From NCBI RefSeq assembly GCF_017308985.1, contig NZ_JADWPE010000002.1, forward strand, positions 558,001-622,000: 64,000 bases of DNA. The letters are read 5' to 3'. The notes under the pieces are model-generated. The model was not told where the DNA came from and did no database searches. It saw only the letters and a list, made by a program, of their open reading frames with translations. A program made the position numbers and the translations under genes. Source of the stretch: Lysobacter changpingensis (GTDB lineage: Bacteria; Pseudomonadota; Gammaproteobacteria; Xanthomonadales; Xanthomonadaceae). Shown here in pieces: positions 1 through 64,000 of the stretch (its first letter is position 1; each line of letters starts with the position of its first letter).

Positions 1-252
1 CGTGGCGCGGCCGGTGGTCGTCGCGGCGGCGCCCAGGGTCGAGCGCAGCACGGCGGCATCGCGCCGCGGCGCGGAGCCGTCGCGGTATCGGACGATGTAA
101 CGATCGGTGCCGGCGGGGACGTCGGTGCCGGACAGGTGGACCCGCGCGTCCTGTGCGAGGACGGGCGGGATGCCCGTCAAAGCCGCGAGCGCGGCGAACG
201 AAAGCGCCCACAGGCGCCGGGCGCGCCGGGTGGCGTGCGATTGGAGGGACAT
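1..252 (-). CDS. Subtilisin-family (S8) secreted protease, N-terminal part only
   Basis: The gene runs off the left edge of the window; 84 residues are visible. They form a signal peptide (Arg-rich start, hydrophobic core, cleavage likely at VLA-Q about residue 33) followed by the start of an I9-type inhibitory propeptide (DRYIVRYRDGSA). This matches the same region of the complete S8 protease at 2321-4420 (DRFIVKYRDGSA), so the two are paralogues. The catalytic triad is outside the window, so activity cannot be judged. No purine-rich ribosome site precedes the ATG. It is the third protease in a same-strand series, separated from the metalloprotease by 241 bp. Confidence 0.8.
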   Translation of the reverse strand, partial: MSLQSHATRRARRLWALSFAALAALTGIPPVLAQDARVHLSGTDVPAGTDRYIVRYRDGSAPRRDAAVLRSTLGAAATTTGRAT

Positions 253-377
253 GTTGGAGGTTCCGTTGAGAGCGGGACGCGCGCATGCGCGCGCACCGAT
301 CGTCGACGAGCCTTCGCCACGCCTTCCATGCGAAAGAATCCCGCGCGGCGGCGATGTCCACCGCGGCCCTCCAGGAG

Positions 378-404
378 CCCCTCCCCCGCGTGGCGGGAGA
401 GGGG
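378..404. repeat. CCCCTC...GAGGGG hairpin, possible terminator
   Basis: Inverted repeat with 10-base arms (one mismatch) downstream of the metalloprotease stop on the minus strand. The arms are those of the CCCCTCTCCC/GGGAGAGGGG family also seen at 48391 and 55593. No T-run follows, so it may be a repeat that happens to act as a terminator. The rest of 253-493 shows no gene. Confidence 0.5.
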
Positions 405-493
405 TTCCATTCCGCACGAGGGGGAGGAGGTCGTGCGGGTTCCGCGCCTGCCGGAGCCGATCCGCCGGCCCCGGCTTCATCAGGACGTGTTCG

Positions 494-2104
494 TCAGAAC
501 GTGATCGACCAGCTGTTGATGTAGCCCGTGTCGGCGTTGGCGTTGTCGTTCACGCGCAGCTTCCACGTGCCGTTGAGCGGCTCGCTGGTCAGGTTCTTCG
601 TGTACGTGCCGACGAGGTTGTCGGCGCTGCCGCCACTGCGGTTGCTGATGTTGTAGAGCGTGCCGTCGGGCGCGACGAGGTCCACCTTCAGGTCGCCCCG
701 GTACGTGTGCACGATGTTGACGCTGACCGACGCGTTGCTCGGCGCGTTGCCCGTGCGGCCCGAAACGGTGATCGGGCTGTCGATGGTGGCGTTGTCGTTG
801 ATCGGATAGTCGGTCGCGTTCGTGTAGATCTGCGTGCCGCCACCGGGGGTACCGCCACGGAACGCGGCGATCGTCGCCTTGGTGTTCACCAGCACGCGCT
901 GGTTGTGGCTGGTGGCCGCCGTGCCCATGGCGACACCGCCGTAGGTGACGTCGGGGTTCGACCAGTAGTTCAGGCGCGGGCAGCCGCCGCTGCAGTCGTA
1001 GGCCATGATCGTGCGCCAGGCGTTGTTCGGCGCGCGATAACCGTGGCCGTAGGCGTAGGGCGAGGTGCTCGGGTCGGTCGCGGGATCGTGCCGCGCCGAT
1101 TGCAGGTGGCCGATCTCGTGCGCGAAGGAGTAATAGCCCGTCGCGCAATCCCAGTAAGCGGTCGCGAACGCGGTCGTCGCGCTGGAACCGATGCCCGACG
1201 CGAGGCCGCACGCGGAGCCGTCGTTGCCGATCAGCACGGCGACGTCGGCGGCGGTGCTGTCGCGCAGCGAGTGGATGCTGTCCATGTAGCCGTCGGACGT
1301 GCCGCGGAAACGCGACAGGTCGGTGCTCATGCCCACTTCGCTGTAGGCCACGCTGGTGTAGCCGGCGAGTTGCAGGTTGATGCCGACGTTGGAGTTGACG
1401 TACCCCTGATTCGATTCGGCCACCGCCAGTTGCGCGAGCGCCTGCATGTCGCCGCCGTACGCGGACACCGCCGCGTTGGTCGCGACGACGAGCACGCGGA
1501 TGGTCGCGGTCGGGCCCGGATCGATCGCCAGCGCGCCCACCATTCCCGACGGCGCCTGCATGTCGATCTGCGGCAGGTCGCGGAAGGCGGCGGGATGATC
1601 CGGCGGCATCGCATGTTCGTTGACTTCGATCACCGCGTGGCTGCCATCGGGCAGCGGGCGGATGCGGTACAGCTGCCCGTTCACGCGCACGTTGCCGGTG
1701 ACGCCCTGTCCGCGCCGGACGAGGATCACCGAGTTGTTTCCGTCATGTCGCACTTCACGCGCGGTCATCGTGCGGAACTTCGCGGTCTCGCGCACGTGGC
1801 CGATCCAGGTGAGGCTGCCGTCGGGATTGGCGGTCGCCTGCTCGAGCACGGCCGTGACGTTCTTCAGGCCGAGATCAAGGCCGATTTCAGCGTTCTGCGC
1901 GGCGACCGCATCCGGGTTGGCGCGCAGCGCGCGCAGCGAAGCGGAGGCTGGTTGCGCGGCGAGGCGGCCGGCGGTGGCGGCCGATCCGGCCTGCACCTGC
2001 GCGGGACCGAGGAACAGCGGTTGCGCGGCGAAGGCCGCGCCGGAAACGACGAGTGCGCCGGCCGCGACCAGCAGCCGTGCGCGAAGCGAAGCGTTGCGGT
2101 TCAT
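494..2104 (-). CDS. Secreted zinc metalloprotease with C-terminal P domain
   Basis: 536 residues. A signal peptide ending near AFA is followed by a propeptide-like region, then a metzincin-type catalytic domain with the extended zinc motif HEIGHLQSARHD around residue 330 (HExxH, third ligand His, then Asp), as in reprolysin/M12-like peptidases. Residues from about 424 to the end form a proprotein-convertase P (homo B) domain containing DLKVDLVAPDG and ending SITF. The same domain ends the neighbouring S8 protease. The product should be exported and act on extracellular protein; substrate unknown. It lies 216 bp downstream of the S8 gene, so it is probably separately promoted. The peptidase class is clear; the exact subfamily is inferred from the zinc motif alone. 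Confidence 0.85.
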   Translation of the reverse strand: MNRNASLRARLLVAAGALVVSGAAFAAQPLFLGPAQVQAGSAATAGRLAAQPASASLRALRANPDAVAAQNAEIGLDLGLKNVTAVLEQATANPDGSLTWIGHVRETAKFRTMTAREVRHDGNNSVILVRRGQGVTGNVRVNGQLYRIRPLPDGSHAVIEVNEHAMPPDHPAAFRDLPQIDMQAPSGMVGALAIDPGPTATIRVLVVATNAAVSAYGGDMQALAQLAVAESNQGYVNSNVGINLQLAGYTSVAYSEVGMSTDLSRFRGTSDGYMDSIHSLRDSTAADVAVLIGNDGSACGLASGIGSSATTAFATAYWDCATGYYSFAHEIGHLQSARHDPATDPSTSPYAYGHGYRAPNNAWRTIMAYDCSGGCPRLNYWSNPDVTYGGVAMGTAATSHNQRVLVNTKATIAAFRGGTPGGGTQIYTNATDYPINDNATIDSPITVSGRTGNAPSNASVSVNIVHTYRGDLKVDLVAPDGTLYNISNRSGGSADNLVGTYTKNLTSEPLNGTWKLRVNDNANADTGYINSWSITF

Positions 2105-2216
2105 GGATGCGTTCTCCTGCGTGGAATGGGTGTCCTTTCCCGCGTGATTTCGAGCGGGCGCGGCGGTGCCGATGCGAGTGCGAGCCCCGACACTTCGTCA
2201 CCTCCACCCCCAACCC

Positions 2217-2281
2217 CTCTCCCATGGGGAGAGAGGCTCGAAACCACGCGGCAACCCCGCTCCCGGAAGCCCGGGAGCGGG
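2217..2281. repeat. Two hairpins downstream of the S8 protease
   Basis: Two adjacent perfect inverted repeats. The first, CTCTCCC/GGGAGAG (2217-2233, loop ATG), belongs to the CCCCTCTCCC family. The second, 2256-2281, has an 11-bp stem CCCGCTCCCGG with a four-base loop. Both sit between the S8 stop and the metalloprotease start on the minus strand and could end S8 transcription. Neither has a T-tract. Confidence 0.45.
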
Positions 2282-2320
2282 TGTCGCACATGCCTGGAAC
2301 AGATCAACCGGTGAAGCGGA

Positions 2321-4420
2321 TCAGAACGTGACCGACCAGCTGTTGATGTACCCGGTGTCGCCGCCCGCGTTGTCGTTCACGCGCAGCCTCCACGTGCCGT
2401 TGAGCGGTTCGCTCGACAGGTTGAACGTCACCGTCTTGTTGACGTTGTCCGCGCTGCCACCGCTGCGGTTGTGCACGTTGTAGAGGCTGCCGTCCGGCGC
2501 GACGAGGTCCACCTTCAGGTCGCCCTGATAGGTGTGCACGATGGCGACGGTCACCGACGCATTCGTCGGCGCGTTGCCGCTGCGGCCGGACACCGTGATC
2601 GGGCTGTCGACCGTGGTGTTGTCGCCGATCGCGTAGTCGGTGCCGTTGGTGTAGGTCTGCGTGCCGCCACCGCCGGCGGTGTAGCTGCCGGTGAGGCTCA
2701 GCCCGGAGAACGCCGAATAGCCGCGCACCAGCACGTGGTAGGTGCCCGCCTGCGCGGTGGCGATGTTGCACGTCTCGGCGTTGGTGCTGCCTTCGGAGCG
2801 GCAGTCGTAGCTGGACGTGCTCGGCGCGCTGCCGAACTTCACGTACAGGTCGGCATCGCCGCTGCCGCCGGTGGTGACGAACTTCAACCCGGTGGCGCCC
2901 GCGGGAACGACCAGCGTGTAACGCAGTTCGGTGCCCGCACTGCCCGACAGGCCGGTCACCGGTACGCCGTTGGTGAGCGTGCCGGTCGGCGGCGGCGTGG
3001 TGCCGTTGGCGGCGTCGACCACGGCCTTCGCATTGAGGATGCCCGGACCGATCTGCTGCGACGGCGTGGACGGGAACGCGGTGACGTTCGCCTTGATGAG
3101 CGATTCCACCTGCGCCGGCGTCTTCGGCGTGGTCGCCACCGACTGCAGCAGCGCGACCACGCCCGCCACGTGCGGCGTCGCCATCGAGGTGCCGTTGTAC
3201 GAGGCGTAGGTTTCCGAACCCGGCGTGGTCGAACCGCTGTTGAGCGTGGACAGGATGTTCGAACCGGGCGCCGCGATGTCGATCAGCGAGCCGTAGTTGG
3301 AGAAGCTCGAACGCGCGCCGGTGCTGGTGGTGGAGGCCACCGCGATGACGTTGTTGCAGTTCGCCGGCGAGGCGTTCGACACGTTGGTGTTGTCGTTGCC
3401 GGCGGCGATCACCAGCGTGGTGCCGCGCGAAACGGCGCTGTTGATCGCGCTCTGCGTGGTCGTGCCGCACGCGCCGCTGCCGCCGAGACTGAGGTTGATC
3501 ACCTCGGCCGGGTTCGCGTTGGCGGGCACCCCGCTGACCGTGCCGCCGGAGGCCCAGATGATCGCGTCGGCGATGTCGGAGTCGTAACCACCGCAGGTGC
3601 CCAGCACGCGCACCGGCACGATCTTCGCGCCGTACGCCACGCCGGCCACGCCCTTGGCGTTGTTGGTGACCGCGGCGATCGTGCCGGCCACGTGCGTGCC
3701 ATGCCAGCTCGACGGCTGCGCGGCGTGCGAGAAGCCGCACTGGTTCGCGCTGACCCAGTCGCCCGGATCGCTCGGGTCGCTGTCGCGGCCGTTGCCGTCG
3801 TTCGACACGCTGGTGTCGATGATGAAGTCGTAACCCGGCAGCACGTTCGCCGACAGATCGCTGTGGCTGGTGATGCCGGTGTCGAGCACGGCGACGACCG
3901 AGCCCGCGCCGTTGGTCACGTCCCACGCCTGGTTGGCCTTGATGCCGTAGGTGCCCGAATAGCCCCACTGTTCGGAATAGCGCGTGTCGTTGGGCGTGAG
4001 GTACGCGCGGTTGAGCTTGTCGAGCTCGACGTACTCGACGTCCGGATCGGCCGCGATCTGGCGCATCAGCGATTCGGCTTCGACGCGGTCGAGCTTGCGG
4101 TCGGCGCGCACGACGTCGGCGCCAGTGGCGGTGCGGCGCACGTGCCGCACGCCGAGCGCCTTGCCGCCGGACGCGGCGGCGGCGGTGCTCAACGCGCTCT
4201 GCAACGAGGCGGCATTGGCGCGCTGCGCGCTGCCGTCCCTGTACTTGACGATGAAGCGATCGCTGCCTGCCTGGGCGTCCAGCCCCGAGAGGTTGACACG
4301 CGCCTGCTGCGCGAGCGCCGGCGCGGCGAGCGCGGACGACAGGGCGATGGCGGTGGCGATCGAAAGCGCATGCGCGCGGAAACGACGGGTACGGCTACGT
4401 TCATCCTGGTGCATCGACAT
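2321..4420 (-). CDS. Secreted subtilisin-family serine protease with PPC and P domains
   Basis: 699 residues. Order: signal peptide ending ALA about residue 37, I9 propeptide (to about 130), S8 catalytic domain with Asp in VLDTGI (about 178), His in HGTHVAGT (about 240) and Ser in GTSMATPHVAG (about 411), a PPC beta-sandwich (about 485-580), then a P domain (about 588-699) ending SVTF. The P domain is very close in sequence to that of the adjacent metalloprotease. This is the domain plan of secreted Xanthomonas/Lysobacter proteases; PPC and P domains are normally processed or aid folding and secretion. All catalytic residues are present. An alternative start in the first few codons (MSMHQDE) would not change the signal peptide. 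Confidence 0.92.
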   Translation of the reverse strand: MSMHQDERSRTRRFRAHALSIATAIALSSALAAPALAQQARVNLSGLDAQAGSDRFIVKYRDGSAQRANAASLQSALSTAAAASGGKALGVRHVRRTATGADVVRADRKLDRVEAESLMRQIAADPDVEYVELDKLNRAYLTPNDTRYSEQWGYSGTYGIKANQAWDVTNGAGSVVAVLDTGITSHSDLSANVLPGYDFIIDTSVSNDGNGRDSDPSDPGDWVSANQCGFSHAAQPSSWHGTHVAGTIAAVTNNAKGVAGVAYGAKIVPVRVLGTCGGYDSDIADAIIWASGGTVSGVPANANPAEVINLSLGGSGACGTTTQSAINSAVSRGTTLVIAAGNDNTNVSNASPANCNNVIAVASTTSTGARSSFSNYGSLIDIAAPGSNILSTLNSGSTTPGSETYASYNGTSMATPHVAGVVALLQSVATTPKTPAQVESLIKANVTAFPSTPSQQIGPGILNAKAVVDAANGTTPPPTGTLTNGVPVTGLSGSAGTELRYTLVVPAGATGLKFVTTGGSGDADLYVKFGSAPSTSSYDCRSEGSTNAETCNIATAQAGTYHVLVRGYSAFSGLSLTGSYTAGGGGTQTYTNGTDYAIGDNTTVDSPITVSGRSGNAPTNASVTVAIVHTYQGDLKVDLVAPDGSLYNVHNRSGGSADNVNKTVTFNLSSEPLNGTWRLRVNDNAGGDTGYINSWSVTF

Positions 4421-4851
4421 CTGGTGGAACCCCCGAAGTTGGAACTGCGTGATGGGAAGCCCGGCCTACCGGCGCGCGAGCGCCGTGCGGCCGGCCTTTG
4501 TGCGGCCGCCGCATCGAGGCGATCGGCCGTGCTGCCAGCTGACACCCCCGGTGCCGCAGAACCTGCGACAGCCCGGCATCACGCACTCCGGGGTCCCGGC
4601 GGTCGCCCGCCCCCTGTTCCCGTGACCCCTGCCTGCGCAGCTGTCGGGACTTCCACCCCGCCCGGCCCGGTACCGGAAGGGGTCACGCGTCCGGCTGGAA
4701 TCCGGGGCGCGTTTCAACTCAACGCGACATCTACCCCACGCCCCACCGTTCATCGAAGCGACAGTTAGCGCAAAGTCGAGTTCTGTGGATGGCGTCCCCG
4801 TTCAGCGGCGGTGACACGGTCGATGCGCCCGGTGGACACCACAAACGCGAA
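4421..4851. other. Long gap upstream of the S8 protease
   Basis: About 430 bp with no convincing gene on either strand. It must hold the promoter of the minus-strand protease gene, but I see no clear sigma-70 hexamers and no strong ribosome site. Short ORFs here have the composition of random high-GC sequence. Confidence 0.5.
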
Positions 4852-4870
4852 CGCCCCGCGATGCGGGGCG
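4852..4870 (-). terminator. Terminator-like hairpin after sufT
   Basis: Perfect 8-bp stem CGCCCCGC/GCGGGGCG with a GAT loop, 48 bp past the sufT stop on the minus strand. On that strand it is followed by a T-containing stretch (TTCGCGTTTG). Likely intrinsic terminator of sufT. Confidence 0.6.
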
Positions 4871-4918
4871 CTCTTGCGATGCAGCATGAGGATGGCGTGA
4901 AGGCGCGGTTCGACGCGC

Positions 4919-5473
4919 TCAGAACATCCCGGTTTCCAGCCGCGCCGCCTCGGACATCATCGTGCGGTTCCACGGCGGGTCGAAGACCAGTTCGACGTCG
5001 GCTTCGGCGACGGTCGGGATCATCTCCAGCTTGTCGCGCACGTCGGCGACCAGGATGTCGCCCATGCCGCACGCCGGCGCGGTCAGGGTCATGCGCACCT
5101 CGACGCGGCGGCCGGGTTTTTCCGGATGCGGCAGGATGCGCGCCTCGTACACCAGGCCCAGGTCCACGACGTTGATCGGGATCTCCGGGTCGAAGCAGGT
5201 GCGCAGCTGGCGCCACACCATCTGCTCGACGGCGTCGTCGTCGGCGCCCTCGGGGAGTTCGAGCGGTTCGGGCGGTTCCTTGCCGATGGCGTCGGCGTCG
5301 CGGCCGGCGACGCGGAACAGGTTGCCCTCGACGAAGACGGTGTAGCTGCCGCCCAGGCCCTGGGTGATGTAGCCGACGCTGCCGGCCGGCAAGGTGACCT
5401 GTTCGCCCTGGGGGACCATGACGACGGCGCAATCGCGCTCGAATCGGACGGGTTCGCTGCTGCGGGAATACAT
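4919..5473 (-). CDS. sufT: Putative Fe-S cluster assembly protein SufT
   Basis: 184 residues. The C-terminal half is a MIP18/DUF59 domain with the signature DPEIPINVVDLGLVY and the conserved cysteine in TAPACGMGDIL (about residue 134). The N-terminal 80 residues are the extension typical of the SufT family in proteobacteria. SufT/DUF59 proteins help mature iron-sulfur proteins in the cytoplasm. No other suf gene is in the window, so it stands alone here. It is divergent from the membrane protein at 5651. Confidence 0.85.
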   Translation of the reverse strand: MYSRSSEPVRFERDCAVVMVPQGEQVTLPAGSVGYITQGLGGSYTVFVEGNLFRVAGRDADAIGKEPPEPLELPEGADDDAVEQMVWRQLRTCFDPEIPINVVDLGLVYEARILPHPEKPGRRVEVRMTLTAPACGMGDILVADVRDKLEMIPTVAEADVELVFDPPWNRTMMSEAARLETGMF

Positions 5474-5650
5474 GCCGGGAAGATTGGGGTGCCGGACCCC
5501 GGCACAAGGCCGTGCATTCTACCGGCAGCGCCTTCGCGCGGGCCGTCCGGCGACAGCACGCAGCGTGCCGCGTGCGGCGTCCATGGGTGCGCGCGGTGTC
5601 TCGCGGCCTTGCCGGCTATGCTGTGCGGCCTGCCGTCGCTAGAGCGTTCG

Positions 5651-6070
5651 ATGACCCCAGCCGCCCTGCCCGCCCGCCGCTCCACGTTCTTCTCGTGGTT
5701 GCTGTTGCTGCTGGGCGCCTTCGGTTTCGCCGCGGTCTGGGTGCTCGCGAGCCTCTACACGGGGCGCCAGCTGGGCTGGATGGCGGTGCTCGGCGCACTC
5801 GACATCGCCTGGATGCTGCGCCTGGGCGGCTGGCAACGGGGCCCGGGCCGCATGCTCGCAGGCGTCGGCGCGACCGCCGCCATCGTGATCGCCTCGAACT
5901 GGTTCATCACCGCGACCCAGCTGGGTGCGATGCTGGGGCTGGATCCATGGGATTCGGCGATGCGGCTGGGCTGGCATCACGCGTGGATCCTGGTGTCGCT
6001 GGCGAACCATGCGATGGACGCGGTGTGGATCGGCGTGGGGTTGCTGGTGGCGGCGTGGCTGTCGCGCTGA
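5651..6070 (+). CDS. Small integral membrane protein, function unknown
   Basis: 139 residues with four likely membrane segments (about 13-35, 40-57, 66-86 and 110-136), separated by short loops. I do not recognise a family. The ATG was chosen because the hydrophobic N-terminus begins directly after it; longer upstream frames overlap sufT antisense and look non-coding. Its 3' part (5907-6070) lies antisense to the predicted C-terminal tail of the MocR gene. Confidence 0.65.
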   Translation: MTPAALPARRSTFFSWLLLLLGAFGFAAVWVLASLYTGRQLGWMAVLGALDIAWMLRLGGWQRGPGRMLAGVGATAAIVIASNWFITATQLGAMLGLDPWDSAMRLGWHHAWILVSLANHAMDAVWIGVGLLVAAWLSR

Positions 6071-7535
6071 GGCCGCTTTCGCAGGGCTGCACGCGAGGGG
6101 ACGAGAACTCCTCCAGGCACTGCCCGAACAACGCCACCGCCTGTTCGATCTCTCCCACCGACAATCCGCAATACCCCAGCAGCAGCCCCGCGCGATCCGG
6201 CGGCGACCGGTAATACGGCGCGATCGGATACAGCCCCAGCCCCAGGCTGCGCGCCCGCGCGATGAACGCCTCCCCCTCTTCCGCGCTGCGATCGACCAGC
6301 CACACCAGCAGGTGCATGCCGGCGTGCGAATCGTTGATCTGCAGCCGCCCGCGACTGCATCGGCGCAACCCGTCGAGCAGCGCGTCGCGGCGCTCCTTCA
6401 GCGTCTTCCACGCGCGGCGCAGGTGGCGTTCGAAGCCGCCATCGACGATGAACCGCGCCAGCGCCGCCTGTTCGATGCCGCACGAACCGAAGTCGTCCTG
6501 CCACTTCGCATTGACGAAATCCCCGCGCAGACCGGCGGGCACGACGAGGTAACCCAGCCGCAGCGACGGGAACATCGCCTTGGAGAACGTGCCGACGTAG
6601 ATCACCCGATCGCCTTCGTCGAGCGAGCGCAACGCGGCGAGCGGACGCGCGTCGTAGCGGAATTCGCCGTCGTAGTCGTCCTCCAGGATCCAGCTGCCGT
6701 GCTGTCGCGCGTAATCCAGCAGTTGCAGCCGCCTCGGCAGCGACAGCACCGCGCCGCTCGGGAACTGGTGCGAGGGCGTGACGCAGATCAGCTTGGGCGG
6801 CGTGGCCGGAAGTTCGCCGACCTTCATGCCGTTGTCGTCGACCGCCAGCGTGGTCACTTTCGCGCCGTGGATCTGCAGTGCCTCGCGCATCGCCGAATAG
6901 TGCGGCTCCTCCAGCAGCGCCTCGTCGCCGGGGTCGAGCAGCACGCGCGCGGTGAGCGCGACGGCCTGCTGCGTTCCGTCGACGATCACCACGTCCTGCG
7001 GCTCGGCCTGGATGCCGCGCCGCCGCGCGAGGTAATCGCACACCGCCTCGCGCAACGCGGGCACGCCCTGCGAGGCGGGATAGTTCGGCGAGGTGTACGC
7101 CGCCGCATGCGCGAGTTCGCGCGCCCAGGCGCTGGTCAGCGCCGGGTTCGCCAGCGGCACGCCGTACTGGAAGGCGTAACGCACGCCGGGGATCGCGCGA
7201 CCGGGAATGCGCAGGTGGTCGTGCACGATGCGCGCGCGCCGCGCGAACTGCGATTGCGGCGGCAGCGGCGAATCGACCGCGTGCAGCGGTCGCGCGTTCT
7301 GCAGCGGAGGCGTCACGTAGCTGCCCGAACCGACGCGGCCATCGACGAAGCCTTCCGCGCGCAGTTGTTCGTACGCGGCCAGCACAGTGTTGCGCGAAAG
7401 CCCGAGCTCGCGGGCGAGCTGGCGCGTGGCCGGCAGCCGCGCGCCCTCGCTGACGCGGCCGGCGAAGACCGCGCTCTTCAGCGCCCGGGTCAGTTGCGCA
7501 TGGAGCGGGCCGCGGCCGTCGAGCTGGAGGTGCAT
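5907..7535 (-). CDS. MocR-type transcriptional regulator (GntR HTH fused to aminotransferase fold)
   Basis: 542 residues. The N-terminus is a GntR winged helix (LPATRQLARELGLSRNTV, about 30-60); the rest is a fold-type I PLP-dependent aminotransferase domain with EDDYDGEFRYD and the PLP lysine in TFSKAMFPS (about residue 319). MocR proteins sense PLP or amino-compound effectors and usually act at the divergent gene. Here that gene is the membrane protein at 7657. The folded domain should end near LFGQCLEEF; the remaining roughly 66 residues are Pro/Ser/Ala-rich, and most of them are encoded antisense to the 5651-6070 gene. The start at 7535 (MHLQLDGRGPLH) fits the GntR N-terminus; longer frames enter the operator region. 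Confidence 0.88.
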   Translation of the reverse strand: MHLQLDGRGPLHAQLTRALKSAVFAGRVSEGARLPATRQLARELGLSRNTVLAAYEQLRAEGFVDGRVGSGSYVTPPLQNARPLHAVDSPLPPQSQFARRARIVHDHLRIPGRAIPGVRYAFQYGVPLANPALTSAWARELAHAAAYTSPNYPASQGVPALREAVCDYLARRRGIQAEPQDVVIVDGTQQAVALTARVLLDPGDEALLEEPHYSAMREALQIHGAKVTTLAVDDNGMKVGELPATPPKLICVTPSHQFPSGAVLSLPRRLQLLDYARQHGSWILEDDYDGEFRYDARPLAALRSLDEGDRVIYVGTFSKAMFPSLRLGYLVVPAGLRGDFVNAKWQDDFGSCGIEQAALARFIVDGGFERHLRRAWKTLKERRDALLDGLRRCSRGRLQINDSHAGMHLLVWLVDRSAEEGEAFIARARSLGLGLYPIAPYYRSPPDRAGLLLGYCGLSVGEIEQAVALFGQCLEEFSSPRVQPCESGLSATATPPPATPRRSTPRPSHGSPATPGSTRDASPAASPNPMDPAPASHPAGSR

Positions 7536-7564
7536 GGCCGCTCTCCCTGAAGCGCCAAAAGGCG

Positions 7565-7610
7565 ATTGGCTCCATTCAACCGCCCCCGATTGGCCCTTGC
7601 CAGTGCCAAT
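7565..7610. promoter_or_regulatory. Candidate MocR operator (three ATTGGC half-sites)
   Basis: Between the divergent MocR and membrane-protein genes, ATTGGC occurs at 7565-7570 and 7589-7594, and its complement GCCAAT at 7605-7610. The first two are direct repeats 24 bp apart; the last two form an inverted pair. Direct repeats plus an inverted copy is the arrangement reported for MocR/PdxR operators. The assignment to this regulator is inference from position. Confidence 0.4.
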
Positions 7611-7656
7611 TCGGCGCGGCCTCATAGGGCCATTCGCCCGCCGCCGGAGAGCGCCG

Positions 7657-8175
7657 ATGAAAGCGACCGCCCGCCCCTTCGCCTCGTCCCGCATTCACCC
7701 GGGCCGTTCGCGCCCCGCCCTGTGGGCCTGGATCGCGCTCGGGGGCCTGGCCATCGCCAGCGCGGACATGCTGTTCGCGATGGCCTGGTGGGCGCAGTCA
7801 GGCACCCCGCCGGCGCGGATCCTGCAATCGGTGTGGGCATGGATCGCGGGCCGCGAGGCGGCGTTCGGCGGCGGCGCGATCACCGCGTTCGCCGGCGCGG
7901 CGCTGTACTTCGTGCTGATGTCGGCGATCGTTGCGATCTACCACGCCGCCGCGCGCGAGCACCGCGTCCTGCGCGAACGTCCGCTGCTGCCGGGCGCGCT
8001 GTATGGCGCGGCGTGGTTCGTGCTCCTGCACGTCGTCCTCGTGCCGGTGTTCTCCGCGGCGCCGCCGAAGCGCTTCCTGCCGGACTGGAACCTCGCGTGC
8101 CTGCTTGCGCACGTGGTGCTGATCGGGATTCCTGCGGCGTGGATGGCGCGGCGGTGGTATGGGGGCGTGCGTTGA
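7657..8175 (+). CDS. Small membrane protein, paralogue of 9257-9772
   Basis: 172 residues with about four membrane segments. It shares a conserved pattern with the protein at 9257: a first helix ending in DML(F/Y)A, then an RI(L/F)QSV(W/A) motif, a Gly-rich helix, then (L)GALYG and a P-containing final third (VPVFSAAP / VPLSASPR). The family is not one I can name with confidence. The ATG follows GGAGA at a normal distance. It is divergent from the MocR regulator and separated by 121 bp that hold the repeated half-sites, so it is the likely regulatory target. Confidence 0.75.
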   Translation: MKATARPFASSRIHPGRSRPALWAWIALGGLAIASADMLFAMAWWAQSGTPPARILQSVWAWIAGREAAFGGGAITAFAGAALYFVLMSAIVAIYHAAAREHRVLRERPLLPGALYGAAWFVLLHVVLVPVFSAAPPKRFLPDWNLACLLAHVVLIGIPAAWMARRWYGGVR

Positions 8176-8260
8176 CGCAAGCGCAGCGGTGGCTCCCTCC
8201 CCTTCGAACGTAATCAAACGCCATCGGTTGCGCCCGGTTCGCGCTTGACGGCTCCCCGTC

Positions 8261-8283
8261 CGCTTCGCTTGCCCGGGCTACAA
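8261..8283 (+). repeat. Half copy of the 80-bp palindromic repeat
   Basis: Only the right arm of the repeat described at 16844 is present (GCTTCGCTTGCCCGGGCTAC and on). No matching left arm is seen within 100 bp upstream, so it is a decayed or solo copy. Confidence 0.65.
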
Positions 8284-8381
8284 GAGCGCGGCTTCGGGCG
8301 CGGACGCGGTCCAAATGGCCCCTGCCCACACCTCCGGATTGGTTCTCCAAACGCCACACCAACGCAACTAGCGTGGGGCCA

Positions 8382-9269
8382 ATGGCGCGATGCGCCGACT
8401 GGACCTTCGACATGCCGTTGCACAGACACGTCATGCCCTGCCCGTTCGCCGCCGACGGCGATGCGCACGCCGCCGATGGCTGGCATTTCATCGCCGGCGG
8501 CGGCGCGGGATCGCTGCAGCTTCCACCCGCCTGGCCGTCGCTCTGGCTGCCGATGCGCGGGCGCCTGTCGATGCAGGCGCAGGACGCACGCTGGACGCTG
8601 ATCGGCGGCCAGGCGCAGCTGTGGCGTGCCGGCGCGCTGTGCATGCAGGCCTCGCGCGACGCACGCTGGTTCGCGTTGACCGCCGCACCGGCGACGTGGA
8701 ACGACGCGTTCGCGAACATGCATGCGGACGCAACGTGCATCGAGGAAGAACCGCTTCCGTGGCGCGGCGATCCGGGCGACGACGTGCACGCCGCCATCGA
8801 ACGACTCGCGGATGACGACGCGGCGCTGGCATCGCTGATCCCCGCATTGATCGGACGCCAGCGCGACGTCGCCGCGTGCCTGCCGCGCTGTCGCGGACGC
8901 ACGCTCGCGCATCGGCGCCAGGCGCTGCTGCGGTTGCTGCATCTTCGCCACCTGATGCAGTGCCATGTCGAGACCGACGACGACGCGGCCATCGACGTAT
9001 CGTGGCTCGCCGCGCGCGCTCACTACTCGCCCGGCCACCTCATCCGCCTGCACCGTGCGGTGTTCGGCGAAACGCCGAGCGATTACTTCACGCGGCTGCG
9101 CCACGCGCGCGCATGGGAACTCGTGCGCGAGACGGACATGCCGGTGGCGACGATCACGCACCGGCTCGGGTTCGAAAGCCAGAGTGCGTTCTGCCGCGCG
9201 TTCAAGCACGCCTTCGGCATGACCGCCACGCAGGCGCGCCGCGGGGAGACCGATGCATGCGCGGCGTGA
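8382..9269 (+). CDS. AraC-family transcriptional regulator
   Basis: About 295 residues. The C-terminal 90 residues hold the two helix-turn-helix units of AraC/XylS proteins: LAARAHYSPGHLIRLHRAVF and, after the linker helix, VATITHRLGFESQSAFCRAFKHAFG. The N-terminal part is a likely effector domain with no clear family motif. The start is uncertain: ATG 8382, GTG 8373 and ATG 8412 are all in frame; 8382 has GGGG just upstream. Its last 13 bases overlap the start of the next membrane-protein gene, so the two are probably translationally coupled. Confidence 0.85.
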   Translation: MARCADWTFDMPLHRHVMPCPFAADGDAHAADGWHFIAGGGAGSLQLPPAWPSLWLPMRGRLSMQAQDARWTLIGGQAQLWRAGALCMQASRDARWFALTAAPATWNDAFANMHADATCIEEEPLPWRGDPGDDVHAAIERLADDDAALASLIPALIGRQRDVAACLPRCRGRTLAHRRQALLRLLHLRHLMQCHVETDDDAAIDVSWLAARAHYSPGHLIRLHRAVFGETPSDYFTRLRHARAWELVRETDMPVATITHRLGFESQSAFCRAFKHAFGMTATQARRGETDACAA

Positions 9270-9772
9270 CGCGGCGCGCCGTGGGCTGGGGCCTGCTCGG
9301 TGGCGTGGTCGCCGGGACGCTCGACATGCTCTACGCCACGGGCTTCTGGACGCTGCATGGCGTGGCATCGCAACGCATCTTCCAGAGCGTCGCGGCGGGC
9401 GCGCTCGGAACCGCTGCGTATGCCGGCGGATGGACGACGGCGATGCTCGGCCTCGCCCTGCATTACCTCATCGCCGCAATGATGGGCCTGGCGTATGCGT
9501 GGGCTGCGCGCGACGCCCCGGCGCTGCGCGACCGCCCGTGGCGCCTTGGCGCGCTGTACGGACTGGTGCTGTACGCGTTCATGACCTTCGTGGTCGTGCC
9601 GCTGTCGGCGTCGCCGCGCAGCGCGACCTTGCCGGTGTCGTGGACCGTGTGCAGCGTGATCGCGCACGTCGCGCTCGTCGGCTGGCCGTGCGCGTGGTTC
9701 GCGCGGCGCGGCTGGGACGGCCGATGGTCGCGAAGACCGGTATCGCACGCATTCGTCGATTCCACGACCTGA
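9257..9772 (+). CDS. Small membrane protein, paralogue of 7657-8175
   Basis: 171 residues, about four membrane helices, with the same landmarks as the 7657 protein (TLDMLYA, RIFQSVAAG, LGALYGLVLYAFMTF, VPLSASPR). The ATG lies inside the last codons of the AraC gene in another frame, giving a 13-base overlap. The C-terminal tail is basic and soluble. Tight coupling with its own regulator suggests that this regulator controls its own operon. Function unknown. Confidence 0.75.
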   Translation: MRGVTRRAVGWGLLGGVVAGTLDMLYATGFWTLHGVASQRIFQSVAAGALGTAAYAGGWTTAMLGLALHYLIAAMMGLAYAWAARDAPALRDRPWRLGALYGLVLYAFMTFVVVPLSASPRSATLPVSWTVCSVIAHVALVGWPCAWFARRGWDGRWSRRPVSHAFVDSTT

Positions 9773-9859
9773 CCGCACTTCCCCCTCGCTCGCGCGCCCG
9801 CATGGAGCACGCGGCGCCGCACCGCGCGCATGCGGCCCGCACATGCATGGAGTCATGCC

Positions 9860-10333
9860 ATGAACGTAGTGAAACCCGCCCTGCTCGCCGTGCTGGCCGC
9901 GAGCGCGATGATGGTCCTGCCGGCGAGCGCCGGCGAATGCAGGAAGATCCACGCGGACCTCGACGAGGTCCAGTCCACCCAGGGCTGCAATCCCGGCCTG
10001 AGCGGCTGCTTCCTCGGCGAAGTCGACGGCAACCACGGCCTGCGCGGCACCACGCACTTCAATTCCGACAGCGCGGTGCAGACGAGCCCGTCGACCTCGC
10101 CGAACTTCATCATCTACAGCGGACCGTTCGAATATCGCACCGGCCGCGGCACCATCGTCGCGCGCGAAACCGGAGCGACGACGCGCGGCAGCGAGGGCGT
10201 GGTGACGGCGTACCAGCAGATCGTGTCGGGCACCGGCGAATTCGCGGGCGTGACGGGCTATTTCTTCGTCAGCGGGCACAAGAGCGGCGGCACCGTCGAC
10301 ACCTTCGTCAACGGTGAAATCTGCGCGCCATGA
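9860..10333 (+). CDS. Secreted protein of unknown function
   Basis: 157 residues with a clear signal peptide (hydrophobic core, cleavage near ASAGEC at about residue 26). The mature part has three early Cys (CRK, GCN, GCF) and one near the end (EIC), which could form two disulfides in the periplasm. The second half (GRGTIVARETG ... VSGTGEFAGVTGYFFVSG) alternates as expected for a small beta-barrel and weakly recalls the allene oxide cyclase-like/dirigent fold, but I would not name a family on this. The ATG follows GGAG. Confidence 0.7.
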   Translation: MNVVKPALLAVLAASAMMVLPASAGECRKIHADLDEVQSTQGCNPGLSGCFLGEVDGNHGLRGTTHFNSDSAVQTSPSTSPNFIIYSGPFEYRTGRGTIVARETGATTRGSEGVVTAYQQIVSGTGEFAGVTGYFFVSGHKSGGTVDTFVNGEICAP

Positions 10334-10341
10334 GCGATCGG

Positions 10342-10373
10342 CCAGCGCCGTTGCCGACGGGCAACGGCGCTGG
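10342..10373 (+). terminator. Strong hairpin after the secreted protein gene
   Basis: Perfect 14-bp stem (CCAGCGCCGTTGCC and its complement) with a four-base loop, nine bases past the stop. There is no T-tract, but the stem is long enough to be the gene's terminator. Confidence 0.55.
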
Positions 10374-10485
10374 ATGCACGGCCTGCGCTGCGGCGGGACC
10401 TGAACGTCGCCGCGCGAAAACAGCGCCACGCAGTGCGTCATTGCGTTCAAAATAGCGCCCTTTCGTGGAGCAGGGCCGGGGACGC

Positions 10486-11931
10486 ATGCGCATTGGAATC
10501 GACTTCGGCACCAGCTATTCGGCGGCCGGCGCGGTCGTGGACGGCCAGGTGCAGCTGATCCGCTTCGGCGATGCGCGGCAGTTCCGCACGACCGTGTTCT
10601 TCCCGCAGCGCCTGCCGGACGTGCATCAGTTCGAACTGACCGACGCACTGCAGGAACAGGCCCGGCAGTGGGCGGCCACCGCGAAGAGCGGGCAGACGCG
10701 CGAGATCGCGCGACTGGACGCGCTGCGACGCGACGCGATGAACCAGCCCGCGCACCGGCGCGCCGAGGCGCTGGCGCAGATCCCGACCCTGCGCAGGCGC
10801 AGCGACGACGAGCTCTGGCGCGCGGCCGTCGCCGCGGTGCGTCGCGACTGGGCCGCCACGCAGGTGCGCGAGGCGATGGAAGCGAAGGCCGACGTCGGCA
10901 ACGCGCTGTACGGCGATGAGGCCGTCGATGCGTTCCTGTCGGCCGGCGAAGGCCATCTCGTCGTTTCGCCCAAGTCGATGCTCGGCTACAAGCTGGAAGC
11001 GCACGCGCGCGACGTGCTGCTCGGCATCGCCACGCACATCCTGCGTCACATCCGCATCACCGCATCGGAGCAGCTCGGGACCGACGTGCGCGCCGCGGTG
11101 CTCGGCCGGCCCGTGCAGTTCCGCAGTTCGATGAAGGAAGCCGGTGGCGTGCAGGCGCTGGAAATCCTGACGGATGCCGCCAATGCCGCCGGCTTCGAGG
11201 ACGTGAGCTTCCTCGAGGAACCGTCCGCGGCCGCCTACGGTTATCACCGCAGCGTCGATCGTCCGCGCCGCACGATGATCCTCGACATCGGCGGCGGCAC
11301 GACCGACATGGCGTTGGCCGACGTCGGCGGCGATGCACCGGTGCCGGTGATCCGCGGGTCGTGGGGCCAGCCGGTGGGCGGCACCGACGTGGACCTGGAA
11401 CTGAGCCTGCGCGGGGTGATGCCGGTCTTCGGCAAGGGGGTCACGCCGACGCCGGTGCATCGCTACTCCGAGGCGTCGCACGTGCAGGACCTGCAGCGCC
11501 AGGCGAGTTTCCGCGCCGCGAACTTCGACGACGTCGCATCGCCGTATCGCGAGCGCCTTCATGCGCTGAAGCGATCCGGCCACACCGTGCGTCTGAACCG
11601 CGCGGTGGAGCGCGCCAAGATCGAGCTCGGCGAGCAGGCCAGCGTCACGCTGGAACTCGACTACATCGAGGACCACCTGCGTTGCACGATCGACCAGGCG
11701 CGCCTGCACGAGGCCGCGCAGCGGCCGTTCCTGTTCCAGCTGCGCGAGCTGATGCACGCGGCGAAGGGCGGTGCCGCGCAGGCGCCCGAGGTGGTGTATC
11801 TCACCGGCGGCATGTCGCGTTCGCCGTACGTGCCTGCGCTGGCGGCGGAAGTATTCCCCGATGCGCGGATCGTGCGCGGCGACGCATCGCTCGGCGTGGT
11901 GACCGGACTGGCGCACGCAGCGGCGGCATAG
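10486..11931 (+). CDS. Hsp70-family ATPase, YegD-like
   Basis: 481 residues. It carries the actin/Hsp70 nucleotide-binding signatures: phosphate-1 GIDFGTSYSAAG at the N-terminus, phosphate-2 ILDIGGGTTDMAL in the middle and the adenosine motif YLTGGMSRSPYVPAL near the C-terminus. The protein stops soon after the ATPase domain, so there is no canonical substrate-binding domain, as in E. coli YegD. The ATG follows GGGG. No dnaJ or grpE is nearby, so it is not a stress operon member here. Biological role of this subfamily is not established. Confidence 0.85.
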   Translation: MRIGIDFGTSYSAAGAVVDGQVQLIRFGDARQFRTTVFFPQRLPDVHQFELTDALQEQARQWAATAKSGQTREIARLDALRRDAMNQPAHRRAEALAQIPTLRRRSDDELWRAAVAAVRRDWAATQVREAMEAKADVGNALYGDEAVDAFLSAGEGHLVVSPKSMLGYKLEAHARDVLLGIATHILRHIRITASEQLGTDVRAAVLGRPVQFRSSMKEAGGVQALEILTDAANAAGFEDVSFLEEPSAAAYGYHRSVDRPRRTMILDIGGGTTDMALADVGGDAPVPVIRGSWGQPVGGTDVDLELSLRGVMPVFGKGVTPTPVHRYSEASHVQDLQRQASFRAANFDDVASPYRERLHALKRSGHTVRLNRAVERAKIELGEQASVTLELDYIEDHLRCTIDQARLHEAAQRPFLFQLRELMHAAKGGAAQAPEVVYLTGGMSRSPYVPALAAEVFPDARIVRGDASLGVVTGLAHAAAA

Positions 11932-11941
11932 TGCCTGCAAC

Positions 11942-11972
11942 GTCCGCCGCTCCTGCAAGGAGAGCGGCGGAC
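11942..11972. terminator. Bidirectional terminator between the Hsp70-like gene and pntB
   Basis: 11-bp perfect stem GTCCGCCGCTC/GAGCGGCGGAC with a nine-base loop, in the 51-bp gap between two convergent genes. Confidence 0.6.
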
Positions 11973-11982
11973 ATTGGCGTCG

Positions 11983-13389
11983 TCAGTGTCCGCCGCCGTC
12001 GAGCGTCTTCAGCTCGCTCACCAGCGCGCTCGCCATTTCCGCCCCATCGCCGTAGAGCATGCGCGTGTTGTCCTGGTAGAACAGCGCATTCTCGATGCCG
12101 GCGAAGCCCGTGCCCTTGCCGCGCTTGATCACGATGGTGTTCTTCGAATTGGCGACGTCGAGGATCGGCATGCCGTAGATCGGCGAGGCCGGATCGGTCT
12201 TCGCCACCGGATTCACCACGTCGTTCGCGCCGATCACCAGCGACACGTCGGTGTTGGGGAATTCCGGGTTGATGTCGTCCATGTCGGCGATGAGGTCGTA
12301 GGGCACGCCGGCCTCGGCGAGCAGCACGTTCATGTGACCGGGCATGCGTCCGGCGACGGGATGGATGGCGAACTTCACCTTCACCCCGCGCTCCATCAGC
12401 TTCTGCGTGAGTTCCCAGATCTTGTGCTGCGCCTGCGCCACGGCCATGCCGTAGCCGGGCACGATCACCACGCGCTCGGCGTAGGCCATCATCGCCGCGA
12501 CGTCGCCGGCTTCGATGGGCTTCTGCGAACCCGTGATCGCGTCCTGCGCCTGCCCGCCGCCGCCGAAGTTGGAGAACAGCACGTTGCGGATCGGCCGGTT
12601 CATCGCCTTGGCCATCAGCTGCGTGAGCAGCGTGCCCGCCGCGCCGACCATGGTGCCGGCGATGATCAGCGCCTCGTTGCCCAGCACGTAGCCCTCGAAT
12701 GCGACCGCAAGACCGGTGAGCGCGTTGTAGAGCGAGATCACCACCGGCATGTCGGCGCCGCCGATGGGCAGCGTCATCAGCACGCCCAGCGCGAGCGCCA
12801 GCACGAAGAAGCCGACGATCGCCGGCACGCTGAGCGAATGCACGACGATGCCGCCGAGCACCAGCATCGCGACGAATACCGCGAGGTTGAACAGCTGTTG
12901 TCCCGGGAAAACGACGCGCTTGTCGAGGCGGCCGTCGAGCTTGGCCCACGCGACGATCGAACCCGACAGCGAGATAGCGCCGATCGCCGCGCCGATCACC
13001 GCCAGCACCAGCGCCGTCGGCGACGGTGCCTGCCCGACGGACGCGAAACGCAGCAGTTCCACCGCGCCGATCGCCGCCGCCGAGCCGCCGCCCATGCCGT
13101 TGTAGAGCGCGACCATCTGCGGCATGTCGGTGATGGCGACCTTCCTGCCGGAGATCCACGCGGCTGCGGTACCGATCACCAGCGCGGTCACGATCAGCGG
13201 CAGGTTGTGCAGTCCGGGGAGCAGGAACGTGGCGGCAGTGGCGATCACCATGCCCAGGCCCGCCCAGCGGATGCCGCTGCGCGCGGTCACCGGCGAGGCC
13301 ATGCGTTGCAGGCCCAGCAGGAACAGCGTGGCGGCGACGAAGTAGCTGGCGGAAGCGACCCAGACGAGCACGTTCGCCGTGGCGCTCAT
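11983..13389 (-). CDS. pntB: NAD(P) transhydrogenase subunit beta
   Basis: 468 residues. The N-terminal two thirds are membrane helices of domain II; the C-terminal 180 residues are the NADP(H)-binding domain III with VPGYGMAVAQAQH and the late motif VIGANDVVNPVAK. Together with the alpha subunits it couples proton translocation to hydride transfer between NADH and NADP+. Its ATG overlaps the pntA2 stop as ATGA, so the two are translationally coupled. The alpha-1 subunit is not in this operon but at 15542 on the other strand. Confidence 0.95.
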   Translation of the reverse strand: MSATANVLVWVASASYFVAATLFLLGLQRMASPVTARSGIRWAGLGMVIATAATFLLPGLHNLPLIVTALVIGTAAAWISGRKVAITDMPQMVALYNGMGGGSAAAIGAVELLRFASVGQAPSPTALVLAVIGAAIGAISLSGSIVAWAKLDGRLDKRVVFPGQQLFNLAVFVAMLVLGGIVVHSLSVPAIVGFFVLALALGVLMTLPIGGADMPVVISLYNALTGLAVAFEGYVLGNEALIIAGTMVGAAGTLLTQLMAKAMNRPIRNVLFSNFGGGGQAQDAITGSQKPIEAGDVAAMMAYAERVVIVPGYGMAVAQAQHKIWELTQKLMERGVKVKFAIHPVAGRMPGHMNVLLAEAGVPYDLIADMDDINPEFPNTDVSLVIGANDVVNPVAKTDPASPIYGMPILDVANSKNTIVIKRGKGTGFAGIENALFYQDNTRMLYGDGAEMASALVSELKTLDGGGH

Positions 13390-13688
13390 GCCTTGCCTCC
13401 GGGCTTCCGGCTCGACTTGAACATCTCCAGCATCCGCTCGGTCACCACGTAACCGCCCGCCGCGTTGCCCGCGCCGAGCAGCACGGCGAGGAAGCCGATG
13501 GCCTTCTCCAGCGTGGTGTCGGCATGGCCGAGCACCACCATCGCGCCGATCAGCACGATGCCGTGGATGAAGTTGGAACCCGACATCAGCGGCGTGTGCA
13601 GGATCACCGGCACGCGCGAGATGATCACGTGGCCGGCGATGGCCGCCAGCATGAAGATGTACAGCGCCACGAACCCGTCGCCCATCAT
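13386..13688 (-). CDS. pntA2: NAD(P) transhydrogenase subunit alpha part 2
   Basis: 100 residues with three membrane helices, the small membrane part of the alpha subunit (SGSNFIHGIVLIGAM, VLLGAGNAAGGYVVTERML). In three-subunit transhydrogenases this is a separate polypeptide that joins PntA1 and PntB. Two adjacent ATGs (13688 and 13685) follow a GGATGGGGATGG run and are equivalent. Stop and pntB start share four bases. Confidence 0.92.
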   Translation of the reverse strand: MMGDGFVALYIFMLAAIAGHVIISRVPVILHTPLMSGSNFIHGIVLIGAMVVLGHADTTLEKAIGFLAVLLGAGNAAGGYVVTERMLEMFKSSRKPGGKA

Positions 13689-13886
13689 CCATCCCCATCC
13701 AGTTGTCGTCGGCATCATAACCGCGGATGAATGCGGCGCCAGTCGTGTCAACCGGCCCGGCGCCGGGGCGTTCCCCTTCCCGCAAGGCCACCCGGGCCGA
13801 CACGAGGAAGGACCGCGACGCATGACCGCATCGACCATCGCCCCGCGTGCCGGGACCGCTGGCGTCGGCATCGCCCCGGACCCCGT

Positions 13887-14513
13887 ATGCTCCGACGCGT
13901 GAACCGCGAAACCGAAGACGACGCGCCGTCCGCTTCCGCGGCGGACGCACACGCACAGGCAGTGTCCGCGCCGGGCGCGGCGCCCGACGCCGCGCCGGAA
14001 CGGCTGCCGGCGTCGCTGGAGGAATTCCTCGCCGGCATCGGCACGCGCGCGTTCCGTTTCGCCGAGCTCGGCCTGCGCAATCGCGACGACGCGCTAGACG
14101 CGGTGCAGGACGCGATGATGAAGATGCTCGTCTACCGCGAGCGCCCGGCGCCGGAATGGACGCCGCTGTTCTGGAGCATCCTGCGCAGCCGCATCGTCGA
14201 CGTGCAGCGGCGCCGCACCTTCCGCCTGCGCTGGCTGATGCCGACGCCGGAGCGCGAGGACAGCGCGCTGGACTGGGCCGACGACGCGCCCGATCCCTCG
14301 CGCGCCCACGAGGGGCGCGAGGCCTACGGCAAGCTCGCCGATGCGCTGGGCACGCTGCCGGCCCGGCAACGCGAGGCGTTCACGCTGCGCGTGCTGGAGG
14401 AACTCGACGTCGCCACGACCGCGCGGGCGATGGGATGCAGCGAAGGCGCGGTGAAGACCCATCTGTCGCGCGCACGCGAAGCGCTGCAGCGGCAACTGGA
14501 GGATTGGCGATGA
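13887..14513 (+). CDS. ECF-type RNA polymerase sigma factor
   Basis: 208 residues. A variable 45-residue N-terminus is followed by sigma region 2 (ALDAVQDAMMKMLVY, PLFWSILRSRIVDVQRR) and region 4 (LPARQREAFTLRVLEEL ... CSEGAVKTHLSRAREAL). The length suits the ECF class. It overlaps the next gene by four bases (ATGA) and heads a three-gene operon. Start could also be GTG 13899; both give the same core. A sigma-factor-like promoter pair is discussed in the findings. Confidence 0.9.
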   Translation: MLRRVNRETEDDAPSASAADAHAQAVSAPGAAPDAAPERLPASLEEFLAGIGTRAFRFAELGLRNRDDALDAVQDAMMKMLVYRERPAPEWTPLFWSILRSRIVDVQRRRTFRLRWLMPTPEREDSALDWADDAPDPSRAHEGREAYGKLADALGTLPARQREAFTLRVLEELDVATTARAMGCSEGAVKTHLSRAREALQRQLEDWR

Positions 14514-14953
14514 CACGCGAGCACGACCCCATGACCCCACACGGCGGGACCACCCACGACGACCGCTTCGACCAGGCCATGCGCGAGCTGCACGCGCAGG
14601 CCGTCACGCAGGTGTCCTCCGCCACCCGCGCGCGCCTGCGCGTGGCCCGCAACGCCGCTGCCCGGCCGGCCGTGCCGCGTGCGCGGCTCCATGGGGGCAA
14701 GGCCGGTTGGGGCGCGGGCAACTGGATGCTCGGCAGCGGCCTCGCCGCGGTGTTCGCGGTGGCGATCGGCCTGCAGTTGCGGCCGTCGCAGGCGCCCGTG
14801 CCCACCGCCGCACCGCCGGCCGTGGCGGTCGCGACGACCGAACCCGCGATCGCCTTCGACGCCGATACCGCCGTCGCGGCGCTCGACGAAAACCCCGACC
14901 TGTACCTGTGGCTCGCGTCCAACAGCGACGCCGTGCCTGCCCTGGAGCCGTGA
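14510..14953 (+). CDS. Probable anti-sigma factor, single-pass membrane protein
   Basis: 147 residues: a soluble N-terminal 65 residues rich in Ala and Arg, one membrane helix (about 68-90) and a short periplasmic tail with VAALDENPDLYLWLAS. I see no zinc-finger anti-sigma motif. The call rests on position (ATGA overlap with the sigma gene, GGAGGATT ahead of its ATG) and on the membrane topology. In many xanthomonads the gene after such a sigma factor is annotated only as a hypothetical protein. Confidence 0.6.
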   Translation: MTREHDPMTPHGGTTHDDRFDQAMRELHAQAVTQVSSATRARLRVARNAAARPAVPRARLHGGKAGWGAGNWMLGSGLAAVFAVAIGLQLRPSQAPVPTAAPPAVAVATTEPAIAFDADTAVAALDENPDLYLWLASNSDAVPALEP

Positions 14954-14954
14954 C

Positions 14955-15410
14955 ATGCGCATCGCCCTGACGTCCCTCGCCTTCGCACTGCTGATCGCCA
15001 GCGCGCCGGTGCTGGCCGCCGATCCGCCGGCAGCCCCGGCCAATCCGCTGCCCGCATGGGAGCAGCTGACGCCGGCGCAGCGCGACACCCTGCTCGCGCC
15101 GATCCGCGATCGCTGGAACGCCCAACCCGACGAACGCGCGCGCATGCTCGAACGCGCCCAGCGCTGGCAGCAGATGACGCCCGAACAGCGCAAGCGCGCG
15201 CGCCATGGCATGCAGCGCTGGGAAAGCATGAGTCCCGAGCAGCGCGAGCAGACCCGCGCGCTGTTCGCGAAGATGCGCACGCTCGACGAACCCCAGCGCA
15301 AGGCGCTCAAGGTGAAGTGGCGCGCGATGTCGCCGGAGGAACGCCGGGTCTGGGTGCAGGCCAACCCGGCGCCGGCCGACATGCCGCCGGGGCCGCCGCC
15401 GCGGGATTGA
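14955..15410 (+). CDS. Periplasmic DUF3106 protein
   Basis: 151 residues. Signal peptide (cleavage near VLAADPP, residue 21), then a highly charged helical domain with repeated WxxMxPEQR-type units (WEQLTPAQRD, WQQMTPEQRKR, WESMSPEQREQ, WRAMSPEERR), the hallmark of DUF3106, and a Pro-rich end. It starts one base after the preceding stop, so it belongs to the sigma factor operon. By analogy to other helical repeat proteins it may sense envelope state, but that is inference. Confidence 0.85.
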   Translation: MRIALTSLAFALLIASAPVLAADPPAAPANPLPAWEQLTPAQRDTLLAPIRDRWNAQPDERARMLERAQRWQQMTPEQRKRARHGMQRWESMSPEQREQTRALFAKMRTLDEPQRKALKVKWRAMSPEERRVWVQANPAPADMPPGPPPRD

Positions 15411-15446
15411 TCGCGCGTCGCCGAGGCTTCCCGCATCCCGCCCCCT

Positions 15447-15462
15447 CCCGGCTACAGCCGGG
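15447..15462 (+). terminator. Weak hairpin after the DUF3106 gene
   Basis: Stem CCCGGC/GCCGGG with a TACA loop, 36 bp past the stop. Possible operon terminator; no T-run. The remainder of the 131-bp gap must hold the pntA1 promoter, not recognised. Confidence 0.35.
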
Positions 15463-15541
15463 ACCCGCATCCGCAGCCGGTCGCACCCCGCATCCCGGAA
15501 CCTTCCGCTACGATGCGGAAAAACCGGCATGGGGAGCAACG

Positions 15542-16681
15542 ATGGCGGGCATCACCATTGGCGTGGCGGGCGAGACCGCACGCGGCGAGCGCCGCGTTGC
15601 ACTGACGCCCGAAACCTGCAGGAAACTCGTCGCCCTCGGCGCGCGCGTACGCGTGCAGCGCGGCGCTGGCCTGCGTTCGGCCTTCACCGACGACGCCTAT
15701 GCCGAGGCCGGCGCGGAGCTGGTCGACACCGCCGCCGATGCGCTGCGCGAAGCCGACGTCGTGCTCTGCGTGCAACCGCCTTCCTCGCCGACGCTGATGA
15801 GCCTGCGCAAGGGCGCGGCGATCGTCGGCCTGCTCGCGCCGCAGGCCGATGCCGCGCGCGGCGAGGCGATTAACGCGCGCAACCTCATCGCCTTCCCGCT
15901 CGAACGCCTGCCGCGCACCACGCGTGCGCAGGCGATGGACGTGCTCAGCTCGCAGGCGGGCATGGCCGGCTACAAGGCGGTGCTGATCGCCGCGCAGCTC
16001 GCCCCGCGCTTCTTCCCGATGCTGACCACCGCCGCCGGCACGATCCGGCCGTCGAAGGTGCTGATCGTCGGCGCGGGTGTGGCGGGTTTGCAGGCGATCG
16101 CCACCGCCAAGCGCCTGGGCGCGCAGGTCGAAGGCTTCGACGTGCGACCGGAAACGCGCGAGCAGATCGAATCGCTGGGCGGACGCTTCCTCGATCTCGG
16201 CGTCAGCGCCGCGGGCGAAGGCGGCTACGCGCGCGCGCTCACCGACGAGGAACGCGCCGAGCAGCAGCGCCGTCTCGCCGAACACCTGAAGAACGTGGAC
16301 GCCATCGTCTGCACCGCCGCGGTGCCGGGCCGACCCGCGCCGAAGATCGTCACCGCCGCGATGGTCGCGGGCATGCGTCCGGGCAGCGTCATCGTCGACC
16401 TCGCCGCGGAAACCGGCGGCAACTGCGAACTCACCCGTCCGGGCGAGACGATCGACATCGGCGGCGTGACCGTCGCCGGACCGCTCGACCTGGCGAGCAT
16501 GGGCGCGGTGCACGCCAGCGAGATGTACGCGCGCAACGTGCTGAATTTCGTGAACCTGTTCGTGACCGGCGACGCCTCTCGCGAAGGGCGGCTGGCCCTG
16601 GACTGGGGCGACGAACTGCTGGCGAAGACGGTGTGGCCGGAGCGGGTGGTTGCGGCTGCGGTGGCTGCGGCTGCGACGTAG
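15542..16681 (+). CDS. pntA1: NAD(P) transhydrogenase subunit alpha part 1
   Basis: 379 residues: the NAD(H)-binding domain I (alanine dehydrogenase/PNT fold) with the Rossmann motif VLIVGAGVAGLQAI about residue 168 and RPSKVLIVG before it; ITIGVAGET and RRVALTPET at the N-terminus are typical. It lacks the membrane part, which is the separate pntA2. In related genomes the three genes usually form one operon pntA1-pntA2-pntB; here this gene is on the opposite strand 1.85 kb from pntA2 with the sigma operon in between. The last 12 residues are an unusual Ala-rich tail. Confidence 0.95.
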   Translation: MAGITIGVAGETARGERRVALTPETCRKLVALGARVRVQRGAGLRSAFTDDAYAEAGAELVDTAADALREADVVLCVQPPSSPTLMSLRKGAAIVGLLAPQADAARGEAINARNLIAFPLERLPRTTRAQAMDVLSSQAGMAGYKAVLIAAQLAPRFFPMLTTAAGTIRPSKVLIVGAGVAGLQAIATAKRLGAQVEGFDVRPETREQIESLGGRFLDLGVSAAGEGGYARALTDEERAEQQRRLAEHLKNVDAIVCTAAVPGRPAPKIVTAAMVAGMRPGSVIVDLAAETGGNCELTRPGETIDIGGVTVAGPLDLASMGAVHASEMYARNVLNFVNLFVTGDASREGRLALDWGDELLAKTVWPERVVAAAVAAAAT

Positions 16682-16843
16682 GGCGAGGCTGGTTCGGCTG
16701 GGGTTGCCGGTCATTCGAGCGAAGGCGGTCGGCTTGGGCCGCCTGCGTGGCAATGACGATCAGACGTGGCAACGCAGCAACGGGGGTCGAGGCGTCGCGA
16801 TGTTGCGATGGAAGTTGCGCGTGCGCATGCGTCGCGGCTGATG

Positions 16844-16924
16844 TTGTAGCCCGGGTAAGCGAAGCGCACCCGGGAACGCGGCCGCCTCTCCAACCCGGGT
16901 GCGCTTCGCTTACCCGGGCTACAA
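16844..16924. repeat. 80-bp palindromic repeat, copy 1 (perfect arms)
   Basis: Left arm 16844-16874 begins TTGTAGCCCGGGTAAGCGAA; right arm 16894-16924 is its exact 31-base reverse complement; 19-base spacer. The structure fits a REPIN/MITE-like mobile palindrome. It lies between two convergent genes. Confidence 0.9.
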
Positions 16925-16980
16925 AAGAAAATCGTCGTCCCGGAACATCGCCGCCCGAAACACCGTCATCCCAGAACATC

Positions 16981-17074
16981 GTCATCCCGGCGAAGGCCGG
17001 GACCAGACCCGCAACGCACGGGCACTCCTGCACCGGCAAACCACGTCACCGTCATTCCAGCGAAAGCTGGAGCC
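16981..17074. repeat. Two copies of a 24-bp hairpin repeat
   Basis: 16981-17004 (GTCATCCCGGCGAAGGCCGG...) and 17051-17074 (GTCATTCCAGCGAAAGCTGG...). Each is an imperfect hairpin with a GAA loop and a GTCAT lead. The same unit recurs at 25506, 25541, 48525 and 48595. Confidence 0.75.
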
Positions 17075-17092
17075 ATTTTGTTGTTGCTGATG

Positions 17093-17172
17093 TTGTAGCC
17101 CGGTAAGCGATGCGCACCCGGGAACGCGACCGCCTCTCCAACCCGGGTGCGCTTCGCTTGCCCGGGCTACAA
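17093..17172. repeat. 80-bp palindromic repeat, copy 2
   Basis: Same element as at 16844, 249 bp away and in the same orientation, with one base lost and one changed in the left arm (CCCGGTAAGCGATG). The spacer is almost identical to copy 1, so this looks like a local duplication. Confidence 0.88.
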
Positions 17173-17302
17173 AAGAACATCGTCGTCCGGGAACACCATC
17201 ATCCCAAGCAGTTCACCGATGAAAGAGTGCCCGTGCGAAGTGCCGGCAAGCTACCCCTTCATCGCAACGCCGGTGAAAGACCCACCGTCGGCGCAAATCC
17301 AC

Positions 17303-19543
17303 TCAGCGCGTGGCCGACGCCCGATCCAGGTGCCGCTTCACCTGACGCATCGCCTCGTCGAAGGCGGTGCGCTCCGCGCCGATGGTCAGTCGACCGGTGC
17401 CGGCGAGCGAAGCGAGTTCCTCCGCCGAGGCGACCAGCACGCGCAGGCCGCGACGGTTCACCAGCAGGTAGCGCGAGGTGAGCGGGCTGAGCCAGGCGAC
17501 CTTCACCGCCGTGCTCTCGCCTTCGGTACTGCTCAGACGCAGCCAGTCGCCGACTTCCAGCGTGCGCATGCGGTCGGCGAGCAGCGGATCGTGGCGCACC
17601 TCGTCGGTGCCGCCGGCCAGCCACAGGCGGCGCTCGGCCTCGCCCGCATCGTCCTCGGGCATCGCCAGCGGCGACACCGGGCGCTGGCGGCGCGGCGTGT
17701 CGGGCGTCGCCAGCGCACGCACCAGGCCGGCCATGCCGTGCTGCGCGGCGCTGTCGTCCAGGCCGGAACTGGCCAGGCATTCGATGATCGCCGGCTGCAA
17801 CGCGAGCAACTGGTCGGCCAGCTCGCGACCGCGGCCTTCCTCGGCCAGGCGATCGGCCATCACCAGCGCATCGCCGAGCGCGATGGCTTCGGCGTGGCGA
17901 CGCTGGTCGGTGTTCTCGCGCAATAGCATCTGCACCAGATGATGGCGCCACGGCATGGCGAGGAAATCCGCCACCGCCTGCGTCAGCGTCGAGTCGGCCA
18001 GGCGCTCTTCCAGCGCCGATTCGGCCTGCGCGCGCGCGGCGCCGAGGCGCTCGCGGCCGTAGGTTGCCTTGGCGGCGCGCTGCTCCTGCAGTTCGAAACG
18101 ACGGCGCTGCTGCGCGAGGAGGGCGTCGAGCTCGGCGTGCGCCATCTCGAACACCGCCAGGTCCTCGTTGTAATCGGCGACGATGCGTTGCGAGATCTCG
18201 GTGGCGCGGTCGAGCAGCTCGCGATCCTGCGGGGTTTCGCCGTCGTTGCCTTCGCAGGCTTCGGTGATCGCGTCGAGCAGCCGGCGCGCCGGGTGTTCGC
18301 GCTTGACGAAAACGGCGTTGTCGGTGAGCGCGACCTTGACGTATGGCAGCACGAGGCGCGCGTACAGGCGACGCGCACGATCCTGCAGCGCGTTGTGGTG
18401 GAACAGCGAATCGAACAGCATCGCGACCAGATCGATCGCGTCCTCTTCTTCCGGACTGAAGCAGGCCTGGTCCGGGTTGAGGCCCAACCGGCGCGCGCCG
18501 TCCTGGAGGTGGTCGCGAATGGTCTCGCCCAGCCGGCCCGACACGGCCAGCGCACGGGCGAACGCATCCGGCGGCTCGGCCTGCAGCAGCGAGGCGACGC
18601 TGAGGATCTCGTCCACGCGCATTTCGCGGCGCTGCATGACCGGGCGATCGGACATGCCGGCGGGACCTGCGGCCACGTCGCCGCGGGAGATCGAATCGCG
18701 CCAGGCATGCAACTGGCTGCGCAGCTGCGCCAGTTCCTGCGCCATCGACGCGATGTCCTGTTGCGACATCGGCGGACTGGACGGACGTGCCGGCGGCGGG
18801 CCGTACTCCGGTGCCCCGAACCCGTCCTGGGGTGGATAGGTGCCGTAACCAGGTGCGGGCGGGGCGGGCTCGTTCCGCCGGAAATTCTCCTGCGAACGCG
18901 CGATCGGCGCGCCATAGCCCGAACTGCCGAGCAGCGCGTTCACGCGCGCGTAGAGATCGCCGAGCAGGCGGATCAGTTCGTTTTCGTAATGACGGAACAG
19001 CCGTCCGCGCAGCGTGTCGGGTACCTGCGCATCCTGAAGGGTCTGCGAGAACGCGGTGACCAGGCGCTCCGGGCCGATCGGGTTCGTCCCCGACGGCACG
19101 CGCATCGTGTCGGAGAGCGTCTGCAGGCGCCCCTGCAGCGTGTCCAGCGGGCGCGCGAAGCGCGCCACCAGCGATTCGTTGAGGCGACCGCTGGCCAGTT
19201 CGTATTCCAGCTGCTGTTCGTCGAGCAGGCGCAGCGGGACGTCACCGCCGCTGCGGATGCGCAGCGCGCGGAAGTCGTCGAAGGCCTGCGCGATCTGCTG
19301 GCGGAACTTCATGACGTGCGTGGCCTGGTGCTGGCGCAGCATCCACAACGCCGCCTGTTCCTCATAATGGTTGGTCTTGCCGTCGCCCTTGAGCATGGCG
19401 ACCTTCAGGGCATCCTCGACCGGGCCATAGAGCGTGCCCGGCAGGCCGCCGAGGACCTCCAGGGACAGACGCTTGATTTCCTCGAGCACGCGCAAGGGAT
19501 CGGTACGCGTGGCTTGAGCGACGCCGTGCGGGTAGCCGGACAC
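17303..19543 (-). CDS. DUF1631 family protein
   Basis: 746 residues, cytoplasmic, mostly helical. It matches the DUF1631 family: N-terminal LEVLGGLPGTLYGPVEDALF-type helices, a Pro-rich linker around residues 215-260, a long charged helical region with AVFVKREHPARRLLDAIT, and a beta-rich C-terminus (VGDWLRLSSTEGES, RYLLVNRRGLRV) that resembles a PilZ-like c-di-GMP domain. If so, it may link c-di-GMP to an unknown process; that is inference, as the RxxxR motif is not clear. It is divergent from the nitroreductase. Confidence 0.8.
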   Translation of the reverse strand: MSGYPHGVAQATRTDPLRVLEEIKRLSLEVLGGLPGTLYGPVEDALKVAMLKGDGKTNHYEEQAALWMLRQHQATHVMKFRQQIAQAFDDFRALRIRSGGDVPLRLLDEQQLEYELASGRLNESLVARFARPLDTLQGRLQTLSDTMRVPSGTNPIGPERLVTAFSQTLQDAQVPDTLRGRLFRHYENELIRLLGDLYARVNALLGSSGYGAPIARSQENFRRNEPAPPAPGYGTYPPQDGFGAPEYGPPPARPSSPPMSQQDIASMAQELAQLRSQLHAWRDSISRGDVAAGPAGMSDRPVMQRREMRVDEILSVASLLQAEPPDAFARALAVSGRLGETIRDHLQDGARRLGLNPDQACFSPEEEDAIDLVAMLFDSLFHHNALQDRARRLYARLVLPYVKVALTDNAVFVKREHPARRLLDAITEACEGNDGETPQDRELLDRATEISQRIVADYNEDLAVFEMAHAELDALLAQQRRRFELQEQRAAKATYGRERLGAARAQAESALEERLADSTLTQAVADFLAMPWRHHLVQMLLRENTDQRRHAEAIALGDALVMADRLAEEGRGRELADQLLALQPAIIECLASSGLDDSAAQHGMAGLVRALATPDTPRRQRPVSPLAMPEDDAGEAERRLWLAGGTDEVRHDPLLADRMRTLEVGDWLRLSSTEGESTAVKVAWLSPLTSRYLLVNRRGLRVLVASAEELASLAGTGRLTIGAERTAFDEAMRQVKRHLDRASATR

Positions 19544-19687
19544 TTCGATGTCCCCTGTTACATCCTGAAGCGGAGCGAAGATTTGAAGCTGAAGTTAGGA
19601 CCGAACCTGCCGCTTGCCGGCAGTTCCCCGGCACATAGTGGCAAGATACGACACCTCTTGCAGGCCCACATTAGACAATTGTGACTG

Positions 19688-20290
19688 ATGTCGCTAAACA
19701 CTTCTGATACCCGGCAAATCGATCAGGCCCTGGCGGGTCTGGACGCCCGCCGGTCGGTGCCGCCGAAGCAGCTCGGCGAGCCCGCTCCCGACCCGGACAC
19801 CCTCCTGCGCATGCTCCAGTCGGCCGTCCGCGTGCCCGACCACGGCAAGCGCGTGCCGTTCCGCTTCCTGAGCTTCCGGGGCGAGGCCCGGCACGCCTTC
19901 GGCGAGCGCCTGGCCGCCCGCAGCCGCGAGCGCGACCCGGAGGCCAGCGAGGCGGTGTTCGAGAAGGACCGTACGCGATTCTCGCACGCCCCACTGGTGG
20001 TGGCGGTCATCGCCCGGCTCGGGCCGGACGAAAAGATTCCTGAATCCGAGCGGTTCTCCACGGCCTCCTGCGTCTGCTTCGCCCTGCTCCAGGCCGCCCA
20101 GGCGCTTGGGTTCGGCGCGATCTGGCTGACCGGCTGGCTGGCCTACGACGCCGAAGTCGCCGGCTGGCTGGGCCTGGCCGAACACGAGCGCGTGGTCGGC
20201 TACATCCACATCGGCACGCCGAAGCTGGACGCCCCCGAACGCGAACGCCCCGACCCGCACGAGCTGCTGTCCGAATGGACGCCGGCATGA
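19688..20290 (+). CDS. Nitroreductase family protein, YdjA-like
   Basis: 200 residues. FMN-dependent nitroreductase fold: an N-terminal RRSVPPKQL, PDHGKRVPFRF and the conserved LLQAAQALGFGAIWLTGW helix plus VVGYIHIGTP near the end. The short length and PDHGKRxPFRF motif point to the YdjA subgroup. Substrate unknown. Stop and next start overlap as ATGA. Confidence 0.85.
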   Translation: MSLNTSDTRQIDQALAGLDARRSVPPKQLGEPAPDPDTLLRMLQSAVRVPDHGKRVPFRFLSFRGEARHAFGERLAARSRERDPEASEAVFEKDRTRFSHAPLVVAVIARLGPDEKIPESERFSTASCVCFALLQAAQALGFGAIWLTGWLAYDAEVAGWLGLAEHERVVGYIHIGTPKLDAPERERPDPHELLSEWTPA

Positions 20291-21231
20291 GCACGCCCGT
20301 CGCCACGGCGTCCGCATCGTCGGGCACGCTCTATCTCGTCGACGCGAGCATGTACGTGTTCCGCGCGTGGCATTCGATGCCCAACGAGTTCCACGACACC
20401 GAGGGATGGCCGACCAACGCCGTGCACGGCTTCGCGCGGTTCCTGCTGGAGCTGCTCGACCGCGCGCGCCCGCAGCACATCGCCATCGCCTTCGATGAAG
20501 CGCTGGACTCGTGCTTCCGCAACGCGATCTACCCGGCCTACAAGGCCAATCGCGAATCGGCGCCGGAAGAGCTGCGCCGCCAGTTCGTCCACTGCCGCAC
20601 GCTGTGCGCGGCGCTCGGGCTGGCGGTGCTCTCGCACGGCGAGTACGAGGCCGACGACCTGATCGGCAGCGCCGTCGCGGCCTCGCGCGCGCATGGGTTC
20701 CGCTCGGTGATCGTCTCGGCCGACAAGGATCTCTCGCAGCTGCTGGGCGACCACGACGAGCAGTGGGACTTCGCCAAGGGCCAGCGCTGGGGCGCGGCCG
20801 GCGTGCCGGAGCGCCACGGCGTGGGCGCGCACCAGATCGCCGACTACCTCGCGCTGACCGGCGACGCGGTGGACAACATCCCGGGCGTGCCGGGCATCGG
20901 CGCCAAGACCGCCGCCGCGCTGCTGGCGCACTTCGGCACGCTCGACGCGCTGCTCGATCGGGTGGAGGAAGTGCCGTTCCTGCGCCTTCGCGGCGCCGCG
21001 TCCACCGCCGCGAAGCTGCGCCAGCACCGCGACCAGGCGTTGCTGTGCCGTCGGCTGACGACGATCGCGCTGGATGCGCCGCTGGGCGAGACCTCGCTGC
21101 ATTTCGCACGCGGCGCGGCGGACGCGGCGATCCTCGGGACGCTGTGCGATGGCCTGCGCTTCGGCCCGATGACGCGCCGGCGGCTGTACCAGTCGGCCGG
21201 GCTCGACTTCGCTCCGTCACAGGCTCCGTAA
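20287..21231 (+). CDS. 5'-3' exonuclease (FEN/ExoIX family)
   Basis: 314 residues. PIN-like FEN domain (LYLVDASMYVFRAWHS, CFRNAIYPAYKANRE, EYEADDLIGSA, VSADKDLSQLL) followed by the helix-hairpin-helix H3TH (GDAVDNIPGVPGIGAKTAAALL). It is a stand-alone version of the Pol I 5' nuclease domain and should act on DNA flaps or replication intermediates. Metal ligands of the first site (D in VDAS, E and D in YEADD, D in SADKD) are present. Coupled by a four-base overlap to the nitroreductase. Confidence 0.9.
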   Translation: MSTPVATASASSGTLYLVDASMYVFRAWHSMPNEFHDTEGWPTNAVHGFARFLLELLDRARPQHIAIAFDEALDSCFRNAIYPAYKANRESAPEELRRQFVHCRTLCAALGLAVLSHGEYEADDLIGSAVAASRAHGFRSVIVSADKDLSQLLGDHDEQWDFAKGQRWGAAGVPERHGVGAHQIADYLALTGDAVDNIPGVPGIGAKTAAALLAHFGTLDALLDRVEEVPFLRLRGAASTAAKLRQHRDQALLCRRLTTIALDAPLGETSLHFARGAADAAILGTLCDGLRFGPMTRRRLYQSAGLDFAPSQAP

Positions 21232-21264
21232 TAGCATCGGGCGATCACCCTCGACGCGAACCGC

Positions 21265-21834
21265 ATGAACGCGAACCCCGCCGGACACGACGAAAACGAA
21301 CCCATCGAAACCCTGTACGAAGGCCCGTGGCTGCGCATGCTGCGGCGCGGCCGTTGGGAATACGTGGAACGCACGACCGGCGAAGGCATGGCGGTGATCG
21401 TCATCGCCGTGACGCCGCAGGACAAGCTGCTGTTCGTCGAGCAGTTCCGCGTGCCGCTGGGCGCGCCGACGATCGAAATGCCGGCCGGCCTGGTCGGCGA
21501 CAACCACGACACCGACACGCTGGAAGCCGCCGCGGGGCGCGAGCTGATCGAGGAAACCGGCTGGGCCGCGCAGCGCCTGGAAGTGCTGCTGGTCGGCCCC
21601 ACTTCGGCCGGCATGAGCAGCGAACGCATCGCCTTCGTGCGCGCGCGCGGGCTTTCCAGGGTCGGCAGCGGCGGCGGTGTCGACAACGAGCAGATCACCG
21701 TGCACGAAGTCCCGCGCGCGCAGGCGCCGGCGTGGCTGATGCAGAAGCAGCGCGAGGGCTATGAGCTCGATCTCAAGCTCTGGGCGGGCCTGTGGATGCT
21801 CGAGCACAACCCGGACGGCTCGCCGGCGGATTGA
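21265..21834 (+). CDS. Nudix hydrolase, ADP-ribose pyrophosphatase type
   Basis: 189 residues. The Nudix box reads GDNHDTDTLEAAAGRELIEE then TGW: the REL-EE-TG core is intact but the first glutamate position of the box is Asp. Upstream IEMPAGLVGD and downstream GMSSERIAFVRA are typical of ADPR pyrophosphatases (NudF/YffH group). Substrate specificity is inferred. It follows the exonuclease gene by 33 bp, likely the same operon. Confidence 0.85.
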   Translation: MNANPAGHDENEPIETLYEGPWLRMLRRGRWEYVERTTGEGMAVIVIAVTPQDKLLFVEQFRVPLGAPTIEMPAGLVGDNHDTDTLEAAAGRELIEETGWAAQRLEVLLVGPTSAGMSSERIAFVRARGLSRVGSGGGVDNEQITVHEVPRAQAPAWLMQKQREGYELDLKLWAGLWMLEHNPDGSPAD

Positions 21835-21864
21835 TCCGCCGCCCCACTGCGCGAGCTTTTGCCT

Positions 21865-21942
21865 TTGTAGCCCGGGTAAGCGAAGCGCACCCGGGACCTG
21901 TCACGCCTGACCCCGGGTGCGCTTCGCGTACCCGGGCTACAA
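21865..21942. repeat. 80-bp palindromic repeat, copy 3
   Basis: Left arm starts TTGTAGCCCGGGTAAGCGAA; right arm 21912-21942 has one change (TTCGCGTACC). It lies between the convergent Nudix and MFS genes and could act as their shared terminator. Confidence 0.9.
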
Positions 21943-21957
21943 AAGCAAAACCGCAGC

Positions 21958-23370
21958 TCAGCCCTGCATGTCCTCCAGTTCCACGCCTCGCGTCTCACGC
22001 ACCGCACGCAGCACGAACACCAGCGACACCAGCGCGAACGTCGCGTACAGGCCATAGGCGAAGCTCAGTCCGATCTCCGCCAGCGACGGGAAACTCACCG
22101 TGATGGCGAAGTTCGCCAGCCATTGCGCGGACGCCGCGACGGCGAGCGCGATCGCGCGGATGCGGTTGGGGAACATCTCGCCGAGCAGCACCCACACCAT
22201 CGGCCCCCAGCTCAGGCCGAAGAACACGACGTAGGCGTTCGCCGACACCAGCGCCACGATGTTCCAGGGCGGCGGCAGCGACAGCGCCGTCCCATTGCCG
22301 ACCGCCTGCGCGAAGCACAGCGCCATCAGCCCGAGCGTCACCGTCATGCCGATCGAACCGATGATCAGCAGCGGCTTGCGCCCGATGCGGTCCACCAGCG
22401 CGATCGCCAGCAGCGTCACCAGCACGTTCACGATCGAGGTGACCACGGTGATGGTGAAGGCGTCCGACTCGCTGAAACCGACCGAATGCCACAGCGTGGC
22501 GCTGTAGTAGAAGATCACGTTGATGCCGACCGCCTGCTGGAACACCGACAGTGCGATGCCCACCCACACCACCGGCAGCAGGCCGAAGCGCGGACCGCGC
22601 AGGTCGCGCAGGCGCGGGCGCACCTCGCTGGCGAGGCTTCGGCGGATGTCCTGCAGTTTCTGCTCCAGCGCCGGGCCGTCCTCCAGCGCGAGCACCTGCC
22701 GCAGCACGCCACGCGCTTCGTCGATGCGCCCCTTGGCGACCAGATGGCGCGGCGACTCGGGAACGCCCAGCACCAGCGTGCCGTAGACCAGCGCCGGCAC
22801 CGTCGCGACGAGGAACATCCAGCGCCACGCCTCCAGCCCCAGCCATGCCGGCTTCGCGGCACCGCCGGCGACACCGGCGATCCACGCATCGCTGAGCAGC
22901 GCCGCGAAGATGCCGAGCACGATCGCCAGCTGCTGCAGCGAACCCAAACGTCCACGCACGTGCGCGGGCGAGACTTCGGCGATGTAGGCCGGCGCGATCA
23001 CCGACGCCACGCCGATGCCGACGCCGCCGACGAAGCGCCAGGCGATCAGGTCCCACAGCCCGATCACCAGCCCCGAGCCGATCGCGCTGGCGGCCAGCAG
23101 CACCGCGGCGACCTGCATCGTGCGCACGCGTCCCCAGCGGTCGGCGACGGGACCTGCGTACCACGCGCCCAGCGCCGCGCCGAGCAGCGCGCACGACACC
23201 GCGAAGCCGATGCGCGCCGCGTCCAGCGCGAAGCCGCCGCGGATCGCATCGACCGCGCCGTTGATCACCGCCGAATCGAAGCCGAACAAAAAGCCGCCCA
23301 TCGCGGCGGCCAGGGAAATCAGCACCACGCGCGAAGTGGCGTGCTGCTGCGCATGCACCAAGGTATCCAT
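21958..23370 (-). CDS. MFS transporter, sugar porter family
   Basis: 470 residues, 12 predicted helices. Sugar-porter signatures: GFLFGFDSAVINGA in helix 1, DRWGRVRTM after helix 2, WRFVGGVGIGVAS, PESPRHLVAKGR in the central loop, FQQAVGINVIFYYS in helix 7 and DRIGRKPLLIIG after helix 8. Likely proton-sugar symport at the inner membrane. No sugar kinase or regulator is adjacent, so the substrate cannot be inferred. Confidence 0.9.
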   Translation of the reverse strand: MDTLVHAQQHATSRVVLISLAAAMGGFLFGFDSAVINGAVDAIRGGFALDAARIGFAVSCALLGAALGAWYAGPVADRWGRVRTMQVAAVLLAASAIGSGLVIGLWDLIAWRFVGGVGIGVASVIAPAYIAEVSPAHVRGRLGSLQQLAIVLGIFAALLSDAWIAGVAGGAAKPAWLGLEAWRWMFLVATVPALVYGTLVLGVPESPRHLVAKGRIDEARGVLRQVLALEDGPALEQKLQDIRRSLASEVRPRLRDLRGPRFGLLPVVWVGIALSVFQQAVGINVIFYYSATLWHSVGFSESDAFTITVVTSIVNVLVTLLAIALVDRIGRKPLLIIGSIGMTVTLGLMALCFAQAVGNGTALSLPPPWNIVALVSANAYVVFFGLSWGPMVWVLLGEMFPNRIRAIALAVAASAQWLANFAITVSFPSLAEIGLSFAYGLYATFALVSLVFVLRAVRETRGVELEDMQG

Positions 23371-23459
23371 CGTCTCTCCCGGGCACCCACGGTGGGCACC
23401 ATGCGCGGCCGATTGTGCGCGGCCGGGCGGACGGCGGAAGGGCTGAATACGTATGCATG

Positions 23460-23488
23460 CGCCGGAGCCGGTCGATCCGGCTCCGGCG
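23460..23488 (-). terminator. Terminator-like hairpin after pip
   Basis: Perfect 12-bp stem CGCCGGAGCCGG with a five-base loop, 12 bp past the pip stop on the minus strand. No T-run on that strand. Confidence 0.55.
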
Positions 23489-23500
23489 ATTGGGAAAAAG

Positions 23501-24445
23501 TCAGCCCGCGCAACGGTCCGTGGCGCGTACCAGCGCGTCGACGTTCTCCGCTTCGAACGCGGAGTGGCCGGAGGCCGGCGTGATCTCCAGGTCAGCCTTC
23601 GGCCACGCCTTTTTCAGATCCCACGCGTTGGCGACCGGGCACACCACGTCGTAGCGGCCGTGCACGATCACGCCCGGGATGTCGGCGATGCGATGCGTGT
23701 CGCGCAGCAGCTGGTCGTCGACCTCGAAAAATCCGCCGTTGACGAAGTAGTGGTTTTCGATCCGCGCGAACGCGAGCGCGAACTGCGGGTCTTCGTGGCT
23801 CGCCGCGAAGTCCGGATCGATGTGCAGGAAACTCGTCGCGCCTTCCCACACGCTCCATGCCTTCGCCGCCGCCAGGCGAGTGGCTTCGTCGGGCGAGGTC
23901 AGGCGGCGATGGAAGGCGCTGATCAGGTCGTGCCGTTCGTCCGCCGGGATGGCCGAGAGGTAGTGCTCCCACGCATCCGGGAACAGGCGCGAGGCGCCTT
24001 CCTGGTAGAACCATTCCAGCTCCCAGCGACGCAGCATGAAGATGCCGCGCAGCACCAGTTCGGTGACGCGCTGCGGATGCGTCTGCGCGTAGGCGAGCGC
24101 GAGCGTGGAACCCCATGAGCCGCCGAACACCTGCCAGCGGTCGATGCCCAGCTTCCCGCGCAGCCGTTCGATGTCGGCGACGAGGTCCCAGGTGGTGTTG
24201 TCGACCAGGTCCGCGTGCGGCGTCGAACGCCCGCTGCCGCGCTGGTCGAACAGCACGATGCGGTAGCGCGATGGATCGTGGAAACGCCGCATCTTCGCGC
24301 TGCACCCCGCGCCCGGACCGCCGTGCAGCAGCACGACCGGCTTGCCGTCGGGATTGCCGCACTGCTCGAAGTACAGCGTGTGGCGCCCGTCGACCTGGAG
24401 CGTGCCGCTGTCGAAGGGTTCGATCTCGGGATAAAGCGTGCGCAT
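23501..24445 (-). CDS. pip: Proline iminopeptidase
   Basis: 314 residues, S33 alpha/beta hydrolase. Oxyanion loop HGGPGAGCS, then DQRGSGRSTPHA, nucleophile Ser in GGSWGSTLAL (about residue 110), Asp in HGRYDVVCP and His in SGHSAFE. It releases N-terminal proline from peptides in the cytoplasm. The length and all motifs match the xanthomonad enzyme, which was a structural model of the family. A single gene, divergent from the Ax21-like gene. Confidence 0.95.
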   Translation of the reverse strand: MRTLYPEIEPFDSGTLQVDGRHTLYFEQCGNPDGKPVVLLHGGPGAGCSAKMRRFHDPSRYRIVLFDQRGSGRSTPHADLVDNTTWDLVADIERLRGKLGIDRWQVFGGSWGSTLALAYAQTHPQRVTELVLRGIFMLRRWELEWFYQEGASRLFPDAWEHYLSAIPADERHDLISAFHRRLTSPDEATRLAAAKAWSVWEGATSFLHIDPDFAASHEDPQFALAFARIENHYFVNGGFFEVDDQLLRDTHRIADIPGVIVHGRYDVVCPVANAWDLKKAWPKADLEITPASGHSAFEAENVDALVRATDRCAG

Positions 24446-24611
24446 CGCGTGCTCTCGTGGGAGGAGTCCGGAAATTCTAGCGCGCGGGCCGATGACGACC
24501 TTTTCTCGGGAAACGAATTTTTAAGAACCGTCCGATGTGGGGTCCGGTGCCGCGCGGCTTTACTGCGCACCGCCCGGCGTCCGCCGGGGATCCCCCTGAT
24601 GAGGAACACCC

Positions 24612-25235
24612 GTGAAGAAGTCTTTCCTTGCCCTGGCGCTCGCCGCCGTTCCGTTCTTCGCCGCGGCCAGCGAGGCCAACGACATCGGCTACAACTACGT
24701 GCAGCTCGACTACGTCTACCAGGACGGCGCGCAGATCGACGGCGTCAACGCCTACCCGAATGGCGGCAACCTGAGCGGCTCGTACGCGTTCACCGACAAC
24801 GTGTTCGGCACGGCCAGCTGGGGCTGGACCGAGGACTCGGGCTACCACGCCAAGTACAAGGACCCGAACTGGTCGCTGGGCCTGGGCTTCAACACCGCCA
24901 TCGGCGCGAACGCCGACTGGGTCTCGCAGATCAAGTACATCGACAGCGACGCGCGCGTCCGTCTGGACCGTGATTTCTGGGTCTGCGACGACTGCCGCTT
25001 CGACCTGGACTACCAGGGCGGCCAGATCAGCACCGGCGTGCTGGGCCGCGTCTTCGACGGCCTGACCGCCAACGCCTACCTCGGCTACGAGGACTACAAC
25101 CACAACTACGACGGCAACTTCTTCGCCGAGTTCGGCATGGTCTATGCCTTCAACAAGACTTGGGGCCTGCACGGCGGCCTGCGCCTGGCCGAAGGCGTCG
25201 ACACCTACTCGCTGGGCGTTCGCGCGAGCTTCTGA
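24612..25235 (+). CDS. Ax21-like outer-membrane beta-barrel protein
   Basis: 207 residues with GTG start (GATGAGGAAC ahead) and a signal peptide MKKSFLALALAAVPFFAAAS cleaved near residue 20. The mature part alternates as an eight-strand-type small barrel, with NYVQLDYVY at the start, AYLGYEDYNH in the middle, the late motif KTWGLHGGLRLAEG and a terminal aromatic F typical of BAM substrates. This pattern (NYV..., GYEDY, W-GL-G--KLAEG) matches the Ax21/Omp family of Xanthomonas and Lysobacter. Two Cys in VCDDCRFD are unusual for such a barrel. Exact role is unknown. Confidence 0.8.
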   Translation: MKKSFLALALAAVPFFAAASEANDIGYNYVQLDYVYQDGAQIDGVNAYPNGGNLSGSYAFTDNVFGTASWGWTEDSGYHAKYKDPNWSLGLGFNTAIGANADWVSQIKYIDSDARVRLDRDFWVCDDCRFDLDYQGGQISTGVLGRVFDGLTANAYLGYEDYNHNYDGNFFAEFGMVYAFNKTWGLHGGLRLAEGVDTYSLGVRASF

Positions 25236-25262
25236 GTCGGGGTTGTTTCCCGGCGTTGTACG

Positions 25263-25290
25263 AAAGGGCCCGCTTTGCGGGCCCTTTTTT
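25263..25290 (+). terminator. Rho-independent terminator of the Ax21-like gene
   Basis: Stem AAAGGGCCCGC/GCGGGCCCTTT with a TTT loop followed by a T-run, 28 bp past the stop. The best intrinsic terminator in the window. Confidence 0.92.
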
Positions 25291-25400
25291 GCGCGTGAAC
25301 TTCCTGGTCGCGAGTTCCTGGTCGCAAGCCTTTTGCGTCGCGAACGCTTGTGGTGTGGACGTCGCGTCTGTCGCTGTGGACGTTTCTGTCGCTCTGGATG

Positions 25401-25480
25401 TTGTAGCCCGGGTAAGCGAAGCGCACCCGGGTGCGCGGTCGCCTCTCCTTCCCGGTGCGCTTCGCTTACCCGGGCTACAA
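25401..25480. repeat. 80-bp palindromic repeat, copy 4
   Basis: Left arm starts TTGTAGCCCGGGTAAGCGAA and extends into CACCCGGGTGCGCG; the right arm has lost two bases (CCCGGTGCGC). Preceded by GGATG as in copies 1 and 2 (GATG). Lies between convergent genes, in a 343-bp gap without other coding signals. Confidence 0.88.
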
Positions 25481-25505
25481 CAGCAAACCTTCGTCCGAGA
25501 AGATC

Positions 25506-25560
25506 GTCATCCCGGCGCAACCCGGGACGACTAGCAATGGCCAGCTTTCGCTGGAACGAC
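25506..25560. repeat. Two copies of the 24-bp hairpin repeat, in opposite orientation
   Basis: 25506-25529 (GTCATCCCGGCGCAACCCGG) and the reverse-oriented 25541-25560 (CCAGCTTTCGCTGGAACGAC). They follow the 80-bp palindrome, as in the 16.9-kb gap. Confidence 0.7.
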
Positions 25561-25578
25561 GGTGAGGTGGGGAATCGA

Positions 25579-26460
25579 TTACGCGCCCACCCGCCCCAAC
25601 GTCACCCGATCGCGCCGCTCCCAATCCTGCACCGTCTCGACCGCGTCGAAGCCCGCGTGTTCGAAGATCGACCGTACCGCGGCACCCTGATCCCAGCCGT
25701 GCTCCACCAGCAACCAGCCGCCCGGATTCAGATGCATCGGCGCATGAGCCGCAATGCGACGGATATCGTCGAGCCCGTCCGCGCCCGACGCCAGCGCACT
25801 CGCCGGCTCGAAACGCAGATCCCCCAGCTTCAGATGCGCATCGTCATCGGCGATGTAGGGCGGATTGCTCGCGATCAGATCGAAGCGGTCGTCCGCGAGC
25901 GGCGCGAACCAGTCGCCTTCGCGGAACTGCACGCGCGACAGGCCCAGCGCGTTCGCATTCGCCTGCGCCACCGCCAGCGCCGCCGCGCTCGCATCCGTCG
26001 CCACTACCTGCGCGAGCGGGCGTTCGAAGGCGATCGCCAGCGCGATCGCGCCCGTTCCGGTGCCCAGGTCCGCCACGCGCAGCGACACGCCTTCCGGCAG
26101 GCGTTCCAGGACGAGTTCGACCAGCCGCTCGGTTTCCGGACGCGGAATCAGCGTCGCGGGCGTCACCGCCAGGTCGAACCGCCAGAACCCCCGATGGCCG
26201 AGCAGGTGCGCGACCGGCTCACCGGCGAGGCGGCGCTGCAGCAGGCGCTCGAATTCGGCCTGGCGCGCGATCGGCGGAACGTCGTCCCGATGCGTGTACA
26301 GCCAGGTCGGGCCCACGCCCAGCGCGTGGGTGAGCAGGCGCTCCGCCTCGGCGCGCGCCTCGTCGCCGGGCAAACGGCGCGTGGCAGCGGCGAGGAGTTC
26401 GCCGACCGTGGCCGGCGTCGGGCCGTCGCCGGCGTCGAGGGAGCGAAGGTCGTCATGCAT
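25579..26460 (-). CDS. prmC: Peptide chain release factor N5-glutamine methyltransferase
   Basis: 293 residues. N-terminal helical domain, then a Rossmann SAM-binding fold with [15 protein letters not shown] and the catalytic SNPPYI (about residue 198), followed by [14 protein letters not shown], the PrmC signature. It methylates the GGQ glutamine of RF1/RF2. In many bacteria it follows prfA; here it is alone and divergent from ahpC. Start at ATG 26460 (MHDDLRS). Confidence 0.93.
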
Positions 26461-26563
26461 CCCGCATTTTCGCCTGCCGCGGCCCGCGCAGGGAGGCCTT
26501 GCGCGGCGCTCCACCACCCGCATGTCGAATGGGTGCCGGGCTTCCTATCGGCCCGACATGTCC

Positions 26564-26600
26564 ATAGACATCGCCTATTGAATCAATCTCATCAATCAAC
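26564..26600 (+). promoter_or_regulatory. OxyR operator upstream of ahpC
   Basis: ATAG (26564-26567), seven bases, CTAT (26575-26578) is a perfect half of the OxyR consensus ATAG-N7-CTAT-N7-ATAG-N7-CTAT. At the next two expected positions ATCT (26586) and CAAC (26597) are weak matches. The array ends exactly where the -35 box begins, as in class I OxyR activation. The gene product's regulator, oxyR, is encoded 2.5 kb downstream. Confidence 0.75.
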
Positions 26601-26629
26601 TTGATGGATTGGATCGGCCTCCTTACCCT
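26601..26629 (+). promoter_or_regulatory. Sigma-70 promoter of ahpC
   Basis: TTGATG (26601) and TACCCT (26624) separated by 17 bases. Both depart from consensus, fitting a promoter that needs an activator. Transcription would start some 45 bases before the ahpC ATG. Confidence 0.6.
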
Positions 26630-26678
26630 ACTCGCACTGGTTTCAACCCTCACCCACCCAGCCAAAGGAACCATCCTG

Positions 26679-27242
26679 ATGTCGCTGATCAACACCGAAG
26701 TCCTGCCGTTCAAGGCCACCGCCTACAAGAACGGCGAGTTCATCGAAGTCACCAATGCCGACCTGAAGGGCAAGTGGTCCGTCGTGTTCTTCTACCCGGC
26801 CGACTTCACCTTCGTCTGCCCGACCGAGCTGGGCGACCTCGCCGACAACTACGCCGAATTCCAGAAGCTCGGCGTCGAGATCTACGGCGTGTCGACCGAC
26901 ACCCACTTCACGCACAAGGCGTGGCACGACACCTCCGACACGATCAAGAAGATCCAGTACCCGCTGATCGGCGATCCGACCGGCGTGATCACCCGCAACT
27001 TCGGCGTGATGATCGAGGAAGCCGGCCTGGCCGATCGCGGCACGTTCGTGATCGATCCGGAAGGCAAGATCCAGATCGTCGAGATCAACGCCGGCGGTAT
27101 CGGCCGCGATGCGGGCGAGCTGCTGCGCAAGGTCAAGGCCGCCCAGTACGTCGCCGCGCATCCGGGCGAAGTCTGCCCGGCCAAGTGGAAGGAAGGCGAG
27201 CAGACCCTGAAGCCGTCGCTGGACCTGGTCGGCAAGATCTGA
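26679..27242 (+). CDS. ahpC: Alkyl hydroperoxide reductase subunit C (typical 2-Cys peroxiredoxin)
   Basis: 187 residues. Peroxidatic Cys47 in FTFVCPTEL and resolving Cys about 166 in EVCPAKW. It reduces hydrogen peroxide and organic peroxides with electrons from AhpF. AAAGGAACC precedes the ATG at a good distance. Length matches E. coli AhpC. Controlled by the OxyR site described above. Confidence 0.97.
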
Positions 27243-27252
27243 CGACCGCACG

Positions 27253-27276
27253 CCACGCCCTGTCCGCAGGGCGTGG
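27253..27276 (+). terminator. Hairpin between ahpC and ahpF, partial terminator
   Basis: Perfect 10-bp stem CCACGCCCTG/CAGGGCGTGG, 11 bp after the ahpC stop. The next bases are TCTGG, so there is no immediate T-run; a T6 tract lies about 90 bp on at 27364. It may let only part of transcription continue into ahpF, giving more peroxidase than reductase. Confidence 0.55.
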
Positions 27277-27453
27277 TCTGGACGGGGCGGCGAGCCGCGC
27301 ATCGCGCAACCGCCCCGCTCCACCGCCTCATCGCGAGGCCGTTCCGGTCAGATGCTGGCCACTCTTTTTTGAATGTCGCGACGCTCGGGTCTCTCCCTCC
27401 CTCCGCCCGGGCGCTCGCGGCGTTCACCCGAACAAAGCCAATGGAGTCATCGC

Positions 27454-29043
27454 ATGTTGGATGCCGATCTCAAGAACCAGTTGAAGGCCTATCTGGAAAA
27501 GGTCACGCAGCCGATCGAGCTCGTCGCATCGCTCGATGACGGCGAGAAGTCGCGCGAGCTGGAAAGCCTGCTGCAGGACATCGCCACGCTGTCGGACAAG
27601 ATTTCCTATTCGCGCCGCGACGACGACGCGCGCCGTCCGTCGTTCGCGATCAACCGCGCAGGCACGGACGTGAGCGTGCGCTTCGCCGGCATTCCGATGG
27701 GCCACGAGTTCACCTCGCTCGTGCTCGCCCTGCTGCAGGTCGGCGGCCATCCGTCCAAGGCCGCGCCGGAACTGCTGGAACAGGTGCGCGACCTCGAAGG
27801 CGAGTACCACTTCGAAACCTATTTCTCGCTCTCGTGCCAGAACTGCCCGGACACCGTGCAGGCGCTGAACCTGATGAGCGTCATCAACCCGAACATCCAC
27901 CACGTCGCCATCGACGGCGCGCTGTTCCAGGACGAAGTCGAGCAACGCCAGATCATGTCGGTGCCCACCGTGCTGCTCAACGGCCAGCCGTTCGACCAGG
28001 GCCGCATGACCATCGAACAGATCATGGCCAAGCTCGACACCGGCGCATCGACGCGCGATGCCGAGAAGATCAAGGCCAAGGATGCGTTCGACGTGCTCGT
28101 GATCGGCGGCGGTCCGGCCGGCGCCGCGGCGGCGATCTACGCCGCGCGCAAGGGCATCCGCACCGGCGTGGCGGCCGAGCGTTTCGGCGGCCAGGTGCTG
28201 GACACGATGGCGATCGAGAACTTCATCTCGGTCACCTACACCGAAGGCCCGAAGCTCGCCACCGCGCTGGAACAGCACGTGCGCGAGTACGACGTCGACA
28301 TCATGAACCTGCAGCGCGCGAGCAAGCTGATCCCGGCGAACGAGCCGGGCGGCCTGATCGAAGTGCAGCTGGAAAACGGCGCGTCGCTGAAGTCGCGCAG
28401 CGTCGTCCTGTCGACCGGTGCACGCTGGCGCCAGATGAACGTGCCGGGCGAACAGGAATACAAGAACAAGGGCGTGGCCTACTGCCCGCACTGCGACGGC
28501 CCGCTGTTCAAGGGCAAGCGCGTGGCGGTGATCGGCGGCGGCAACTCGGGCGTCGAGGCGGCGATCGACCTGGCGGGCATCGTCTCGCACGTGACGCTGA
28601 TCGAGTTCGACGCGCAGCTGCGTGCCGACGAAGTGCTGCAGCGCAAGCTGCGTTCGCTGAAGAACGTGGACGTGATCGTCAGCGCACAGACGACCGAAGT
28701 GCTCGGCGACGGCCAGAAGGTCACGGGCCTGGTCTACAAGGACCGCATCGAAGGTGACGCGCACCGCATCGACCTGGAAGGCGTGTTCGTGCAAATCGGC
28801 CTGCTGCCCAACACCGAATGGCTGAAGGGCGCGGTGGCGCTGTCGCCGCGTGGCGAGATCGAAGTCGATTCGCACGGCCGCACCTCGGTCCCGGGCGTGT
28901 TCGCCGCCGGCGATGCCACGACCACGCCGTTCAAGCAGATCGTGATCGCGATGGGCGAAGGCTCGAAGGCGGCGCTGAGCGCGTTCGACCACCTGATCCG
29001 CACCAGCGCACCGGCGCAGGCGACGACCGCCGCCGCGGCCTGA
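27454..29043 (+). CDS. ahpF: Alkyl hydroperoxide reductase subunit F
   Basis: 529 residues. N-terminal glutaredoxin-like tandem with the redox pair Cys128/Cys131 (SCQNCPD), then a thioredoxin-reductase-like FAD/NADH part with [17 protein letters not shown], the active disulfide Cys344/Cys347 (CPHCDG), [17 protein letters not shown] for NADH and [15 protein letters not shown] at the end. It passes electrons from NADH to AhpC. ATG 27454 is preceded by ATGGAGTC. Same operon as ahpC, possibly attenuated. Confidence 0.97.
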
Positions 29044-29051
29044 TGTCCCCG

Positions 29052-29079
29052 GCCCTTCCCCTGCTTGCGGGGGAAGGGC
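29052..29079 (+). terminator. Hairpin between ahpF and oxyR
   Basis: 10-bp stem GCCCTTCCCC/GGGGAAGGGC, eight bases after the ahpF stop. No T-run. It could end the ahpCF transcript or attenuate read-through to oxyR. Confidence 0.5.
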
Positions 29080-29128
29080 GCGGAGGCCGATGCTCCACAT
29101 CCATGCAGCATCACGCGAGGGACACGCC

Positions 29129-30064
29129 TTGAACCTGCGCGATCTCAAGTACCTGGTGGCCCTGGCCGACCACAAGCATTTCGGCCGCGCCGCGGCGGCG
29201 AGCTTCGTGAGCCAGCCCACGCTGTCGACCCAGATCAAGAAACTCGAGGACGAACTCGGCGTCGCGCTGGTCGAGCGCGCGCCGCGTCGCGTGATGCTCA
29301 CGCCGGTCGGCCGCGAAGTCGCCGAACGCGCACGCAAGGTCATCGCCGATGTCGAGCAGATGGCGGAAATCGCGCGCCGCAGCCAGGACCCGGAAGCCGG
29401 AACGGTGCGCTTGGGGTTGTTCCCGACGCTGGGCCCGTACCTGTTGCCGCACGTCGTGCCGAGATTGCGGCAACGTTTCCCGCGCCTGGAACTGCTGCTG
29501 ATCGAAGAGAAGACCGACCAGATCCTGCAGCGCCTGCGCGATGGCCGCCTGGACGCGGGCCTGCTCGCGCTGCCGATCCACGACGACCAGTTGCACGTGG
29601 AAGTCCTGTTCGACGAACCGTTCCTGCTGGCCGTGCCGCAGCAGCATCCGATGGCCGAACAGGATTCGCTGGAACTGGGCGACCTCGACAACCAGCACCT
29701 GCTGCTGCTCGAGGAAGGCCACTGCCTGCGCGACCAGGCGCTGGATGTCTGCCACATGGCCGGTGCCGACGAACGCGACGGCTTTCGCGCGACGAGCCTG
29801 GAGACGCTGCGGCAGATGGTCGCCGCCGGCGTCGGCATCACGCTGCTGCCGGTGCTCGCCGTGCAGCCGCCGGTGCCGTCCTCGCCCGACATCCACCTGT
29901 TGCGTTTCCGCGGGCAGCCGCCGCACCGGCAGATCGCGATGGTGTGGCGGCGCAGCTCGGCGATGGGCGAATTCCTGAAGCAGCTCGCCGCCGAGTTCCG
30001 TTCATTGCCCGAGCAGTTGCTGCGCCCGCCGCAACCGGCACCGTCGCAGGACAGCCGGCTGTAG
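29129..30064 (+). CDS. oxyR: Hydrogen-peroxide-sensing LysR-type regulator OxyR
   Basis: 311 residues from a TTG start with GAGGGA upstream. N-terminal HTH (FGRAAAASFVSQPTLSTQIKKLEDELG) and the redox cysteines in GHCLRDQALDVC. Counting from the TTG, these are exactly residues 199 and 208, the numbering of E. coli OxyR, which supports this start over the longer in-frame ATG at 29090. Oxidation forms the disulfide and activates target promoters; the operator before ahpC is the obvious target. The 85-bp gap to ahpF suggests it may be co-transcribed with it. Confidence 0.95.
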   Translation: MNLRDLKYLVALADHKHFGRAAAASFVSQPTLSTQIKKLEDELGVALVERAPRRVMLTPVGREVAERARKVIADVEQMAEIARRSQDPEAGTVRLGLFPTLGPYLLPHVVPRLRQRFPRLELLLIEEKTDQILQRLRDGRLDAGLLALPIHDDQLHVEVLFDEPFLLAVPQQHPMAEQDSLELGDLDNQHLLLLEEGHCLRDQALDVCHMAGADERDGFRATSLETLRQMVAAGVGITLLPVLAVQPPVPSSPDIHLLRFRGQPPHRQIAMVWRRSSAMGEFLKQLAAEFRSLPEQLLRPPQPAPSQDSRL

Positions 30065-30093
30065 TAGCCCGGCTTTAGTAGCAGCCCGGTTTT
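30061..30093 (+). repeat. Degenerate GTAGCCCGG fragments beside repeat copy 5
   Basis: Two short runs related to the end of the 80-bp repeat (GTAGTAGCCCGG at 30061 and TAGTAGCAGCCCGG following) stand directly before the full copy 5 and a T-run. They look like stutter or remnants of previous ends. Confidence 0.45.
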
Positions 30094-30172
30094 TTGTAGC
30101 CCGGGTAAGCGAAGCGCACCCGGGAAGTAGCCGGCCGCCTGCCCGGGTGCGCTTCGCTTACCCGGGCTACAA
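30094..30172. repeat. 80-bp palindromic repeat, copy 5
   Basis: Arms as in copy 1: left starts TTGTAGCCCGGGTAAGCGAA, right ends ACCCGGGCTACAA at 30172. Lies between the convergent oxyR and apt genes. Confidence 0.9.
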
Positions 30173-30203
30173 CAGCTGCAACAGCGTCGACCGCATCGAA
30201 CGA

Positions 30204-30725
30204 TCAGTAATGCAGCAGCGAATGCAGGCGCACGTCCGCGCCCCAGCGTTCGCGACCGCCCAGCGCATCAAGCTCGATCAGCACGCTCGCACCGACCAGG
30301 TTCGCGCCGAGCTTCCCCACCAGTTCGCGCGCCGCGGCCAGCGTGCCGCCGGTGGCGAGCACGTCGTCGACGATCAGCGTGCGTTCGCCCGGACGCAGCG
30401 CATCGTTGCGCGCCTGCAGGCGATCGGTGCCGTATTCCAGCGCGTAGTCCACCTCGACCAGCGGCGGCGGCAGCTTGCCCGGCTTGCGCAGCGGGACGAA
30501 GCCCGCGTGCAGCTTCTGCGCGAGCGCCGCGCCGAAGATGAAGCCGCGCGATTCGATCCCGCACACCGCCTGCACCTGGCTGCCCTGCCACGGCTCGGCG
30601 AGCGCGTCGATGCAGCGCGCGAAACCGCCGGCATCGGCCAGCAACGGGGTCACGTCGCGGAAGGTCACGCCGGGCTTGGGGAAATCGGCGACGGCGCGGA
30701 TCAGGGAATCGAAATCGAAGGACAT
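30204..30725 (-). CDS. apt: Adenine phosphoribosyltransferase
   Basis: 173 residues, type I PRTase. FPKPGVTFRDVTPLL at the N-terminus, GIESRGFIFGAALA, and the PRPP loop LIVDDVLATGGTL (about 116-128) are typical of Apt. It salvages adenine to AMP with PRPP. It lies 47 bp after the DUF2007 gene on the same strand. Confidence 0.95.
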   Translation of the reverse strand: MSFDFDSLIRAVADFPKPGVTFRDVTPLLADAGGFARCIDALAEPWQGSQVQAVCGIESRGFIFGAALAQKLHAGFVPLRKPGKLPPPLVEVDYALEYGTDRLQARNDALRPGERTLIVDDVLATGGTLAAARELVGKLGANLVGASVLIELDALGGRERWGADVRLHSLLHY

Positions 30726-30772
30726 GGCGCGGGGCCCATGAAACGGCCGGCCACGATACCCGAACCCGGCGT

Positions 30773-31045
30773 TCAGGCCGGCAGCCAGCCCTGCGAGGAA
30801 TCCGCGGCCTCGTCGTCGTCCGACGCTTCGGCAGGCGCATTCAGCGGGAGCGCGGCGACGATGTCCTGCGCCTGCGGCCAGACCACGTCCGGCACGCACA
30901 CCAGGATGGTCCCGAACAGCGGCAGCTCGCCCATCCCGCCCGTCAGCGCCTCGCCCTGCAGGAACACGGGGATTTCCTCCGCCTCAAGCGCGTGCCGCAC
31001 CAGGTGGGCGTCGATCAGGTTCGCGGCTTGGTAGACGACTTTCAT
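30773..31045 (-). CDS. DUF2007 small protein
   Basis: 90 residues. MKVVYQAANLIDAHLVRHALEAEEIPVFL... is the DUF2007 pattern (a small alpha/beta domain sometimes named putative signal transducing protein). The C-terminal 20 residues are acidic. The family has no established function; it may be an operon partner of apt. Confidence 0.85.
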   Translation of the reverse strand: MKVVYQAANLIDAHLVRHALEAEEIPVFLQGEALTGGMGELPLFGTILVCVPDVVWPQAQDIVAALPLNAPAEASDDDEAADSSQGWLPA

Positions 31046-31173
31046 GGGACGCTCCGGGGGAAGAGGCTCGCGGACAGCATACGCCCGGCCTGAACGCGGA
31101 TGCCGGCGGGGGCACGGCGGGGAATTGCGCCACCGGCTAAACTTGCCGGTCTACTCCGTCCACGGCTTCACGC

Positions 31174-32955
<1,782 letters not shown>

Positions 32956-32975
32956 ACAACGCGAAGGAGCACGCC

Positions 32976-33431
32976 ATGCGCCGCCTGCTGACCGTACTGC
33001 TGGTTTCGTCCCTGCTCGCGCTTGCGGCGTGCGCCGCGCCGTCGCCGGAAGGCGCACGTGCGGCCACGCCGACGGCGGGCGATGTCGCCACGCCTGCATC
33101 CGACGACGCGCAGGCTGCCGCGCAAGCGACCCGTGCACGCGCTCCGGAGCCCACGCCGAAAGTGCGTCAGGCCGACTCCGCGCAGACGCCCGTCAAACTT
33201 GATTTCAGCTGCAGGACCGATGCGGATTGCGCGGTGAAGAACGTCGGCAACTGCTGCGGCGCCAGGCCGGCGTGCGTCAACGCGAACAGCCCGACCGATC
33301 CGGAAGGCGTCAAGGCCGAATGCGCGCGCAAGGGCATGATGGCGATGTGCGGCTTCAAGCCGATCGAGGGCTGCCAGTGCGTGCAGGGCCAGTGCAAGGA
33401 CAAGATCGCCGAAGTGGAGATGGTGCACTGA
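32976..33431 (+). CDS. Cys-rich lipoprotein, function unknown
   Basis: 151 residues. Lipoprotein signal LLALAAC (Cys about residue 19), an Ala/Thr/Pro-rich linker of about 55 residues, then a compact domain with eight cysteines (SCRTDADCAV ... NCCGARPAC ... ECARKG ... MCGFKPIEGCQCVQGQC), which should form several disulfides in the periplasm. I do not recognise the family. GAAGGAG precedes the ATG; the gap to glnS is 20 bp and it overlaps the deaminase by one base, so it sits in one operon with both. Confidence 0.75.
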   Translation: MRRLLTVLLVSSLLALAACAAPSPEGARAATPTAGDVATPASDDAQAAAQATRARAPEPTPKVRQADSAQTPVKLDFSCRTDADCAVKNVGNCCGARPACVNANSPTDPEGVKAECARKGMMAMCGFKPIEGCQCVQGQCKDKIAEVEMVH

Positions 33432-34006
33432 TGCTCTACGCGCAGGTTCACCTCACCCTGCCCGCCTGGGTCCACGAATCGGTCGATACGCAACGCCTCT
33501 ACGTCGGCGACGCCGCGAAGGTCGAACTCGCCATCGCGCTCTCGCGCATGAACATCGAAGCCGGCAGCGGCGGACCGTTCGGCGCGGCGGTGTTCGGGCC
33601 GGACGAACGCATCATCTCCATCGGCGTGAACCGCGTGATGCCGCACACGTGTTCGCTCGCGCATGCCGAGACGATGGCCTACATGCTCGCGCAGCAGCGC
33701 ACGCAGCGCCCGCGCCTCAACGAGGATGCGGTGGGCGCGAAGCTCGGGCCGGTCACGCTGGCGACCTCGTCGCAGCCGTGCTGCCAGTGCTACGGCGCGA
33801 CGATGTGGGCCGGCATCGATCGGCTGCTCATCGGGGCGCGCAGCGAGGACGTCGAATCGCTGACGCAATTCGACGAAGGCCCGCTGCCCGCGGACTGGAT
33901 CGGCGAACTCGAACGCCGCGGCATCGAAGTCGTGCGCGACGTGCATCGCGAACTCGCACGCGAGGTGCTGCGTGCGTATGGCGAATCCGGCGGCGAGCGG
34001 TACTGA
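33431..34006 (+). CDS. Cytidine/deoxycytidylate deaminase-family nucleoside deaminase
   Basis: 191 residues. Zinc site HAE (SLAHAETMAYM) and PCxxC in SQPCCQCYGA are those of the CMP/dCMP and guanine deaminase superfamily; GPFGAAVFGPD is also typical. The substrate cannot be told. Its ATG overlaps the lipoprotein stop as TGATG. Confidence 0.85.
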   Translation: MLYAQVHLTLPAWVHESVDTQRLYVGDAAKVELAIALSRMNIEAGSGGPFGAAVFGPDERIISIGVNRVMPHTCSLAHAETMAYMLAQQRTQRPRLNEDAVGAKLGPVTLATSSQPCCQCYGATMWAGIDRLLIGARSEDVESLTQFDEGPLPADWIGELERRGIEVVRDVHRELAREVLRAYGESGGERY

Positions 34007-34019
34007 CGCCCGCATCGAC

Positions 34020-35084
34020 ATGATCCCGGCCGACGCCCTGCTCTGCTACTGCCGCCCCGGCTTCGAGCCCGAACTCGCGGCAGAACTCGGCGAACGCGCG
34101 GCGCTCGCCGGCCATCCCGGTTATGCGCGCACCGAGCGCAACAGCGGCTACGTGGAATTCCTCGGTGCGGACGCCGGCGCGCTGACGCGCGCGATGCCGT
34201 TCGACTCGCTCATCTTCGCGCGGCAGAAGCTTGCGCGATTCGCCGAACTGCGCGGCCTCGATCCGAAGGACCGCATCACGCCGATCCTGCGTGCGCTCGA
34301 AGCGACGCTGGGCAACACGTACACCTTCGGCGAGTTGTGGGTGGAGCATCCCGATTCCGACGAAGCCAAACCGTTGGCGGGCCTTGCGCGCGCCTTCGGC
34401 AATGCACTGCGCCCCGTGCTGCGAAAGGGCGGCTGGCTCACGCAGTTCGACGATTCACGCAAGTCGCGCCTGCATGTCGTGTTCCTTTCCGGCGACCACG
34501 TGCTGCTCGCCATCGGCGAGGCCGGCGACAGCGCGCCGTGGCCGCTCGGCATTCCGCGCCTGCGCATGCATGCCGACGCGCCGAGCCGTTCCGCGCTCAA
34601 GCTCGAGGAAGCGCTGATGGTGCTGATGAGCGGGAAGGAACGCGAACGACTGTTCCGCGAAGGCATGCGTGGCGCCGACCTCGGCGCCGCACCCGGCGGC
34701 TGGACGTGGGTGCTGATGCGACAGGGCCTGCACGTCACGTCGGTCGACAACGGTCCGCTGCGTGAACACCTGCTCGAAAGCGGGCGCGTCGACCACCTGC
34801 GCGAGGACGGTTTCCACTGGCAGCCGCGCGCGCCACTGGACTGGATGGTGTGCGACATGGTCGAACAGCCGCGCCGCGTCGCCGAACGCATGGCGACCTG
34901 GCTGCGCGAGGGCTGGTGCCGGCACACCATCTTCAACCTCAAGCTGCCGATGAAGAAGCGCTGGGACGAAACGCGGCTGTGCCTGGACCTGTTCCAGCAG
35001 CGCGCAGAGAAGCCGCTGCTCCTGCGGGCGCGCCAGCTCTACCACGACCGCGAGGAAATCACCGTTTTCGCGACGGTGCGCTGA
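34020..35084 (+). CDS. rlmM: 23S rRNA 2'-O-ribose C2498 methyltransferase
   Basis: 354 residues. N-terminal THUMP-type domain, then a Rossmann fold with ADLGAAPGGWTWVL (SAM site), VCDMVEQP and the catalytic FNLKLPMKKRWDE. Matches RlmM (YgdE). It lies 13 bp downstream of the deaminase. Confidence 0.92.
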   Translation: MIPADALLCYCRPGFEPELAAELGERAALAGHPGYARTERNSGYVEFLGADAGALTRAMPFDSLIFARQKLARFAELRGLDPKDRITPILRALEATLGNTYTFGELWVEHPDSDEAKPLAGLARAFGNALRPVLRKGGWLTQFDDSRKSRLHVVFLSGDHVLLAIGEAGDSAPWPLGIPRLRMHADAPSRSALKLEEALMVLMSGKERERLFREGMRGADLGAAPGGWTWVLMRQGLHVTSVDNGPLREHLLESGRVDHLREDGFHWQPRAPLDWMVCDMVEQPRRVAERMATWLREGWCRHTIFNLKLPMKKRWDETRLCLDLFQQRAEKPLLLRARQLYHDREEITVFATVR

Positions 35085-35196
35085 CGCGGCGATCACGTGG
35101 GTGAACGCTGGGCGCGACCGCACGCGTGAAATTTACCTGTGGTTGATGCGTGCGGGACTAGCGTCGGCCTCGCCCCCAAACCAGGCGAGACCCACC

Positions 35197-35892
35197 ATGA
35201 ATTCCGCGCATGTTCTTTCACCGAAACTGCTGGCGGCCGCGGTGCTCGCGACGATCGGCATCGCCGGTCCGGCAGCCGCGCAGCGCACCCAGGCCCAGCC
35301 GGCGAAGGCGCAGCAGCAGGCCGAAGCGGCAGCGCAGGCCGCGACCGATGAAGCCGAAACCGCACGCGACGCCGCGCAGAGTGCGCGCGACGCGACCAAG
35401 GCGACGACCGGCGGCTACACCACCACGCACCAGCACGCCGACACCGCGCAGCGCGCCGCCAACCAGGCGGTGGACGCGTCGCACGACGCGCACGATGCGA
35501 CCTCGGCCGCGCAGTCGGCCGCCAACCCCGCGACGCCGGCCGCCGAAGCGCAGCAGGCGGCAACCACCGCAGGCAACGCCAGCATGCAGGCGCAGGATGC
35601 GGCCGACGCCGCCGCGCAGGCCGCGAATCCGCCTCCCGCGACCCCGATGACGCCCACCACCCCGCAGACGACGACCGGCGCGTCGACGCGACAGGAAGTG
35701 AACGCGACCTCCAGCCCGCCCAACTCGACGCTCGCCAACAAGGTGGATTTCGACGGACTCGACACCAACCGCGACGGCAACCTCAGCCGCGCCGAAGTCC
35801 AATCCGAAACGATGCTGTCCGCCGACTTCGCCGCGATCGACGCCAACCGCGACGGTCGCATCTCCAAGTCCGAGCTTGCCGGCGGTAAGTGA
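35197..35892 (+). CDS. Secreted EF-hand protein with Ala-rich coiled-coil region
   Basis: 231 residues. Signal peptide ending AAAQ (about 29), then about 120 residues of Ala/Gln/Asp heptad-like sequence (AAQAATDEAETARDAAQSAR), a Pro/Thr linker, and two EF-hand loops in the last 45 residues: DTNRDGNLSRAE and DANRDGRISKSE. The loops have the calcium-ligand pattern D-x-N-x-D-G. The role is unknown; a periplasmic calcium-binding protein is likely. Confidence 0.85.
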   Translation: MNSAHVLSPKLLAAAVLATIGIAGPAAAQRTQAQPAKAQQQAEAAAQAATDEAETARDAAQSARDATKATTGGYTTTHQHADTAQRAANQAVDASHDAHDATSAAQSAANPATPAAEAQQAATTAGNASMQAQDAADAAAQAANPPPATPMTPTTPQTTTGASTRQEVNATSSPPNSTLANKVDFDGLDTNRDGNLSRAEVQSETMLSADFAAIDANRDGRISKSELAGGK

Positions 35893-35914
35893 CCTGTCGA
35901 AGCCGCTGGCGATG

Positions 35915-35950
35915 GCGAACCCCTCCCGCGTCGGGAGGGGTTCGCTTTAT
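35915..35950. terminator. Bidirectional intrinsic terminator
   Basis: Perfect 14-bp stem GCGAACCCCTCCCG/CGGGAGGGGTTCGC followed by TTTAT. It lies in the gap between convergent genes; the minus-strand side also ends in an A-poor segment, so it probably serves the EF-hand gene mainly. Confidence 0.85.
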
Positions 35951-37140
35951 TGCCCGGCCGCGTGCCGCCAGAACGCGTGCGTCAGCGGCGGCAGCTTGCC
36001 GGCCAGGCCCAGCAGCGGGCCGCGCAGCAGCGTGGCGGCGAGCGAATCGTTCGAGAACAACCGGTTGATGCCATCGAAGGCATAGGCCGACAGCGCGTTC
36101 CCGCTGCGCTGCGCGCGCGCCCAGCGCGACAGTCGCGATGCCGGATCGATGCCGCGCTCACGCGCATCGGCGGCGGTGCGACGCAGGGTCGCGACATCGC
36201 GCAGCCCCAGGTTCACGCCCTGCCCCGCCAGCGGATGCACCGCGTGCGCGGCATCGCCGATCACCGCGATGCGACCGCTCGCCAACGACTGCGCGAGTTG
36301 CAGGCGCAACGGGAACGCGGCGCGCCGCGATACGCGCGTCGATGCGCCGAGCGTGCCGGCGAAGGCATTGTCGAGTTCGCGCAGGAACGCCGTCTCGTCG
36401 GCTTCGAGCAGACGCTGCGCTTCGGCCTCCGGCAGCGTCCACACGATCGAACTGACGTTGTGTGCGTCGAAAGGCAGGAACGCGAGCGGCCCGGTCGGCA
36501 GGAAGCGCTGCCAGCACGTCGCCTGATGCGGCCGCTCGCTTTCGACGAACGCGACCAGCCCGCGCTGGCCGTAATCGTGGCGTGGCGCTTCGATGCCGGC
36601 GAGCGAACGCAGCTTCGACTCCGCGCCGTCGGCGGCGACCACAAGCTTCGAACGCAGCGACAGGCCGCTTTCGAGCACGACCGTCGCGCCGCTTTCGTCC
36701 TGTTCGAATCCGACCACGCTGTCGGGGCAATGCAGCTGCACGCCGGCGCCGGGCAGCGCGTTCCAGAGACGGTCGACCAGCAGGGCGTGCTCGACGATCC
36801 AGCCGAGTTCGCGACGCCCGAAGGCATCCGCATCGAACGCGAGCTCGCCGCCGCCGGCGGCATCCCACACGCGCATCGCGCGGTACGGCTGCACGCGCGC
36901 GTTCGCGACCTCGCGCCAGACGCCCAGGTTGTCGAGCAGCGCCGCGTTGTCGGGCGCGAATGCATACACGCGCAGGTCGATGCGATCGGCATCGGTGGGC
37001 AGCGGCTGCCATGCGGGCGGCTGGCGGGGTTCCACCAGCGCGACCCGCATTCCATCGCGCGCGAACGCAAGCGCGGCAGCCGCGCCGACCACGCCGGCGC
37101 CGACGACGATCGCGTCGAGTCCCGATCCGCGACGGCTCAT
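35947..37140 (-). CDS. FAD-dependent ubiquinone-biosynthesis hydroxylase, UbiI/VisC type
   Basis: 397 residues. GxGxxG motif AIVVGAGVVGAAAALAF at the N-terminus and GDAAHAVHPLAGQGVNLGLRDV near residue 290, as in UbiH/UbiF/UbiI/VisC monooxygenases. The GDAAH form differs from the GNAAQ of the adjacent UbiH, so it is a different member of the family. It likely hydroxylates a ring position of the ubiquinone precursor. Its ATG overlaps the ubiH stop by four bases, so it is expressed with it. Confidence 0.88.
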   Translation of the reverse strand: MSRRGSGLDAIVVGAGVVGAAAALAFARDGMRVALVEPRQPPAWQPLPTDADRIDLRVYAFAPDNAALLDNLGVWREVANARVQPYRAMRVWDAAGGGELAFDADAFGRRELGWIVEHALLVDRLWNALPGAGVQLHCPDSVVGFEQDESGATVVLESGLSLRSKLVVAADGAESKLRSLAGIEAPRHDYGQRGLVAFVESERPHQATCWQRFLPTGPLAFLPFDAHNVSSIVWTLPEAEAQRLLEADETAFLRELDNAFAGTLGASTRVSRRAAFPLRLQLAQSLASGRIAVIGDAAHAVHPLAGQGVNLGLRDVATLRRTAADARERGIDPASRLSRWARAQRSGNALSAYAFDGINRLFSNDSLAATLLRGPLLGLAGKLPPLTHAFWRHAAGQ

Positions 37141-38429
37141 GCGTGCACCTCGCGGCACAGCGCCGGCACGTCGCCGCGGTATCCCATCGCGCCGCCGACG
37201 AGGAACGACTGCACCGAGGCAACGCGATCGACCGCGAACAGGCCGAGGCTGCGCAGCGGACGCAGGAGCGTCGCGTCGTTTGCGGTCAGGCGCGCGAGGC
37301 CGTCGGAGAACCCGATCGTGCGCTCGCGGTCCTCGCGGCGCCGTTCGGCATAGGCCTGCAACAGCGCATCGCTGCCGCAGTCGGCCTGCGCATCGAGCGC
37401 GCGCGTGTCCTCGATGAGTTCGGCGAGCGTGAGCGCGTCGCGCAAACCGAGGTTGAAACCCTGCGCGCCGATCGGATGGATCGTCTGCGCGGCGTTGCCG
37501 ACCAGGACCGCACGCGAGGCGATGGTGCGCTGCGCGACGACGCGGATCGCCGGATGCGAACTGCGCGGGCCGCACGAAAGAAAGCGTCCCGCGCGCCAGC
37601 CGAACGCGTCCTGCGCACGCGCGAGGAACCCGGCTTCGTCGAGCGCGGCGACGGCATCCGCGTCTTCGCGCGCGACGGCGTGGATCAGTCCGTGGTGGCG
37701 ATCGCCGCGCGGCAGAAGGGCGGTCGGGCCGTGGTCGGTGAGGCGCTCGAAGGCGGTGCCGTCCGGCGGGCGCGAGCTGCGCAGGCGCGCGACGAACAGC
37801 GTCTGCGCGTAATCGTGCTCGTCCACGCCGATGCCCAGCGCGTCGCGCACGAGGCTGCGCGTGCCATCGGCCGCCACCAGCAGGCGCGCGCGCAGGATGC
37901 GTTCGCCATCGGCATCGGCCACGCGGATCGCGCGCACGTCGCCGGCGCTTTCGGCCAGGCCGATGAAACGCACGGGGCGATGGCGCAGCAGGCGCGTTGC
38001 GTCGGCGAGACGGGCTTCCAGCGCCTCGCCGAAATCGCGCGCGACCACGACCCGACCGAATTCGCTGCGCCCGTAGCGCGAGGCATCCAGCAGGCCGCGA
38101 CCGAAATCGCCGCGCCGGCTGACGTGGATGCGTGCGATCGCGCCGGTGGGCGCGCGCAGCTTCTGCATCACCTCCAGTGCGGTCAGTGCGTTGAGCGTGG
38201 CTTCGGCGAAGCTGAGGTTGCGCTCGTCGAAGACCGCCGGGAGCGCGCCGGGCGGCGTCGCCTCGACCAGGCCGACGACGAGGCCCAGGCGCTCCAGCGC
38301 GATCGCCAGGCTGGCACCGACCAGGCCACCGCCCACGATGAGGACATCGTGGAGATCGTGGGACGGACCTTGGGCGAGGGAATCTCCGGGCGCGCCGGAG
38401 GGCGGGTTTGAGGGGGCCGCGACAGGCAT
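37137..38429 (-). CDS. ubiH: 2-octaprenyl-6-methoxyphenol hydroxylase-like UbiH
   Basis: 430 residues. VLIVGGGLVGASLAIALERLG for FAD and the UbiH-type GNAAQTIHPIGAQGFNLGLRD (Gln instead of His), as in E. coli UbiH. The N-terminus has about 25 extra residues before the FAD motif, so a start slightly further in is possible. It is one of the flavin hydroxylases of ubiquinone synthesis. It starts the two-gene operon with the UbiI/VisC-type gene. Confidence 0.9.
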   Translation of the reverse strand: MPVAAPSNPPSGAPGDSLAQGPSHDLHDVLIVGGGLVGASLAIALERLGLVVGLVEATPPGALPAVFDERNLSFAEATLNALTALEVMQKLRAPTGAIARIHVSRRGDFGRGLLDASRYGRSEFGRVVVARDFGEALEARLADATRLLRHRPVRFIGLAESAGDVRAIRVADADGERILRARLLVAADGTRSLVRDALGIGVDEHDYAQTLFVARLRSSRPPDGTAFERLTDHGPTALLPRGDRHHGLIHAVAREDADAVAALDEAGFLARAQDAFGWRAGRFLSCGPRSSHPAIRVVAQRTIASRAVLVGNAAQTIHPIGAQGFNLGLRDALTLAELIEDTRALDAQADCGSDALLQAYAERRREDRERTIGFSDGLARLTANDATLLRPLRSLGLFAVDRVASVQSFLVGGAMGYRGDVPALCREVHA

Positions 38430-38482
38430 TGCGCTATGCTAGCGGTTCCTGAAGGCCGTGACCTTCTCAAGACCCGAACACG

Positions 38483-39109
38483 ATGAACCGTCCCGCTTCC
38501 GCCTCGCCTGCCGCCCACGACCGTCCCGCTTCCGGCCTGTTCGCGCCCGGTCCGCTGGTGCTCATCGGCATGATCGTGATCGCCGCGCTCACGCGCCTGT
38601 TGCCGCATCCGCCGAATTTCTCGCCGGTCGAAGCGGTGGCGCTGTTCGGCGGCGCCTACTTCGCCTCGCGCGCGCTGGCGATCGCGGTGCCGCTGGTGGC
38701 GATGCTGGTGTCGGACCTCGTCCTCGGCCTGACGCTGGGCGGGACCTACTTCGAACACTTCACCAGCCCGGCCTACCTGGCGACGTGGCTGTCGGTGTAC
38801 GCGTGCATCGCGATCTCGGCGGTGCTGGGCTTCGGCCTGCGCGGTCGCGTCAACGGCGCGCGCGTGCTGGGCTATTCGATCGTCGGCTCGGTGCTGTTCT
38901 TCGTGGTCACCAACTTCGCCGTGTGGGCGACGGCCACGCCGATGACCGCGCATCCGGCCTGCCTGGTCGGCCTGGGCCCGTGCTACGTCGCCGCGCTGCC
39001 GTTCTTCCAGTGGACGGTGCTGGGCACGCTGTTCTACGCCGCGCTGCTGTTCGGCGGCTTCGCCCTGCTGCGCCGCCGCGTCCCGGCGCTGCGCGCGCAG
39101 ACGGTCTGA
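38483..39109 (+). CDS. DUF6580-like membrane protein, possible transport component
   Basis: 208 residues with about six membrane helices. The segment LPHPPNFSPVEAVALFGGAYF followed by a helix ending SDLVLG is the pattern of the DUF6580 (putative transport) group. The size and helix count are like those of small S-component transporters. It lies 65 bp upstream of a cobalamin adenosyltransferase gene on the same strand; that context suggests a corrinoid link, which is inference. It has three Cys in the middle and late part (C108, and two in HPACLVGLGPCY). Confidence 0.7.
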   Translation: MNRPASASPAAHDRPASGLFAPGPLVLIGMIVIAALTRLLPHPPNFSPVEAVALFGGAYFASRALAIAVPLVAMLVSDLVLGLTLGGTYFEHFTSPAYLATWLSVYACIAISAVLGFGLRGRVNGARVLGYSIVGSVLFFVVTNFAVWATATPMTAHPACLVGLGPCYVAALPFFQWTVLGTLFYAALLFGGFALLRRRVPALRAQTV

Positions 39110-39174
39110 GAAGGACGGGATTCGGGATTCCGGATTCGTAAGAAGCCCGTCTCCGAATCCCCATCCAGACTCAC

Positions 39175-39729
39175 ATGGGCAACCGTCTCTCCAGGATCTA
39201 CACCCGCACCGGCGACGACGGCACGACCGGGCTGGGCGACGGCAGCCGCGTCGCGAAGGACTCGGCCCGCGTCGCCGCGTACGGCACGGTGGACGAAGCC
39301 AATTCGTGCATCGGCCTGGTGCTGGCGAGCGACGTCCCCGACGACGTCCGCGCGCTGCTGACCACCGTGCAGCACCAGCTGTTCGACCTGGGCGGCGAGC
39401 TGTGCATCCCGGGCCATGCCGCGATCGTCGACGCCGACATCGATCGCCTCGAACAGCAGCTCGACGCCTTCAACGAACCGCTCCCGCCGCTGAAGGATTT
39501 CATCCTGCCCGGCGGCGGCGAAGCGGCGGCGCGCTGCCACATCGCGCGCACGGTCGTGCGCCGTGCCGAACGCGAAGCCGTCTCGCTGTCGCGCGTCGAA
39601 ACGGTCCGTCCGGAAGCGGTGCGCTACCTCAACCGCCTGTCCGACCTGCTGTTCGTGCTGGCCCGCGTGCTCGCGCGCGCCAGCGGCCACGGCGAAGTGC
39701 TGTGGAATCACGAACGGCGCAAGGCCTGA
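39175..39729 (+). CDS. Cob(I)alamin adenosyltransferase, PduO type
   Basis: 184 residues. YTRTGDDGTTGLGDGSRVAKDS at the N-terminus, GTVDEANS, and the Arg-rich ARTVVRRAEREAVSL ... NRLSDLLFVLARV C-terminal part are the PduO-type ATR hallmarks. It adenosylates cob(I)alamin to coenzyme B12. No riboswitch-like structure is seen in the 65-bp gap upstream. The next gene follows after 13 bp. Confidence 0.93.
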   Translation: MGNRLSRIYTRTGDDGTTGLGDGSRVAKDSARVAAYGTVDEANSCIGLVLASDVPDDVRALLTTVQHQLFDLGGELCIPGHAAIVDADIDRLEQQLDAFNEPLPPLKDFILPGGGEAAARCHIARTVVRRAEREAVSLSRVETVRPEAVRYLNRLSDLLFVLARVLARASGHGEVLWNHERRKA

Positions 39730-39742
39730 CGCGCCGCGCGCC

Positions 39743-40654
39743 ATGCGCATCTACACGCATCCTGCCTGCACGCGCCACGATCCCGGCGAGGGTCACGCGG
39801 AACGTCCATCGCGACTGGTCGCGGTAACCGAAGCGCTGCGCGAGGCGTTCCCCGACCTGCACTGGGAAGAAGCGCCGCGCGCGAGCCGCGGGCAGCTGCT
39901 GCGCGTGCACGACGACGCGCTGCTCGCGCTGGTGCTCGACACGCCCGTCGATGGTCCAATGCCGCTGGATCCCGACACCGTCCTCGCGCCGGGTTCGGCC
40001 GAAGCGGCGCTGCGCGCGGCCGGCGCCGGCATCGCGGCGGTGGATGCGGTGATGCACGGCGAGGCACGACGCGTGTTCTGCGCGGTGCGTCCGCCCGGCC
40101 ATCACGCCACGCCCTCGGCGGCGATGGGGTTCTGCCTGTTCAACAACATCGCCGTCGCCGCGGCGCATGCCTGCGACAAACACGGGCTCGCGCGCGTGGC
40201 GGTGGTCGACTTCGACGTGCACCACGGCAACGGCACGCAGGCGATCTTCGATACCGACCCGCGCGTGATGTACCTGAGTTCGCACCAGATGCCGCTGTAT
40301 CCGGACACCGGTTACGCAAACGAGCGCGGCGTGGGCAACATCGCCAACGCGCCGTTGCCGCCGGGCTGCGGCAGCGAGGCGTTCCGCCGCATCTGGCGCG
40401 AGCTGCTGCTTCCGACGCTGGACTCCTTCCGGCCGCAGTTGCTCTTCATCTCCGCTGGCTTCGACGCGCACAAGCGCGACCCGCTCGCGCAGATCGAACT
40501 GGAAACCGACGACTACGACTGGATCACGCGCGAACTCGTCGCGATCGCGCAAAGGCATGGCGACGGCCGGATCGTGTCGATGCTTGAAGGCGGCTACGAC
40601 CTGGCCGCGCTGCGCGAGGCGAGCGTCGCGCACGTGGGCGCGATGCTCGCTTGA
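39743..40654 (+). CDS. Histone deacetylase-family (acetoin utilisation-like) deacetylase
   Basis: 303 residues. Zinc deacetylase motifs PPGHHATPSAAMGFCLFNN, DFDVHHGNGTQAIF and SAGFDAHKRDPLA hold the catalytic His pair and the zinc ligands. Members deacetylate acetyl-lysine, acetylpolyamines or acetoin-related substrates; this one cannot be assigned. It appears operonic with the adenosyltransferase. Confidence 0.9.
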   Translation: MRIYTHPACTRHDPGEGHAERPSRLVAVTEALREAFPDLHWEEAPRASRGQLLRVHDDALLALVLDTPVDGPMPLDPDTVLAPGSAEAALRAAGAGIAAVDAVMHGEARRVFCAVRPPGHHATPSAAMGFCLFNNIAVAAAHACDKHGLARVAVVDFDVHHGNGTQAIFDTDPRVMYLSSHQMPLYPDTGYANERGVGNIANAPLPPGCGSEAFRRIWRELLLPTLDSFRPQLLFISAGFDAHKRDPLAQIELETDDYDWITRELVAIAQRHGDGRIVSMLEGGYDLAALREASVAHVGAMLA

Positions 40655-40669
40655 ACCGCCTGGCGGCGA

Positions 40670-41089
40670 TCAGGTCTCCGGCACGAACTCCAGCGCGGCC
40701 GAATTGATGCAGTAACGCAGGCCGGTCGGCGGCGGGCCGTCGGGGAAGACGTGGCCCAGGTGCGACTGGCAGCGCGCGCACTTGATCTCCACGCGCCGCA
40801 TGCCGTGGCTGTCGTCCACGTGCTCGCTGACGGCGTCCCTGGAGACCGGTTCCCAGTAGCTGGGCCAGCCGCTGCCGGAGTCGTACTTCGTTTTCGAGGA
40901 AAACAGCGGCGCGCCGCAAGCCACGCAGGTGTACGTGCCGGCTTCCTTGTGGTTCCAGAAGCGGCCGGTGAATGCGCGCTCGGTCGCCGAGCAGCGGCAT
41001 ACCGCGAACTGTTCGGGGCTGAGGCGCTCGCGCCATTCGTCGTCGGTCCGGCAGACCGATGCGTTGTCGGAAGAAGGCTGCTGGGACAT
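40670..41089 (-). CDS. msrB: Peptide-methionine (R)-S-oxide reductase
   Basis: 139 residues. Zinc CxxC pairs in [10 protein letters not shown] and [12 protein letters not shown] and the catalytic Cys in [19 protein letters not shown] is also conserved. It repairs oxidised methionine. Start ATG 41089 is preceded by AGGAGT on the minus strand; the longer frame has no signal peptide. Divergent from lptD. Confidence 0.95.
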
Positions 41090-41218
41090 GGGCCACTCCT
41101 GTCTTGACGCGGAAATGAACAGTGCCGGGAGCAAGATGGTGCTCGCGTTGCCCCCTTGCAAGGGATGCGGCAAGCTAGCGACCCCGTTTTCCTGAACGCC
41201 GACGATCACGGTTCCCGA

Positions 41219-43681
41219 GTGCGCCGACCCCTCCGACTGCTCCCGTTATCGCTGTGCATCGCGCTGGCCCTGCCGGCCTACGCTGCCGACGGCGACGAGG
41301 ACGACTGGGGCCTGTGCCCGATCATCGACGTGGTGCCGACGTTCGAGGACGCACCCGTCCCGACCGGCGACGCCACCACGCGCGCGAACGAGCCCACCGA
41401 CATCGCCGGCGGCCAGCTCGAACGCGCGGGCACCGCGGAAGACATCGTCGTGCAGGACAACGTGCGCCTGAACCGCGGCGACCAGTTCCTGGGTACCGAC
41501 AAGCTCAGCTACAACGCCGAGACCGGTCGCTACAGCGCGATCGGCAACGTGCGCTACCAGGACAGCGGCATGCGCATCCTGGCCGAGCGCGCCGAAGGCG
41601 ACCAGAACGCAGACCGCCATCGCATCGAGGACGTGCAGTACCAGCTCACCCAGCGGCGAGGCAACGGCGGCGCCGAGCGCATCGAACTCGATGGCGCACG
41701 CGGCCGGCTGGTCGGTTCGACCTACTCCACCTGCGCGCCGAACCAGCGCGCGTGGGAACTGCGCGCGAACCGCATCGACATCGACACCGTCGAAGGCATG
41801 GGCGTGGCACGCAACGCCACCGTGCGCATCGGCAACGTGCCGGTGCTGTACGTGCCGTGGTTCATGTTCCCGGTCGACGAACGCCGCCGCACCGGCCTGC
41901 TGTATCCGCAGTTGTCGATGTCCGGCCGCAACGGCTTCGACTACCGGCAGCCGATCTACCTCAACCTCGCGCCGAACTACGACGCCACGCTCTACCCGCG
42001 CATCATGGCCGATCGCGGCGGGCTGCTCGGCGCCGAATTCCGCTGGCTGTACGAGCGCGGCAAGGGCGAGGTCTACGGCAACTGGATGCCGAGCGACAAG
42101 CTGCCGGGCGACGAGCCCGACCGCTACCTCAACCCGGACGTCGGCTTTCCGGTGTCGAGCCTGCCTGAGAAGAACCGCGGGCAGTTCGCGCTGTCGGCCT
42201 CGCACAACATCAACAGCGCGTGGTACGCCAGCACCAACCTCGGCTGGGTGAGCGACACCCACTACTTCGAGGACTTCAGCAGCAGCCTGTACGGCATCTC
42301 GAGCTATTCGATCCGCAGCGATGCGGGCGTGTACGGGCGTGGCCGCTACTGGCAGGCGGCGGTCATGGCCGACCATTACCAGCTCGCCGACTACACCCTG
42401 CGCGAGCGAAACCTCGCCTTCGACCGCCTGCCCCGCGCCTACTTCAGCTGGGAGCAGCCGCTCACCTCGTGGGTGCAGGCCGGCGTGGACGCCGAGGGCG
42501 TGCGCTTCGAGCACCAGGAGTTCCTCGGCGGCGCGCGCCTGGACGTCAAACCGTTCGTGACCTTCCCCCTGGAAGGCGCGAGCTGGTTCGTCCGCCCGAA
42601 GCTGGCCTGGCGCTACACGGCCTACCAGCTGGACGGCAGCGCACAGCAGCGCGCCGACGAACGCGTGAGCCGCAGCGGCGGCACCGCGTCTCCCGAGCAG
42701 TTCCAGGACAGCCACCTGACCCGCAGCATGCCGATCACCTCGGTCGATGCGGGCATGTACTTCGACCGCAACACCATGTTCCGCGGCACCAGTTATCTGC
42801 ACACGCTGGAGCCGCGCCTGTATTACCTGAAGGTCCCGTACCGCAACCAGGACGATTTCCCGGTCTTCGACACCGGTTCGATGACCTTCAGCTGGGGCCA
42901 GCTGTTCCGCGACAACCGTTACACCGGCGCGGACCGTCAGATGGACGCCAACCAGCTCACCGCCGCCCTGACCACGCGTTTCATCAGCGAGGAGGACGGC
43001 CGCGAGCGCCTGGCCGCGAGCATCGGCCAGATCCAGTACTTCGACGACAGCCGTGTGACGCTGCCGAACCAGGCGACGATCGAGTCGGGCAAGTCGGCCT
43101 GGGTCGCCGACGCGAGCGTGACCCCGAACGACCGCTGGAACCTCGGCGCCACCTACATCTGGAATCCGAAATACCGCGGCGAAGACTTCGTCAGCGCACG
43201 CGTGCGCTACATGTTCGAGCGTGGCGGCATCGTCAACCTGGGCTATCGCTACCGTCGCAATGCGGCGTTCCGCGAGGGCATCGACCCGCCGCAGAACCGC
43301 GATCAGCTCGAGCAGGCGGATTTCTCCTTCCTGTATCCGATCAACGAGACCTGGAGCGTCGTCGGGCGCTACTACTACTCGATCCTGGACAGGAAGGAAC
43401 TGGAGACGATCGCCGGTGTCCAATGGGAAAGCTGCTGCCTGGCCGCGCGCCTGGTGGGCCGCCGATACCTGAGAAACCGCGACGGCGAACTGGACACCCG
43501 GATCATGTTCGAATTCGAGCTGAAGGGCCTTGGCTCCGCGGGCCAGAACACGGAGCGGGTCCTGCGCCGTGGTATCCTCGGCTACGACCGCGACGACCTG
43601 TATCTCGTGCCGCCCACCTCGACGCAACGCCTGAACAACGGCGGCGGCCAAGTCGAATCCACCCCCGACCCGACCCTATGA
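41219..43681 (+). CDS. lptD: LPS-assembly protein LptD
   Basis: 820 residues from the GTG start. A signal peptide ([22 protein letters not shown]) leads to the N-terminal LptA-like jellyroll, then a long beta-barrel. The four Cys needed for the interdomain disulfides are present: C33 (WGLC), C172 (STCAPN) and C739/C740 (ESCC). It inserts LPS into the outer membrane with LptE. The ATG at 41165 is in frame but would put 18 extra residues before the signal peptide; the GTG start places the positive N-region directly after it. Stop and surA start share four bases. Confidence 0.93.
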
Positions 43682-45039
43682 AGAAACTACTCGCGTCCGC
43701 CCTCGCCGTCGCGGTGCTGTCCGGCACCCTCCTGCCCGGCGCGACCGCCCTGGCCCAGACCGCGGCCTCCGTCCAGCCCATCGATGGCATCGCCGCCATC
43801 GTGGACGAGGACGTGATCCTGAAGACCGAGCTGGATCGCGCGGTGAACAACATCCTGGCCCAGTACGCGGGACGCGAGAACCAGCTGCCGCCGCGCGACG
43901 TGCTGCAGCGCCAGGTGCTCGAGCGCCTGGTGCTGGTGAAGCTGCAGGTCGCCCGCGCCCAGGGCACCGGCGTGCGCGTGACCGACCAGGAAGTCGAGCA
44001 GGCCATCGCCGGCATCGCCCAGCAGAACCGCGTCACCCCCGAGCAGCTGCGCCAGCAGCTGGCGCGCGAGGGCACGCCGTACACCGATTTCCGCAATTCG
44101 ATCCGCGACGAACTGCTGATCCAGCGCCTGCGCCAGCGTTTCGCGCAGAGCCGCGTCTCGGTCAGCGAGTCTGAAGTGGATGCCGCCATGGCCGCCCAGG
44201 CGAACCAGGGCGCGCAGTTCCACCTCGCGCACATCCTCGTGGCCCTGCCCGAGGGCGCGACCGCCGAGCAGATCGCCACGGCGCAGAAGAAGGTCGAAGG
44301 CGTGAAGTCGCTGATCGACAAGGGCGAGATGGACTTCTCCGCCGCCGCGGTGCGCTATTCCGACAGCCCCAACGCGCTGGAAGGCGGCGACCTGGGCTGG
44401 CGCAGCGTGGACGAGATCCCGAACGCGTTCGCCTCGCTCATGCGCAACATGTCGCCCGGCCAGGTCACCGAGCCGATCCGCGGCCCGAGCGGCTTCCAGC
44501 TGCTCAAGCTGATCGAAGTCCGCGACGCCTCGCAGGCCGGCCCGAGCATGGTCACGCAGTACCAGGCGCGCCACATCCTGATCCGCGTGAGCGATTCGGT
44601 GGACGACGCCAAGGCCAAGGCGCAGGCGCAGACCCTGCAGGCCCGCCTGATGGGCGGCGCCGACTTCGCCCTGCTCGCACAGGAGCACTCGCAGGACCAG
44701 AGCTCCGCCTCGAAGGGCGGCGAGCTGGGCTGGTTCACCCGCGACGAGTTCGGCCCGGAATTCGGCAATGCCGTCGCGGGCCTCCAGCCGAACCAGGTTT
44801 CGCAGCCGATCCGCACCCAGGCCGGTTACCACCTGATCAAGCTCGAAGGCACGCGCGAGGCCGACGTCGGCGAGCGCAACCGCCGCGCCCAGGTCCAGGA
44901 AACCATCGGCCGCCGCAAGCTCGAAGACGAGTGGAACCGCTTCCTGCGCGAGATGCGCGGCGAAGCCTTCGTCGACGTGCGCGTCGGCAAGGCCGCCGAA
45001 GAGACCGCCACGCCCACCGCGCCGGCCAACGGCGGCTGA
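43678..45039 (+). CDS. surA: Periplasmic chaperone and peptidyl-prolyl isomerase SurA
   Basis: 453 residues. Signal peptide ending near ALAQ (about 27), N-terminal chaperone domain (DGIAAIVDEDVILKTELD), then two parvulin domains: FHLAHILVALPEG ... GGDLGWRSVDEIP and ARHILIRVSD ... GGELGWFTRDEFG. It assists folding of outer-membrane proteins such as LptD, encoded just upstream and coupled by ATGA. Confidence 0.97.
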   Translation: MKKLLASALAVAVLSGTLLPGATALAQTAASVQPIDGIAAIVDEDVILKTELDRAVNNILAQYAGRENQLPPRDVLQRQVLERLVLVKLQVARAQGTGVRVTDQEVEQAIAGIAQQNRVTPEQLRQQLAREGTPYTDFRNSIRDELLIQRLRQRFAQSRVSVSESEVDAAMAAQANQGAQFHLAHILVALPEGATAEQIATAQKKVEGVKSLIDKGEMDFSAAAVRYSDSPNALEGGDLGWRSVDEIPNAFASLMRNMSPGQVTEPIRGPSGFQLLKLIEVRDASQAGPSMVTQYQARHILIRVSDSVDDAKAKAQAQTLQARLMGGADFALLAQEHSQDQSSASKGGELGWFTRDEFGPEFGNAVAGLQPNQVSQPIRTQAGYHLIKLEGTREADVGERNRRAQVQETIGRRKLEDEWNRFLREMRGEAFVDVRVGKAAEETATPTAPANGG

Positions 45040-45049
45040 GGTGGGCTGA

Positions 45050-46027
45050 GTGACCCCTGTTCGGCTCGCGCTGGTGCCGGGCGAGCCGGCGGGTGTCGGC
45101 CCCGAGCTCTGCGTCCGCCTGGCGCAGCAGCCACGCGATTACTCCCTGACGGCGTTCGCCGACGCACGCACGCTGCTTGCGGCGGCGCAGGCGGTTTCGC
45201 TGCCGTTGCGACTGCTCGGTCCGGACGACGCGGCGACCGCTCCCGGCGAGCTGGCGCTGGTCGACATCCCGAACGCCACCGTTCCCGCCTTCGGCCAACC
45301 TGATCCGCGCAACGCCGCCGCCGTGATCCGCGCACTGTGCGAAGCGGCGCAGGGCTGCCTCGACGGCCGCTTTGCCGGCGTGGTCACCGGGCCCGTGCAC
45401 AAGGCGGTGATCAACCAGGGTGGCATCGCCTACACCGGCACGACCGAACTGCTTGCCGACCAGGCCGGCCGCGACGTCGTGATGATGCTCGCCAACGACG
45501 TCGTCCGTGTCGCGCTCGTCACCACGCACCTGCCGCTGCGCGAGGTCGCCGATGCGATCACGCCCGTCGCGCTCGACCGCACGCTGCGCATCACGCACGA
45601 GGCGCTGCGTCGTGATTTCGGCATCGACGATCCGGCGATCGCCGTGCTCGGCCTCAACCCGCATGCGGGCGAAGCCGGCCATCTTGGGTACGAGGAAATC
45701 GACGTGATCGAGCCGGTGCTCGCGACGCTGCGCGCGGGCGGCATGCGCCTGGTCGGTCCGCTTCCGGCCGACACCGCGTTCCTGCCGGCCAAGCTGCGCG
45801 GCTTCGACGCGGTGGTCGCGATGTACCACGACCAGGGACTGCCGGTGCTGAAATACAGCGGCTTCGAGCGCGCGGTGAACCTCACCCTGGGCCTGCCCTA
45901 CCCGCGCGTCGCGGTGGATCATGGCACCGCGCTGGAACTCGCCGGGCGCGGCACCGCCGATCCGTCGAGCCTGCTCGCCGCGGCCGACACCTGTGCCCGT
46001 ATCGCCCGCTTCCGCACCCCGGCATGA
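45050..46027 (+). CDS. pdxA: 4-hydroxythreonine-4-phosphate dehydrogenase
   Basis: 325 residues from GTG. GEPAGVGPELCVRL at the N-terminus, TGPVHKAVINQGG, GLNPHAGEAGHLG with the conserved His, AMYHDQGLPVLKY and VDHGTALELAGRGTAD are the PdxA signatures. It makes the precursor for pyridoxal phosphate. Ten bases separate it from surA. Confidence 0.96.
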   Translation: MTPVRLALVPGEPAGVGPELCVRLAQQPRDYSLTAFADARTLLAAAQAVSLPLRLLGPDDAATAPGELALVDIPNATVPAFGQPDPRNAAAVIRALCEAAQGCLDGRFAGVVTGPVHKAVINQGGIAYTGTTELLADQAGRDVVMMLANDVVRVALVTTHLPLREVADAITPVALDRTLRITHEALRRDFGIDDPAIAVLGLNPHAGEAGHLGYEEIDVIEPVLATLRAGGMRLVGPLPADTAFLPAKLRGFDAVVAMYHDQGLPVLKYSGFERAVNLTLGLPYPRVAVDHGTALELAGRGTADPSSLLAAADTCARIARFRTPA

Positions 46028-46034
46028 TGCCCCG

Positions 46035-46859
46035 ATGAGCACGCGCAGCCCCCATTTCACCGAGCCGGCCAAGAAGCATCTGGGCCAGCACTTCCTGCAC
46101 GAACGCCGGATCATCGACCGGATCGTCCAGGCCGTGGACCCGAAGCCCGGCGACCGGCTGGTCGAGATCGGCCCCGGCCAGGGCGCGATCACCTTCCCGC
46201 TCCTCGATCGCCACAAGGAGCTGACGGTCATCGAGTTCGACCGCGACCTGATCTTCCCGCTGACCGAAGCCGCGCGTGCGCACGGTACGCTGGAAGTGAT
46301 CCATCGCGACGTGCTCACCGTCGATTTCACCGCGCTGGCGCGCAACGCCGGCGACGAAGGCGGGCAGATCCGGCTGGTCGGCAACCTGCCCTACAACCTG
46401 TCCTCGCCGATCCTCTTCCACGCACTGGAACACGCCGACGCGATCCGCGACATGCACTTCATGCTGCAGAAGGAAGTCGTCGACCGCATGGCCGCCGGCC
46501 CCGGGAGCAAGGTGTACGGGCGCCTGGGCGTGATGCTGCAGGCGTACTGCCACGTGACGCCGCTGTTCGACGTGCCGCCGGGCGCGTTCCGCCCGCCGCC
46601 GAAGGTGGACTCGGCCGTGGTGCGGCTGGTGCCGCGCAAGCCGGAGACGATCGGCATCGACGATCCGGCCGTGTTCTCCGCCGTGGTGCGCGACGCCTTC
46701 GGCCAGCGCCGCAAGACGCTGCGCAACGCGCTTTCGAACCAGTGCGACGGCGCGGCGATCGAAGCCGCGGGCGTACGCCCGGACGCGCGCGCCGAGCAGA
46801 TCGACGTCGCCGATTTCGTACGCCTGGCCAATTCGCTCGCACGCCAACGCAACGCGTGA
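46035..46859 (+). CDS. rsmA: 16S rRNA dimethyladenosine transferase
   Basis: 274 residues (KsgA). KHLGQHFLHERRIID, EIGPGQGAITFPL for SAM, and the catalytic NLPYNLSSPILF. It dimethylates two adenosines in helix 45 of 16S rRNA. Seven bases after pdxA. GTP-dependent helix and C-terminal domain are complete. Confidence 0.97.
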   Translation: MSTRSPHFTEPAKKHLGQHFLHERRIIDRIVQAVDPKPGDRLVEIGPGQGAITFPLLDRHKELTVIEFDRDLIFPLTEAARAHGTLEVIHRDVLTVDFTALARNAGDEGGQIRLVGNLPYNLSSPILFHALEHADAIRDMHFMLQKEVVDRMAAGPGSKVYGRLGVMLQAYCHVTPLFDVPPGAFRPPPKVDSAVVRLVPRKPETIGIDDPAVFSAVVRDAFGQRRKTLRNALSNQCDGAAIEAAGVRPDARAEQIDVADFVRLANSLARQRNA

Positions 46860-46889
46860 CGCCGGCGGCAACGCGTTCTCCACGACGCG

Positions 46890-46920
46890 TTGACCTATCG
46901 TGCACCGCAGCCCCTACACT
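46890..46920 (+). promoter_or_regulatory. Candidate promoter immediately before apaG
   Basis: TTGACC (46890) and TACACT (46915) with a 19-base spacer. The -10 ends six bases before the apaG ATG, which would place the transcription start at or within a base or two of the ATG. Confidence 0.4.
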
Positions 46921-46926
46921 GTCCGC

Positions 46927-47310
46927 ATGAACCGCAGTACCGACTATTCCTTCGACATCTCCGTGGCGACCCGCTACCTCGACACCCAGTCGGAGCCGGG
47001 CCAGGACCGCTACGTCTTCGCCTACACCATCAGCATCCGAAACAGCGGCAGCGCGCCGGCGCGGCTCACGCGCCGCCACTGGCTGATCACCGACGGCAAC
47101 GGCAAGGTGCAGGAAGTCGAGGGCGAAGGCGTCGTGGGCGAACAGCCCTGGCTGCGTCCCGGCGACGATTTCGAATACACCTCCGGCGCCGTGCTGGAAA
47201 CCACGCACGGCATGATGGAGGGCACCTACACGATGGTCGGCGACGACGGCACGCAGGTCGAAGCGCCGATCCCGGCTTTCAGCCTGTCCGTGCCCCGCAC
47301 GCTGCACTGA
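46927..47310 (+). CDS. apaG: Co2+/Mg2+ efflux-associated protein ApaG
   Basis: 127 residues, a fibronectin type III-like fold. YVFAYTISIRNSGSAPARLTRRHW and the late SFSLSVPRT-like AFSLSVPRTLH are typical. Function is not firmly established; it is conserved next to apaH and rsmA. No ribosome site is visible upstream. Confidence 0.95.
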   Translation: MNRSTDYSFDISVATRYLDTQSEPGQDRYVFAYTISIRNSGSAPARLTRRHWLITDGNGKVQEVEGEGVVGEQPWLRPGDDFEYTSGAVLETTHGMMEGTYTMVGDDGTQVEAPIPAFSLSVPRTLH

Positions 47311-47320
47311 CGGACGCCCC

Positions 47321-48319
47321 ATGAGCATCTGGGCCATCGGCGACCTGCAGGGCTGTTACGACGCGACGCAGCGACTGCTCGAACGCATCGCGTTCGATCC
47401 GGCGCGCGACCGCCTGTGGTTCTGCGGCGATCTGGTCAACCGCGGCGGGCAATCGCTGGAAACGCTGCGCCTGGTGCATTCGCTGCGCGAGCACAGCGTC
47501 GTCGTGCTGGGCAACCACGACCTGTCGCTGCTGGCGATCGGCGAGCGTCGCGAGGACGAGCAGCGCAAGGTCAATCCCGATCTGCAGCGCATCGTGCTCG
47601 CCGAGGATCGCGACGTGCTGCTGGACTGGCTGCGCATGCAGAAGCTGGTGCACGTGGACCGCTCGCTCGGCTGGATGATGGTGCATGCCGCGCTCGCGCC
47701 GCAGTGGACCACGCAGATGGCCGAACGCTTCGCGCGCGAGGTCGAGGAACGCCTGCATGGCGACCAGTTCCGCCGGCTGCTGAAGAACATGTACGGCGAC
47801 AAGCCGGCATGGCACCCCAAGCTCGCCGGCATCGATCGCCATCGCGCGATCATCAACGTGTTCACGCGCCTGCGTTATTGCACGCCGCGTGGCCGGATCT
47901 CGTTCGAGGACAAGGGCGCGCCGGGCACGCAGCCGGTCGGGCTGTATCCCTGGTACGAAGTCCCGGGCCGCGCCGAGCGCGACCTGAAGATCGTCTGCGG
48001 CCACTGGTCCACGCTGGGCCTGTTCATCGGCCACGGCGTCCACGCGATCGACACCGGCGCGGTGTGGGGCGGCAAGCTGACCGCACTCCAACTCGACACC
48101 GACGAACTGCGCATCGTGCAGGTGCCGGGACGCGACGTTCCCGCCCAGCCGCCGCGTCCGCGTCCGCCGTACCACGGCGACGACAAGCGCGCGCAACGCC
48201 CACGTCCGAACCATAACGGGCAGCGGCGCCATCATGGACGGCCGAATCCGAATGGTCCGCAGGGACCGCGTAACGAAGCGCCCGCGCCGAAGGCGACGAC
48301 GGAGCAGGATCGCGACTGA
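47321..48319 (+). CDS. apaH: Diadenosine tetraphosphatase
   Basis: 332 residues. Calcineurin-like phosphoesterase with GDLQGCYD, CGDLVNRGGQSLE, LGNHDLSLLA and HAALAP. It hydrolyses Ap4A to ADP. The core ends near residue 265; the last 60 residues are a basic Pro/Asn/Arg/Gly tail (PGRDVPAQPPRPRPPYHGDD...) not found in the E. coli enzyme. The tail is in the same frame with no stop, so it is probably translated. Confidence 0.95.
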   Translation: MSIWAIGDLQGCYDATQRLLERIAFDPARDRLWFCGDLVNRGGQSLETLRLVHSLREHSVVVLGNHDLSLLAIGERREDEQRKVNPDLQRIVLAEDRDVLLDWLRMQKLVHVDRSLGWMMVHAALAPQWTTQMAERFAREVEERLHGDQFRRLLKNMYGDKPAWHPKLAGIDRHRAIINVFTRLRYCTPRGRISFEDKGAPGTQPVGLYPWYEVPGRAERDLKIVCGHWSTLGLFIGHGVHAIDTGAVWGGKLTALQLDTDELRIVQVPGRDVPAQPPRPRPPYHGDDKRAQRPRPNHNGQRRHHGRPNPNGPQGPRNEAPAPKATTEQDRD

Positions 48320-48390
48320 GGTGGCGCAGCGAGCGGAAAATTCCGCATGCCTCGGAATCATCGGGATCCTTCACCACGCGACGCATTGAG

Positions 48391-48450
48391 CCCCTCTCCC
48401 TTCGGCGACCGAAGGAAGTGCAGCGCTGAGAGGGGTTGGGGTGAGGGTCG
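48391..48450. repeat. CCCCTCTCCC element with GGTTGGGGTGAGGGTC tail
   Basis: CCCCTCTC at 48391, its complement GAGAGGGG at 48428, then TTGGGGTGAGGGTCGG. The same tail follows the hairpin at 55593. A smaller hairpin (CCTTCGGCGACCGAAGG) sits in the loop. Confidence 0.6.
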
Positions 48451-48524
48451 GGACGTACGGGCACGCTGGCGCTCGCGATACGCTTTTGCCCCCGCAGCGA
48501 ACGCACACGCAAGATCAAAATGGG

Positions 48525-48618
48525 TTCCAGCGTTCGCTGGATTGACGGTGTGGTTTGGAACCGTCGACAGAGTGCCCCTGCGCCGTGAGCCTTGATCCAG
48601 GCCTTCGCCGGGATGACG
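48525..48618. repeat. Two copies of the 24-bp hairpin repeat
   Basis: 48525-48548 and 48595-48618, both with the GACGG/GATGACG end on the right, i.e. inverted relative to the 16981 copies. The sequence between them (AGTGCCCCTGCGCCGTGAGC) resembles the flank of the 16981 copy in reverse. Confidence 0.7.
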
Positions 48619-48659
48619 TTCTTCGTGGATGCGGACCGAGGGCCCTCGGCGGAACGTCC

Positions 48660-49154
48660 CTAAACCCGCACGTAATCCACGAACTCGAACGCGAACGCAT
48701 GCTTCGCATCCGCGTCATGCCGCTCGCGCGAAACCACGCGCCACTGCGACACGTCGAACGCCGGAAAGAACGCTTCGCCCCCTTCGACCCGGGTTTCGAC
48801 ATGCGTGAGAAACAGATGCGTCGCGACGGGCAGCGTCAGCGCATACACCTCACCGCCGCCGATCACGCACAGTTCGTCGGCACCGTCGGCTCCGGCGATA
48901 CGCAACGCCTCGTCGACCGACGCCACCGCCTGCATCCCCTCGAACGGCACCGCCCCCGAGCGCGTCAGCACCAGGTTCCGCCGTCCCGGCAGCGCGCGCC
49001 CCAGCGACTGCGCCGTCTTGCGTCCCATCAGCACCGGCTTGCCGATCGTCAGCGCCTTGAAGCGCTTGAGATCGTCCGGGAGGCGCCACGGCAGATCGTT
49101 GTCGCGACCGATCGCGTGGTCGCGGTCGAGCGCCGCGATCAGGCTCAGCTTCAT
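48660..49154 (-). CDS. folA: Dihydrofolate reductase
   Basis: 164 residues. MKLSLIAALDRDHAIGRDNDLPWRLPDDLKRF, LMGRKTAQSLG and VIGGGEVYALTLP match chromosomal type I DHFR. The catalytic acidic residue of LPWRLPDDL is present. It makes tetrahydrofolate. It follows thyA by four bases, which is logical since ThyA consumes methylene-THF and yields DHF. Confidence 0.96.
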   Translation of the reverse strand: MKLSLIAALDRDHAIGRDNDLPWRLPDDLKRFKALTIGKPVLMGRKTAQSLGRALPGRRNLVLTRSGAVPFEGMQAVASVDEALRIAGADGADELCVIGGGEVYALTLPVATHLFLTHVETRVEGGEAFFPAFDVSQWRVVSRERHDADAKHAFAFEFVDYVRV

Positions 49155-49158
49155 GCGC

Positions 49159-49953
49159 TCAGACCGCCACCGGCGCCTTGATCGCCGGCAGCGGGTCGTA
49201 ATGCTCGATGGCGATGTCGTCGAAGGCGAAGCCGAAGATGTCCTTCACCTCCGGATTCAGTCGCAGCTGCGGCAGCGCGCGCGGCGTGCGCGAGAGCTGT
49301 TCGCGCGCCTGTTCGAAATGGTTGGAGTACAGGTGCGCGTCGCCCAGCGTATGCACGAAATCGCCCACGCCCAGTCCGCACACCTGCGCCACCATGTGCG
49401 TCAGCAGCGCATAGCTGGCGATGTTGAACGGCACGCCGAGGAAGATGTCGCCGCTGCGCTGGTACAGCTGGCAGCTGAGCTTTCCGTTGGCGACATAGAA
49501 CTGGAACATCGTGTGGCACGGCATCAGCGCCATGCGCGGCAGGTCGGCGACGTTCCAGGCGCTGACGATCAGGCGGCGCGAATCCGGATTGCGCCTGATC
49601 TCGTCGACCACCCAGCGGATCTGGTCGATCTCGATGCCGTCCGCGCCCGCCCAGCCCCGCCACTGCTTGCCGTACACGGGGCCGAGTTCGCCCTGCGCAT
49701 CGGCCCATTCGTCCCAGATCGAGACCTTGTTGTCCTTCAGGTAACCGATGTTCGTGTCGCCCTGCAGGAACCACAGCAGTTCGTGCACGATCGAGCGCAG
49801 GTGCAGCTTCTTCGTGGTGACCAGCGGGAAACCTTCCGCAAGGTCGAAGCGCATCTGCCATCCGAACACGCTGCGCGTGCCGGTGCCGGTACGGTCGGAC
49901 TTGTCGCTGCCGTGTTCCAGCACGTGGCGGAGCAGGTCGAGGTACTGCTTCAT
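49159..49953 (-). CDS. thyA: Thymidylate synthase
   Basis: 264 residues, the same length as E. coli Thy[32 protein letters not shown], catalytic Cys in [11 protein letters not shown] (about residue 146), RRLIVSAWN and [17 protein letters not shown]. Makes dTMP. It lies 15 bp after lgt and four before folA. Confidence 0.98.
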
Positions 49954-49968
49954 CGCGATCTCTCCGGC

Positions 49969-50850
49969 TTACTTCACGGGCACGAACGGCTGCGGTTCCA
50001 GGGTCGGCTGGCGGCGCGACCACACGAACAGCCAGAACAGGCCCAACGCGATCAGCGGCAGGCTCAGCACCTGGCCCATCGTCAGCCAGCCGAACGCGAG
50101 ATAGCCGATCTGCGCGTCGGGCACGCGGACGAATTCGACGAGGAAGCGGAAGCAGCCGTACAGCAGCGCGAACAGGCCCGACACCGCGTAACGCGGACGC
50201 GGCTTGCTGGAGAACCACCACAGCACGAGGAACATCGTCAGCCCTTCCAGCGCCGCCTGGTACAGCTGCGACGGATGGCGTGCGAACCGGTCCAGCGCGC
50301 CCGTCGCGAACTGCGCCTGCAACTGCGGCAGCGTCATGCCGGCGAATTCGGCTTCCGCGCGCGGGAAGATCACGCCCCATCCGGCCTGGGTGTACTTGCC
50401 CCAGAGTTCGCCGCCGATGTAGTTGCCCAGCCGGCCGAAGCCCAGGCCGGGCGGCACCAGCGGCGCGAGGAAATCGACGGTGTCCATCAGGTGCAGCCGG
50501 TGGCGGTGCGACCACCACCACGCCGCTGCGACCACGCCGACGAGGCCGCCATGGAAGCTCATGCCGCCTTCCCAGATGCGGAACAGCATCAGCGGATCGC
50601 GCAGCAGGTCGCCGAAGGAATAGAAGAAGACGTAGCCCAGACGGCCGCCCAGCACCACGCCGAGCATCGCGTAGAACAGCAGGTCGCCGTACGCCTGTTC
50701 GTTGACGCCCGGCAGGCGTCCGGCGCGCACGCGCATGCGGCCGAGCCACCACGCCGTGCCGAAGCCGAGCAGGTACATGATCCCGTACCAGTGCACCTGC
50801 AACGGGCCGAGGTTGAAGGCGATCGGGTCGATCTGGTGCAGGACTGTCAT
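49969..50850 (-). CDS. lgt: Prolipoprotein diacylglyceryl transferase
   Basis: 293 residues, seven membrane helices. [25 protein letters not shown] and the Lgt signature [13 protein letters not shown] with the essential Arg. It adds diacylglycerol to lipobox cysteines (two lipoproteins are encoded in this window). First gene of lgt-thyA-folA. Confidence 0.97.
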
Positions 50851-50943
50851 TCGGCGGCTCGGCTGCGGCGGCTCGGGAAGGCGTCGCCGTATTGTGCCGC
50901 AGGCAGGCGCGCGGCGGGTCGCCGTGGCGCCGGTCGGCGCGCG

Positions 50944-51432
50944 TCAGAGCACGTAGGGCAGATCCGGCAACTCGTTGGCGTCGTGCATGCCTTCCTCGCG
51001 CGGGAAGTGCTCGACCAGGATCGCCGTGAGCGCGGACACGCCGGCAAGCACGCCGGTTTCCGGCTCACCGGCACGCAGGCGTTCCTCGATCAGCTGGCAC
51101 ACACCGCGCCACTGCTCGTCGCTCACGCGGCCGACGAAGCCGCGATCGGCCACGATCTCGATCCGGTGGTCGGCCAGCAGCAGGTAGAGCAGCACGCCGT
51201 TGTTCGCCTGCGTGTCCCACACACGCAACTGGGCGAAAGCCTCGTGGGCGCGATCGCGCGCCTGCACGCCGGACAGCACCGCGCGCGGGTGCAGCGCGGG
51301 CTCGACGGCGAAGCAGATCTCGCCGGTGTGATGGCGCTCGCTTTCGGCGATCGCATCGGTGATGCGCTTGAGGCTGTCGCCCGGGAACAGGCGCTTGGCC
51401 GACGGCGCGAACAGGTGCTTGAAGAGCCTCAT
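50944..51432 (-). CDS. TPM-domain protein, soluble
   Basis: 162 residues, TPM (DUF477/YgcG) domain: HTGEICFAVEPAL, RAHEAFAQLRVWDTQANNGVLLYLLLADHRIEIVADRGF. No signal peptide or helix, unlike its neighbour. Start ATG 51432 with GAGG upstream. It is the third gene after lemA and the membrane TPM gene. Function unknown. Confidence 0.85.
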   Translation of the reverse strand: MRLFKHLFAPSAKRLFPGDSLKRITDAIAESERHHTGEICFAVEPALHPRAVLSGVQARDRAHEAFAQLRVWDTQANNGVLLYLLLADHRIEIVADRGFVGRVSDEQWRGVCQLIEERLRAGEPETGVLAGVSALTAILVEHFPREEGMHDANELPDLPYVL

Positions 51433-51442
51433 CGTGCGCGCC

Positions 51443-52372
51443 TCACCAGCTTCCGGAGGCGCCACCGCCTCCGCTCATGCCGCCACCACCGCCCCAGCCG
51501 CCTCCGCCGAAGCCGCCACCGCCACCGCCAAAACCGCCGCCGCCCCAACCTCCCCCGCCCCAGCCGCCGAATCCGCGATCGCGCGCGTAGCGGCCGGCCG
51601 GCATCGAGGTCAGGCCGAAAAAGAAGCCGATCAGCGCGCCGATGCCGCCGACGACGATCAGCGACGACAGCAGCCAGGCGATGCCGCCCGCCGCAGCGCC
51701 GCCGATCACGCCACGCACCAGCGACGGTGCGCGCCCGAAGATCCCGCGCGCGACCTGCGCCACGACGAAGGCGACGAACAGCGCGATCAGCCATCCGCCG
51801 CCCTTCCTGCGTTCGGGCCGGTGGTCGGCCATCGGCGCCGGCAGCGCTTCGCCGTCGATCAGCTTGACCAGCGCCGCGGTGGCGTCGGTGATGCCGCCGG
51901 CGTAATCGCCGCTGCGGAATTTCGGCACCAGGTACTCCTGGATCACGCGCGCCGAGGTCGCATCGGGAATCGCGCCTTCCAGTCCGTAGCCGACCTCGAT
52001 GCGCACGCGCCGGTCGTCCTTGGCGACCACCAGCAGCACGCCGTCGTCCACGCCCTTGCGGCCGATCTTCCATTCCTCGAACGCACGCACCGCGTACTGC
52101 GCGATGTCTTCCGGCTGCGTGGTCGGCACCACCAGCACCTGCAACTGGCTGCCCTTGCGCTGCTGCAGGGCGAGCGCCTGCGCCTGGAGCTGCTGCTTCG
52201 TCGTCGCATCGAGCGTGCCGGTGGTGTCGATCACCGGCGAATCCAGCGGCGGGACCGGCGCGAGATCCTGTGCCTGCGCGATCGCGCAGAACAGCATCAG
52301 CGCAACCGACGCAAGCGCGCGACGCCATGCGGGCAGCACGCGGGCTGCGACGAAACTGCGGCGCATCGGCAT
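51443..52372 (-). CDS. TPM-domain membrane protein with Gly-rich tail
   Basis: 309 residues. A signal peptide (cleavage near AQAQ, about 36), then the TPM domain (VIDTTGTLDATTKQQLQAQAL ... RRVRIEVGYGLEG), a membrane helix region (about 195-255) and a Gly/Trp-rich end (GGWGGGGWGGGGFGGG). This is the YgcG-like arrangement. Start within MMPMRRSF is uncertain by two codons. It follows lemA. Confidence 0.88.
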   Translation of the reverse strand: MPMRRSFVAARVLPAWRRALASVALMLFCAIAQAQDLAPVPPLDSPVIDTTGTLDATTKQQLQAQALALQQRKGSQLQVLVVPTTQPEDIAQYAVRAFEEWKIGRKGVDDGVLLVVAKDDRRVRIEVGYGLEGAIPDATSARVIQEYLVPKFRSGDYAGGITDATAALVKLIDGEALPAPMADHRPERRKGGGWLIALFVAFVVAQVARGIFGRAPSLVRGVIGGAAAGGIAWLLSSLIVVGGIGALIGFFFGLTSMPAGRYARDRGFGGWGGGGWGGGGFGGGGGGFGGGGWGGGGGMSGGGGASGSW

Positions 52373-52394
52373 CACGATCCGTCCGTCGCGCCGA

Positions 52395-53045
52395 TCAGCC
52401 GTTCGACGGTGCCGGCTGCTGCTGCGGCGCCTGCTGCTGCGGCGGCGTCTGCGGCTGGGCCGGCGCGCTGAAATCGACCTGCGGCGCCTGCTGGATCTGC
52501 GCTTCGTTCTCGACGGTGAAGTTGGGCCGCGTCTTGTGGCCGAACATCATCGCGGTGAGGTTCACCGGGAAGCGGCGGATGGTGGTGTTGTAGTCCTGCA
52601 CCGCGCGGATGAAGCGCTGGCGCGCGACAGTGATCCGGTTCTCGGTGCCTTCCAGCTGCGCCTGCAGTTGCAGGAAGTTCTGGTCGGCCTTGAGTTGCGG
52701 ATAGTTCTCGCTGACCACCAGCAGGCGGCTGATCGCACTCTGCAGTTCGCCCTGCGCCTGCTGGAACTGCGCGAGCGAGGCCGGATCGTTGGCGTTGACG
52801 TTGATGCTGCCCACGCGCGAACGCGCTTCGGTGACCTGCGTGAGCACCTGCTGCTCGTGGCTGGCATAGCCCTTCACCGTGGCGACCAGGTTGGGGACCA
52901 GGTCGGCGCGGCGCTTGTAGTTGTTGAGCACTTCCGACCAGGCGGCGTTCACCGCCTCGTCCTTCTCCTGGATGGTGTTGTAGCCGCAGCCGCTGAGCGT
53001 GGCGACCATCATGAGCAGCACGAGCGCTTGCACCAGACGGATCAT
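52395..53045 (-). CDS. lemA: LemA family lipoprotein
   Basis: 216 residues. Lipobox LSGCG (Cys about 20), then the LemA helical domain (AWSEVLNNYKRRADLVPNLV, VTEARSRVGSINVNANDP) and a Pro/Gln-rich end. LemA family proteins are linked to envelope biology; the family function is not established. First gene of the lemA-TPM-TPM operon. Confidence 0.93.
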   Translation of the reverse strand: MIRLVQALVLLMMVATLSGCGYNTIQEKDEAVNAAWSEVLNNYKRRADLVPNLVATVKGYASHEQQVLTQVTEARSRVGSINVNANDPASLAQFQQAQGELQSAISRLLVVSENYPQLKADQNFLQLQAQLEGTENRITVARQRFIRAVQDYNTTIRRFPVNLTAMMFGHKTRPNFTVENEAQIQQAPQVDFSAPAQPQTPPQQQAPQQQPAPSNG

Positions 53046-53199
53046 GGGGAACTCCTGGGGTGACGATTGGCGGGCATTGCAGCACCGGGAAGGTCGAGAC
53101 GCAATGAGGGTCTTGGACGGCTCGTTACGAAGGCGTTACGACGGAGCGGGGTGTGGGAACGAGCGAAGAGGAACGAGGAACGCAGGCGCCAAAAACAAA

Positions 53200-53221
53200 C
53201 GGCCTTCCGCGGGGAAGGCCG
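53200..53221 (-). terminator. Intrinsic terminator of terC
   Basis: 9-bp perfect stem CGGCCTTCC/GGAAGGCCG, followed on the minus strand by TTTGTTTTTGG. It lies 67 bp past the terC stop. Confidence 0.85.
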
Positions 53222-53287
53222 TCGTGGAAACGGACGCGGCTCTGGCCTCGCTCGTTTCTCTTTCCTATCGATTCGTTCCTCGCAACA

Positions 53288-54025
53288 TCATTCCGGCTGC
53301 AGTCGCGCCTGCGCGCGGCGCTTCGCCCACAGGTTGAGGCATTCCACCAGCGCCGAGAAACCCATCGCGCCGTAGATGTAGCCCTTCGGGATGTGCAGTT
53401 CGAAACCGTCCGCCACCAGGTACACGCCGACCAGCACGATGAAGGCCAGCGCCAGCATCTTGATCGTCGGGTTGTGGTCGATGAACTGGCCCAGCGGCTT
53501 GGAGGCCAGCAGCATCACCGCGACCGCGAGCAGGATCGCCGCGACCATCACCGGCGTGTGGTTGGCCATGCCGACGGCGGCGATCACCGAGTCCAGCGAG
53601 AAGACGATGTCGATCACCGCGATCTGCGCGATCACGCCCATGAACGACGCCTTGGGCTTGGTGTGGATGTCCTCTTCCTCGGACTCGCCGATGATGAGGT
53701 CCTTGATCTCCATCGTGCCCTTCACCAGCAGGAACGCGCCGCCCAGGATCAGCACCAGGTCGCGCACCGAGATGCCCTGGCCGAACACGGTGAACAGATC
53801 GTTGGTCAGCCCAGCCAGCCAGGCCAGCGTGAGCAGCAGCGCGATACGCGTGATGCACGCCACCGCGATGCCGAACTTGCGCGCCTTCTCGCGCTGCGCA
53901 TACGGCAGCTTGCTGACCGCGATCGAGATGAAGACGAGATTGTCGATGCCCAGCACGATCTCGATCGCGCTCAGCGTCACCAGGGTGATCCACACCTGCG
54001 GATCGGTCAGCATTTCCAGAATCAC
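53288..54025 (-). CDS. TerC-family membrane protein
   Basis: 245 residues, seven membrane helices. The conserved acidic segments SAIEIVLGIDNLVFISI and DIVFSLDSVIAAVGMA are those of TerC/YgaP-type exporters (some are manganese exporters). Six bases of basic soluble end follow. No yybP-ykoY riboswitch is present in the 32 bp upstream. Transported ion not known. Confidence 0.9.
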   Translation of the reverse strand: MILEMLTDPQVWITLVTLSAIEIVLGIDNLVFISIAVSKLPYAQREKARKFGIAVACITRIALLLTLAWLAGLTNDLFTVFGQGISVRDLVLILGGAFLLVKGTMEIKDLIIGESEEEDIHTKPKASFMGVIAQIAVIDIVFSLDSVIAAVGMANHTPVMVAAILLAVAVMLLASKPLGQFIDHNPTIKMLALAFIVLVGVYLVADGFELHIPKGYIYGAMGFSALVECLNLWAKRRAQARLQPE

Positions 54026-54057
54026 GTTCGATTTCCTGCCAGATTCATTTCAGCGAG

Positions 54058-54438
54058 TCAGAGCAACCGGGGCAGCACGATCGCGCCCCAGGTCAGCAAT
54101 ACGTTCATCATCACCACGAACACCGCCGCCGACCCCATGTCCTTCGCGCGGCCGGCCAGTTCGTGGAACTCCGGGCCGTAGCGTTCGATGACCGCCTCGA
54201 CCGCGGAGTTGAGCAGTTCCACGCTCAGCACCAGCAGCATCGAGCCGATCAGCAGCACGCGTTCCACCGGCGTCTGCCCGAGCCACCAGCCGACCGGGGC
54301 CAGGACGACGAACAGGTATACCTCCAGCCGGAAGGAGGACTCGTGCAGCCAGGCTGCGCGCAGGCCCTGCATGGACCATTGGGTGGCTTTGGCGATACGC
54401 GCGGGACCGCGCGGAAGGTGCCCGAATTCGTCGGCCAT
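54058..54438 (-). CDS. dgkA: Diacylglycerol kinase
   Basis: 126 residues, three helices. The DgkA signature ELLNSAVEAVIERYGPEFHELAGRAKDMGSAAV is complete, including the catalytic Glu. It recycles diacylglycerol from lipid A and MDO synthesis. The next gene is terC, 32 bp on. Confidence 0.95.
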   Translation of the reverse strand: MADEFGHLPRGPARIAKATQWSMQGLRAAWLHESSFRLEVYLFVVLAPVGWWLGQTPVERVLLIGSMLLVLSVELLNSAVEAVIERYGPEFHELAGRAKDMGSAAVFVVMMNVLLTWGAIVLPRLL

Positions 54439-54743
54439 TCGTGGACTCAGGAGGCCTGCCGTGGGCGATCCGGGCCGCACGCGACGGGAGCGCGGCCGGG
54501 ATTCCCGGCGGGCGCGCACACGGCGAGGAGCGGATCTGCGATCGGCATGGGAGGCGGTCGTGGAAGGAAGAGGTCGCGGACGGGCCGCGGCAGGGGGCCG
54601 ATTTTGCCACAAAGCCTCCGGCCCGCCGGCGTTCACGGAACGCGCCGTGCGGCGAGCCGTGCGTGTCATGCGCCGGTAGCGGGTTCTTCGCGTCCCGTTA
54701 GCGCGGGCGGGCCCATCCTGACCGACCCGCCCGGAGGTCCGCC
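54439..54743. other. Divergent gap between dgkA and the ABM-domain gene
   Basis: 305 bp; I see no gene, repeat copy or clear promoter. It should hold the dgkA and ABM gene promoters. Confidence 0.4.
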
Positions 54744-55046
54744 ATGTCCCGCTGCGCGCTGCTGGCCCGCCTGGAGGCGAAGCCGGGCAAGGAAGAGGAA
54801 GTCGAGCGGTTCCTGCGCGGCGCCCTCCCGCTGGCCGAAGCCGAACCGGGCACGCGGACATGGTTCGCGCTGCGCTTCGGGCCGACCTCGTTCGGCATCT
54901 ACGACACCTTCGACACCGAAGCCGGCCGCCAGGCGCACCTGGACGGCCCGATCGCCGCCGCGCTCATGGAACGCGCCGGCGACCTGCTGGCCGCGCCGCC
55001 GCAGATCGACCGTGTCGATCTTCTGGCGAGCAAGCTGCCGCACTGA
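54744..55046 (+). CDS. Antibiotic-biosynthesis-monooxygenase (ABM) domain protein
   Basis: 100 residues. One ABM ferredoxin-like domain: ALLARLEAKPGKEEEVERFLRGAL ... TWFALRFGPTSFGIYDTF ... ALMERAGDLL. Proteins of this group are small dimeric oxygenases or quinone-binding proteins; the substrate is not known. ATG follows GGAGG. Confidence 0.8.
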   Translation: MSRCALLARLEAKPGKEEEVERFLRGALPLAEAEPGTRTWFALRFGPTSFGIYDTFDTEAGRQAHLDGPIAAALMERAGDLLAAPPQIDRVDLLASKLPH

Positions 55047-55106
55047 TTCCCACCGGTTCCACCCCACCGGCGCACCACGCGCCGCCACGTGCCCATGGAG
55101 GCCGAC

Positions 55107-55583
55107 ATGAGCGTCCCCGCCACTCCCGAGGGTTACCACAGCGTCACGCCGTACCTGATCGTCGACGACGCCAGCGCCGCGCTGGACTTCTATCGCGAAG
55201 CGCTCGCGGCGGAGGAGATCTTCCGCCTGCCGATGGGCGACAAGATCGGCCATGCGGAAATCCGCATCGGCGATTCGATGCTCATGCTGTCGGACGAATG
55301 GCCCGACATGGACGCCTTCGGCCCGAAACGCCGGGGCGGCGCGACGGCGACGTTCGTGATCTACGTGCCCGACGTCGACGCGTCCTACGACCGCGCGGTG
55401 AAGGCCGGCGCGAAGATCGACCGCCCCGTCGAGAACCAGGCTTGGGGCGACCGCATGGGCACCGTGGTCGATCCGTTCGGCCACAAGTGGAGCCTGGCGA
55501 CGCACGTCGAGGACGTGTCGCCGGAGGAACTCAAGCGCCGCATGGACGAATGGATGCAGCAGCAGGCGGGGCTGACGGCCTGA
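55107..55583 (+). CDS. VOC-superfamily (glyoxalase/bleomycin resistance-like) protein
   Basis: 158 residues. VTPYLIVDDASAALDFYREALAAEE, GHAEIRIGDSMLMLSDE, and DPFGHKWSLATHVEDVSPEE are the pattern of the PhnB-like VOC group. Metal ligands of classic glyoxalases are not evident, so it may bind rather than cleave. GGAGG ahead of ATG 55107. A 60-bp gap from the ABM gene suggests one operon. Confidence 0.85.
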   Translation: MSVPATPEGYHSVTPYLIVDDASAALDFYREALAAEEIFRLPMGDKIGHAEIRIGDSMLMLSDEWPDMDAFGPKRRGGATATFVIYVPDVDASYDRAVKAGAKIDRPVENQAWGDRMGTVVDPFGHKWSLATHVEDVSPEELKRRMDEWMQQQAGLTA

Positions 55584-55592
55584 GGGTTCGAG

Positions 55593-55615
55593 CCCCTCTC
55601 CCACCGGGAGAGGGG
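55593..55615 (+). terminator. CCCCTCTCCC/GGGAGAGGGG hairpin after the VOC gene
   Basis: Perfect 10-bp stem with a three-base loop, nine bases after the stop, followed by TTGGGTGAGGGTCGG as in the 48391 element. Functions plausibly as terminator and is part of the same repeat family. Confidence 0.65.
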
Positions 55616-55703
55616 TTGGGTGAGGGTCGGCGAAGTGTCACGCGACCCTGTCGCGCGGAACCGCTCCATGCGGAGGCGTCATCCGCCTGAACGGACAAGC
55701 CCC

Positions 55704-56726
55704 TCACTCCCCCTCGTGAATCGCCGTTCCCCGGCTGCCATCGGGCCTGATCCAGCCGCGGAACATGCTGCCGCTGTTGAACGGCATCGCGATGTTGCCG
55801 TCGCGGTCGAGCGCGATCGCGCCACCGTCGCCGCCAGCCGCCGTGACGACTTCGTTGACCACCGCGTTCGCCGCCGTTTCCAGCGAATCGCCGCGATACG
55901 CCATGCGCGCGCAGATGTCATGCGCCACCGCATTGCGGATGTAGAACTCGCCCCAGCCCGTGCCGGAGACGCCGCAGCGTTCGTCGGCCCAGCTGCCGGC
56001 GCCGATCACCGGCGAATCGCCGACGCGGCCCCACTTCTTGTTGGTCATGCCGCCGGTGCTGGTCGCCACGGCGATGTGCCCCTGCGAATCCAGCGCGACC
56101 GCGCCGACGGTGCCGAAATACGTCGGCGCCTCCATCGTGCCGTTGTACGCCTCGCGCTTGCCCTTCGCGGCTTCGTCGCGTTGCGCCTTTTCAAGCTGCT
56201 GGCGGCGCTTGTCGGTGTCGAAATAGCTGTTGGGGACGCGCTCGATCTCGGGGTGCTCATCGGCGAACGCTTCCGCGCCGTCGCCGGCGAGCATCACGTG
56301 CGGGCTCTTCTCCATCACCGTGCGCGCGAGCCTGATGGGGTTCCTGATCGTCGTGACACCGGCGATCGCGCCGGCGCGGCGCGTGTGGCCTTCCATGATC
56401 GAGGCGTCGAGCTCGTGCCCGCCCTTGGCGTTGAAGACCGCGCCCTTGCCGGCGTTGAACTGCGGCGCGTCCTCCAGGACCACCACCGCCGCGGTCACCG
56501 CGTCCAGCGCGCTGCCGCCCCGGCTGAGCACGGCGTTGCCGGCGTCGAGCGCGCGGTTGAGGGCTTCGTGGTAGGCCTTGCGCTCGCCCGGCGTGATCGC
56601 GTTGCGCGGCACGAAGCCGGCGCCGCCGTGGATCACCAGCGCGGTCTTGCCGGTGGCCGGCGCGTCGGCCGCATGGAGGTTGAAGGACATGGCGAACAGG
56701 ACGGCGAGCGGGAGCGAAAGACGCAT
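55704..56726 (-). CDS. Isoaspartyl peptidase/L-asparaginase (Ntn family)
   Basis: 340 residues. Signal peptide (MRLSLPLAVLFAMSFNLHAAD, cleavage near residue 20) then the IaaA pattern: HGGAGFVPRNAITP, the nucleophile Thr at the start of the beta subunit in YFGTVGAVALDSQGHIAVATSTGG, and GDSPVIGAG. Autocleavage before the Thr is expected. The signal peptide places the enzyme in the periplasm or outside, differing from the cytoplasmic E. coli IaaA. Confidence 0.93.
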   Translation of the reverse strand: MRLSLPLAVLFAMSFNLHAADAPATGKTALVIHGGAGFVPRNAITPGERKAYHEALNRALDAGNAVLSRGGSALDAVTAAVVVLEDAPQFNAGKGAVFNAKGGHELDASIMEGHTRRAGAIAGVTTIRNPIRLARTVMEKSPHVMLAGDGAEAFADEHPEIERVPNSYFDTDKRRQQLEKAQRDEAAKGKREAYNGTMEAPTYFGTVGAVALDSQGHIAVATSTGGMTNKKWGRVGDSPVIGAGSWADERCGVSGTGWGEFYIRNAVAHDICARMAYRGDSLETAANAVVNEVVTAAGGDGGAIALDRDGNIAMPFNSGSMFRGWIRPDGSRGTAIHEGE

Positions 56727-56931
56727 GGACGGACCGGATGGAAACCTGGCCCGAGGATAGCGACTTTTTCTCATGCGACAGAGTCGCAGTCTGGCCAACG
56801 TTGCCGGGCCCGTCCGATGGGCGGCGGAGCCCGGGCCGGCCCGGGACATCGCAGTCCTCAAACGGCGGGATCCGCCTGAACGCCAACCCGGGTCCCCGCG
56901 CCTGCTGCACGGGGACCGCTGTCGCGTCCGC

Positions 56932-58170
56932 CTATTGCTGCCGCAGCGCCTCGATCGGGTCCAGCTGCGAAGCCTTCCGCGCCGGGTAATAGCCGAAGAA
57001 CAGCCCGGTCATGATCGAGAACGTCGCGGCCAGCGCGATCACCTGTCCGTTCAACGCCACCGGCAGGTCGCTGAAGCGGCCGACGACCAGCGCACCGGCG
57101 ACGCCGATCGCGATGCCCAGCACGCCGCCGCCGAGCGAGAGCAGCATCGCCTCGGCGAGGAACTGCCGCCGGACGTCCGACGGCCCCGCGCCGACCGCCA
57201 TGCGCAGGCCGATCTCGCGGATGCGCTCGGTCACCGACACCAGCATGATGTTCATGATCCCGATGCCGCCGACGATCAGCGAGATCGTCGCCACCGCGCC
57301 CAGCAGCAGCGACATCAGGCGCGTCGTCGCGGTGCGCGTGGCGACGATCTCGGAGATGTTGCGCACGTTGAAGTCGTCTTCCTCGCCCGGCTTGATGCGA
57401 TGCCGCTGGCGCAGCAGCGCCTCGACTTCGCCCTGCGCGTACGAGAGGTCCTTCGCATCGGCGACGGTCAGCGCGATCTGCATCACCGCGCCCGAAGGCA
57501 GGCCCATCGCGCCCATCAGGCGGCGGCGTCCGGTTTCCAGCGGCACCATCACCACGTCGTCCTGGTCCTGGCCGAAACCGCCCTGCCCCTTCGGCTTGAG
57601 CGTGCCCACCACGGTGAACGGCACGCGTCCCAGGCGGATCGTCTGGCCCACGCCGGAGTCGTCGCCGAACAGCGTGCGCCGCACCGTCTCGCCGATGATC
57701 ACCGACTTCGCCGCGCTGGTGTAATCCTGCGCGTCGAAGCCCTGGCCGTTGTCGATGGCCCAGCCGTTGATGTCGAAGAAATCCGCCTGCACGCCCTGCC
57801 AGCTGGTGGACGCGTTGTTCTCCGCGTAGACCACCTGCGTGTTGCCGCGCAGGGCGCCGGCGACGTACTGCACTTCGGGGATCTCGTTGCGGATCGCGTC
57901 GACGTCGCTTTCGTTGAGCGTGAAGAAACTCGACGCGCTCATGCGCCCGCCGCCGCCCGGACCGCGTCGCGAACCCGGGCTGATGTCCAGCCGCTGCGAG
58001 CCCAGTCCGGAGACCATCTTGTCGATCTCCTGCTGCGTGCCCTGGCCGACGGAGACCATCACGATCACCGCCGCGATGCCGATGATCACGCCCAGCGACG
58101 TCAGCGCGCTGCGCATCCAGTTGCCGCGCAGGGCGTAGATGGCGGTTCTCAGGATGTCGGAGAAGTTCAT
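56932..58170 (-). CDS. MacB-type ABC transporter permease
   Basis: 412 residues. N-terminal helix, then the MacB periplasmic domain (SGLGSQRLDISPGS ... NTQVVYAENNASTSWQGVQADFF) and a C-terminal FtsX-type helix bundle (GGIGIMNIMLVSVTERIREIGLRMAVGA, PARKASQLDPIEALRQQ). In E. coli MacB this is fused to the ATPase; here it is separate and coupled by ATGA to the ATPase gene. Efflux partner of the adaptor at 58943. Confidence 0.93.
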   Translation of the reverse strand: MNFSDILRTAIYALRGNWMRSALTSLGVIIGIAAVIVMVSVGQGTQQEIDKMVSGLGSQRLDISPGSRRGPGGGGRMSASSFFTLNESDVDAIRNEIPEVQYVAGALRGNTQVVYAENNASTSWQGVQADFFDINGWAIDNGQGFDAQDYTSAAKSVIIGETVRRTLFGDDSGVGQTIRLGRVPFTVVGTLKPKGQGGFGQDQDDVVMVPLETGRRRLMGAMGLPSGAVMQIALTVADAKDLSYAQGEVEALLRQRHRIKPGEEDDFNVRNISEIVATRTATTRLMSLLLGAVATISLIVGGIGIMNIMLVSVTERIREIGLRMAVGAGPSDVRRQFLAEAMLLSLGGGVLGIAIGVAGALVVGRFSDLPVALNGQVIALAATFSIMTGLFFGYYPARKASQLDPIEALRQQ

Positions 58171-58946
58171 GGCGCGCTTCCTTCGGGAACCGGCTCTTCG
58201 GCGTGCAACTCCCCATCGCGCATCACATACACCCGGTCCGCATGCGCGGCGACCTCCGCGTCGTGCGTGATCAGCACCACGGTATGGTCGTCGTCGCGCA
58301 GGCGCTTGAACAGCGCGAGGATTTCCTCGCCCGTCCTGCTGTCGAGCGCGCCGGTGGGTTCGTCGGCGAGCAGGATCGGGGGGCGGTTGATCAGTGCGCG
58401 GGCGATCGCCACGCGCTGCTGCTGGCCGCCGGAAAGTTCGCTGGGCTTGTGGCCGACGCGTTCGCCCAGGCCGACCGACACCAGCGCTTCGCGCGCGCGC
58501 TCCAGGCGTTCGTGCGGCGGCACGCGCGCGTAGCCGAGCGGCATCGCCACGTTGTCCAGCGCGCTCATGCGCGGCAGCAGGTTGAACCCCTGGAAAACGA
58601 AGCCGATCTTGTCCCGGCGCAGCGCCGCCAGCTCTTCCGCATCGAGCGTGGAGACGTCCACGCCGTCGCATTCGTAGGTGCCGGCGGTGGGCGTGTCGAG
58701 GCAGCCGATGAGGTTCATGAGCGTGGATTTGCCCGAGCCCGACGGCCCCATGATCGCGACGAACTCGCCGCGATCGATGCGCAGGTTCACGCCGCGCAAC
58801 GCCTGCACTTCGGCTTCGGTGTGCGCGGCGTAGGTCTTGCTGAGCGCGCGGGTGAGGATCACCGGCACGTCTGCGCCGTCGCGTACGGCGGCGTTCAAGG
58901 GCGCGCTCATTCGCGCGCGACCTTGCTCGTTCGAGGGCGCGCTCAT
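58167..58946 (-). CDS. MacB-type ABC transporter ATP-binding protein
   Basis: 259 residues. Walker A GPSGSGKSTL, Q-loop VFQGFNLL, signature LSGGQQQRVAIARAL, Walker B LLADEPTGALD and switch His in ITHD. The N-terminus is odd: MSAPSNEQGRARMSAPLN, the two MSAP-N segments arising from a direct repeat of the start region. ATG 58946 overlaps the adaptor stop by four bases; ATG 58910 is a second possible start. Confidence 0.94.
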   Translation of the reverse strand: MSAPSNEQGRARMSAPLNAAVRDGADVPVILTRALSKTYAAHTEAEVQALRGVNLRIDRGEFVAIMGPSGSGKSTLMNLIGCLDTPTAGTYECDGVDVSTLDAEELAALRRDKIGFVFQGFNLLPRMSALDNVAMPLGYARVPPHERLERAREALVSVGLGERVGHKPSELSGGQQQRVAIARALINRPPILLADEPTGALDSRTGEEILALFKRLRDDDHTVVLITHDAEVAAHADRVYVMRDGELHAEEPVPEGSAP

Positions 58947-60484
58947 TCGCGCGCCCTTTCGCCGGTCACGATCGCGTCGCCGGCCTTGAGGCCGCCGCCG
59001 GAGATTTCCGTGTCGGTGCCGTCGCTCGCGCCCAGGCGCACCATCACCGCCTGCGGCTGGCCGTCGACGAGCTTGTAGAGCGGCACGCGCTTGGCGTTGA
59101 CCAGGTTCGACAGCGCGGCATCCCACTGCTTCTTCCGCGCATCGTCGAGCGTCGCGCGGAAGGCGGCGAAGTCTTCCTTGAAGCGGTCGGCCATGCGCTG
59201 GCGCACCTGCGCCTGCACGTTGCCGGCGCCGGGTCCGCCGATCGTCACAGGCCCGCCCGGGCCACCGCGACCGCCGCCGAACAAGCCGTTGCCGCCCTGC
59301 TGCGTCGCCTGCGCCTGGCGCGCGGCCTGGCGCGCGCGTACGGCTTCGACGGCGGTGTCGAACGCCGCCTGCTGGTCGGCGTTCAACTTCATCGAAGCGG
59401 CCGTGCGAGAGAGATCGTCGAGCATGCCCGTGCCACCGCGGGGGCCACCCGCCTGCGGCGTGGCGACCGCGTTCTGCCCGGTGTCGGCCGGCTTGAAGCG
59501 CAGCGCGGCGTTGGACACCTTCAGCACGTCGTCGCGCTTGCTGACTTCGATTTCCGCGTTGACGGTCAGGCCCGGCAGCAGCGTGCCGTCGCTGTTGTCG
59601 ACGGTGACGACGACGGGATAGGTCACGACATTGTTCGTGGTGGTCGCCGACAGGCGCACCTGCTCGACCGTGCCGCGGAACTGGCGATCCGGGAACGCAT
59701 CGACGGTGAACGACACGTTCTGCCCGGTGCGGACCTGGCCGATGTCGGCTTCGTCCACGGCCAGTTCGATCTTCATCTTCGCCAGGTCCTCGGCGATGGT
59801 GAACAGCTCCGGCGCCTGCAGGCTCGCGGCCACGGTCTGGCCGGGCTCGATGCTGCGCGTGAGCACCACGCCGTCCACCGGCGAGCGGATCACGGTGCGC
59901 TCCAGGTTCACCTGCGTGGTCTGCGTGGATGCGGTCTGCTGGCGGATCGACGCCTGCGCCGCATTGACCTGCGCGCGCGCCTGGTCGAGCGCGGCCTTGG
60001 CGAGGTCGACGTCGCTGCGCGCGACCAGCTGGCGCGCGCCGAGGTCGGCCTTGCGCCTGTAATCGAGCTCGGCGTTGAGCAGCGTCGCCTGCGCCTGGTT
60101 GAGCGACGCGCGTGCGCTGGCGATCTGCGCGTTGCCCTGCGCGATCTGCGCCTCGTAGGTCTTCGGGTCGATGCGCGCGATGACCTGTCCCTTGCTCACC
60201 TGGTCGTTGAAGTCGACCAGCACGTCGGTGACCTGGCCGGAAATCTGGCTGCCAACAGTGACGGTGGAAATCGCGCTGAGCGTGCCGGTGGAGGAGATCG
60301 CCACGCGGATGTCGCCGCGCTCCACGGGCACGGTGCGGAACGCGCCCTCGGCCGCTTCCGCGCCGCGCTTGCGATAGAAGTACGCGCCGCCCGCGACCAG
60401 GGCGAGCACCACCGCGGCGACGATGCCGTGGCGGATCCAGGGCGTGGGCTTGCGGGCATTGCGGGTCGGGCGGGCTGCGCTCAT
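58943..60484 (-). CDS. MacA-like periplasmic adaptor (HlyD/RND family)
   Basis: 513 residues. One N-terminal membrane helix (about 20-40), biotinyl-lipoyl domain (VTVGSQISGQVTDVLVDFNDQV ... RTVIRSPVDGVVLTRSIEPG), a helical hairpin (SARASLNQAQATLLNAELDY), and beta-barrel and membrane-proximal domains (VTYPVVVTVDNSDGTLLPGL). About 110 residues between 345 and 455 interrupt the C-terminal domain with a charged helical stretch (ASMKLNADQQAAFDTAVEAV ... RMADRFKEDFAAFRATLDD). It links the permease to an outer-membrane channel encoded elsewhere. Confidence 0.9.
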   Translation of the reverse strand: MSAARPTRNARKPTPWIRHGIVAAVVLALVAGGAYFYRKRGAEAAEGAFRTVPVERGDIRVAISSTGTLSAISTVTVGSQISGQVTDVLVDFNDQVSKGQVIARIDPKTYEAQIAQGNAQIASARASLNQAQATLLNAELDYRRKADLGARQLVARSDVDLAKAALDQARAQVNAAQASIRQQTASTQTTQVNLERTVIRSPVDGVVLTRSIEPGQTVAASLQAPELFTIAEDLAKMKIELAVDEADIGQVRTGQNVSFTVDAFPDRQFRGTVEQVRLSATTTNNVVTYPVVVTVDNSDGTLLPGLTVNAEIEVSKRDDVLKVSNAALRFKPADTGQNAVATPQAGGPRGGTGMLDDLSRTAASMKLNADQQAAFDTAVEAVRARQAARQAQATQQGGNGLFGGGRGGPGGPVTIGGPGAGNVQAQVRQRMADRFKEDFAAFRATLDDARKKQWDAALSNLVNAKRVPLYKLVDGQPQAVMVRLGASDGTDTEISGGGLKAGDAIVTGERARE

Positions 60485-60766
60485 GGGGCTCTATTCAGGA
60501 GGTATGCCGGCGCGAACGCGCCAGCGGCGTGTGCGTTGACAGTGGGCGGAGGGAATCGTTCAGCCGATTCTCCCTCCCCTGCGTGCACGGGTGAGGAGGG
60601 ACGCTTGCGCACCACTGGCGCGCGTCCCGACGAACGGGCCAGGCCCGATGGCCGCGGGGTTGCGGAGGCCGCGACAGCGGCGGGATTCCCGCGCGGAGGT
60701 TCGGCGCTAGCGCCGCTTACCCCTGCAAGCAGGGGGACGAGCAGACGCCGGGGGAGAGGAACGGAC
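60485..60766. other. Gap between sensor kinase and adaptor genes
   Basis: 282 bp, with a hairpin CCCCTGC/GCAGGGG at 60720-60735 beyond the kinase stop and a CTCCCTCCCC...GAGGAGGG element near 60570-60600. No gene seen. It probably holds the adaptor operon promoter and could hold the response regulator's site. Confidence 0.45.
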
Positions 60767-62044
60767 TCATCGCCCGAACCGGATCACCGCCGTCGTCCCC
60801 TGCCCCGGCGCACTCGCCAGGCTCACCGGCCAGCCGAAGCGCTCGCCGAGCCGGCGCACGATCGACAGGCCCATGCCCTTGCCGTCGCTGTCGGCCGAAT
60901 CGGCGCGGAAGAACGGATCGAACGCCTTGGCCAGGATTTCCGGCGACATGCCGATGCCGCTGTCGCGGATCACCACGCGATCGGGCATCAGGCGCACCTC
61001 GATCTCGCCCGATTCGGTAAACCGCGCCGCGTTCCCCAGCAGGTTGCCGACCATCACCCGCAGCACGTGCGGCGGCGCGACCAGTCGCGGCGCGCCTTCG
61101 TCGTGCAGGCTCACGGTGACCGGGCGGTCGCCGAGCAGCGGGCGGATGCGTTCGACCTCGGCGGTGACGATCTCGCGCACCTCGAATTCCTCGCTCTGCG
61201 GCGCCACGTCGGCTTCGCGGGCGAGGATCAGGAACGCCTCGATCACCGCCTCCATGTCGCGCCCGGCCTGCTGGATGCGCGACAGCGAACGCCGCGTGCG
61301 CGGGCTGTTCTCGGTGTCGGCGAGCATCAGGTCGGTGGCGACGCGGATCACCGTGAGCGGCGTGCGCAGTTCGTGGCTGGCGTCGCGGGTGAAGTTGCGT
61401 TCGCGCTGGACGAAATCGCCGACGCGCTGCGACAGCCCGGTGAGCGCGCGCGAGAGCTTGCGCACTTCGTCGCCCGCTTCCGGCGGCAGGTGCGCGGAGG
61501 CGATCGCGCTCGCATCGGGATCGCGCGGGTCCCAGTGCGCGACTTGGTTCGCCAGCCAGCTCACCGGCGAAACCAGGCGCTTGGACGTGCGATACGTCAT
61601 CCAGATCAGCACGCCGCTGGTGACCAGCGAAAGCAACAGCGACACCAGTCCCGTCAGCAGCACCGACTGGTCGGCGAGCCACGCGGAGAACACGATGTAC
61701 AGCGTGCCCTGCTCGCGGCGATCGACGTACACCAGCCGCCCGCTGTCGCGCAGGCGCTGCACGCCGTTGCCGGTCACCGCGCGCAGTTCGGCCGGCAACG
61801 CCGGCTGCAGGTTGCCGGGAATGACCAGGTAGCTCGTCATCGTCGAACTGCCCGGCAGGCGATGCGAAGGATCTTCCGCGTACGCCTGCCAGAACGCCTG
61901 CGCTTCCTGCGCGACGCGCTGTTCCACGACCTTCTGGCGCACGATGATCCCGGTGAGCAGGATGCCCACCGTGATCACGATGCTGCCGATCAACGCCTGC
62001 GTGATGAACGCGAGTTTGATCCTGCGCGGTAGTCCGTGCGCCAT
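60767..62044 (-). CDS. Sensor histidine kinase
   Basis: 425 residues. Two membrane helices (about 10-34 and 126-150) enclose a 90-residue periplasmic sensor with no recognised fold. A HAMP-like linker leads to the H-box RDASHELRTPLTV (His about 222), then N-box (NLLGNAARF), G1 (DSGIGM) and G2 (KGMGLSIV). It lies nine bases after the response regulator gene. Signal unknown. Confidence 0.92.
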   Translation of the reverse strand: MAHGLPRRIKLAFITQALIGSIVITVGILLTGIIVRQKVVEQRVAQEAQAFWQAYAEDPSHRLPGSSTMTSYLVIPGNLQPALPAELRAVTGNGVQRLRDSGRLVYVDRREQGTLYIVFSAWLADQSVLLTGLVSLLLSLVTSGVLIWMTYRTSKRLVSPVSWLANQVAHWDPRDPDASAIASAHLPPEAGDEVRKLSRALTGLSQRVGDFVQRERNFTRDASHELRTPLTVIRVATDLMLADTENSPRTRRSLSRIQQAGRDMEAVIEAFLILAREADVAPQSEEFEVREIVTAEVERIRPLLGDRPVTVSLHDEGAPRLVAPPHVLRVMVGNLLGNAARFTESGEIEVRLMPDRVVIRDSGIGMSPEILAKAFDPFFRADSADSDGKGMGLSIVRRLGERFGWPVSLASAPGQGTTAVIRFGR

Positions 62045-62053
62045 GAGTCGCGA

Positions 62054-62770
62054 CTATTCAGGCGGCTGGGATATGTCCGCCACGCGATAGCCCGCGCTCT
62101 GCACGGTATGCAGCAGCTGCTTGTCGAACGGCTTGTCGATGGTCTTGCGCAGGTTGTAGAGATGGCTGCGCAAGGTATCCGAATCCGGCAGGCCGTTACC
62201 CCAGATCTCGCGTTCGATCTCCTGGCGGCTCACCACGCGCGGCGATTCGCGCATGAGGATGGTCAGCAGGCGAAGCCCGATCGGCGAAAGCTGCAGCTCG
62301 CTTCCGCCGCGCGTCACGCGCAGGCTGGCGGGATCGAGGACCAGGTCGGCGACCTTCAGCACCTCGCCCCCGACCTGCCGGCGTTCGCGGCGGATCAACG
62401 CGCGCAGGCGCGCTTCCAGCTCCTGGATCGCGAAGGGCTTGGTCAGGTAGTCGTCGGCCCCGGCGCCCAGGCCGGTGAGCTTCTCGTCCAGCGTGTCGCG
62501 CGCGGTGAGCATGAGCACCGGCGTCGACTTGCGCGCTTCCTCGCGTAGTTTCTTGCAAAGCTCCACGCCGTCCATGCGCGGGAGCATCAGGTCCAGCACG
62601 ATGACGTCGTAATTGTTTTCCGTCGCCAGGCGATAACCGTCGAGGCCGTCGCTGGCATAGTCCACCTCGAAGCCGCGACCTTCGAGATACTCGCCTACCA
62701 TCTCCGAGATGTTGCGGTTGTCCTCGACAATGAGGACCAGGCCGCCATCCCTTGTTCCGGTACCCTGCAT
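62054..62770 (-). CDS. OmpR-family response regulator
   Basis: 238 residues. Receiver domain with the phospho-acceptor Asp in VLDLMLPRMDG (about residue 60) and Lys in YLTKPF, then a winged helix DNA-binding domain (VSRQEIEREIWGNGLPDSDTLRSHLYNLRKTID). GGGAGG precedes ATG 62770. Pairs with the kinase and is located just upstream of the MacAB-type genes on the same strand. Confidence 0.93.
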   Translation of the reverse strand: MQGTGTRDGGLVLIVEDNRNISEMVGEYLEGRGFEVDYASDGLDGYRLATENNYDVIVLDLMLPRMDGVELCKKLREEARKSTPVLMLTARDTLDEKLTGLGAGADDYLTKPFAIQELEARLRALIRRERRQVGGEVLKVADLVLDPASLRVTRGGSELQLSPIGLRLLTILMRESPRVVSRQEIEREIWGNGLPDSDTLRSHLYNLRKTIDKPFDKQLLHTVQSAGYRVADISQPPE

Positions 62771-62874
62771 GCAAACCTCCCGACGCTTCAGCTTTGTGAA
62801 GGCTGCCGGGGCGCGGGTGGAGGGACCGTGAAGGCCCACCACGAAAACTGAACCAGCCCCAGCGAATCCTGCCC

Positions 62875-63216
62875 ATGCCCCTGGAACGCATCCTCCCCAT
62901 CGCCCTGCTGCTGGGCTCGAACGTCTTCATGACCTTCGCCTGGTACGGCCACCTGAAGTACAAGTCCGCGCCGCTCATGATGGCGATCCTCGCCAGCTGG
63001 GGCATCGCGTTCTTCGAATACTGCCTGATGGTCCCGGCCAACCGGATGGGCAGCGCAGTCTACTCCGCGCCGCAGCTCAAGGGCCTTCAGGAAGTCATCA
63101 CGCTGCTGGTCTTCGCCGCGTTCTCGGCGTGGTACCTGGACCAGCCGCTGAAGTGGAACCACTGGGCGGGATTCGCGCTGATCGCGGTAGCCGCCTGGTT
63201 GATCTTCCTGGAGTGA
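62875..63216 (+). CDS. Small DMT-type membrane protein (DUF486)
   Basis: 113 residues, four helices. The N-terminal LLLGSNVFMTFAWYGHLKYK and C-terminal WNHWAGFALIAVAAWLIF match the DUF486 group related to the drug/metabolite transporters. Divergent from the response regulator. Substrate unknown. Confidence 0.85.
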   Translation: MPLERILPIALLLGSNVFMTFAWYGHLKYKSAPLMMAILASWGIAFFEYCLMVPANRMGSAVYSAPQLKGLQEVITLLVFAAFSAWYLDQPLKWNHWAGFALIAVAAWLIFLE

Positions 63217-63290
63217 GGGGTTTGGAGCAGGAGCGGGAAGCGGGCAAAGCCGCGCTTCCCACTTCTCGTTCCTGGTTCCTCGTCCCTCCC

Positions 63291-63593
63291 CTAGAACCGG
63301 ATCTTCCCCGTCACGATGTCCTTGAACATCACCCAGTCGCCGAGGAACGAATAGAACGGGTGCTTGAACGTCGCCGGCCGGTTCTTCTCGAAGAAGAAAT
63401 GCCCGACCCACGCGAAGCCGTAGCCGCACACCAGCGCCGCGAGCAACCACCACGCATTGGCACGCACGATCGCCAGCGCGACCAGCGCCAGCACGCCGCA
63501 GCTGCCGATGAAATGCAGCCGTCGGCTGGTGCGGTGGCGGTGTTCGCTCAGGTAGAACGGATAGAACTCGCGGAAGCTGGCGAAGCGCGACAT
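63291..63593 (-). CDS. DUF962/Mpo1-like membrane protein
   Basis: 100 residues. FREFYPFYLSEHRHRTSRRLHFIGS, GYGFAWVGHFFFEKNRPATFKHPFYSF and LGDWVMFKD are typical of the DUF962 (YGL010w/Mpo1) family, with the conserved His residues. Yeast Mpo1 is a fatty-acid alpha-dioxygenase; the bacterial homologues are unassigned. Follows mazG after 22 bp. Confidence 0.9.
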   Translation of the reverse strand: MSRFASFREFYPFYLSEHRHRTSRRLHFIGSCGVLALVALAIVRANAWWLLAALVCGYGFAWVGHFFFEKNRPATFKHPFYSFLGDWVMFKDIVTGKIRF

Positions 63594-63615
63594 GTCGTCC
63601 TCCGATGCCGGGCGC

Positions 63616-64000
63616 TCAGGCCTTCTCGGCGGCCTTCGCGCGATCCCAGAGGCGATCCTGCGCTTCCAGCGGAAGGCCGGCAAGCGATGTGCCGTCGGCC
63701 TGCGCCAGCGCCTCCATCGCACGGAAGCGGCGTTCGAACTTGAGGTTGGCGCGCCGCATCGCCGCGCCCACGTCGACCTGCGCATGCCGCGCGAGGTTGG
63801 CGCAGACGAACAGCACGTCGCCGATCTCGTCCTCCAGCCGGTCGCGCGCCGCGGCATCGTCCGGATTGGCGTCGAGCGCGGCGAATTCGGCGCGCACCTC
63901 GTCGATTTCCTCGTGCAGCTTGGCGAACACCGGCGTCACGTCCGGCCAGTCGAAGCCCACGCGCGCGGCGCGCTTCTGCAGCTTCACGGCGCGCTGCCAT
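63616..64000 (-). CDS. mazG: Nucleoside triphosphate pyrophosphohydrolase MazG, 3' part
   Basis: The gene runs off the right edge. The visible 128 residues (read from WQRAVKLQKRAARVGFDWPD) include the EIDEVRAE and EDEIGDVLFVCANLARH motifs, the metal-binding E/D pattern of the C-terminal MazG domain. It hydrolyses non-canonical NTPs; in E. coli it also affects ppGpp. The start lies outside the window. Confidence 0.9.
   Translation of the reverse strand, partial: WQRAVKLQKRAARVGFDWPDVTPVFAKLHEEIDEVRAEFAALDANPDDAAARDRLEDEIGDVLFVCANLARHAQVDVGAAMRRANLKFERRFRAMEALAQADGTSLAGLPLEAQDRLWDRAKAAEKA

Follow-up and report, generated by a model that had tools for sequence, protein, structure and literature searches.

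DUF6580 membrane proteins alternate with BtuM beside the adenosyltransferase gene of Lysobacteraceae and are likely corrinoid importers

Here, we observe that DUF6580, a membrane protein family of unknown function, is the alternative to BtuM in the btuM slot of the Lysobacteraceae, the two excluding each other as long as only BtuM of the strong type described below is counted. The case studied is a gene pair of Lysobacter changpingensis, located within positions 558001-622000 of contig 2 in a genome of 4.06 Mb (G000); this whole stretch of 64,000 nucleotides is called the window in the following. Our preferred reading is that DUF6580 acts as a solitary S-component-like corrinoid importer which works like BtuM. 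We consider this likely, with a probability of about 0.75, in the absence of any transport experiment. It rests on the gene pair, the slot exchange, the association with riboswitches and btuB in other phyla, a predicted fold, and the missing matches to BtuC, EcfT and CbiC in the host.

The gene pair itself is real. Its first gene (38483..39109, plus strand) encodes the 208-residue putative corrinoid importer with a modelled S-component-like fold, and matches Pfam PF20221 at 2.9e-54 with 184.1 bits, which meets the family cut-off of 27. After a spacing of 65 bp follows a PduO-type cob(I)yrinic acid a,c-diamide adenosyltransferase, ACA, of 184 residues (39175..39729, plus strand), for which a trapping role is proposed. 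It is recognised by PF01923 (4.2e-63) and by TIGR00636 PduO_Nterm (204 bits, above the cut-off of 108.45). A preliminary description, made from the sequence alone, had named a DUF6580-type membrane protein next to a cobalamin adenosyltransferase, and both assignments (PF20221; PF01923, TIGR00636) held. The left border of the slot is formed by a divergent UbiH-like FAD monooxygenase gene (37137..38429, minus strand; PF01494, 4.4e-26), which flanks most of the Lysobacteraceae loci, and the same gene order occurs in named Lysobacter and Thermomonas records (L141, L152, L154, L155). The Rfam scan of the whole window matched no family and thus no riboswitch, and a cobalamin riboswitch was also absent at the Lysobacteraceae slot in the six DUF6580 and five BtuM loci scanned with Rfam.

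To the right of the pair lies a gene for a histone-deacetylase-like protein (39743..40654, plus strand; PF00850, 1.8e-88). Such a gene is found 3' of ACA in most Lysobacteraceae loci, with either importer; it has no known B12 link and we see no apparent reason for its presence. Carriage of DUF6580 on plasmids was rejected, since a tblastn search against plasmids gave no match.

ACA adjoins DUF6580 in all 41 Lysobacteraceae loci checked, with a gap of approximately 550 bp in one of them (L043), and in ten out of ten additional loci of the family. The preliminary description had stated that a lack of co-occurrence with the adenosyltransferase in other genomes would refute a B12 role, and the co-occurrence was found. 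In 20 of 20 genomes without DUF6580, a different membrane protein of about 190-205 residues lies directly upstream of ACA. The slot protein from L066 matches PDB 8c7p/8ovv by sequence at 1.4e-30 and is therefore BtuM; in an alignment of 13 copies, a cysteine within a HYCVSP-type motif is invariant. Because of this match and this motif, we regard the slot protein of the DUF6580-less genomes as BtuM. A further eight of eight BtuM loci show BtuM directly before ACA and UbiH on the opposite side, so that the arrangement next to ACA holds in 28 of 28 BtuM loci. UbiH is the opposite neighbour of BtuM in 26 of these (18 out of 20 and 8 out of 8); the exceptions are L049, where none is found in the stretch, and L062, where it lies approximately 3 kb away. 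A chance orphan membrane gene beside ACA is excluded by the conserved pairing together with the slot exchange.

At the level of the family, DUF6580 is encoded by 111 out of 297 genomes, and it is present in all 12 genomes of the genus. In a sample of the phylum, only 4 of 299 genomes show a match, two of them above the cut-off, and the window's own genome is among the four. ACA is present in 291 of the 297 family genomes, and the BtuM profile matches 200, which we divide into a strong class of 175 and a weak class of 25 genomes (best E of the latter approximately 1e-24 to 1e-40). This split is our own reading of the E-values; G585, a genome of 57% completeness with two partial BtuM matches (best 3.1e-47), was placed in the strong class. 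The 297 genomes thus fall into 111 with DUF6580 only, 175 with strong-type BtuM only, none with both and 11 with neither, and exactly one of the two importers is present in 286 of the 291 ACA-bearing genomes. No weight is given to a Fisher value for this table, as it disregards the kinship of the genomes. Six of the 11 genomes without either importer also lack ACA. In the remaining five, ACA is either located at a contig edge (G442, G485) or separated from UbiH by a gap of about 95-135 bp, too short for either gene (G535, G495, G520). The empty slots of G520 (L205) and G495 (L206) belong to 100% complete genomes from a genus which holds both the DUF6580 and the BtuM state, and both genomes retain a BtuM-like gene at another place.

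A weak-type BtuM match additionally occurs in 22 of the 111 DUF6580 genomes, where DUF6580 is maybe not the sole candidate; the window's genome has no match to the BtuM profile, strong or weak. Eight of the 25 weak-type genomes were re-examined. In these eight, the match lies away from the ACA/DUF6580 gene, and four carry a tandem pair. The weak-type copies of six genomes (G323, G305, G314, G329, G495, G442) have a cysteine in an L3-like motif. Tandem pairs of divergent BtuM-like genes outside the ACA slot (e.g., L169/L177, L175/L182, L167/L180), with the L3-like-motif cysteine in both copies, remain unexplained. By eye, a CobB/CbiA-like ORF was seen near the divergent BtuM-like genes in L182, L171 and L174.

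A tree of the flanks, UbiH plus ACA, from 74 loci requires 13 changes of the slot state by parsimony, and at least eight of them are forced by starred branches. It comprises 74 of 79 loci, as L027, L036, L037, L198 and L049 were dropped for incomplete UbiH or ACA stretches; the loci were picked by best hit or position rather than randomly, and the tree is of a quick type. If the flanking genes had travelled together with the slot gene, fewer changes would be predicted on this tree, not more. The repeated in-place exchange between DUF6580 and BtuM argues for a common task.

The genome of the window carries two cobalamin riboswitches. One (9240-9461 in L007) precedes a BtuB gene (9567-11474), which scores 652.8 bits with TIGR01779 at a cut-off of 599.7. 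No match to FecCD, the BtuC-type permease, was found in this genome, compared to matches in 13 of 14 control genomes, and none to CbiQ (EcfT), which was found in 10 of the 14. The absence of an ECF module rests on CbiQ alone, and ATPases were outside the search. The earlier statement that there is no BtuC/D/F set here thus held genome-wide for the permease. CbiC, representing ring synthesis, gave no match either, so that synthesis of the corrin ring is not apparent in the host. No inner-membrane candidate other than DUF6580 remains in this genome among the importer families tested. The second riboswitch (9578-9867 in L008, on contig 4) precedes nrdA (10060-12549), a ribonucleotide reductase gene matching TIGR02506 above cut-off, which is followed by a beta-subunit-like ORF (12744-13763) under the cut-offs. 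It looks as if a B12-independent reductase might be shut off when B12 is present, which is no more than a possibility.

Outside the Lysobacteraceae, the B12 context takes another form. A scan of genome contigs yielded 535 relatives, and the best 80 were taken, of which 74 lie outside the family; this sample is uneven, being ranked by a query led by a gammaproteobacterial protein. Of these 74 loci, 38 contain a cobalamin riboswitch according to Rfam (RF00174 or RF01482), which reports nothing else at its gathering threshold over the 887 kb of all 74. By chance, approximately 0.3 would be expected; this estimate uses the mean density across 40 of the genomes (49 hits, 144.3 Mb) with rounded genome sizes. 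A B12 riboswitch upstream in relatives, which the preliminary description had proposed to search for, was not found at the Lysobacteraceae loci scanned and is present at these 38 outside. BtuB-like receptors, defined as tblastn hits to E. coli BtuB with E < 1e-10, occur in 37 of the 74 loci, and 35 of these 37 bear the riboswitch. The one representative scanned matched best with TIGR01779 (321.6, under the cut-off of 599.7). Twelve of the 74 loci contain ACA and nine a DUF71-like gene; at least 25 carry a BtuB-like receptor and lack any PduO-type ACA hit within the fetched stretch. The sole riboswitch falls inside the fetched DUF6580 locus in 19 of the 26 single-riboswitch genomes sampled, as verified by Rfam on the loci. 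These genome-level places were mapped assuming the same contig; those of L079, L137, L148 and L155, as well as one of two in each of L123 and L132, are not confirmed by Rfam on the locus. Three of the 40 sampled genomes have no cobalamin riboswitch at all.

The typical order is riboswitch, btuB, DUF6580 in Bacteroidetes and Ignavibacteria, and riboswitch, btuB, DUF71, DUF6580 in Verrucomicrobia, where a periplasmic binding protein often follows. In several gammaproteobacteria, btuB is divergent and accompanied by ACA, a ROK kinase and DUF6580, and in an Acidobacteria locus (L110) btuF-, btuC-, btuD- and btuB-like genes lie upstream of DUF6580. Neighbour clusters were named by Pfam from one representative each. 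The BtuM profile of the Lysobacteraceae found nothing in 37 of 37 DUF6580 genomes tested outside the family.

On the other side, 33 of the 74 loci show neither a riboswitch nor a BtuB-like gene, ACA or DUF71. Short contigs may explain some of them, but not all, and loci from Balneolia (L103, L106, L140, L151) and Bacteroidetes (L098, L111, L112) are among those without B12 signs. It cannot be excluded that some DUF6580 members have another cargo.

Three further observations concern these loci. A gene for a ROK-family sugar kinase occurs near DUF6580 in 11 of the 74 loci, all gammaproteobacterial (L084, L086, L088, L090, L091, L092, L094 and L095 among others); it precedes DUF6580 by 73-88 bp in six loci and lies between ACA and DUF6580 in L084, L086, L088, L092 and L095, and a tie to B12 is not evident. 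A HAD-family hydrolase gene is found 3' of DUF6580 in seven Bacteroidetes and Ignavibacteria loci (L104, L117, L124, L126, L138, L142, L157), in six of them less than 200 bp away. The gammaproteobacterial MAG CAJXZZ01 has two DUF6580 genes on separate contigs (L081, L139), and neither stretch shows a B12 context.

Two rival explanations can be judged from these gene neighbourhoods. The first is that DUF6580 imports another part of the B12 pathway, such as a lower-ligand base, alpha-ribazole or cobinamide only, and not complete cobalamin. Transporters of such cargo have been proposed, namely cblT/cblS for uptake of DMB (PMC8123684), and riboswitch control would also be compatible with it. However, DUF6580 replaces BtuM, a demonstrated cobalamin transporter (PMC6072759), and adjoins ACA, which acts on corrinoids, as well as btuB-like genes in other phyla. 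We thus hold this explanation to be very improbable. The second is that DUF6580 is no transporter at all, and is instead a membrane protein that prepares corrinoids or hands them to ACA, while transport is carried out by something undetected. BtuM, too, acts chemically on its cargo (PMC6072759), and the linkage to ACA is as expected for such a role. Against it, the host has no other candidate among the importer families tested, and in the outside loci ACA is present in only 12 of 74 compared to 37 of 74 for the BtuB-like gene. There is little to recommend this explanation over import of a corrinoid by DUF6580.

The fold of DUF6580 was predicted for two members. The AlphaFold2 model of the window protein, built with 69 natural relatives, reaches a mean pLDDT of 91.5 and a pTM of 0.85. 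It contains nine helices, six of which comprise at least 11 residues (22-39, 49-59, 63-85, 96-117, 125-149, 172-199), in good agreement with the earlier description of a 208-residue protein with about six helices. In the VIA second look, its top match is cobalamin-bound BtuM (8c7p/8ovv; Z 13.8, rmsd 3.3, 167-168 aligned residues), rows 3-21 are S-components or metal-uptake subunits (Z 12.3 to 8.3), and the first other fold follows at 6.3. The model of an Ignavibacterium member (L157; pLDDT 93.9) likewise matches BtuM best (Z 14.3, rmsd 3.1, 159-160 aligned residues), with a subsequent drop from 8.0 to 6.1. For both models, the next 19 or 20 rows after BtuM are S-components or CbiM/NikM-type subunits before the values fall to approximately 6; 4huq and a few other rows are what we take to be ECF/S-component-type transporters. 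With Foldseek alone, the window model had no match at E <= 0.001, its first four rows being ECF transporter chains above that threshold, and BtuM emerged only in the VIA second look. Helical bundles can attain such Z values in VIA through arrangement alone. The uninterrupted series of a single fold family, followed by a clear drop, favours a genuine structural match, and the model predicts an S-component-like six-helix fold for DUF6580. The fold alone does not name the cargo.

At the sequence level, the relation to BtuM is not established. PDB sequence searches with DUF6580 found nothing, and hhalign of DUF6580 against BtuM gave probabilities of 8.2 and 0.7. Pfam DUF6580 matches 2 of 13 BtuM proteins, at best with 9.3e-5 and under the cut-off. 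Among 68 DUF6580 members, weak hits were obtained to Spore_permease in four (best 2.3e-5) and to ECF-ribofla_trS in one (0.0055). Common descent of DUF6580 and BtuM is likely, and remains unproven by sequence. DUF6580 was not classed as a plain member of BtuM, as it has no Cys80 motif and its kinship by sequence is not proven; it is not shown to be a BtuM.

The fold raises two further rivals. DUF6580 could be an S-component that requires a motor, for example a distant ECF module or ABC proteins like BtuCD, and would then not act alone. The ECF S-component fold speaks for this, as do the BtuF-, BtuC-, BtuD- and BtuB-like genes beside DUF6580 in the Acidobacteria locus L110. It is opposed by the lack of CbiQ/EcfT and FecCD matches in the window's genome, a result that does not extend to the other phyla, and we consider it unlikely. 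Alternatively, DUF6580 could import cobalt or nickel like CbiM/NikM. The structural matches include 4m58 (Z 9.0, 9.4) and 5x3x (8.7), and cobalt importers can be under cobalamin riboswitches. But BtuM and the vitamin S-components match better, the missing CbiC match leaves no apparent cobalt-requiring ring synthesis, and the slot is exchanged with BtuM, so that this reading is extremely unlikely. A solitary corrinoid importer thus remains our preferred reading.

BtuM binds cobalamin base-off via Cys80 in loop L3, while enzymes with base-off binding usually employ a histidine (PMC6072759). The Cys80 site aligns with residues 86-105 of the window protein (38738..38797, plus strand), an extended region that separates TM3 from the conserved Tyr106. 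This region also corresponds to an HxTM-type histidine in most other DUF6580 proteins and contains no cysteine here. No cysteine is found between Asp78 and Tyr106 in the window protein and 46 Lysobacteraceae relatives. The cysteines of the window protein are residues 108, 160 and 167, none of them in a BtuM-like HYCVSP motif, and the earlier remark that membrane cysteines are present without matching the BtuM motif is thereby confirmed. As inferred from sequence, without binding data, the cobalt ligand of the window DUF6580, if there is any, must differ from Cys80 of BtuM.

Cys108 (codon 38804..38806, plus strand) lies inside the predicted helix 96-117, TM4, as its 13th residue, and aligns with the seventh residue of helix 73-90 in the L157 model. 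It is invariant in 47 of 47 aligned Lysobacteraceae DUF6580 proteins and their sole cysteine in 29. Nearly all of these 47 have a longer region after TM3 without the HxTM histidine; L022 is short and has the histidine. Among the 69 non-window rows of the wide alignment, 58 possess the HxTM histidine that follows TM3 and nine carry Cys108; four Verrucomicrobia rows and one Planctomycetes row lack the HxTM histidine and have Cys108. Of all 70 rows, 57 show a loop histidine without Cys108, six Cys108 without the histidine, four both and three neither; in two of the four (window, L152), the histidine is located elsewhere in a longer loop. The rows are interrelated and represent at least two lineages, so that the pattern is merely a lead. 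A shift of the cobalt ligand within DUF6580 may lie behind it, a tentative idea in the absence of coordinates that place these residues in the pocket.

Implementing these facts, the proposed pathway would start with BtuB, which would deliver the corrinoid to the periplasm. The single six-helix DUF6580 protein would then carry it over the inner membrane without an ATPase module, and the adjacent PduO-type ACA would convert it to adenosylcobalamin, thereby trapping the cargo. The movement of the corrinoid, its direction, the absence of a motor and the trapping by ACA are all inferred. The model is BtuM, for which a solo toppling movement of cobalamin has been proposed, with an adenosyltransferase trapping the cargo (PMC6072759). 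The BtuM of Thiobacillus denitrificans (PMC6072759; 8c7p/8ovv) resembles DUF6580 in size, predicted fold, the slot beside an adenosyltransferase, a host without EcfT or BtuC-type permease match, and the presumed solo mechanism with trapping. In contrast, DUF6580 lacks the Cys80/HYCVSP motif and an established sequence kinship, its neighbour is of the PduO type whereas BtuR is named as the adenosyltransferase adjoining BtuM (PMC6072759), and BtuM occurs mostly in Proteobacteria (PMC6072759), while DUF6580 is found by riboswitch-led btuB-like genes in Bacteroidetes, Ignavibacteria, Verrucomicrobia, Phycisphaera and Acidobacteria. The role in corrinoid uptake comparable to BtuM, put forward in the preliminary description, is thus supported, with BtuM as the direct alternative occupant of the slot and the best structural match; experimental proof is lacking.

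Other known systems are more remote. The ECF S-components (FolT, BioY, RibU, ThiT, and CbrT for B12) share the predicted fold (Z approximately 8 to 13), but the window's genome has no EcfT (CbiQ) match and there is no clear sequence match. BtuCDF fulfils the same proposed task, the inner-membrane step after BtuB, with another architecture and a permease family that is unmatched in the window's genome. The B12 subgroup of DUF71/COG2102 is a predicted B12 salvage enzyme (PMC3541065). Where its gene occurs near DUF6580, it lies mostly directly upstream (one representative was tested, PF01902), but it encodes an ATPase-like enzyme and no transporter.

Neither 'DUF6580' nor 'PF20221' was found in the literature searched, and an older name, BtuN, is possible. 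BtuN is a predicted B12 transporter, a name that reportedly stems from a comparative study of 2003; in PMC8954225, it appears as a gene name without sequence. DUF6580, or part of it, may perhaps already have been predicted as BtuN. Some DUF6580 members are labelled 'putative transport protein' by NCBI.

We regard DUF6580 as a likely unrecognised family of B12 importers, also in many other bacteria, with its generality weakened by the 33 of 74 loci that show no sign of B12. Functionally uncharacterised, exchanged with BtuM in place and residing in riboswitch-btuB settings of several phyla, the family is a direct importer candidate, and a standard E. coli complementation strain would allow its function to be tested. 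Owing to the slot exchange, natural matched pairs, with the same neighbours and a different importer, are also available for probing the purpose of the cysteine chemistry of BtuM. A bolder reading is conceivable: DUF6580 may be a second lineage of solitary corrinoid importers, of wide distribution, which in a single gene slot has replaced BtuM, and been replaced by it, many times, holding the cobalt by the L3 histidine in most members and by Cys108 of TM4 where the histidine was lost (Lysobacteraceae, Verrucomicrobia/Planctomycetes). If this were true, DUF6580 would fill a major gap in B12 uptake, namely the inner-membrane step in bacteria that lack BtuCDF.
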